The position numbers were made by a program, and so were the translations under genes. Shown one piece after another: positions 1-24,514 of a stretch of DNA of 24,514 nucleotides. Numbering within the stretch: the first letter of the stretch is position 1; the number at the start of each line of letters is the position of its first letter. The notes under the pieces were generated by a model. That model did not search any database. It was not told the DNA's origin and was given only the letters and a program-made list of their open reading frames with translations. This DNA is from a virus. The stretch lies in the IMG/VR virus record IMGVR_UViG_3300045107_000167, positions 1-24,514 of that record. One strand, 5' to 3'.

Positions 1-119
1 ACGGTAGTGGCCCCCGTTTCCGTGATCAGATGGCTCCCGTTTCCGTGATCACCCCATCCCGCGCCCAAGACCAAATGGCCCCCGTTTCCGTGATCAAATG
101 GCTCCCGATCCTATTGACA
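1..119. mobile_element. End of an IS21-family-like insertion sequence (truncated by window edge)
   Basis: A 21-bp unit, TGGC(C/T)CCCGTTTCCGTGATCA, occurs at 8-28, 31-51 and 76-96, with a fourth partial copy (TGGCTCCCG) at 99-107. Copy starts are spaced 23, 45 and 23 bp. The outermost bases, read on the minus strand from 119, are TGTCAATAGGATCGGGAGCC, beginning with TG as IS21-family ends do. Multiple internal repeats near each terminus, thought to be transposase-binding sites, are characteristic of IS21 elements. The istA/istB genes would lie left of the window, so the family call rests on terminal architecture only. No target duplication can be checked. Confidence 0.6.
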
Positions 120-132
120 AAAACACGGAGGA

Positions 133-211
133 AGGTGGGTGCATAAATCCGCGACAGAGACGGTGAAAAGTGGGCCAAAAACGGCCCATTGTTCGACTTA
201 TGCACCCACCT
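133..211. repeat. 14-bp perfect inverted repeat with an internal hairpin (MITE-like or stem-loop)
   Basis: AGGTGGGTGCATAA at 133-146 is exactly mirrored by TTATGCACCCACCT at 198-211, with 51 bp between. Inside is a second hairpin, TGGGCC (171-176) and GGCCCA (183-188), around an AAAAAC loop. The unit sits between the IS21-like end and the 3' end of the leftward primase gene. It could be a small non-autonomous element with terminal repeats, a replication-associated structure, or a 3' stem-loop of the primase transcript. There is no U-tract for a simple terminator. Confidence 0.6.
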
Positions 212-239
212 AGAACATCGTGATCTTTGTAACAACCAG

Positions 240-1463
240 CTACGGAAGGAGACAGATAAAGCTGAGCATACGATCGCTCGACACCTCACGAGTGACTCGT
301 CCTTGCGCCTTGAGCGTCTTCTCAAGACGCTTGATAGTGTCCTCGGAGACGTCGAACCGGGCCGCGACCTCCTTTATTGACAGCAGCACCTTTTCGCAGA
401 CAGCCTCCTTCTGGTAGAACGCCAGGAGCTGTGCGGGCGTGAGCTTTACGGTACGCCCACGCGCCCGCCGCTCGACTTTGGCAAGTCGCTTGGCCGGTTG
501 TGTGCGCACCGTGCTTGTGGGCCGCACGGTGATGTTAGGGTGTTCGGATCGGTACAAGGCAATCAATCGTGCCAGGTCTTTGTAAAGCCAGTCAGAGCCC
601 TTGCGCTCGGAAGCCCCAAGGTCAGCGATCACGGGTCCCATCGCGAAGATCTCTTCATCAGGGTAGCCATGTATGACTAGGCCCTTTACGACCGCTGCCC
701 TGGCGGCTGACGTGTCGCGAGAGAAGTCTACGGCGCCGGTTAGGATCTTATGGAGGAAGGCGTGTGGTTTGACCCGCCGGGGAACTCGAACACCGTCGAA
801 TGCCCGGAGTAAGCCGTGAATGTTTCCGTTCCACTGCTCAACCATGGTCCAATCTACTTCGGCCCCGATGTACGCGTCTCGCGTCACACGTGGCCAGCGG
901 GCTTGTAGTTCTAGCAGCGAGTAGGTGCACGAGTCTACGAACTCCATCTCGACGGAGAACGATGCTCCACCCTTAGTGTTAAACGTACCGGGGACGCGAA
1001 CAAGTTGCGTGACGTCCGAGCCACTGGCGTCCGCCCCGAGAGCTGCGGCAGCGTTACGCTGCAGCGCCACGATGTCCTCACTTGGTAGCGGCGCGTCCAG
1101 AAGGAAGTAGCCGTGTCGTGAGTTCGCGCTAGTGCGGATCGACATGCTATACCCGCCGTCCACCGGTGCATCGTCCACAAAGATCACCGAACTGGGGAGT
1201 GTGCTCCTTGGATCGCGTTTCTTCCGGGCATAGAGGCTACGGCCGACATAGACGTCGCCGTGCTTTGCGCCCAAGTTTAGGCACATGTCGGCCAGCGGCT
1301 CGGGGTTACCGTTGTAGCCAAACCAGCCGTAGCGCTCGACCCTATCGTGTCGAGGGTCACCCCGGCAGTACGACAGATCGACGTATCCCTGCTGATTCCC
1401 AAACAATGCGGAAAGATGCCGGATAGCCTGGTGCCGGCTATCCAGCCCTTGGGGGAGTTCCAT
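240..1463 (-). CDS. Archaeo-eukaryotic-type (RepB-like/PrimPol) primase with C-terminal helix-turn-helix
   Basis: The 407-residue product probably primes DNA replication of the phage or element. Residues 93-123 show an acidic pair after a beta strand (VIFVDDAP, D97/D98), then SRHGYFLLD with a histidine in the position expected of AEP motif II. Residues 150-164 (DVTQLVRVPGTFNTK) resemble the Arg/Pro/Gly/Asn signature of RepB-like primases after the third catalytic region. A C-terminal segment (SIKEVAARFDVSEDTIKRLEK) looks like a helix-turn-helix. I chose the ATG at 1463 over the upstream in-frame ATG at 1499 because AAGGAGG (1473-1479) lies nine bases before it. No helicase domain is fused, so a separate helicase would be needed. 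It lies downstream of the Cys4 gene on the same strand and may share its transcript. Family assignment is moderately sure; catalytic activity is inferred. Confidence 0.65.
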   Translation of the reverse strand: MELPQGLDSRHQAIRHLSALFGNQQGYVDLSYCRGDPRHDRVERYGWFGYNGNPEPLADMCLNLGAKHGDVYVGRSLYARKKRDPRSTLPSSVIFVDDAPVDGGYSMSIRTSANSRHGYFLLDAPLPSEDIVALQRNAAAALGADASGSDVTQLVRVPGTFNTKGGASFSVEMEFVDSCTYSLLELQARWPRVTRDAYIGAEVDWTMVEQWNGNIHGLLRAFDGVRVPRRVKPHAFLHKILTGAVDFSRDTSAARAAVVKGLVIHGYPDEEIFAMGPVIADLGASERKGSDWLYKDLARLIALYRSEHPNITVRPTSTVRTQPAKRLAKVERRARGRTVKLTPAQLLAFYQKEAVCEKVLLSIKEVAARFDVSEDTIKRLEKTLKAQGRVTREVSSDRMLSFICLLP

Positions 1464-1483
1464 TGCCCTGTACCTCCTTGGGG

Positions 1484-1511
1484 TTGACAGGGCAATCAAC
1501 CAGGCTATAAT
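1484..1511 (+). promoter_or_regulatory. Strong sigma-70-type promoter, rightward
   Basis: A perfect TTGACA (1484-1489) and a perfect TATAAT (1506-1511) are separated by 16 bp. Transcription would start near 1518 and run rightward, antisense to the intergenic and 3' region of the two leftward genes. No rightward gene follows before 2473, which suggests a regulatory RNA rather than an mRNA promoter. Confidence 0.65.
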
Positions 1512-1547
1512 GTGCTTACCACAGGCACAGATGCTGGTTGATCGCCC
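1490..1547. promoter_or_regulatory. Operator-like inverted repeat bracketing the promoter start site
   Basis: GGGCAATCAACCAG (1490-1503) fills nearly all of the -35/-10 spacer. Its reverse complement with one mismatch, CTGGTTGATCGCCC, is at 1534-1547. The centre of symmetry, near 1518, falls on the predicted transcription start. This is the geometry of a paired repressor site; the XRE protein encoded at 2473-2760 is an obvious candidate ligand, but that is inference. Confidence 0.5.
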
Positions 1548-1557
1548 GCTTCTGTTG

Positions 1558-2244
1558 CTAACCCAGGAGAACAGCTGAGGTGACGCTCGGCTGTTCTCCT
1601 ATTTCCGACATCGGACACGTCAAAGGAACCAGCTTGCCGAACTGCGCAGCCGAGACGATGGACTCGGGCCAGATATCTTGGAGCTCCGGCCCAAAGTAAC
1701 CCTCAGCCGCTATCTCGTCGTGCGCTTTGGCGATGTACTTCTCGATCGTCTTCAGATCGGGCAACCACAGGACTCCGCGTTTACCCTCGTCCTCTGGGCC
1801 ACGCACGCGGTACCCTCGGGCGATCAGTCGTGCCTGCATTTTCTTCATGCCGATCGCGATCTCGCCGCGCATTTTCCCAACAATCAAGATGTCCTTAATA
1901 GCGTAGTAGGTTGTGATGTACTCTGCCCGAGGCTTCCACCCATTCCGCTGTCCGACCTCGGATAAAGGGACAATATCGGCTCTCTCCTGCAAAGTGTCTA
2001 GGCTCTGCGCGTACGCGCGACTGTTCCCACCAAAGGTGCGAATGTGATCAGGAACTAGCTCGGCATGCCATGACTCTTTGTGCCATTCGGGACCAAACGT
2101 CTCGGTCCATCGCTTCGCGCACTCTGAGCAGGTGCGGTGCTTAGTAACTCGGCCGATCGTCCTGGAGCAGTACAGGCACTCGATTTCGTCGCTCGCCAAC
2201 CGAGAAGGGCAACCACCCTGAGGTTTCAACTCGTTACTCTCCAT
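1558..2244 (-). CDS. Uncharacterised 228-aa protein with a Cys4 zinc-ribbon-like motif
   Basis: I do not recognise the family. Residues 23-42 contain CLYC and CSEC pairs (C23, C26, C39, C42) separated by 12 residues, which suggests a small structural zinc site. The middle (about 95-135) is predicted helical, with a YITTYYAIKDILIVGKM stretch reminiscent of winged-helix DNA-binding segments, and the rest is charged. A nucleic-acid-binding role fits the motif and the position directly upstream of the primase on the same strand, but nothing proves it. The ATG at 2244 is preceded by GGAGA at about nine bases. The last residues are encoded inside the 1565-1600 hairpin and a TGTCCG-type palindrome (1602-1617). 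Confidence 0.6.
   Translation of the reverse strand: MESNELKPQGGCPSRLASDEIECLYCSRTIGRVTKHRTCSECAKRWTETFGPEWHKESWHAELVPDHIRTFGGNSRAYAQSLDTLQERADIVPLSEVGQRNGWKPRAEYITTYYAIKDILIVGKMRGEIAIGMKKMQARLIARGYRVRGPEDEGKRGVLWLPDLKTIEKYIAKAHDEIAAEGYFGPELQDIWPESIVSAAQFGKLVPLTCPMSEIGEQPSVTSAVLLG
1565..1600. terminator. 15-bp hairpin at the 3' end of the Cys4 gene, possible terminator of the rightward RNA
   Basis: AGGAGAACAGCTGAG (1565-1579) pairs with CTCGGCTGTTCTCCT (1586-1600), with one G-U pair and a GTGACG loop. On the + strand it is followed by ATTTCC, on the minus strand by GGGTTAG, so neither side has a good U-tract. It lies about 50-80 bases downstream of the predicted start of the TTGACA/TATAAT promoter, so it may define the end of an ~85-nt RNA. 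It is also inside the last codons of the leftward gene. Confidence 0.4.
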
Positions 2245-2425
2245 CTCTACGTCTCCATTTGTTCAGACTACTGACGATGGGTCGAGCAGTGCGAATCTTC
2301 TGAAGTTTCTTCGCTCGACTACCTATTCATCATAGCAGATAGAGTTCGAGTAACGCGAATATTAATAGCGATATACTATCATGGGCGTATCGATTCGACA
2401 ATATGGTAGACAGAAAGCGAATTAC

Positions 2426-2455
2426 TTGTTAGAATGGATGAGGTGGTGTTAAGAT
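2426..2455 (+). promoter_or_regulatory. Candidate promoter of the XRE regulator gene
   Basis: TTGTTA (2426-2431) and TAAGAT (2450-2455) are 18 bp apart, placing a start site near 2462, which leaves a very short leader before the ATG at 2473. The 228-bp gap (2245-2472) between the divergent genes is conspicuously A+T-rich and also contains TATACT at 2372-2377 and, on the minus strand, TATGAT at 2334-2329. No coding sequence is seen in the gap. Confidence 0.35.
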
Positions 2456-2472
2456 AGCACCAGGAACCGGAG

Positions 2473-2760
2473 ATGATAGGGACAGAGCAAGTCGTGGCGA
2501 TTAGAAGTAACCTGAGGCTAGAGTTCCGTGAGTTCAACGTAGAGCGGCTGCGTGCCGGGAAGAACGAGTGGACGCAAGCTGATCTTGCACGGGAGGCGGG
2601 GTTGGCAGAGTCCGTGGTCTCGGCCTTCATGACAGATCAGGTGAAGCGTGTCGATCTGGTGACTCTCGATCGCCTGTGCCGAGTGATGGACTGCGAGCCT
2701 GGGGATTTATTGAAGCGAGTGAAGGACGAAGCGCCCGCCGACTCTAGTACGAAAGCGTAG
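2473..2760 (+). CDS. XRE/Cro-C1-type helix-turn-helix transcriptional regulator
   Basis: A 95-residue protein. The segment WTQADLAREAGLAESVVSAF followed by a helix and LDRLCRVMDCEPGDLLKRV (about residues 33-82) is the standard five-helix Cro/C1 fold with the HTH_26-like ending 'CRVLDCEPGDLL'. It is small, without a peptidase or multimerisation domain, and would act as a DNA-binding repressor or Cro-like switch. The ATG at 2473 is used because CAGGA (2461-2465) sits about seven bases upstream; an in-frame GTG at 2494 is a weaker alternative. It is divergent from the Cys4/primase pair, the usual arrangement of a phage or plasmid immunity region. Its stop overlaps the inverted repeat CGTAGG/CCTACG (2756-2761, 2775-2780). 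Confidence 0.85.
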   Translation: MIGTEQVVAIRSNLRLEFREFNVERLRAGKNEWTQADLAREAGLAESVVSAFMTDQVKRVDLVTLDRLCRVMDCEPGDLLKRVKDEAPADSSTKA

Positions 2761-3040
2761 GTGCTTCGAAATCGCCTACGTAGCTGTACATTAGACAGAG
2801 GGGGCATAGAAATTCACGCCTTGCCGCTCGCGTCTGCGGACCACACCTTGGCAAGGCTTGCCTCCTCTTCCATCATCCCGAGCGCCACACGACGGATGGC
2901 TGGATTAGCGCCCTGTCTCCTCGTCTCTCCGGTATGAGGCCCGGTCGTCGTAAGCGGCCGGGCTTCGTGCTTCCTCTAGCCGCCCCGTCAGCCGCGCCGG
3001 CGCCGATCGTCGGCGCTCCTCTTCATGTCCGACGTCGGAC
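2761..3040. other. Non-coding stretch rich in inverted repeats
   Basis: No convincing gene or tRNA is seen in these 280 bp. It contains GCCTTGCC (2818-2825) mirrored by GGCAAGGC (2850-2857), the latter embedded in overlapping palindromes CCTTG-G-CAAGG and GGCAAG-G-CTTGCC. A terminator-like hairpin lies at 2937-2965, GCGCCGA-TCG-TCGGCGC near 3000-3016, and the 20-bp palindrome at 3024-3043. It could hold operators, or be the scar of an insertion that brought in the glycosyltransferase. Confidence 0.5.
2937..2965 (+). terminator. Terminator-like hairpin downstream of the XRE gene
   Basis: AGGCCCGG (2937-2944) pairs with CCGGGCTT (2958-2965) with one G-U pair and a 13-nt loop, followed by CGTGCTTCCTC. 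The tract is only weakly U-rich, so termination is possible but not certain. Confidence 0.4.
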
Positions 3041-3043
3041 ATG
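3024..3043. repeat. 20-bp perfect palindrome of the TGTCCG-N4-CGGACA family
   Basis: CATGTCCGACGTCGGACATG is perfectly self-complementary, and its last three bases are the ATG of the first possible glycosyltransferase start. Its core TGTCCG...CGGACA matches the repeats at 8706, 22210 and 22232 with a different central tetranucleotide. Confidence 0.85.
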
Positions 3044-4066
3044 ACGACGGCCACCAAACATCTCTATTGCTTTTCCTGCCACGCTCTGAGCGACACCATG
3101 CCGAAGTTCCCGCGCACCCTGTTCGTCTACGACGACGCCTCAGCGAGCACGCTGTATCGGCTCGTAATGCCAGCCGAGGCCCTAGCTAATGCTGGCTACC
3201 CAGTAGCACACGGGGCGAGCACCAGCCTTCCGGACATCGTGGTGCGCCAGTACGAGCTTGTCGTGGTTAGTCGCGTCGGCACTGGCGTCAACCAGGCGCT
3301 GGCGGCGATCGAAGGACTGCATGCGGCTGGCATTCGGGTGGCGATCGACTATGACGATGACTTGCTCCACCTACCCCCACACAATCCCGCTTACGGCGTC
3401 GACATCGAGGAACTGAAGGCAGTGCTCCGCGCCGCCGATGGTGTCATCGTCACGAACGCCGCGCTTGCGTCGAGCCTTCGACCGTACGCCAAGCAAATCG
3501 CGATTGTCCCGAACTATGTGCCGGTAAAGCGATGGCCGACACCGCAGCCGCGAGAGGGTATCACGGTCGGCCTGGTGGGGAGCCCGTCGCACGTTGAGGA
3601 CTGGCGGAGCGTCGCCGAACCGATGCGGGCGATCCGGGAGCGATATCCCGACGTGCGGTTCCTGGTCGCCGGCTTCCTGCCTCCCTACTTGCAGAACGTG
3701 GCGACCGAGTACGTCGAGTGGGTCGACATCGGCCGGTACCCGGCACTTGTGAACCGCATCGACATCGGCCTCTGCCCGCTTCAGGATGACCAGTTCAACC
3801 GCTGCAAGACGCCCATCAAGGCGTACGAGTACGCCATGGGCGGCGCTGCTGTTGTTGCATCGCCAACCCAGTATGGCTCGGTCGTTCGCGGCAAGGGGAG
3901 CATCGCCAGAACTGAAGCGGACTGGTTCGCAGCGATCGAGCGCTACATCGTGGACACAGAGAAGCGCCGCAGAGACGCTGATGCTCTACGGCGCTATGTG
4001 CTGACGCTCGACATCACCCGGCACGTCAAAGAGCTTGCCAGGGCATACGCAGAGCTAGGACGCTAA
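3041..4066 (+). CDS. GT-B-fold glycosyltransferase (phage or surface-modification type)
   Basis: Up to 341 residues. The N-terminal half has a Rossmann-like start (RTLFVYDDASASTLYRLVMPAEAL) and a YDDD motif around the inter-domain region. The C-terminal half has GLVGSPSHVEDW and the nucleotide-sugar-binding signature FNRCKTPIKAYEYAMGGAAVVAS, in which the Glu of 'YEYA' contacts the donor sugar in GT4-like enzymes. It probably transfers a sugar to a surface polysaccharide, teichoic acid-like polymer or protein; the acceptor is unknown. The ATG at 3041 lies in a palindrome with no ribosome-binding site, and the first 19 residues look poorly conserved, so the ATG at 3098 (MPKFPRTLFVYDD) is a likely alternative. 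It stands between regulator and late operon, as phage 'moron' cargo often does. Its TAA interlocks with the stop of the convergent gene. Confidence 0.75.
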   Translation: MTTATKHLYCFSCHALSDTMPKFPRTLFVYDDASASTLYRLVMPAEALANAGYPVAHGASTSLPDIVVRQYELVVVSRVGTGVNQALAAIEGLHAAGIRVAIDYDDDLLHLPPHNPAYGVDIEELKAVLRAADGVIVTNAALASSLRPYAKQIAIVPNYVPVKRWPTPQPREGITVGLVGSPSHVEDWRSVAEPMRAIRERYPDVRFLVAGFLPPYLQNVATEYVEWVDIGRYPALVNRIDIGLCPLQDDQFNRCKTPIKAYEYAMGGAAVVASPTQYGSVVRGKGSIARTEADWFAAIERYIVDTEKRRRDADALRRYVLTLDITRHVKELARAYAELGR

Positions 4067-5163
4067 CCAACCTTGCTCTTCCGGGCTACCGTCTCGGTTG
4101 CATCAACGAGCTTGTCAGAGCCAGCCCACTTGAAGTGCCCCTTCAACGTCGCCTGATAGCGTTGCTTCTTGAACATCCCGGCGACGTACTCGACTTCTCG
4201 TGTGTAGTAGAGCGCATACGCCGGTGCGATGGACACATAGCACTTCATCCCGTTGAGCAGCACCTTTCGGGATTTGTAGCCCCAAGACTCGATAGTTAAG
4301 GCATTCAGGACGGTATCCAGGACCGCTGCGGGAGTATTGACTACCCCAGCGTCGAGCTTACTCTGGATGCGCTGGCGAATTTGTCTGTACTGGACGGAGA
4401 TATCCGCCTCAATAGCCTTATCGACGTTCTTCAAGGCCAGAGGGAATGCCGGTGGCAAGCTATCAATCAGCTTGCTCTCGAAGACCGTTTCGTAGCGTCC
4501 ACTTGCGTTCACTCCGACTTTGCTGGGATTAAGGACGTAGACATCAGAGACCTGAGGATAGATAGCGGAGAAATAGAGCTGGAAGTGGACCCTATCGTCG
4601 ACCTCCTCCAAGGAGTCCGAAACAAGGGATATCTTGCGGTACTGCTTGTCGAACGCTACAGGTAACTCGCCAAAGCCCTGCCGTGCTAGGCCGTAGGCAA
4701 GTGTGGCAGCACTGGACAGTGTCAGTGATGACCGGCACCTTACCTCAACCACCGAGACTTCCTCGAACTGTGCCTTCAGTGTCAACGCCACGATATAGCC
4801 CGCCTCAAAGCGCAAGTTCAGTAATTCTTGAGGCTTTGTAACGGCGGGTGCATTATGCAAGGGGCTGACGGAAGCCAGCTTGATACTGCGCAAGGGAAGC
4901 CGTTCAAGCAGAGCCTCCAGTGTAGGTAGCGGATGCTTTGCTTGATACTCGCTGAGGAGTTGCTGCAGATCAACCCCTGGAATGCCCTGAACAAACGACT
5001 CACCGGTGGCTGCGCTTATCCGCTCTTTGAGGTCTTCTATCTCTAGTGGGATGCTAGGCTCGACTTTCGGCCCGTAATGCGCTGCCTGTTCTTCGAGCTT
5101 CTGCAGCCTGCGGCGTAGCGTGTGAACAATCTGAGCTTCGTGTTCGTTGACGTCGTCCGACAT
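4063..5163 (-). CDS. Uncharacterised 366-aa protein with an effector-associated-like N-terminal helical module
   Basis: Residues 16-49 (LRRRLQKLEEQAAHYGPK, then a PxxPLEIEDLKERI stretch) match a short helical module that I recall from Chloroflexota and cyanobacterial NTPase, protease and TIR-type effector proteins, where it precedes the functional domain. The remaining ~300 residues are alternating strands and helices without a catalytic motif I can name; a SecB-like or beta-sheet scaffold is possible, but not supported by any motif. Its own good promoter, opposite orientation and lower G+C suggest that it is a separately regulated cargo gene rather than part of the late operon. GGAG precedes the ATG at 5163 by four bases. 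A role in defence or host takeover is inference from the N-terminal module only. Confidence 0.6.
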   Translation of the reverse strand: MSDDVNEHEAQIVHTLRRRLQKLEEQAAHYGPKVEPSIPLEIEDLKERISAATGESFVQGIPGVDLQQLLSEYQAKHPLPTLEALLERLPLRSIKLASVSPLHNAPAVTKPQELLNLRFEAGYIVALTLKAQFEEVSVVEVRCRSSLTLSSAATLAYGLARQGFGELPVAFDKQYRKISLVSDSLEEVDDRVHFQLYFSAIYPQVSDVYVLNPSKVGVNASGRYETVFESKLIDSLPPAFPLALKNVDKAIEADISVQYRQIRQRIQSKLDAGVVNTPAAVLDTVLNALTIESWGYKSRKVLLNGMKCYVSIAPAYALYYTREVEYVAGMFKKQRYQATLKGHFKWAGSDKLVDATETVARKSKVG

Positions 5164-5196
5164 AGTTCTCCACCTCTAAACCGTCTCCCTCTTTGA

Positions 5197-5225
5197 AGCA
5201 TAGCATGCAGCGAGGGCAAAGACAA
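5197..5225 (-). promoter_or_regulatory. Sigma-70-type promoter of the leftward 366-aa gene
   Basis: On the minus strand TTGTCT (5225-5220) and TATGCT (5202-5197) are separated by 17 bp, with a predicted start near 5190 and the ATG at 5163. No comparable promoter for the rightward late genes is visible in the 78-bp gap 5164-5241, so the late operon may be transcribed from further upstream or from a phage-specific promoter. Confidence 0.5.
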
Positions 5226-5241
5226 GGCATTAGGAACCCTT

Positions 5242-5418
5242 ATGGATAAAGCACAACTCGAAGCCAAGTTCAACGAGCTTTCGGCCACACAGCGCCAAGC
5301 CATCGAGCGCCGCGCGCAACTGCTGGCACAAGCCGAAGAGCTGACCGCACAGATACTCCGCCTGGAAGGGCGCCTCGAACAGCTGCGCGAGCTGTTTGCC
5401 GACCCACAGACCAGCTAG
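5242..5418 (+). CDS. Small coiled-coil protein at the head of the late operon
   Basis: A 58-residue product, nearly all helical, with heptad-like spacing of Leu/Ile/Ala between charged residues (RAQLLAQAEELTAQILRLEG). AGGAA lies about eight bases before the ATG. It ends 18 bases before the terminase small subunit, so it belongs to the packaging operon. I do not recognise a family; an assembly accessory role is possible. Confidence 0.6.
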   Translation: MDKAQLEAKFNELSATQRQAIERRAQLLAQAEELTAQILRLEGRLEQLRELFADPQTS

Positions 5419-5436
5419 ACACATCCGGGAGTTCCC

Positions 5437-5988
5437 ATGACGAACACCGATGAGACTCCCGTGAACGACACCGCGGGAGTCCGTACCGCGCGCCGCAAGA
5501 CTCGCCAGGGCCAGGGCGCCTCCACCAAGCACACCCCGACAACCGAAGACCTGATTATCGATGCGGTGAATGATGGCTGTACGCTGCGGCTCGCGGCCAA
5601 GGCTGGCGGCATCTCGTATGAGACGCTGCGCACCTGGTTACGCGCGGCCGACGACGGCGATGAGCGCTACGTCCCGTTTGCCAAGCGCTTCTACGCAGCC
5701 GAGGCTACAGGAGCGCGCGAGAACTTCAGGAATATCAAGAACGCCGGCGCCAGCGACTGGCGCGCGTCCGCCTGGATCTTGGAGCACCGCTACCCCGAGG
5801 AGTATGGCACCAAGCAGCGCACCGAGCTCAGCGGCCCTGATGGCGGACCAATCGCCGTGAACACCCCCGCATTGGAACAGGCAGCTCAGGAGTTGAACAC
5901 ATGGCGCGAGACGATGGCAGCCTCGCTGTCGAGCTTGCTAAGTGTGCCGCCGACGCTGCCTACTTCACCCACGGATACGGAGTCATAG
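5437..5988 (+). CDS. terS: Terminase small subunit
   Basis: A 183-residue protein expected to recognise the packaging site and load the large subunit. Residues 37-70 (TEDLIIDAVNDGCTLRLAAKAGGISYETLRTWLRA) form the N-terminal helix-turn-helix found in small terminases, and ARENFRNIKNAGASDWRASAWILEHRYPEEYG is the conserved central region of this family, seen in many Gram-positive phages. A low-complexity Ala/Ser/Thr/Pro tail follows. GGGAG lies upstream of the ATG. The last 88 bases overlap the large-subunit gene in another frame, an unusually long overlap for this pair. Confidence 0.85.
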   Translation: MTNTDETPVNDTAGVRTARRKTRQGQGASTKHTPTTEDLIIDAVNDGCTLRLAAKAGGISYETLRTWLRAADDGDERYVPFAKRFYAAEATGARENFRNIKNAGASDWRASAWILEHRYPEEYGTKQRTELSGPDGGPIAVNTPALEQAAQELNTWRETMAASLSSLLSVPPTLPTSPTDTES

Positions 5989-7382
5989 ACGACGCGCAAG
6001 GCAGCGGCACCGGCCAGATGCCCTTCCACCTCTGGCCGGCACAGACCCACGTCATGTGGTCGCTGATGCTCCACCGACTGGCGATCATCCTCAAAGCCCG
6101 ACAGCTCGGCATCAGCTGGCTCTGCTGCTCCTATGCGCTGTGGCTGTGCCTGTTCCATCCCGGCAAGGTCGTCCTACTCTTCTCGAAAGGGCAGACCGAG
6201 GCGAACGAGCTCCTTCGGCGCATCAAGGTTCTCTACCAGCGGCTCCCCGACTGGATGCGCGACACTCTGCCCTCGCTCACCAAGGACAACACCAGCGAGG
6301 TCGGCTGGGCCAACGGTAGCCGCATCCAGAGCCTACCGGCCACGCAGAGCGCCGGACGTTCGCTGACCGCTTCGCTGGTCGTCATGGACGAAGCCGCGTT
6401 CCTCCAGTGGGCCGACGCGCTATACACCGCGGTCAAGCCCACAATCGATGGCGGAGGGCAGCTGATAATCCTCTCGACAGCGAACGGGATTGGCAACCTG
6501 TTCCACCAGCTGTGGCTGAACGCCGTCGCCGGCCGGAACGACTTCAAGACGCTGTTCCTACCCTGGTGGGCACGCCCCGGCCGCGATCATGCCTGGTACC
6601 AGCGGCAACTCGCCGAATACACCGACCCTCGGATGGTCAAGCAGGAGTACCCTGCATCAGCCACCGAGGCGTTCCTGGTGTCGGGCCGGACGAGGTTTCA
6701 GCAGGAATGGGTCGAACGCCAGCAGGCAGCGCCGCTCCTTCCCCTCCCTGTCGATCTAAAAGCCATCCCCAATCTCCGCCTCTATAAGCTGCCTGAGCCC
6801 GGACGCCGCTATGTGCTTGGCGCCGATGTGGCAGAGGGCACGATCGCCGGCGACTACTCAGCTGGTGTGCTGATTGACGCTGAGACCTGGGAAGAGATGG
6901 CCTGCCTGGTCGGCCACTGGGAGCCGGACGAATACGCCGGCTACCTGCACACGCTGGCCGACTTCTACCATGCCGAGCTTGCCCCCGAGCGCAACAACCA
7001 CGGCCATGCGGTCCTCACGACCCTGAAGGCGCTGGGATGTCGACGGGTCGCCGAAGGGGCGGATGGCAAGCTCGGCTGGCTCACGAACGCGCAGACCAAG
7101 CCGCAGGCGATCGACCTTCTGGCGACTGCGCTGCGCGACGGGCTCTGCCAGGTCCGCACCCAGTCGGCGATCGATGAACTGCTGATCTACCGGATCGATG
7201 ACAAGGGCAATACTAATGCGCCGATCGGGTACCACGATGACCTGGTGATGTCGTGGGCGATTGCACTCAGCGTTGCCCGCCGACCGTCAAGCATCAAGGC
7301 GGAAGTGACCAAGAACCCCTTCTACAGCGGCAAGCGCACGACACGCCCGAGCGCCTGGGACGCATTCAAGGAACGCCGATGA
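5901..7382 (+). CDS. terL: Terminase large subunit (ATPase and nuclease)
   Basis: A 493-residue DNA-packaging motor. The ATPase half shows a degenerate Walker A (KARQLGISW, 65-73), Walker B with catalytic Glu (LVVMDEAAF, 159-167) and coupling motif (ILSTANG, 190-196). The RNase H-like nuclease half shows GADVAEG (D309), ERNNHG (363-368) and YHDDLVMSWA (acidic pair at 446-447). All key residues are present and the length is normal, so it is likely functional. CAGGAG (5887-5892) eight bases before the ATG supports this start despite the overlap with terS. Its TGA overlaps the portal ATG by four bases. Confidence 0.95.
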   Translation: MARDDGSLAVELAKCAADAAYFTHGYGVIDDAQGSGTGQMPFHLWPAQTHVMWSLMLHRLAIILKARQLGISWLCCSYALWLCLFHPGKVVLLFSKGQTEANELLRRIKVLYQRLPDWMRDTLPSLTKDNTSEVGWANGSRIQSLPATQSAGRSLTASLVVMDEAAFLQWADALYTAVKPTIDGGGQLIILSTANGIGNLFHQLWLNAVAGRNDFKTLFLPWWARPGRDHAWYQRQLAEYTDPRMVKQEYPASATEAFLVSGRTRFQQEWVERQQAAPLLPLPVDLKAIPNLRLYKLPEPGRRYVLGADVAEGTIAGDYSAGVLIDAETWEEMACLVGHWEPDEYAGYLHTLADFYHAELAPERNNHGHAVLTTLKALGCRRVAEGADGKLGWLTNAQTKPQAIDLLATALRDGLCQVRTQSAIDELLIYRIDDKGNTNAPIGYHDDLVMSWAIALSVARRPSSIKAEVTKNPFYSGKRTTRPSAWDAFKERR

Positions 7383-8758
7383 ACATCACTGCGCAGCTCT
7401 GGCGCGACCGACAGGATGCCGAGCGGGACGCCCGACTGGCACGGATCAAGCGCGCCGTCGACTACTACGAGGGCCGCCATACCCCGCAGCTCGATACCGA
7501 GGACGGCGACTACAACGACAACGTGATCGTCAATCTCGCCCGACCGATCGTTGATCGCGGCGTGGCGTTCCTCTTCGGCAAAGAGCTGACCTGGCAGATC
7601 GATGAGACCGTCACCGGCGACACCAAGCTCGAAACCTTCCTGAAGCGGGTCTGGAAGGCGAACAAGAAGATGGTGCTGCTGCAGGAGGTCGCGCAGAACG
7701 GCGCGTTGTCCGGCATGGCCTTCGTCAAGATCGACCCACAGCCGGACAGCACCTACCGCCTGATTAACCTCGATCCGGCGACCGTCACGGTCTCCCATAG
7801 CCCCCAGGATATCGAGGACGTGTGGCGCTACCGAATCGAGTACACCGCCGCCGACGAGAACGGGCGCGAGGTTCACTACCGGCAGGACACCGAGCGACTA
7901 GACCCCAAGAATCGGCAGAGCCACTGGGTTATCCGCAGTTATGAGGCTAGCGGTGCCGGCGCACGCTACGTCAAGGTCGGCGATGACGTCGCCTGGAAGT
8001 ATCCGTGGCCACCGATCGCGCACTGCAAGAACCTGCCGGCCGCGAACCAGGTCTGGGGCTACGCCGATCTTGACGACACTGCGCTTCACGACGCACTCAA
8101 CCTGATCGCCTCAGCCATGCGCCGCACACTGCGGCTTCACGCGCACCCGCAGACGATCATCTTCGGCGCAGCGGCCGATGGTCTGGAGCGCGGCCCAGCC
8201 AATATGTGGGCCTTCCCCGATGCTCCCGACGCGCGGGCCGAGAACCTGGAGATGCAGAGCGATCTGGCAGCTGCCAAAGAGTTTTATCTGACGCTGCGCA
8301 ACGCGATCTACACCACCGCACGGATGCCCGATATGGCAGCGATCCAGGACAAGCTCGGCAACATGACCAACTTCGGGCTGCGAGTGCTGTTTGCCGATCT
8401 GCTGCAGAAGAACGAGCTCAAGCGACTGCTCTACGGCGACCTGGTTGAGACCCTGTGTAAGCGCCTCGCTGAGTTGGGCGGCTTTGGAACAGACATCGAC
8501 CTCGCGCTGACATGGCAGGACCCGCTGCCGGTCAATACGCTAGAGAAGGCCAACGAGGTCACGGTCAAGCAGAAGACCGGTCTAGCCTCGGATGAGACGC
8601 TGACTGGCGAACTTGGTTACACCTACCAGGATGAGCAGATCCGGCGTACTGCCGAAGGGCATCCCAAGGCGCCGGCCGCATCGAGCAACGCAGACGCACA
8701 CCCGGTGTCCGTTAACGGACAACCCCCTGTTGATCATGCTGGCCAGGCGCCAGCATAA
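7379..8758 (+). CDS. Portal protein, SPP1 gp6-like
   Basis: A 459-residue protein forming the dodecameric vertex through which DNA is packaged and to which the neck attaches. RIKRAVDYYEGRHTPQL, then NVIVNLARPIVDRGVAFLFGKEL, is the N-terminal signature of the SPP1-type portal family, and NMTNFGLRVLFADLLQKNELKR matches its C-terminal helical part. The ATG at 7379 is chosen because it forms an ATGA overlap with the terL stop and AAGGA precedes it by six bases; the frame stays open upstream, but that part is terL shadow. The last ~20 codons include an in-frame copy of the TGTCCGTTAACGGACA palindrome, read as VSVNGQ, in a disordered tail. Confidence 0.9.
   Translation: MNITAQLWRDRQDAERDARLARIKRAVDYYEGRHTPQLDTEDGDYNDNVIVNLARPIVDRGVAFLFGKELTWQIDETVTGDTKLETFLKRVWKANKKMVLLQEVAQNGALSGMAFVKIDPQPDSTYRLINLDPATVTVSHSPQDIEDVWRYRIEYTAADENGREVHYRQDTERLDPKNRQSHWVIRSYEASGAGARYVKVGDDVAWKYPWPPIAHCKNLPAANQVWGYADLDDTALHDALNLIASAMRRTLRLHAHPQTIIFGAAADGLERGPANMWAFPDAPDARAENLEMQSDLAAAKEFYLTLRNAIYTTARMPDMAAIQDKLGNMTNFGLRVLFADLLQKNELKRLLYGDLVETLCKRLAELGGFGTDIDLALTWQDPLPVNTLEKANEVTVKQKTGLASDETLTGELGYTYQDEQIRRTAEGHPKAPAASSNADAHPVSVNGQPPVDHAGQAPA
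8706..8721. repeat. Palindromic repeat TGTCCGTTAACGGACA, copy within the portal 3' end
   Basis: Perfect 16-bp palindrome identical to the copies at 22210-22225 and 22232-22247. It lies in-frame in the last codons of the portal gene. Confidence 0.9.
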
Positions 8759-8767
8759 GGAGCACCA

Positions 8768-9253
8768 ATGGACCCGAACGATACTGAGGTTGCCTCCCAG
8801 GTGGAGGCGCCCCAGGCCGACGCGCCCCAGGCGGGCGAGCCGGACACCACCGAGATCTCCCGCCTGCAGAAAGAGATTGCCGACCTCCGTAAGGAGAACG
8901 CGAAGCACCGGACGGCTAACAAAGAGGCCGAGCGCCGAGCTGCAGAGGAGACGGGACAGTTCAAGACCCTGTATGAGCAGAGCACTGCGGAGCTAGAACA
9001 GCTGCGCGGCGAGATCGCCAGGCGCGATCGTGAGACCCTGCTCACTAAGGTTGCCAGCAAGCATGGTCTGCCCGACGATCTGCGGCCGTTCATCACGGCT
9101 ACGGATGAGGCCGGCATGGAGGAGCAAGCCAAGACCCTGGCGAAGCGTATCGCTCCTGCCCCGCCTTCCACCGGTGCGACCAACCCCGGACGCGGCACCG
9201 ATGCGCCGCGTTCAGCGCCGAAGCACCGCGGCATTCGCGGCATCGGCGACTAA
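8768..9253 (+). CDS. Capsid scaffolding protein
   Basis: A 161-residue protein between portal and major capsid, the usual scaffold position in SPP1-like phages. Residues 28-90 (ISRLQKEIADLRKENAKHRTANKEAERRAAEE...) are a strong predicted coiled coil; the N-terminus is acidic and Pro/Ala-rich, and the tail ends in a basic PKHRGIRGIGD that may bind capsid. This resembles DUF4355/gp20-type scaffolds. AAGGAG lies seven bases before the ATG. No separate prohead protease gene is seen, so scaffold release without proteolysis is likely. Confidence 0.85.
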   Translation: MDPNDTEVASQVEAPQADAPQAGEPDTTEISRLQKEIADLRKENAKHRTANKEAERRAAEETGQFKTLYEQSTAELEQLRGEIARRDRETLLTKVASKHGLPDDLRPFITATDEAGMEEQAKTLAKRIAPAPPSTGATNPGRGTDAPRSAPKHRGIRGIGD

Positions 9254-9284
9254 CCGAAGCACACACTGAGGAGTTTTCTCTACC

Positions 9285-10184
9285 ATGGCCAACAATCTCG
9301 CCGCTTTCAACGCCCAGGCGTGGTCGAAGCGCCTGCTCAAGAACCTCGACCAGATCAATATCATGCTGCCGCTGGTCAACACTGACTACGAGGGTGAGCT
9401 GCAGGGCGTCGGCGACACCGTTCAGGTCCGCACGCTGGGCTCGATCTCGGGCGGCGCCTACTCCGGGTCGATCAGCTACCAGGACCTGGCGCCGGTGAAG
9501 GAGCCCTTTACCGTCTCGGACACCTGGTACTTCGCCTTCAAGGTCTCGGATATCGAGAAGGCGCAGACCGACATCGACGTGATGGACAGCTACACTCAGC
9601 GCGCTGCGATCGCGATGAGCAACGAGGTCGAGCGGAAGCTGCTGAGCCGCTACACGTCGACGCTGACCGCGAACCGCATCACCGGCGCGTCCGGCGCGGC
9701 GATTGCGCTCGACTCGGGCACGACCGCGCTGCAGGGCATCTACCCGGTCTTCGTGGAGGCGCGTGCCCGCCTGTCGAAGCAGAACGTGCCGGCGCAGGGC
9801 CGCTGGTTCGTAGTCGACCCTGACACCACCAGCCTCCTGCTGAACGACACCGCGCACTTCATCAAGGCCACCGACCTCGGTGACGCGATGGTGCGGAACG
9901 GCAATCTGGCCGGCGCTGAGGCGCTGCTGGGGAGCCCCGGCTTCATTGGCCGCTGCGCTGGGTTCGACGTGTACGAGTGCAACCACATCCCGACCAGCGG
10001 CGGCGCGAAGTACCTCCAGTACGGCACGCGCCTGGCGATCTCCTACGCCGCGCAGATTGTCGAGATGGAGGCCATCCGGCTGCAGGACAGCTTCGACACC
10101 GCTGTCCGCGGTCTACTGCTGCACGACAGCGTGGTATTCGCAGAGGCCAGCAAGGCGTACGGCTACGTCAAGGCTGCGGCTTAG
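9285..10184 (+). CDS. Major capsid protein (HK97 fold)
   Basis: A 299-residue protein. The order TerL-portal-scaffold-this gene, the N-terminal NTDYEGELQGVGDTVQVRTL strand motif, a long spine-helix region (SYTQRAAIAMSNEVERKLLSRY, about 100-121) and the C-terminal region GLLLHDSVVFAE match HK97-fold coat proteins of the P22/phi29-like no-protease group. A GAGGAG-type site precedes the ATG at a rather long spacing of about eleven bases. Codon use is strongly biased to G/C-ending codons, as expected for the most expressed phage gene. A hairpin directly follows the stop. Confidence 0.9.
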   Translation: MANNLAAFNAQAWSKRLLKNLDQINIMLPLVNTDYEGELQGVGDTVQVRTLGSISGGAYSGSISYQDLAPVKEPFTVSDTWYFAFKVSDIEKAQTDIDVMDSYTQRAAIAMSNEVERKLLSRYTSTLTANRITGASGAAIALDSGTTALQGIYPVFVEARARLSKQNVPAQGRWFVVDPDTTSLLLNDTAHFIKATDLGDAMVRNGNLAGAEALLGSPGFIGRCAGFDVYECNHIPTSGGAKYLQYGTRLAISYAAQIVEMEAIRLQDSFDTAVRGLLLHDSVVFAEASKAYGYVKAAA

Positions 10185-10186
10185 GA

Positions 10187-10202
10187 TGTCCATTCACGGA
10201 CA
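10187..10202. repeat. Degenerate copy of the TGTCCG palindrome (14 of 16)
   Basis: TGTCCATTCACGGACA differs from TGTCCGTTAACGGACA at two positions and begins two bases after the major capsid stop. Its right half is also the left arm of the 10196-10229 hairpin. Confidence 0.6.
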
Positions 10203-10229
10203 GACCTCGTTTCGGCGGGGTCTGTCCGT
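10196..10229 (+). terminator. Hairpin after the major capsid gene (partial terminator or 3' stabiliser)
   Basis: ACGGACAGACC (10196-10206) pairs perfectly with GGTCTGTCCGT (10219-10229), 11 bp with a 12-nt loop, followed by TTCC. It could terminate part of the transcription or protect the upstream mRNA end, raising capsid protein over downstream products. The left arm is shared with the palindrome, so two mutually exclusive pairings exist. Confidence 0.55.
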
Positions 10230-10246
10230 TTCCACAGGAGGTAGAG

Positions 10247-10816
10247 GTGGACATCCGGGACACTATGACCGATCTGATCGGCCGAGTCGCGGCGCTGGTG
10301 AACAACGATCCGCTGCTCCCTGCCGAAACCATCCAGAACATGCTGGACAGCCACGCTCGCGAGCTGGTGCAGGTGCCGCTCACACCCACGCCGCCTTTCT
10401 ACCGGAAGCACACCAGCCCCTACGGCAATCTGGAAACAGGCGCGATCGTGTATGTCGGGTACAACCAGCAGCTCACGGTCGATACCGACTACACGATCGA
10501 CTTGCTCAGAGGCATCGTCACCACACCAGCGGCCGAGTATCGTCGGCTATTCCTGCAAGGCACCGCCTACGACGTCTACGGGGCGGCGGCGGACCTCTGG
10601 ATGGTAATCGCCGCGCGATCGGTTGAGAAGGTGGATGTCCAGAGCGGCAAGACCAGCTTATCGCGCTCGCAGGAGTATGAGCACGCGCTGAACATGTCCA
10701 AGCGCTACCGTGCGCTGGCATGGGGAGTAACCACCAAAGCGCTCCGCTCGGACACCACTGGCCGCGGCACAACCCCTGAGCAGGTGCTACAGGACTTCAA
10801 GAGGAACCACCAATGA
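10247..10816 (+). CDS. Head-tail connector (adaptor-position) protein
   Basis: A 189-residue protein starting at GTG 10247, preceded by AGGAGG (10236-10241) at five bases; the frame stays open far upstream through the capsid gene, but that part is shadow. An internal ATG at 10265 is a weaker alternative. The helical N- and C-termini and a YVGYNQQLTVDTDYTIDLLRGIVTTPAA beta segment fit the gp15/gp6-type head-completion adaptors found directly after the capsid gene. Assignment rests mainly on position; I cannot name a specific family. Confidence 0.65.
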   Translation: MDIRDTMTDLIGRVAALVNNDPLLPAETIQNMLDSHARELVQVPLTPTPPFYRKHTSPYGNLETGAIVYVGYNQQLTVDTDYTIDLLRGIVTTPAAEYRRLFLQGTAYDVYGAAADLWMVIAARSVEKVDVQSGKTSLSRSQEYEHALNMSKRYRALAWGVTTKALRSDTTGRGTTPEQVLQDFKRNHQ

Positions 10817-11181
10817 GCATCGCAGACGAGATTGCTGCCGCGATGGCAGATCTCCAGGCGGCTGCTCAGGAGTTCATGCGCGACGCCTGTACCATCTCCG
10901 CTCGCACCGACACCACCGTCAACGGCGTCACCAAGCCGATTTACGGTGCGCCAATCACAACGGCGTGCCAGTGGATCGCCGATGAGAACGGCGTGGAGCT
11001 GGTCGACGGCACGCTACGGCTGGTCTCTGAGGCCCGCGCGACGGTGCTGCTGCCGCGTGGAATCGCGGTCACTGCGCGCGACCTGGTGACGTTTGGGGGC
11101 CGGAAGTGGGATGTGCTGATCGCCTCTCCTGTCGATCATCTCACAGCATACCAAACCATCCGCGTCAAGGAGACGAAATGA
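10813..11181 (+). CDS. Head-closure/stopper protein
   Basis: A 122-residue, beta-rich protein. The pattern ACTISARTDTTVNGVTKPIYG...RDLVTFGGRKWDVLIASPVDHLTAYQTIRVKE resembles SPP1 gp16-like stoppers (head-tail joining proteins), where 'tpvD...yq.i.l' is the typical C-terminal strand. ATGA overlap with the preceding gene and AGAGGAA upstream support the start. Confidence 0.7.
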   Translation: MSIADEIAAAMADLQAAAQEFMRDACTISARTDTTVNGVTKPIYGAPITTACQWIADENGVELVDGTLRLVSEARATVLLPRGIAVTARDLVTFGGRKWDVLIASPVDHLTAYQTIRVKETK

Positions 11182-11507
11182 GCGTCCAAATCGAAACCGC
11201 CGGGCTCGATCGCCTCCTCAGCGGCGTGCTTGAGCAGGCACTGGACGATGGGGCGGAGGCCGGCGCGGCACACACGGTTGTGCTCGCCCGACAGTTGGTG
11301 CCAGTCGGCCCGGACGCCCCACACACGCGCGACACGATCGCGCAGCACAAGGTGAGCGAGGGCGTGCGCGAGATCGGCGCGGAAGAGGCGGCGATCGTTA
11401 TTGAGCTCGGCACCTCAACCATGCCGGCACGCCCCTTCCTGATGCCAGCGGCTCTGGACGATGGGACATTCCAGGCGTTCGCCGATGCGGTGAGAGACGC
11501 GCTGTGA
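11178..11507 (+). CDS. HK97 gp10-like neck/minor tail protein
   Basis: A 109-residue protein. RQLVPVGPDAPHTRDTIAQHKV, followed by an EEAAIVIELGTSTMPARPFLMPAALDD stretch, is the classic gp10 pattern ('aP..TG.Lr..i' then 'v..GT..mpArPFl.pA'). AAGGAG (11167-11172) precedes the ATG at five bases, and the start shares ATGA with the previous stop. It likely acts in head-tail connection or tail completion. Confidence 0.85.
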   Translation: MSVQIETAGLDRLLSGVLEQALDDGAEAGAAHTVVLARQLVPVGPDAPHTRDTIAQHKVSEGVREIGAEEAAIVIELGTSTMPARPFLMPAALDDGTFQAFADAVRDAL

Positions 11508-11908
11508 GCTACGACATCGCCTTTCAAGCGAGCGTCATCCCCACTATTCGGGCGCTCGTCAGCTCGGCACTCAGCACGCTCTTCAGCGGGCGCGTCTACT
11601 GGCAGCTGGCGCCCCAAGAAGCGCAGCTCCCTTACTGCGTCTTCCAGAGCCAGGACCGGGGCGGTCGGCGTGATGACGACATCGGCGCCAACGGCTGGGT
11701 CGGGCTGCTGACACTTCGTGTGCTGGACGACGACCAGGACGATGCCGATGCGCTACTCGCGCAGCTCCCGGCGCTTCTCCAAGAGCTGAGTGGCCTGGGG
11801 CGCACCTTCAGCCTCACCCCGGCGCAGCCGCTCGCCATCCCACCCGAGCAGTACCCCGATCGCTTCATCTATACGGCCGCGCTGATCGGCGAGGCCCATC
11901 TTTCGTAG
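11504..11908 (+). CDS. Tail terminator/completion protein (DUF3168-like)
   Basis: A 134-residue protein. A helix with VIPTIRALVSSALSTLFSGRVYWQLAPQEAQLPYCVFQ is typical of the tail-terminator fold (lambda gpU/SPP1 gp17 class), followed by a beta core with WVGLLTLRVLDDDQDDADALLAQLPALLQEL. It starts with GTG in a GTGA overlap with the previous stop. It should cap the tail tube and join it to the neck. Confidence 0.7.
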   Translation: MSYDIAFQASVIPTIRALVSSALSTLFSGRVYWQLAPQEAQLPYCVFQSQDRGGRRDDDIGANGWVGLLTLRVLDDDQDDADALLAQLPALLQELSGLGRTFSLTPAQPLAIPPEQYPDRFIYTAALIGEAHLS

Positions 11909-11917
11909 GAGTATCCC

Positions 11918-12316
11918 ATGCTACTTCAGGGTTTCCAGGGCACCGTGAAGGCGTCCGGCATCACCGTGGGCCGCGTCAAGAAGTGGTCCGGCGATGTGAG
12001 CATCAAAGAGCAGGAGGAGGGGCCATTCATCGGCGGCGACGGCACGACTGAGGTCGTGTCGACCTCCAAAATGATCAAGGGCAAGCTGGAGTGCATCGTG
12101 CCATCCGGCCGCGACCCTGGTCAGACGGTGATCATCAACCAGGCGCTGGCGCTGGGCACGCTAGCTCTTGAGCTGATTGAGGAGAACGGCTACACCGTCG
12201 AGGTGCCGACCGCCAAGATCAGCGGCTTCGCCTTCGACAACGACGGCGCCAGCTCGGTCAAGCTCAGCTTCGACTGGCGCAACTCCGGATCGTTCGACAT
12301 CACGCCGACTGCCTAG
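11918..12316 (+). CDS. Major tail tube protein
   Basis: A 132-residue, strongly beta protein. The motif of a short N-terminal segment, GRVKKWSGDVSIKEQEEGPFIGGDGTTEVV, and a C-terminal VKLSFDWRNSGSFDITPTA fit a tube-forming tail protein, and it is placed between the terminator and the chaperone genes. AGGAG lies six bases before the ATG. It is followed by a very stable hairpin, like the capsid gene. The function is inferred mostly from order and fold type. Confidence 0.75.
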   Translation: MLLQGFQGTVKASGITVGRVKKWSGDVSIKEQEEGPFIGGDGTTEVVSTSKMIKGKLECIVPSGRDPGQTVIINQALALGTLALELIEENGYTVEVPTAKISGFAFDNDGASSVKLSFDWRNSGSFDITPTA

Positions 12317-12326
12317 TCAGGCGCAC

Positions 12327-12354
12327 GCGCCGGCAGGAGCGATCCTGCCGGCGC
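12327..12354 (+). terminator. Stable hairpin after the tail tube gene
   Basis: GCGCCGGCAGG (12327-12337) pairs perfectly with CCTGCCGGCGC (12344-12354) around AGCGAT, all 11 pairs Watson-Crick. CCCCAC follows, so there is no U-tract and true intrinsic termination is unlikely. mRNA processing or 3'-end protection, favouring the tube gene over downstream genes, is a plausible role. Confidence 0.6.
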
Positions 12355-12370
12355 CCCCACACGAGGCCCC

Positions 12371-12775
12371 ATGATTAGCTACACGACCCAGCCAAACCCC
12401 TACCCCAACCCGCGCGACCTTCTGGCCGAAGACGATCATATCGAGATGGACATCTCCGTTGAAGGCTGGTCGCATACGCTCCGCATCCGCTCGCTGACCG
12501 TCCCGCAGCGTATGCGGATTAACACCGCGTCGGGCATCGGGTCCGATCGCGACTGGCTGAGCTTCCACGCGCTGACTCTGGCTGAGGGCGTGGTCTCACC
12601 GCGCCTGAACCCCACGATGGCCCGCGAGCTCGCCGAGAGCCACAACGGCGAGCTGATAGAGCAGCTCAGCGAGGCCATTTGGGGACTCGGCTCGCTCTTC
12701 AAGACCTACACCCAATACCGGAATGAACTGAAGGCGCTGAACGATGCCAAAGCACAGCTCCCCAGCGATCGTTGA
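12371..12775 (+). CDS. Tail assembly chaperone (gpG-position)
   Basis: A 134-residue protein between tail tube and tape measure, where the tail chaperone pair is found. A beta start (HIEMDISVEGWSHTLRIRSLTVPQRMRI) resembles chaperones that describe the tube or tape by 'T.P...r..i'; the rest is helical. It shares 32 bases with the next gene. The shift between their frames is +1 or -2, not the usual -1. Confidence 0.6.
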   Translation: MISYTTQPNPYPNPRDLLAEDDHIEMDISVEGWSHTLRIRSLTVPQRMRINTASGIGSDRDWLSFHALTLAEGVVSPRLNPTMARELAESHNGELIEQLSEAIWGLGSLFKTYTQYRNELKALNDAKAQLPSDR

Positions 12776-13001
12776 CCGTCGCGAACGCCTTGACCTCCTG
12801 AGCACGTTCCACCTGGCTGTCCAGCTCGCGCTGTTCCCCGAGCTCTCCCCTGCGCTCCACCTCCTGTCGATCGCCCAGCTTGAGACCGAGCTGGCCGCAC
12901 GCACGATGAAGCTACGAGCCGAGCGAGAGCTGATAGAGCAACAGATCGCCAGCCAGCGCGCCCGGTTGCACAACGACATTCTCCCTTTCCTGACGAAATG
13001 A
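12744..13001 (+). CDS. Second tail chaperone-position protein
   Basis: An 85-residue helical protein starting at ATG 12744 inside the previous gene; it may be translated independently (AAGG about ten bases upstream) or as a frameshift extension (gpGT-like). Its sequence is mostly amphipathic helix (LETELAARTMKLRAERELIEQQIASQ). It ends just before the tape measure. The family is not recognised. Confidence 0.55.
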   Translation: MPKHSSPAIVDRRERLDLLSTFHLAVQLALFPELSPALHLLSIAQLETELAARTMKLRAERELIEQQIASQRARLHNDILPFLTK

Positions 13002-13007
13002 GCCACC

Positions 13008-15446
13008 ATGCCCGATGTGAACCTCGGACGACTCTTTGTGACGCTAGAGGGCAAGGATGTCGGCCTCAAGCAGCTCCTTACTGATGTCCGGCAGCAGATC
13101 GGGCAAACCGGCGCGGTGGGCCGGCAGCTGGCGTCTGATCTCAGCCCGCAAGCCTACCTGAACGCCTTCAAGAGCGGACTGATCGGCATCGTCGGACCAG
13201 CTGCTGCGGCCGGTGTAGCGATCGGCGCAGTCAAGGGCACGATTGATAGCTTTGTCGACGCGTTCAACTTCAAGTCACAACTCGACCTCACAACGCGTTC
13301 GATCGAGATTCAGCTGCAGGGTGTCCGCGATCAGGGAAAGGCGTTCGCCGACGCCAAGCGATTCGGCGATGACTTCAAGCTGACCCAGGAGCAGATCACC
13401 GGAGCCATGCAGGCGTCGATCCCGATCATGCGGACGAGCAATCAGAGCACCTACGACATCATCGGGACGCTGAGCCGGCTGCAAGTACTCAAGCCTGAGA
13501 AGAGCATCCAGGATGCTGCCCGCGCCTTGTCTGAGCTCAAGGCTGGACAGGTCGAGTCGATTGTTGAGCAGTTCAACATCTCTCGCTCCGCCGCCAACCA
13601 GATGCGCAAAGAGATTGCGGGCGGCGCTGATGCGGTCGAAGTCCTCTCGCGCTACCTGGAAAAGGCTGGCGTCGGCATGGACGCGCTGAAGGTCGGCGCC
13701 ACTGGTACGAATGGCGCTCTGCGCGACCTGGCGCGAGCGCAGGAAGAGATGAAGCTGGCGCAAGCCGAGTGGGCGCAAGGGCCTGGCCTGTTCATCCTTG
13801 ACCAGGAGACCCGCGTTGCGCGTGGCCTCACCCGTGTGCTTGGCGGTGGCGGTGGTCTTTCCGAGGCCATTCGACAGGTCGGCATGGAGTGGTCGCAGGC
13901 CGGCACCTACAGCAGCGCATTCCTGTCGGCCTTGGCGCAAGGCAAGTCGCAGGCTGAGGCGAATGCGATCGCGCAGCAGGCACTCGCAAACTCCTCAGTG
14001 CAGAGCGCGCAGGCGTGGACAAGCGGCGGTGGGCAGATGATCCAGACCACCGCTGCGCTCGACGGTGCGACCCAAAACCTCAACGTCGCGCTCACCGATG
14101 CCATGACCCGGCAGATGGAGAGCACTACCGCCGCGAACCAGCTCTCGGCCGCACAGGCCACGCTCGCCAGTCTTGGCAATCAAGTAGCGCAAGGGTTGAT
14201 GACCTCGTCAGCCGCAGCCGCGCAGCTCACTGCCCAGTATGGCATCGCGACCGACGCCGCGCTTCAGTTGGTCGCTGCCCAGGCGATGATCGCGCAGCAG
14301 AAGCTCAACAGCCAGGCGTTGGCCGACTACCGGCGTGGCGAGCGGGGCGATGAACGCTCGCAGCAAGACTACCTGTTCGACCTGAAGCAGCAGACGCGCG
14401 ATCGTGAGGCACAGGCGCAGTCAAACTTCCTGCACATGTCGAAAGAGCAGCAGATCGCCTATCTCAGAGAGCAGGCCAGCCACCTGCGCGCCGGCAGTGC
14501 CGATCGCCTGGCACTCGAAGACCGTGCGTACCAGCTTCAACAGGCCAACCAGACGAAGAGCCATGCCGGCAAACTGGGGGCAGAGCAGAAGTTCAACAAC
14601 CAGATGCTCAATCAGCAAGCCCAGTTTGACGACCAGGTTGAGGCACGCGAGCGCGAGCACCAGCGCCGGCTCAATGATATCCAGGATGACGCAGAAGAGA
14701 AGCGCGCCGCACAGGCCCGCCAGAACGAGGTCAGCAAGCGCACTAGCCGAGCCGACTTCTATGATCAGCTCAGCGGCGCTCAAGGTATCGATCCGGCCAA
14801 GTTCGCCGCAGCGTACGAGGAAGCGTACGCCAAAGCGCAGGAAATCGCGCAGCAGGGCAACCGCAAGCTGAGCGAGGACTACCTGGCGATGCGTCAGCGC
14901 CAGATCCAGGCTGATGAGCAGTACGACCGGGAAGCGGCCGATGTTCAGAAGGACGACACACTCTCCAAGCGCGAACGGCAGGCTCGCCTGCAGGCGATCG
15001 AGGAGCGGCGCCGGCTGCGGCAGGAGGCCAACGCCGAAGAGCAGCAGCAACTGCTTGCGGCCGGCGACCAAATCAACGCCGAAGAACAGCGCCAGCTGGA
15101 CGAAGAGAACAAGCGCTACCAGGAAGCCACCGACGAAGCTGGCGCCAAGTACGATGCGCTGGCCGATCGCCGGATTGCGGCCCACCAGCGCGCGAATGGT
15201 GCGATTGCCGCCGTGCTACCAGCCGAGCTGAACCAGGCCCGCCAGGTCGGTGCGAGTGCAGGCGTGCCGACCGCGGCGCCAACCGCATCTGACATCCTGA
15301 GTGTCAAGGACGCCGGGGTGATTTCGGCGATCGGGGAGCAGACCGGCACACTGAAGGACGCGCTTGAAGGCGTGCGCCGGGCGGTGGAAAGTGTCGAGCG
15401 TGCGGTCGGCCGCATTCATCTTGAAGCTGGGAGCCCAGTGGCATGA
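13008..15446 (+). CDS. Tape measure protein
   Basis: An 812-residue protein that fills the tail tube and sets its length; at about 0.15 nm per residue the tail would be near 120 nm, indicating a siphovirus. Residues 58-75 (GLIGIVGPAAAAGVAIGA) are a hydrophobic segment typical of tape measures, and from about residue 100 to 400 there is a low-complexity helical Ala/Gln region with ITGAMQASIPIMRTSNQST resembling the TP901-1-type minor tail core. Residues 440-720 are long charged coiled coils (QAREREHQRRLNDIQDDAEEKRAAQ type). No lytic transglycosylase domain is seen. The ATG has no strong Shine-Dalgarno and lies just after the previous TGA. Overlap ATGA with the next gene. Confidence 0.9.
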   Translation: MPDVNLGRLFVTLEGKDVGLKQLLTDVRQQIGQTGAVGRQLASDLSPQAYLNAFKSGLIGIVGPAAAAGVAIGAVKGTIDSFVDAFNFKSQLDLTTRSIEIQLQGVRDQGKAFADAKRFGDDFKLTQEQITGAMQASIPIMRTSNQSTYDIIGTLSRLQVLKPEKSIQDAARALSELKAGQVESIVEQFNISRSAANQMRKEIAGGADAVEVLSRYLEKAGVGMDALKVGATGTNGALRDLARAQEEMKLAQAEWAQGPGLFILDQETRVARGLTRVLGGGGGLSEAIRQVGMEWSQAGTYSSAFLSALAQGKSQAEANAIAQQALANSSVQSAQAWTSGGGQMIQTTAALDGATQNLNVALTDAMTRQMESTTAANQLSAAQATLASLGNQVAQGLMTSSAAAAQLTAQYGIATDAALQLVAAQAMIAQQKLNSQALADYRRGERGDERSQQDYLFDLKQQTRDREAQAQSNFLHMSKEQQIAYLREQASHLRAGSADRLALEDRAYQLQQANQTKSHAGKLGAEQKFNNQMLNQQAQFDDQVEAREREHQRRLNDIQDDAEEKRAAQARQNEVSKRTSRADFYDQLSGAQGIDPAKFAAAYEEAYAKAQEIAQQGNRKLSEDYLAMRQRQIQADEQYDREAADVQKDDTLSKRERQARLQAIEERRRLRQEANAEEQQQLLAAGDQINAEEQRQLDEENKRYQEATDEAGAKYDALADRRIAAHQRANGAIAAVLPAELNQARQVGASAGVPTAAPTASDILSVKDAGVISAIGEQTGTLKDALEGVRRAVESVERAVGRIHLEAGSPVA

Positions 15447-15799
15447 ACATTCAGCTCAACGGCGTGACGTTTGGCAGCGGCGGCACCCACCGCGGCCCGA
15501 CTGCAATTCAATCCGAACCTGAGAAAGTTGCGGTTGTCTTGCCGGCAGCGGACGGCACGCGCCACCTGGTCCAGCGCAGCGTCAAGGGCAAGTGGACCTA
15601 CGAGTGGGATGGCATTCCGGAGACCACTCGCGCCACGCTGGCAGGCATCTTTGCACTCGACAGCACCTTCACGCATACCACCATCCAGGGCGATAGCATC
15701 ACCTGTCAGTGTGAGCCGGGTGACTACCGCGAGCAGATCAGCGCCATTCTGCTAGATGCGCTGCACTACCGGGTCACGCTGACCGTGCGGGAGGCGTGA
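15443..15799 (+). CDS. Small tail protein between tape measure and hub (distal-tail position)
   Basis: A 118-residue, beta-strand-rich protein, ATGA-coupled to the tape measure. VQRSVKGKWTYEWDGIPETTRATLAGIFALDSTFTHTTIQGDSITCQCEPGDYREQISA resembles short N-terminal domains of distal tail proteins (Dit-like beta sandwich), but it is far shorter than a full Dit. I would annotate it as tail-tip or baseplate component; the exact role is not shown. Confidence 0.55.
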   Translation: MNIQLNGVTFGSGGTHRGPTAIQSEPEKVAVVLPAADGTRHLVQRSVKGKWTYEWDGIPETTRATLAGIFALDSTFTHTTIQGDSITCQCEPGDYREQISAILLDALHYRVTLTVREA

Positions 15800-17268
15800 T
15801 GCCGGTCTATAGTGCAATCTACTACGCCGCGGTGCTGGTTGGTGGGGTGTGGGAAGAGATCACGCCAGCCGTCCTGTCGATCGAGGGCTCGGTGGACACG
15901 TCGGGCAATCGCGATGCGGCGCTGGCGTTCGGCGACAGCTCGACTACCCGCATCTCGCTCCGCAGCATGCTTGAACTCCAGACCTACAACTGGCCGCTCC
16001 TGCCAATCAAGGTCGTGTTCAGCCGCAATGCGACGACACAGCAGGCCTTCCAGGGCGTGATCACCGACCGCGAGCGCGGCCTGGAGGAGCTGACCTTCAC
16101 CTGCGAGGGCTACGCGGCGCTGATTCGGGACGTAAAAGCCTACTCGCCCGCCTTCCATCGCCGGCCAGTCGCAACCAAGACGACTGCCGCTAGTGTCGAA
16201 GACCCGAGCGACACGGCCTACGTTGCTGGCCCAATCAACTGGCTGCTGTGGATCGCTGGTGGTCGGCCGTTGGAGCAGGACTTCAATCCGGCCTATGCCA
16301 ATGCGCGCTTCTGGTACTCGCTCGACCAGGCCTTGATTGCTCCCGAGTGGTCGTGGCTAGCTGGTGAGAACGCCTGGGACGAAGCCCTGAAGCTGGTGCA
16401 GGCCAGCGGCGGACAGCTCTACCAGGCGCCCGATGGAGTTATCCGCTATCGTCAGCCCTACACGATCGCCGATGGAACATCGAACGGGAAGTCGTTCTCG
16501 AAAGCCAATGTCCGCACCATTCGCGAGCGCCAATCGTCGCGTCAGGTGATGGACACCGCGATCGTGAGCTACGTGCCGCGGCTGCTGCGGCCGACGCAAG
16601 ACGTGGTGACCGATGACACGCCGCGCTTCATCCAGATTGGCGAGACGATCTCGTTCGACCTGGAGCCGCAATGGCCGATCGCCAGCCTGGAGCAAGCTTC
16701 TAGTGGGCAGCTCAAGCCCGAGGCGCTGGTGGTCAACCTGCTGTCAGGCATCAGCGCGGCGGTGATGGATACCGATTTCTCGCACACCGTCACCTATACC
16801 GCCCAAAAAGTGAGCATCACAATTATGAACCTGGCGATCGTCCCGCTGGCATTGTACAAGGTTACCCTGCGTGGCCAGCCAATTGTCGCCGGGGAAGCCG
16901 GCACGGTCTCGATTGGCAGCGGCACGTCGATCAAGACGGTGTGTGCCGACAACCCCTATATTCAGAGCCGGGAGCACGCCGAGCGACTGGCGCACATCTA
17001 TATGGACTTCTATGGCGATGTGCGCCCGATCCGCACGCTGGCAGGCTGTGTCTTCGACCCCGAGCTGGCGATTGGCGAGGCTGTGAGTCTGTCCATTCCC
17101 GAATGGGATCTGGACTCGGTGTGGCACGTCGTCGTGGCGATCCGGCACAGCCAAACCGGCGCCGAGATGGAGCTCGATGTGGTTGAGATCGCCGGGCTCG
17201 CCAAGACCTCGCAGCACTTCATCGTCGGGCAGGATGCCACCGGCCTGACCAAGCTGATTGGGTACTAG
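15799..17268 (+). CDS. Tail hub/tip protein (Tal- or gp27-like)
   Basis: About 489 residues. The N-terminal part (TPAVLSIEGSVDTSGNRDAALAFGDSS, then ITDRERGLEELTFTCEGYAALIRD) is the beta-domain layout of phage hub proteins, with a central W-rich segment and a C-terminal HVVVAIRHSQTGAEMELDVVEIA strand pair. I choose ATG 15799, giving TGATG with the previous stop and GGGAGG four bases before it; an upstream GTG at 15796 adds one residue. It would cap the tube and hold the fibre. No cell-wall hydrolase motif is visible. Confidence 0.65.
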   Translation: MPVYSAIYYAAVLVGGVWEEITPAVLSIEGSVDTSGNRDAALAFGDSSTTRISLRSMLELQTYNWPLLPIKVVFSRNATTQQAFQGVITDRERGLEELTFTCEGYAALIRDVKAYSPAFHRRPVATKTTAASVEDPSDTAYVAGPINWLLWIAGGRPLEQDFNPAYANARFWYSLDQALIAPEWSWLAGENAWDEALKLVQASGGQLYQAPDGVIRYRQPYTIADGTSNGKSFSKANVRTIRERQSSRQVMDTAIVSYVPRLLRPTQDVVTDDTPRFIQIGETISFDLEPQWPIASLEQASSGQLKPEALVVNLLSGISAAVMDTDFSHTVTYTAQKVSITIMNLAIVPLALYKVTLRGQPIVAGEAGTVSIGSGTSIKTVCADNPYIQSREHAERLAHIYMDFYGDVRPIRTLAGCVFDPELAIGEAVSLSIPEWDLDSVWHVVVAIRHSQTGAEMELDVVEIAGLAKTSQHFIVGQDATGLTKLIGY

Positions 17269-18696
17269 ATGTTCGCGATACAGCCGACCTTCAAAGATGC
17301 GGTAGACATGATCCTCGGGGCGGGCGACTTGAACGTGTTGCGCCAGAATGTGGCGCTAATCGACGCGCTGTCCTACCGGCAGACTAATGGCTTCGATAGC
17401 TCCTCTGGTGGCGGCACGCCGACACCCGGCGCCTATCCGAGCGCGCCGCCCTTCCGGGTGTGGTACGGCTTCCTGCGCTTTCGCAGTGACGTGACCGCAC
17501 TGACGATCACCGGCCGCATCAGCTTTGCCTCAACCGTGAGTCTGAAGGTCTACCTGAACGGCAACGCGACCGCCGCGGCAACAATTACGAGCCCGCAAAC
17601 GTCGTTCACCAGCACGATCACCATTTCCAGCCTTGGGTATGCTGACGGCCAGATCATCCCAATCGAGATCCGCGCGACCGGCAGCGGCAGCACCGCCACT
17701 GGCACGGTCGTCATCACTGGCATCTACGCTACACCAATAACGATGAGCGGCTGGCCGGGCGTACCGACCTTCACGACTGCGACGGTCAACGCCGCCAAGC
17801 TCAATCAGCTTGCCAGCGCCATCGCCTGGTGCTACAACCGCATGGCGCTCGTACCGATCCTGCCGCAGCGCGGTTGCATCCGCCAGCTCGGCTCGTTTCG
17901 GAACGGGGTCACGCCGATCTGGTATGGCTCGGTGGTCCGCAACTTCACCGAGGATATCCTACGCATCCAGGCGTATATCACCAACCCCTACACGCCAAGC
18001 TGGCGCTACAAGGTCTACATCAACCAGTCGCTGGCCTACACGTCCGACACCTACGGCGCGGGCGATGTCAACATTTACCTGCCGCTCACGCTCTCGGGGG
18101 TCAGCGTCGGCAATACAGCCGAAGTGTCGTTCATTCAAGAAGTGTTGGACCAAGGCAACAAGGCGAATTGGGTGTTCTCGCGCTGGTCACTGCACTACGC
18201 CCGCACCAACCCTTCCGGGAATGTCTACCCCGCCGCAAGCCTGCCGACCGCATTTGCCCACGGCAGCCTGTCGGCAACAACGCTCGTGAGCCGCCTGGAT
18301 AGCCTAGCGACGATTGTGGCGGCGGTGAAGGCGCGCATCGACGCGGCACCGCACCTGTGGGAGCGTGGCTATGCGGTGCGCTCGTGGTATGGGTGGGATG
18401 ACAACACCCGCGGCGTGCTCCCTCAACGCGCCCCGCTGCACTTCAACCGGCGCGGCTCGCGGCTGGTGGTGCGCGGCAAGGACGTGAAGATTGCCTGGGG
18501 TGTGCCGACTACTCCTATTCACGAACAGGGCTTCCTCGACTACGACAACTACGAGTTCCCGAGCACGCAACAGATTATCGAGGGCGACAAGGTGGATACC
18601 AAAGAGGTCTACCTTGACAGCTTTTCAGGCGTGTTCGTCGGCGTCCGCTACTACCTAATCGGCGATGTCTCCTACGCCGAAGAGCTACAGGACTAA
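17269..18696 (+). CDS. Minor tail/tip protein with beta-sandwich domains
   Basis: A 475-residue protein starting directly after the previous stop. Residues 60-155 are a beta-sandwich resembling a carbohydrate-binding or BppU-like domain (YGFLRFRSDVTALTITGRISFASTVSLKVYLNG, Gly/Thr-rich), then another at about 205-295 with similar length and layout (IRQLGSFRNGVTPIWYGSVVRNFTEDILRIQAYI). These repeated sandwich modules suggest host-surface binding. The family is not recognised. Confidence 0.55.
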   Translation: MFAIQPTFKDAVDMILGAGDLNVLRQNVALIDALSYRQTNGFDSSSGGGTPTPGAYPSAPPFRVWYGFLRFRSDVTALTITGRISFASTVSLKVYLNGNATAAATITSPQTSFTSTITISSLGYADGQIIPIEIRATGSGSTATGTVVITGIYATPITMSGWPGVPTFTTATVNAAKLNQLASAIAWCYNRMALVPILPQRGCIRQLGSFRNGVTPIWYGSVVRNFTEDILRIQAYITNPYTPSWRYKVYINQSLAYTSDTYGAGDVNIYLPLTLSGVSVGNTAEVSFIQEVLDQGNKANWVFSRWSLHYARTNPSGNVYPAASLPTAFAHGSLSATTLVSRLDSLATIVAAVKARIDAAPHLWERGYAVRSWYGWDDNTRGVLPQRAPLHFNRRGSRLVVRGKDVKIAWGVPTTPIHEQGFLDYDNYEFPSTQQIIEGDKVDTKEVYLDSFSGVFVGVRYYLIGDVSYAEELQD

Positions 18697-18699
18697 GCT

Positions 18700-21600
18700 A
18701 TGTCGAAGAACAAGGTGGTGCGGCGGATTGACCAGCCGATCTCCAGCAACGCCGGCTTCGCGACCGTCGAGACGCTGGACAGCCCGGCGCCGCCCGCTCT
18801 GCCGACCATCCCCGCACCAACCGATCTGACCCTCACAACGGCACTGGCGCGTAGTGCCGTTACTCCCACCGCACTGATTGCAGCAACTTGGATTGGGCCG
18901 CTGTTTGTCCAGCCGCATCGCTATGCAGTGCAATGGTCGGCTGACTCCAGCTTCCCGGACGGTACGACGGGCGGTGTGGATGTGGTGGGCGAGTCGGTCA
19001 CGATCGACGGGCTCAAGCCGGCTACGCTGTACTACGTGCGGGTCGCCGCGGTCTATAGCCAGGTCCAGTCACCATGGTCGGACACGATGTCGATCACCAC
19101 CGAGAATGACACCACACCGCCTGACCCAGTGAGCGCCGCGGCCGGCGACTTCTCGACCGGCGATCTGGTGCTGAGCTGGACCAACCCAAGCAGCGCCAAT
19201 CTGAAGGACGTGCGGGTACGGATCTACACCTCGAACGGCGGTACGCTGCTGCGCGAAGTCTCCAGCGTCACCGGGCGGTTTGTGTGGACGGCGCAGATGA
19301 ACTTGCTCGACACGGGCGGCTTTCCCGATCCGAGCTTGTATGTGGTGCTGACCGCTCGAACCTGGACGAATGTGCTCTCGACAGATGTGACACTTTCGGT
19401 CACAAAGGCGGCGCCGGTGCTGACCGGCAGCGTCACGACCAACTGGGATGGCGATGCCGGCACGGCCCCTGCCGATCTGGTGCTGTCGTGGAGCACGGTC
19501 GCGAACGTCAAGGACTACGTCGTGACGCTGGACGGCGTGGATCACATTACCAGCTACAACCGCTTCACCTACAGCCTGGCGACCAATCGGCAGGAGCATA
19601 GCGGCACAGCCGATCCGACAATCGCCTACGTCGTGAAAGCGCGCGACACGCTGCTGCAAGGCTCGAACACGCTCAGCGGCACAGTCACGAACGCGGCCCC
19701 TGATGCGGCGAGTCTCTCGCTCAGTGGCTCGGTCTATTTTTCAACGCTGAACGCCAACATCACGCACCCCACGCCGCTTCAGGATCTCGACTACTACACC
19801 TACAAGCTCTATCAGAACAACGCACTAATCGCGTCTTTCCGCACCGGCAGCGCCTCACCGGTGCTGAGCTTGAACGGCTCCGGGTTGTACAAGTTCGGCG
19901 TGATTGCGACCGACCTGTTTGGCCGATCAAGTAGTGAGGTTCTAACCAGCAACACCAGCGTCGATAGCCTGACGATTGCCGAGTTACGCTCGGAGGGTGA
20001 CTACTCCGACAGCATCGCGACCGACTTCAGCGGCGCAAACAAGGACGTGCTGCGCGACGATGTGACCAGTGCCGCCACTGGCATCCAGTACACGTCAGGC
20101 GCGTGGCGTTGGACCCAGTACGTGCGGCCGATCGCCAAGCTCATCCGGCGCGTGTCGATCGCGATCGACCAGGGCGCGACCACCTTCTATCTCGGAACGT
20201 CGGTGGACGGTTCAAGTTGGCGCTGGTTCGCCGGTGCGACAACCGTGAACGGCGTGCCGACCCTGACTGAGTATGCCAGCGAGACACTGGCGCAGACCAA
20301 TGCCACAGCGTGCTCAGTCATCACGAGCGGCTATGTCGAACTCCCTACCGAAATCAATGCCCGGTATGTGAAGCTCGGGCACAAGCACGCTTCCACCAGC
20401 TATTACTTGAGCGAGTTCTACCCGCGCAGCTGGATACAAGCCGACGATATCCGCGCCGGCTCGATTGTGGCGCTGCATATCGCCGCGGCGTCCATCACGG
20501 CCGACCGGCTGTCGGTCAGCCAGCTGTCTGCGATCACCGCCGACCTGGGCAGCATCACAGCCGGCACCATCACGGGTGCGACGATCCAGACTTCGGCCAG
20601 TGGCGCGCGGACAGTGTTGTCGAGCGCAGCCAATGGCGGCATCATCGGCTATGGGGCCAGCGACACCTACAATCCAAGCACGGGCTCAGGCACCTACCAG
20701 CTCCTCTGGAAGAAGAGCGACGGCAAACTTTACGCAGGCGGTGGGAACGTCGTGCTGGATGGGAACGGGATTGCAATCACCGCGCCCATAGCTGGCGGCT
20801 TCAGCTACGACCCCAAGCGAGCGATCTCCTGGTCAACCGCCAGCGGCACTACCGCCGTCATTCAAGCGTTCTCAACCGCACCGATTAGCGGCACGACCAA
20901 CGGTATCGAGTTTCACGCCTACGGCAGTGGCGCCGTCCAGGGTAAGGTCAACATCGTCGCCGATGGGAGCGGATACACAAGCGCGCTGTACCTGAACGGC
21001 ACTGCGGCCAATGGAGATGTCCATACCCAGGGTTACTTCGGCGTCAATACTACGCCGTCATATCCGCTTCATGTCTTGGGAGATGGCTTCATCTCAGGCA
21101 ATATCTACTGGGGCACGGGCGGGAACTGGCTGTCGGCCTACCTCAACCAGGCGCTCTTGACGACCAGCTCACCAACCTTCTTGGAGCACTACGCCAATGG
21201 ATGGTTCCGCTCGAACACGAGTGGAGTGGGCTGGTATCACCAGGTGCATGGTGGCGGCATCTACATGGACGACGCCACGATGGTGAAGGTGTACAACAAT
21301 GTTGGCTTTGCCGCGATGGGCAATAGTGGGTTTGGCCTGTTGACTCAACCATCCACTGCACGCCTGGTAGCGCGTGGCGCGAACACTAGCAGCAGCAATC
21401 AAGCCTTGCTTGTCCAGAACTCTACGCCATCGAACCTGATGCTCATCCGCAATGATGGTGGCGCTGGCTCGGCACAGGTCATCGTGGCATGGACAGTGAC
21501 GTCCGATCGCGCGGTGAAGCGCAACATCAAGGACACCACGAAAGGGCTGGCTGAGCTGAAGCGACTACGGCCGCGCACCTACGATCGGCCGCTCGGGGAC

Positions 21601-21777
21601 AAGAAAGATGAACACGGGTTTGTCGCACAGGAACTACAAGAGGTGTTCCCCGAGATGGTGAATGCGACCGAGGACGGCACACTCGGGATTGCCTACACCG
21701 AACTCATCCCGGTGTTGGTCCGCGCCGTTCAGGAGCTGAGCGACCAGTTGGCCGACCTGAAGAAGCCCACCAAATAA
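18700..21777 (+). CDS. Tail fibre with fibronectin III-like repeats and S74 intramolecular chaperone
   Basis: A 1025-residue protein. Residues ~30-430 contain about four fibronectin-III-like beta domains (the first ends YYVRVAAVYSQVQSPWS). About 430-590 looks like a discoidin (F5/8)-type beta sandwich, then AASITADRLSVSQLSAITAD and ITAGTITGA repeats of a trimeric fibre shaft. The C-terminus is a peptidase S74 chaperone: SDRAVK places Ser935 and Lys940 at the spacing of the Ser/Lys self-cleavage dyad of endosialidase tails; HGFVAQELQEVFPEMV and YTELIPVLVRAVQEL complete the family signature. The last ~90 residues should thus be released after trimerisation. The long sugar-binding-like array makes it the best receptor-binding candidate. 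Confidence 0.85.
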   Translation: MSKNKVVRRIDQPISSNAGFATVETLDSPAPPALPTIPAPTDLTLTTALARSAVTPTALIAATWIGPLFVQPHRYAVQWSADSSFPDGTTGGVDVVGESVTIDGLKPATLYYVRVAAVYSQVQSPWSDTMSITTENDTTPPDPVSAAAGDFSTGDLVLSWTNPSSANLKDVRVRIYTSNGGTLLREVSSVTGRFVWTAQMNLLDTGGFPDPSLYVVLTARTWTNVLSTDVTLSVTKAAPVLTGSVTTNWDGDAGTAPADLVLSWSTVANVKDYVVTLDGVDHITSYNRFTYSLATNRQEHSGTADPTIAYVVKARDTLLQGSNTLSGTVTNAAPDAASLSLSGSVYFSTLNANITHPTPLQDLDYYTYKLYQNNALIASFRTGSASPVLSLNGSGLYKFGVIATDLFGRSSSEVLTSNTSVDSLTIAELRSEGDYSDSIATDFSGANKDVLRDDVTSAATGIQYTSGAWRWTQYVRPIAKLIRRVSIAIDQGATTFYLGTSVDGSSWRWFAGATTVNGVPTLTEYASETLAQTNATACSVITSGYVELPTEINARYVKLGHKHASTSYYLSEFYPRSWIQADDIRAGSIVALHIAAASITADRLSVSQLSAITADLGSITAGTITGATIQTSASGARTVLSSAANGGIIGYGASDTYNPSTGSGTYQLLWKKSDGKLYAGGGNVVLDGNGIAITAPIAGGFSYDPKRAISWSTASGTTAVIQAFSTAPISGTTNGIEFHAYGSGAVQGKVNIVADGSGYTSALYLNGTAANGDVHTQGYFGVNTTPSYPLHVLGDGFISGNIYWGTGGNWLSAYLNQALLTTSSPTFLEHYANGWFRSNTSGVGWYHQVHGGGIYMDDATMVKVYNNVGFAAMGNSGFGLLTQPSTARLVARGANTSSSNQALLVQNSTPSNLMLIRNDGGAGSAQVIVAWTVTSDRAVKRNIKDTTKGLAELKRLRPRTYDRPLGDKKDEHGFVAQELQEVFPEMVNATEDGTLGIAYTELIPVLVRAVQELSDQLADLKKPTK

Positions 21778-21795
21778 TCTCTCAGTGGTGAAGAA

Positions 21796-22206
21796 ATGTC
21801 CGAGATGAACCAATCCGACCACGACGCGCTCATCCGCCTGCAGGCATCGCTGGAGGCGCACAGCCAGCGCGAGAGCGAGGTCAGTCGTGCCACCCTGGCC
21901 GAAGTTTCCAAGATGTCGGCTAAGCTCGACCAGATGCGCGAGGCGTACCTAGAGCATAACCGCGACATCCGTGACCTGAAGGCACGCCAGGGGGATGCCG
22001 ACCTGCGCATCGCGACTCTTGAACAGCAGGTGGATACCCTGCAGGACGACTCAGAGCAAGCCGAGCGGGTCAACAAGGCACTGGCATCGGAGAGCGACAA
22101 GCGGGCGAAGCGCTACGCCTGGATCGCCGTGGTCGCCAGCCCGATCGTCGGCATCGTCGTACCCGTGGTGTTCCGCTGGCTCATCGCGTTGCTCGCCGGC
22201 GCGTGA
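21796..22206 (+). CDS. XhlA-like membrane-associated protein (holin accessory candidate)
   Basis: A 136-residue protein. Residues 8-106 are a charged coiled coil (LKARQGDADLRIATLEQQVDT), and residues 108-135 form one hydrophobic helix (AWIAVVASPIVGIVVPVVFRWLIALLAGA). This is the XhlA/hemolysin layout found at the end of late operons next to holin and endolysin genes. A weak ribosome-binding site (GGTGAAG) precedes the ATG. No endolysin follows: the operon terminator is within 80 bases. Confidence 0.65.
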   Translation: MSEMNQSDHDALIRLQASLEAHSQRESEVSRATLAEVSKMSAKLDQMREAYLEHNRDIRDLKARQGDADLRIATLEQQVDTLQDDSEQAERVNKALASESDKRAKRYAWIAVVASPIVGIVVPVVFRWLIALLAGA

Positions 22207-22209
22207 CGA

Positions 22210-22247
22210 TGTCCGTTAACGGACAACACGATGTCCGTTAACGGACA
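22210..22247. repeat. Tandem pair of TGTCCGTTAACGGACA palindromes
   Basis: Two identical 16-bp palindromes at 22210-22225 and 22232-22247, each preceded by CGA and repeated with a 22-bp period, about two helical turns. They lie between the last late gene and the operon terminator. The same sequence occurs at 8706-8721. Confidence 0.9.
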
Positions 22248-22281
22248 GCCGCCCCTACCGAGATTTGGTGGGGGCGGTTTT
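22248..22281 (+). terminator. Rho-independent terminator of the late operon
   Basis: CCGCCCCTACC (22249-22259) pairs with GGTGGGGGCGG (22267-22277), one G-U, a seven-base loop, then TTTT (22278-22281). It is oriented to stop rightward transcription. The stop codon of the leftward NACHT gene falls in its left arm, at 22255-22257. Confidence 0.8.
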
Positions 22282-24195
22282 GATTCCCTCGACAAGGTGG
22301 GTTTGCTCATCAGAGGTGAGGCTGGCGAAATACTCAAGGAGAGACCGGTGAATGAATATGTATCCGCCGCCGACTTTGCGCAGTAGAATGCAGTCGGCAC
22401 AAGAGTTCAGGAAGAGGGCAAGCTTCAAGGGTAGAAGGCCAGCACGATAAAGCATAAGACGAAGCACAATGTGTTGTAGAACCGCGATTCCGCCATACGT
22501 GACCCCTGCGCGCAGCCCCAAGACTAGCCCGATGCTCAGCACTGCGATCGGGACGTAGGTCGGCCCAACGGCTAGCTCGTAGATCGGCTGAATGACCGTG
22601 CCGGAGACCAGCCCTAAGATTAGTCCAATGACCAGCCACAGGAGCAACACCATAACCGCATTCATTCCTGATCGCCATATACTCTCATTTGGACTGTTTT
22701 TGGTTGTCAGCATACCATTCCTCAACCCATTCGCCACCCCAACGATCAGTCCCATGAGCAGCCCTATGGCCAGCACTTCGACCAGTACTCCGACTGGCCC
22801 TTTAACCAGCCCATTAACCAGCCCTTTAACCAACTCGTACACAAGCCCGAAAGTCAGTCCTATGACCAGCCCGGAGATTAGCCCTCGCCTTGCTTCTCGC
22901 CAGGACCAGGCGAGCATCTCTGTAGGTTTAATAGTAACCAGCCCTTTGCCAAGCCCGAAGAGCAACCCGTACTCCAGCCCGCAGACCAGCCCTCCAAACA
23001 CCCCCGCGACCAAACCGAACGCGGGCCCCATGGCCAGCACATTCCCCAGTCCATGCACCAGCCATAAGAGCAACACAAGATTATTTCTGTAAATTCGTTC
23101 TTTATATTGTGGAATCCAAGAAGGTTGCATGTTCTCAATGAAATACACCGACTGCGACTCGTGAACCATCTGTCCTGCCAACCACGAGAGCCACCGAACC
23201 ACTCGCTGAGGAGCATAGCGATCACTGCCACGACGCTGTAGCATGCGTCGAACATAGGCAGCGAACACACGCGAGCGCTGCTCTGCGATTGACTCCATCA
23301 CCGGTAGCTCATCAATCGGCGCCCCCTGATACGCCAGAGTCAAGATGCTCAGCATCAGCGGCGTCTCAAGCATCTCTTGGAGGACGGTGTCAGCCTGGAG
23401 GAGTGTCCGAAGCGCTTCGAGCTCAGCGCGCACAAGATAGGCGTCAATTTGCTCCGCCGTGAGTGTCTGTACCTGAACGGCGGTCTGCAGTTTGAGCGGC
23501 GCCGTGAGCGCCTCGTAGTCGGCGACGCGACTGCACGCCACGATGCGCGCCATACCGTGCATACTACGAAACGCATTGATGGCCGCGACACAGGCATTGC
23601 GATGTTCCGCCTGAACTTCGTCGAGGCCATCGAGCATCAGCAGGATGAGATCATCGGCAACCCACTCTCTACCGAGCTTCCTCGTTACGCCATAGCCAGT
23701 ATTCAGCTCTTCGACCAACCACACATCCAGCGCCTTGCGCTCCCTTGCCCACGATGACAGGTTGAACACCACCGGCATCGGCATGCTGTCGTCTTGTTCT
23801 GCCTGCAAGATAAGATCGCGAGCGAGTTCCAGAAGAGTTGTCGTCTTACCCGAGCCCGGCGCACCGAGGATCAACAACTCACCGCCAGCGTCTTTGAAGA
23901 CATCGGCAATGCGCGTACCAGGCGGTAGTGACTCACTGCGGTCGTACTCGCGGCGAACCATGCCCCAGGGGCGATCAACGGCGTCGGGGCGCTCCTCCAT
24001 GTTCAGCGCGATCAGCACTTCCTTGTAGAGCGACTTTTCGAGGACACCCTGAACCCACGTCACACGCACCTTCTCAAGCATCGTGCGACGATCACGCTTT
24101 TGACGCGCATCCAATACAGGCGGCTGGTGAAAATGAATATCACCAGCCGCGTTGTACTGCGTACCTACCTGCTGATTGCGCTGATCAAACGTCAC
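22255..24195 (-). CDS. NACHT NTPase with C-terminal GLxx-repeat membrane domain (candidate anti-phage protein)
   Basis: A 646-residue protein. The N-terminus has VGTQYNAAGDIHF, a short beta motif I associate with NACHT- and TIR-type conflict proteins. Residues 107-118 hold Walker A (LLILGAPGSGKT), 183-194 the NACHT Walker B (LILLMLDGLDEV), and 216-228 a sensor strand ending in ACSRVADYE. From about residue 370 onward most of the chain is hydrophobic with a four-residue GLxx period, e.g. GLVYELVKGLVNGLVKG, in three blocks, and it ends with GGGYIFIHRSLLEYFASL. It likely oligomerises on sensing a trigger and acts on the membrane, as in bacterial STAND/NACHT defence proteins. Start: GTG at 24195, in a GTGA overlap with the upstream ORF, hence translational coupling. 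It stands opposite the late operon. Activity is inferred; whether the prophage or a separate island owns it is unclear. Confidence 0.85.
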   Translation of the reverse strand: MTFDQRNQQVGTQYNAAGDIHFHQPPVLDARQKRDRRTMLEKVRVTWVQGVLEKSLYKEVLIALNMEERPDAVDRPWGMVRREYDRSESLPPGTRIADVFKDAGGELLILGAPGSGKTTTLLELARDLILQAEQDDSMPMPVVFNLSSWARERKALDVWLVEELNTGYGVTRKLGREWVADDLILLMLDGLDEVQAEHRNACVAAINAFRSMHGMARIVACSRVADYEALTAPLKLQTAVQVQTLTAEQIDAYLVRAELEALRTLLQADTVLQEMLETPLMLSILTLAYQGAPIDELPVMESIAEQRSRVFAAYVRRMLQRRGSDRYAPQRVVRWLSWLAGQMVHESQSVYFIENMQPSWIPQYKERIYRNNLVLLLWLVHGLGNVLAMGPAFGLVAGVFGGLVCGLEYGLLFGLGKGLVTIKPTEMLAWSWREARRGLISGLVIGLTFGLVYELVKGLVNGLVKGPVGVLVEVLAIGLLMGLIVGVANGLRNGMLTTKNSPNESIWRSGMNAVMVLLLWLVIGLILGLVSGTVIQPIYELAVGPTYVPIAVLSIGLVLGLRAGVTYGGIAVLQHIVLRLMLYRAGLLPLKLALFLNSCADCILLRKVGGGYIFIHRSLLEYFASLTSDEQTHLVEGIKTAPTKSR

Positions 24196-24399
24196 GAGAA
24201 GTACTTCTGTACCGCCTCCGCTGCAGCGATCATTCCAGTCACGAGCCCACCCGCGGCTCCTACAGTCTCGATCAGCTTCTTGGCACTTTCGATGCGCTCA
24301 AGAATGGTCTGCTTCTTTGGCTCTGGCTTCTTGGCTTCCTGAACCGCCTTGGTGATCTGATACTCAGCGTCGGTGACTACCTCAGCGTCGATGACATTA
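24192..24399 (-). pseudogene. 5'-truncated small helical partner gene coupled to the NACHT gene
   Basis: From 24395 leftward, 67 codons read VIDAEVVTDAEYQITKAVQE, then AKKPEPKKQT, ILERIESAKK, LIETVGAAGG, LVTGMIAAAE and AVQKYFS, ending in TGA at 24194-24192. The stop shares GTGA with the NACHT start, strong evidence that both are real. The protein ends in an amphipathic or hydrophobic helix (about 41-66), reminiscent of the small helical proteins preceding NACHT genes in Chloroflexota and cyanobacteria. There is no ATG, GTG or TTG start in this frame before about 24399, beyond which the frame continues into sequence that looks like IS end and is open to the window edge. It therefore seems cut by the adjacent insertion, not merely mispredicted. 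Confidence 0.6.
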
Positions 24400-24514
24400 G
24401 ACTTAATCGGAAATAAAGCAGCTATGGTATGATGGCGATCCTGATCGAGAACAGCGGAGGATTGAGATGCTGACGTTCGAGCGGATTGCCACCAAGCCCC
24501 TCGTGTTCCAAATG
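24400..24514 (+). mobile_element. Left end of an IS5-like insertion sequence (truncated by window edge)
   Basis: The sequence after TTA (24397-24399), starting GACTTAATCGG, marks where NACHT-partner coding texture stops, and a transposase-like gene follows at 24467. The exact boundary is a guess, because the matching terminal repeat lies outside the window. A -10-like TATGAT is at 24428-24433. Confidence 0.4.
24467..24514 (+). CDS. Transposase N-terminus (DDE, IS5-like), partial
   Basis: Sixteen codons, MLTFERIATKPLVFQM, running off the window edge. The start has an excellent ribosome-binding site, GGAGG (24456-24460), six bases before the ATG. The wording 'MLT(Y/F)E.I...P..F' is the usual N-terminus of transposases with a DDE_Tnp_4 domain in IS5-family elements. 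The evidence is short, so the family is tentative. Confidence 0.5.
   Translation, partial: MLTFERIATKPLVFQM

Follow-up and report, generated by a model that had tools for sequence, protein, structure and literature searches.

A predicted counter-transcript and a candidate start-masking switch at the primase gene of a probable Chloroflexota phage

A consensus sigma-70-type promoter lies between the Cys4 and primase genes of a phage-like record and very likely fires rightward, antisense to the message of those two genes. An antisense role is the most likely reading of this promoter. In the form that we favor, at about even chances of being correct, a counter-transcript made from it would restrain the primase by masking the translation start, in a manner resembling lambda OOP RNA and RNAII of pMV158. 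Restraint of a replication gene by small counter-transcripts is well documented in lambda and in plasmids of Enterobacteria, Firmicutes, and cyanobacteria. We regard the locus as a candidate of this known kind, in which the candidate fresh element is a start-masking switch that shares an arm with another stem. If real, it would add a Chloroflexota phage case of a counter-transcript acting on a replication gene, linked to a RepB-type primase and working through a specific refolding step; in our impression, Chloroflexota phages have been little studied at the bench. In the excerpts of the literature available to us, neither this locus nor a phage antisense RNA directed at the start of a primase gene came up in a search, which does not prove absence. 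Coordinates are collected in Table 1.

Table 1. Features at and around the Cys4-primase junction (positions in the window)
Feature	Positions	Strand	Details
Sigma-70-type promoter	1484..1511	+	TTGACA 1484-1489, 16-bp spacer 1490-1505, TATAAT 1506-1511
Counter-transcript, ~85 nt (predicted)	1518..1603	+	Start A1518, end just past hairpin
3' hairpin of counter-transcript	1565..1600	+	Arms 1565-1579/1586-1600, 14/15 complementary, one U-G in + RNA
Sense-strand stem upstream of primase start	1490..1547	-	Arms 1534-1547/1490-1503, 14 bp, one G-U; 13/14 complementary
Masking helix	1462..1496	-	1487-1496 pairs with 1462-1471, 10/10 bp perfect
Primase Shine-Dalgarno AAGGAGG	1473..1479	-	9 nt before ATG (1463-1461); anti-SD duplex -12.5 kcal/mol
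RepB-type (archaeo-eukaryotic) DNA primase, 407 aa	240..1463	-	C-terminal helix-turn-helix; proposed target
Cys4 gene, CxxC-x12-CxxC, 228 aa	1558..2244	-	Last 43 nt under predicted counter-transcript; second possible target
Likely promoters of Cys4-primase message	2329..2401	-	TTGTCG-17-TAGTAT and TGC-TATGAT; weak matches
XRE/Cro-type repressor	2473..2760	+	Pfam HTH_26 E 3.8e-16; divergent from Cys4-primase operon

The window, by which we mean the whole stretch of DNA analyzed, is a virus record of 24,514 bases (G000) that lacks end repeats and encodes a terminase, an SPP1-type portal, and a phage capsid protein. The XRE repressor gene is divergent from the leftward pair formed by Cys4 and the primase. 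Two regions in the genome of Herpetosiphon aurantiacus DSM 785 (L041 and L043) contain relatives of the terminase with 65 to 66% identity, and a further relative, also at 65%, is in a bin labeled Isosphaeraceae (L042); the remaining good matches are mostly from Chloroflexota. These relatives place the phage near Herpetosiphon, and its host is therefore probably a Chloroflexota bacterium. One of the Herpetosiphon regions, which is prophage-like (L043), carries two perfect TTGACA-N16-TATAAT promoters (1276-1303 and 8288-8315), each with a short hairpin and T-run after it; one of the two sits just upstream of late-type genes. These units may represent a small RNA or a leader resembling lambda pR'-tR'.

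The sequence-only reading that preceded this work had described a perfect TTGACA/TATAAT promoter with a 16-bp spacer, and the match proved exact. It is the sole 12/12 promoter in the window, where one further site reaches at least 10/12 (2407, +), and a perfect site arose in none of 1,000 dinucleotide-preserving shuffles of the whole window. Across four Chloroflexia genomes, chosen for convenience (one Herpetosiphon and three with primase matches, none of them shown to be the host), TTGACA-N16-18-TATAAT occurred 155 times, compared with 7 for the reversed pattern (36, 61, 38, and 20 per genome forward versus 2, 4, 1, and 0 backwards). The excess indicates that most sequences of this kind are genuine promoters in the likely host group.

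The start of the RNA is placed at A1518 by its distance (7 nt) past the -10 element, and a counter-transcript made from there would end near 1603. Up to the hairpin end, this RNA would lie antisense to the final 43 nt of Cys4, and it would also span ~40 nt of the 94-nt gap between Cys4 and the primase ATG. An RNA of ~85 nt complementary to the junction, as had been proposed, is accordingly what the sequence predicts. The 89-nt + strand RNA of 1518-1606 folds at -43.5 kcal/mol, whereas shuffles average -24.0 (z = -6.2), a stability owed to the 15-bp hairpin, which is present and ends near 1600 as described earlier. A consensus terminator scan did not flag this hairpin, which would be a weak or noncanonical terminator; its termination efficiency is uncertain because only 3 of the 8 bases that follow are T. 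The predicted RNA contains no start of a credibly long open reading frame (ORF), the longest being of 15 aa (ATG 1531, without a Shine-Dalgarno sequence) and 39 aa (GTG 1580, extending beyond the hairpin). This agrees with the earlier view of a promoter that fires into the 3' end of Cys4 with no gene to express.

On the opposite strand, even a relaxed consensus scan found no leftward promoter in 1470-1760, between Cys4 and the primase, and several weak ones in 2329-2432. Most simply, transcription of the primase would start at the Cys4 promoter, and the resulting message, since no sense promoter was found between the two genes, should contain the whole antisense target.

Three inverted repeats fall within 140 bases at the junction. 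In local shuffles of 1455-1604, an arm of at least 14 with at most one mismatch was obtained in 2 of 1,000 and a perfect arm of at least 10 in 4 of 1,000. The third repeat, which the sequence-only reading had missed and which offers a concrete mechanism, forms the masking helix; it encloses the primase Shine-Dalgarno sequence and pairs the AU of the AUG. Since it has seven bases (1490-1496) in common with the upstream stem, the two structures are mutually exclusive. Both repeat mismatches are transitions: the repeat at 1490-1547 is wobble-perfect (G-U) only in - strand (sense) RNA, and the 15-bp hairpin (U-G) only in + strand RNA. With a single change in each, this hints only weakly at the former acting as sense RNA and the latter as antisense RNA. 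The earlier reading had interpreted the repeat at 1490-1547 as operator-like and bracketing the transcription start. The repeat exists, and its center (1518.5) coincides with the likely start; the operator interpretation did not hold up, as a stem formed by the sense mRNA accounts for the repeat better. An XRE operator, for which a short dyad with both half-sites inside a single operator length would be expected, was rejected at this position: the arms, of 14 bp each, are asymmetric, stand 30 bp apart, and show no inner symmetry by eye.

Folding was calculated over five leader lengths, with antisense pairing mimicked by blocking the target bases. In the free leader, the upstream stem had a probability of 0.74-0.94 and the masking helix one of 0.10-0.29. 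When 1518-1547 or 1518-1604 was blocked, the masking helix rose to 0.98 at every length and the openness of the AUG dropped from 0.36-0.43 to 0.05-0.25 (to 0.08-0.25 with only 1518-1547 blocked). Blocking only 1548-1604 gave a masking helix of 0.05-0.07 in four of the five lengths and 0.31 in the longest (1380-1640), in which it already reaches 0.29-0.31 without the key pairing. The openness of the Shine-Dalgarno sequence alone barely changed (0.48-0.73 free, 0.59 bound). The same block applied to random window stretches equaled the Shine-Dalgarno-to-AUG drop of 0.235 in 4 of 400 and the AUG-only drop in 30 of 400; thus, the effect is unusual for the whole start region rather than for the AUG alone.

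Under the proposed mechanism, transcription of the Cys4-primase message would begin upstream of Cys4 and run leftward, and the rightward promoter would supply a short, constitutive counter-transcript against it. In the free leader, the upstream stem would leave the primase start region fairly open. Pairing of the counter-transcript with 1518-1547 would free 1487-1496 to pair with 1462-1471, forming a hairpin that holds the Shine-Dalgarno sequence and part of the AUG, and translation of the primase would fall. In addition, RNase III may cleave the long duplex and thereby lower Cys4 expression. Because the counter-transcript would follow template number, the outcome could be a dose-sensitive brake on replication that links the primase with the copy number of the phage DNA or with lysogeny. 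We infer that the counter-transcript pairs with the message in vivo and that translation is the controlled step. The layout, which matches that of lambda pO-OOP (PMC3985674, PMC5869508) and of pMV158 RNAII (PMC4485353), speaks for this model. Against it stand the T-poor stretch after the hairpin, the nearly constant openness of the Shine-Dalgarno sequence, an AUG-only drop that is not unusual, the partial masking already present in the longest leader, and the rarity of the promoter among distant relatives. A further, doubtful proposal is that one stretch of DNA performs three jobs, as the -35 end and spacer of the promoter, as an arm of the open-state stem, and as the start-masking arm of a brake on a RepB-type primase. 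By analogy, and just as tentatively, such a stretch would combine the lambda OOP layout with refolding of the pT181 kind. If this is true, a promoter change in the stretch would retune the RNA switch as well, suggesting that the same bases can encode both a promoter and an RNA switch.

We know of no sequence relation between this locus and the pMV158 RNAII of the copG-repB region. That RNA, of 48 nt, inhibits repB translation from an intergenic leader (PMC4485353). As is predicted for our locus, it is a counter-transcript of a leader directly upstream of the rep start signals and has one 3' hairpin (PMC4485353); our target leader would likewise lie within a polycistronic message, with no separate sense promoter detected here by consensus scan. 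The folding calculations support an RNAII-like inhibition of primase translation, which would be the controlled step in the model above. In contrast, RNAII belongs to a plasmid with a rolling-circle RepB and a canonical poly-U terminator, and the portion of PMC4485353 available describes no alternative hairpin such as that proposed here. The antisense-driven refolding of the leader has its parallel in pT181, where pairing with RNAI lets another hairpin form just before the rep start codon (PMC3861533). The pT181 hairpin is a transcription terminator, whereas the hairpin at 1462-1496 encloses the Shine-Dalgarno sequence and part of the AUG and is followed by no U-run, which argues against pT181-type attenuation. 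Synechocystis pSYSA produces an abundant antisense RNA, asRNA1 (ssr7036-slr7037), against the small gene that immediately precedes a primase-type Rep gene, an arrangement that our locus resembles (PMC9978351). It differs in its length (~150 nt), its overlap with coding sequence, the ColE1-like priming with RNase E proposed for it, and its primase-helicase Rep. A review of phage small RNAs, in the sections available, describes OOP, sar, aQ, and c4, none of them aimed at a primase start (PMC12197685), and mycobacterial prophages with RNA-based origins exist (PMC7157519). On sequence grounds, the locus cannot be assigned by descent to any of the systems compared, because the testable genes are nonhomologous and Rfam yielded no match above the gathering score in the whole window.

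The same RNA might instead act as lambda OOP proper does, with the Cys4 message as its main target (through RNase III) or by promoter collision, and without specific masking of the primase start. We consider this unlikely, if far from negligible. As in lambda, the promoter lies between a regulator (cII or Cys4) and a replication gene (O or primase) and is aimed into the 3' end of the regulator, with the repressor gene on the far side and in the same reading direction. Cys4 is, however, not a CII homologue (it has no family), and the primase is not an O homologue. We know of no start-masking switch in lambda. Both loci predict or produce a short RNA with an end hairpin, which overlaps cII by 52 bases in lambda (PMC5869508) and would overlap Cys4 by 43 nt here. 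OOP is thought to work via RNase III (PMC5869508), and lambda pO lowers transcription from the opposing pR (PMC3985674), in line with either route. Lambda pO has a LexA-binding sequence and a -10 element close to the O start (PMC3985674, PMC5869508), whereas the -35 element of our promoter is ~20 nt from the primase start. This alternative leaves the third repeat at the primase start and its shared arm unexplained.

The gene adjoining the promoter had been called a primase, and the assignment was upheld as RepB-type: Pfam RepB_primase was matched by all four aligned members (best E 3e-9), with the window's own protein at 0.05, below the curated cutoff. Its PHROGs matches were to "DNA primase" (3.8e-7) and phrog_3123 (2.7e-11), and the four-member alignment retains both a DD pair and a motif resembling RVPGxxNxK. 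Primase matches (E ≤0.01) occur in 12 of 158 Chloroflexia genomes, the best (8e-51) being nearly full length. Because the three aligned homologues (L218, L220, and L222) have longer open frames (703 to 1021 aa versus 407 aa), the window primase may be a short form lacking the C-terminal part. Cys4 had no Pfam, PHROGs, or phage match. Its one candidate match (27%, in L216 and L226) was rejected, as it is confined to the zinc-ribbon-like beginning of an enzyme-like protein of 412 aa, which we read as threonine-synthase-like. AlphaFold models were unusable for both proteins (pLDDT 34 for Cys4 and 36 for the primase).

RSF1010 ssi hairpins are single-strand sites for a RepB-type primase. A second alternative, which we judge quite unlikely, is that the transcript or hairpins serve a replication origin, through transcriptional activation, as a primer, or as such sites. 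The membership of the primase in the RepB_primase group and the strong hairpins beside its gene are compatible with this view, as is the influence of lambda pO on replication (PMC3985674). However, an ssi site needs no perfect sigma-70 promoter, and neither iterons nor a replication origin were identified in the window. Direct repeats at the left edge (1-125) were considered as iterons and rejected: this segment, with three ~21-bp repeats, is the end of an IS21-family element within which the contig breaks. Bases 1 to 125 were matched in 4 of 158 Chloroflexia genomes at 70 to 93%, and four of the five matches stop at 125-126; an ORF ~0.8 kb from one of them scores 283.8 (cutoff 160) against the NCBIfam IS21 transposase. 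The left 260 bases had no match among plasmids. The comparison with plasmid copy-number control in the sequence-only reading presumes an extrachromosomal replicon and was not substantiated; no partition or integration gene was identified in the window. Between the IS21 end and the primase stop lies an imperfect 17-bp inverted repeat (133-211, 94% complementary) with an inner GGGCC/GGCCC hairpin, either a terminator or a small MITE-like element.

A third alternative is a repressor-establishment promoter like lambda pRE/pE: RNA reading past the weak hairpin and across Cys4 would express the XRE gene, making the repressor a possible read-through product. The direction and the poor U-tract of the hairpin would allow this. 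We nevertheless find it improbable, as it entails an untranslated antisense lead of ~950 nt with the 15-bp hairpin in its path, and a 10/12 promoter for XRE lies nearer (2407-2435). Lambda pE is itself poor in consensus. It also requires the activator CII (PMC5869508). Elsewhere in the window, a 16-bp palindrome, TGTCCGNNNNCGGACA, is dispersed at 3026, 8706, 22210, and 22232 (a tandem pair at 22210), with imperfect copies at 1602, 1949, and 10187; it is perhaps operator- or stoperator-like, for the XRE repressor.

That the promoter is inert, or its RNA a functionless product of chance or a relic, seems decidedly improbable given the shuffles of the window (0 of 1,000), the genome counts (155 versus 7), and the clustering of three repeats at the promoter. 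In its favor is that no conservation was seen in distant relatives. Close relatives of the primase and Cys4 were absent from the viral contigs searched, as was a close primase relative from the species-genome collection; phage records gave no DNA match, plasmids gave no primase match, and the one distant phage primase match was to Curtobacterium phage Yappy (25.5%). Likewise, 1455-1620 retrieved only short, chance-like DNA matches in the 158 Chloroflexia genomes (best E 0.006 over 22 bases). The distant primase relatives share 22 to 36% identity across the matched parts. Among 18 of 19 viral relatives (L227, whose match begins at residue 181, was excluded), an antisense promoter of at least 9/12 near the primase start was absent in 17, and L240 has one of 9/12; in this set the start codons are insecure, the match is weak at several loci, and the upstream sequence of L231 amounts to only 20 bases. 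Four Chloroflexia relatives were also compared, weaker primase matches being left out. Three lacked the antisense promoter (the leaders of L220 and L221 being short or uncertain), and L222 has a 10/12 antisense promoter ~100 nt before the primase start, where blocking the RNA target left the start region unchanged in folding. Lack of the promoter in related elements, which the earlier reading had named as refuting, was seen in distant relatives only, which cannot decide the matter at such identities; the survey weighs mildly against conservation. The exact core of the repeat at 1490-1547 is present in 15 other viral contigs, none with a TTGAC-type promoter beside it in a script scan; most of these occurrences are AT-rich stems without relation to it or belong to coding sequence, and thus the repeat does not represent any known conserved element.

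Finally, a small + strand protein gene is very improbable: although the 15-aa and 39-aa ORFs exist, and AGGAG lies upstream of the latter, frames of such lengths are expected by chance, the 15-aa ORF has no Shine-Dalgarno sequence, and that of the 39-aa ORF, which is antisense to Cys4, is inside the 15-bp stem.

Two other genes of the window deserve mention. A glycosyltransferase-like gene (3041-4066, +; phrog_7162, E 5e-32) separates the immunity region from the packaging genes. Near the right end, 22255-24195 (-) encodes a NACHT-type ATPase (Pfam NACHT, E 5e-7) with a long hydrophobic GLVxGL repeat region and weak PADLOC matches to mad8 and PDC-S60, a possible defense or exclusion gene.

Follow-up and report, generated by a model that had tools for sequence, protein, structure and literature searches.

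Genomic context of the NACHT gene

The window analyzed here is a linear IMG/VR virus contig of 24,514 bases (record IMGVR_UViG_3300045107_000167). A late operon on its plus strand runs from the terminase gene (5437) through the portal, major head protein and tail genes to a tail fibre of 1025 aa with a peptidase S74 chaperone and, finally, a protein that combines a coiled coil with a transmembrane (TM) segment. On the opposite strand, a NACHT gene ends 48 bp beyond the last late ORF; the two are thus arranged tail-to-tail (convergently) and not back-to-back, as an earlier interpretation of this DNA made without database searches (the sequence-only reading) had placed them. The features of this region are as follows.

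21796..22206, plus strand: final late gene, 136 aa, coiled coil plus TM; weakly XhlA/holin-like (phrog_1193, E=0.0018)
22247..22279, no strand assigned: strong hairpin over the NACHT stop codon (-27.6 kcal/mol on the plus strand, z -5.1; -19.9 on the minus strand)
22255..24195, minus strand: NACHT gene, 646 aa, GTG start, intact ORF with no internal stop
22321..22440, minus strand: conserved C-terminal module ..FLNSCADCILLRKVGGGYIFIHRSLLEYFA, from the alignment with relatives
22441..23115, minus strand: predicted GLxx-periodic multi-helix membrane region with long hydrophobic helices, residues 361-585
23431..23874, minus strand: NACHT NTPase domain, residues 108-255 (Pfam PF05729, E=4.9e-7, passing the curated threshold)
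24124..24189, minus strand: Gln/Asn/Gly motif FDQRNQQVGTQYNAAGDIHFHQ at the N-terminus (residues 3-24), unstructured by prediction; matches the N-termini of intact partners
24192..24195, minus strand: GTGA overlap of the partner stop (24192-24194) and the NACHT GTG (24193-24195)
24192..24404, minus strand: partner remnant, C-terminal ~70 aa, helical; 44% identical to its Ktedonobacter counterpart (pairwise E=1e-21)
24405..24514, no strand assigned: non-partner sequence to the contig end, with a plus-strand ORF starting at ATG 24467, preceded by GGAGGA (MLTFERIATKPLVFQM)

The hairpin is likely to be a terminator at the convergent junction of the NACHT gene and the late operon. A perfect 16-bp palindrome, TGTCCGTTAACGGACA, is found three times in the window (8706-8721, 22210-22225 and 22232-22247), with a further copy containing two mismatches at 10187-10202; 0.02 matches are expected at up to three mismatches. 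Two of the copies lie just past the last late gene and can be folded into a single long hairpin. The palindrome is possibly a phage operator or a recombination site; it is absent from the related phage locus L161. Furthermore, a phage-encoded glycosyltransferase gene (3041-4066, plus strand; phrog_7162, E=4.7e-32) is located upstream of the packaging genes.

The NACHT protein and its relatives

The NACHT protein of the window contains the Walker A (GAPGSGKTT) and Walker B (LLMLDGLDE) motifs that characterize the NTPases of bNACHT/STAND proteins, and its conserved positions are kept across 43 aligned relatives. The AlphaFold model obtained from these relatives has a mean pLDDT of 88 and an NLR-like fold, with NOD2, NLRC4 and NLRP3 as the top PDB matches (~360 columns); together with the Pfam match, these features bear out the original assignment of a defence-type NACHT gene. 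The proposed GLxx-periodic membrane domain is also supported: residues 361-585 include 20 GL dipeptides compared with 7.0 in shuffled sequences (maximum 16), and 16 G[LIVF] pairs at a spacing of 4 compared with 0.9 (maximum 6; 2000 shuffles). GL richness is common to the family, with a median of 10 GL. Much of the N-terminal ~20 residues is modeled with low confidence (pLDDT <50 at residues 9-19), and this NLR is predicted to begin, as in BASS, with a short unstructured motif. The C-terminus would occupy the sensor position.

Relatives with 30-48% identity to this protein are found in Cyanobacteria, Chloroflexota, Chlorobi, Actinobacteria and other groups, on both chromosomes and plasmids, and genomes of Ktedonobacteria often encode several of them. 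Among 50,697 phage records, no close homologue was detected; in IMG/VR, a search with a single NACHT sequence gave no match and an alignment search gave two weak matches only. At ~90 loci, the core that consists of the NACHT domain, the GL-rich region and the C-terminal region is constant and the N-terminus is exchanged: the slot that holds the motif in the window protein can instead hold a fused effector-like domain. The alternatives are TIR-like, CHAT-like, protein-kinase-like, cyclase-like, HTH, BTAD-like or TM segments, or a short G/N/Q-rich motif; these classes were assigned by eye except where Pfam was run. Fused segments are commoner on this core than the short motif, and their loci lack a matching partner; in the short-motif class, a separate ORF is often located directly upstream.

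The truncated upstream partner

As described earlier from the sequence, the GTG start of the NACHT gene overlaps, by GTGA, a helical ORF upstream of it. This ORF (24192-24512) has no ATG, GTG or TTG start and is open to the end of the contig, which stops 319 bp past the NACHT start; its homology to intact partners ends at about 24404, and the missing half of the partner, sought in all frames of the remaining 110 nt, was not found. Judging from these comparisons, the upstream ORF is a genuine truncation of the partner, with the N-terminal, motif-bearing half gone. The closest intact pair, in a 13.7-Mb genome (G366) that we take to be Ktedonobacter racemifer-like, comprises a partner of 118 aa, 8 nt and then the NACHT gene; the pair occupies 5474-7621 and 7630-7986 of locus L129. 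The window remnant aligns to the last 70 residues of this partner, in agreement with the earlier description of a truncated small helical protein; in addition, the remnant shows 40.6% identity (E=1e-13) to a protein encoded on a 99-kb plasmid of genome G119, presumably Herpetosiphon-like, and matches the C-terminus of the PADLOC model PDC-M14B (E=5.5e-4). The intact Ktedonobacter partner alone connected the remnant to other loci; a phmmer search of the first set of loci with the remnant itself gave no match.

Co-occurrence of the two genes in intact copies, which had been proposed as a check, was thus found in the expected order, the Ktedonobacter partner being directly upstream of a homologous NACHT gene. 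Intact pairs are present in Ktedonobacteria, and cyanobacteria and Anaerolineae have such pairs with other variants of the partner; genome G009 encodes a window-type partner and a NACHT protein with a different motif variant that yet matches within the pair. The proposed two-gene unit therefore exists in relatives, but pairing is not universal, given the fused N-termini without a matching partner. The argument that NACHT homologues regularly lacking an upstream helical ORF would speak against such a unit applies by half, a matching partner being absent at the fused-N-terminus loci. In genome G349, both genes of the pair are broken: other genes, over ~3 kb, lie within the partner, and the NACHT gene is cut by an IS110-like gene. 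This locus (L162, 715-876, 3946-4223 and 4618-5856) is a second decayed copy of the pair. The intact Ktedonobacter pair lies in a mobile context: a tyrosine-recombinase-like gene (L129, 8018-8947) ends 31 bp upstream of it.

A homologous partner of the cyanobacterial type is predicted to have four helices after a disordered motif, and the Ktedonobacterial and window partners have a hydrophobic helix at the end. A Pfam search with the partner gave no confident match, a fold search gave no significant one (best E 0.46), and similarity to PDC-M14B is confined to the C-terminal third of that model instead of extending over its full length, which upholds the view that the partner may be undescribed. 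In our best reading, it is an unnamed helical domain of four helices. The plus-strand ORF at the contig end, with its start at 24467, might belong to an inserted gene; DNA searches in exact, degenerate and similarity modes yielded no relatives of it. An insertion sequence containing this ORF is unsupported as the cause of the partner break, the few matches being chance ones inside unrelated genes.

Motifs shared within pairs

The key link that the sequence-only reading missed is a shared N-terminal motif. The short Gln/Asn/Gly motif with which an intact partner starts is also found at the start of its own NACHT protein (MAQFDQRGQKITGSQYNAGRDIN / MTKFDQRKQRVENQYNAVRDIN; the window NACHT protein has FDQRNQQVGTQYNAAGDIH), and the same relationship is seen, with other motifs, in the pairs of Acaryochloris (SGGQNSNVQIGGIAGGDQTVTQ / SGGVLKDVQIGGVAGRDLEVTQ), Sphaerospermopsis (GGKVQGLTQQNTGTINQSF / GSNIQGFIQENNGTVSQYF) and Tolypothrix (NAQFGGGLVNADTVNAEQIGGNI / NSQFGGGLINAETVNAQRIGGDI). 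The window partner is truncated before the motif, and this feature of BASS, the same motif in the adjacent gene, is readable in the intact relatives. When the upstream ORF was picked by a fixed rule, under which 18 short loci have none, sharing was detected at 16 of the 42 loci with a short N-terminus and at 0 of the 41 loci with a fused (long) domain (Fisher p=5e-6, the surveyed loci not being phylogenetically independent). Over 20 pairs, which were partly picked after the first examples had been seen and some of which represent one motif family, the own-pair motif scores sum to 1550, against a maximum of 1014 in 20,000 permutations (p<=5e-5).

Given that the motifs are G/N/Q-rich and repeat-like, the similarity between neighbours might reflect recent duplication or low-complexity composition instead of functional matching. 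However, composition-preserving shuffles of the N-termini almost never reach the observed scores (0 of 300 in 19 of the 20 pairs), several unrelated motif families each match within their own pair, and the paired proteins are otherwise unrelated outside the motif; this explanation appears very unlikely. Compared with 22 upstream proteins, the window NACHT motif scores highest against precisely the four that are Ktedonobacterial partners, which belong to the same partner family as the window remnant. Given these matches and the alignment of the remnant, the pair is real, and the motif-bearing half of its partner has been lost in the window.

The motif is also found in other combinations. In genome G281, a partner with the motif is followed by an NB-ARC/TPR STAND protein bearing the FDQR motif. 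On the Herpetosiphon-like plasmid (reverse complement of L177, 7081-8117), the motif of a window-type partner recurs in a protein of 220 aa that is not a NACHT protein (NIHQNHAVIGNNYIGQ / NINQDFAHIGTNYIGE). The partner at L032 (3712-4767) has the architecture CHAT-motif-helical and that at L006 (1068-3416) pentapeptide-motif-CHAT, showing effector exchange around one motif. Partners of the window type bear the motif at the N-terminus; a C-terminal position is seen solely in a different type of partner (L003, L044 and L063).

Phage cargo or host flank

The only close relative of the phage end of the window is L161, in which the tail-fibre end is 77% and the holin-like protein 76% identical (the latter also in L178). 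Between the two, the DNA ceases to be similar roughly where the holin-like gene ends, and the position of the window NACHT gene is taken in L161 by a Type ISP restriction-modification gene, likewise convergent (9205-11025; specificity domain, E=9e-77). Because this restriction gene, one example, lies at the same spot, the NACHT/partner pair is probably phage cargo; of the earlier alternatives, carriage by a prophage or insertion beside it, carriage is the likely one.

The distribution of the close NACHT homologues, on bacterial chromosomes and plasmids with virtually no counterparts in the viral data searched, is what would be expected if the locus were host DNA flanking the phage, at a contig edge or prophage boundary, and unrelated to phage biology. 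The GC content, 57-58% in the NACHT region compared with 62-66% in most of the late operon, points in the same direction, but the left-hand phage genes are similar in GC to the NACHT region. Given, in addition, the short distance to the last late ORF, the terminator-like hairpin at the common junction and the arrangement in L161, we consider a host flank possible but somewhat unlikely; it would be compatible with the mechanism proposed below. Two prophage-like loci of genome G119 (L165 and L171) encode a terminase 65% identical to that of the window; nearby matches to the window are limited to the terminase genes, with nothing shown after the holin-like gene. As these loci share the terminase, the sequence hints at a Chloroflexota host for the window phage.

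Proposed function of the pair

Our computations show both genes, the sharing of a motif that is specific to each pair, the use of other effectors in the N-terminal slot and the truncation of the window copy. In our preferred reading, which we hold to be reasonably probable on the strength of these comparisons, the pair would be a BASS-like (amyloid-type) NLR-effector unit with an unusual motif position and a putative membrane effector. The NACHT protein would be a membrane-anchored receptor that oligomerises in an ATP-driven manner, with the GL-rich helices and the conserved C-terminal module in the STAND sensor/anchor position and the unstructured N-terminal motif as the output end; the small upstream partner would consist of a copy of this motif and a bundle of helices. 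Once activated, the NACHT proteins would present their motifs in a cluster, to which the partner motif would be recruited by like-with-like matching. This matching would probably be a templating of the beta/amyloid type, comparable to BASS and HET-S/RHIM and to amyloid immune pairs of fungi and bacteria; the partner, clustered in turn, would act as the effector, probably at the membrane, causing cell death or arrest. We infer the amyloid nature, the membrane killing and the antiphage role of the pair.

In STAND proteins, the effector is located at the N-terminus (PMC12169576). Given that the motif and the separate partner occur where no fused N-terminal domain is present, and that the partners sometimes contain a CHAT protease domain, the motif most likely recruits an effector; by the same token, the lack of a matching partner next to fused segments suggests that the partner fills the effector slot. 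It follows from this logic that the GLxx region, previously suggested to be a permeabilising or anchoring module, is more likely an anchor or a sensor than a killer. Alternatively, the partner could be a folding or regulatory adaptor or an inhibitor of the NACHT protein, with the GL-rich region permeabilising the membrane, as in the earlier model. The conservation of this region across the family fits such a model, and the partner at L032 has the helical domain attached to a CHAT effector, so that killing alone is not required of this domain and it is possibly an adaptor rather than a killer. Conversely, the GL-rich core is also joined to TIR-like and CHAT-like N-termini, which would be redundant if the core itself killed, and partners that share the motif are confined to loci lacking a fused N-terminal domain; the adaptor model thus appears rather unlikely.

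Under the preferred reading, in which the partner is the effector, the window copy is probably inactive because its partner has lost the motif and the start; it would be non-functional, or a sensor without an effector, unless an intact partner is encoded elsewhere. More speculatively, and in our view doubtfully, the locus might represent a phage-borne, superinfection-excluding NLR in which a membrane NACHT protein fires a separate four-helix executioner via a hitherto undescribed N-terminal motif that is matched between the two (FDQRxQxxxxQYNAxxDI). NACHT, NB-ARC/TPR and other sensors could then exchange the cassette of motif and partner, and the uncharacterised PADLOC candidate PDC-M14B would also be explained.

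The front-end motifs, matched pair by pair, suggest a short, testable code by which the NLR sensor of a bacterium is linked to an effector encoded separately; several motif families use it independently, and both the sensors and the effectors can be exchanged. Should the motif template, prion-like immune signalling would also take place in Chloroflexota and include proteins in which the motif is N-terminal, a role would be assigned to an anonymous small protein domain, and the partners of orphan NACHT or NB-ARC genes would become predictable from sequence.

Comparison with known systems

BASS/BELL NLR amyloid signalosomes were reportedly described by Dyrka in 2020. In BASS, adjacent NLR and effector genes encode a common short amyloid motif (PMC7889193). 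The pairs analyzed here resemble BASS/BELL in that the genes are adjacent, the N-terminal motif of the NLR recurs in a small effector protein of the helical-bundle or CHAT/TIR kind, the bacteria are filamentous and several motif families exist. Unlike in canonical BASS, where the motif is C-terminal to BELL, the motif of the window-group partner is N-terminal and precedes the helices, and the partner domain is not known as BELL. Given this difference in motif position, we file the window-type pair as one that would work like BASS, not as a proven member.

With the bNACHT antiphage proteins (PMC12169576), the window protein shares the central NACHT module, the N-terminal effector slot and the C-terminal sensor position; it differs in that the C-terminus is a GL-rich membrane region and not SNaCT or NCH1, and the effector is apparently outsourced to a separate motif-bearing protein. 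The remnant and the intact type-A/Ktedonobacterial partners match the C-terminal ~100 positions of PDC-M14B (E 2e-11 to 1.7e-3) but lack the first ~150 residues of this 267-position model; no published description of PDC-M14 was found, and the 12 genomes searched contained no full-length match. Finally, the homotypic coupling of effectors and STAND sensors through an adaptor is a principle shared with the EAD-based conflict systems (PMC8195603); there, however, EADs and the Death-like adaptors fold into helical domains, whereas the coupler in the window is predicted to be an unstructured G/N/Q motif of ~25 residues.
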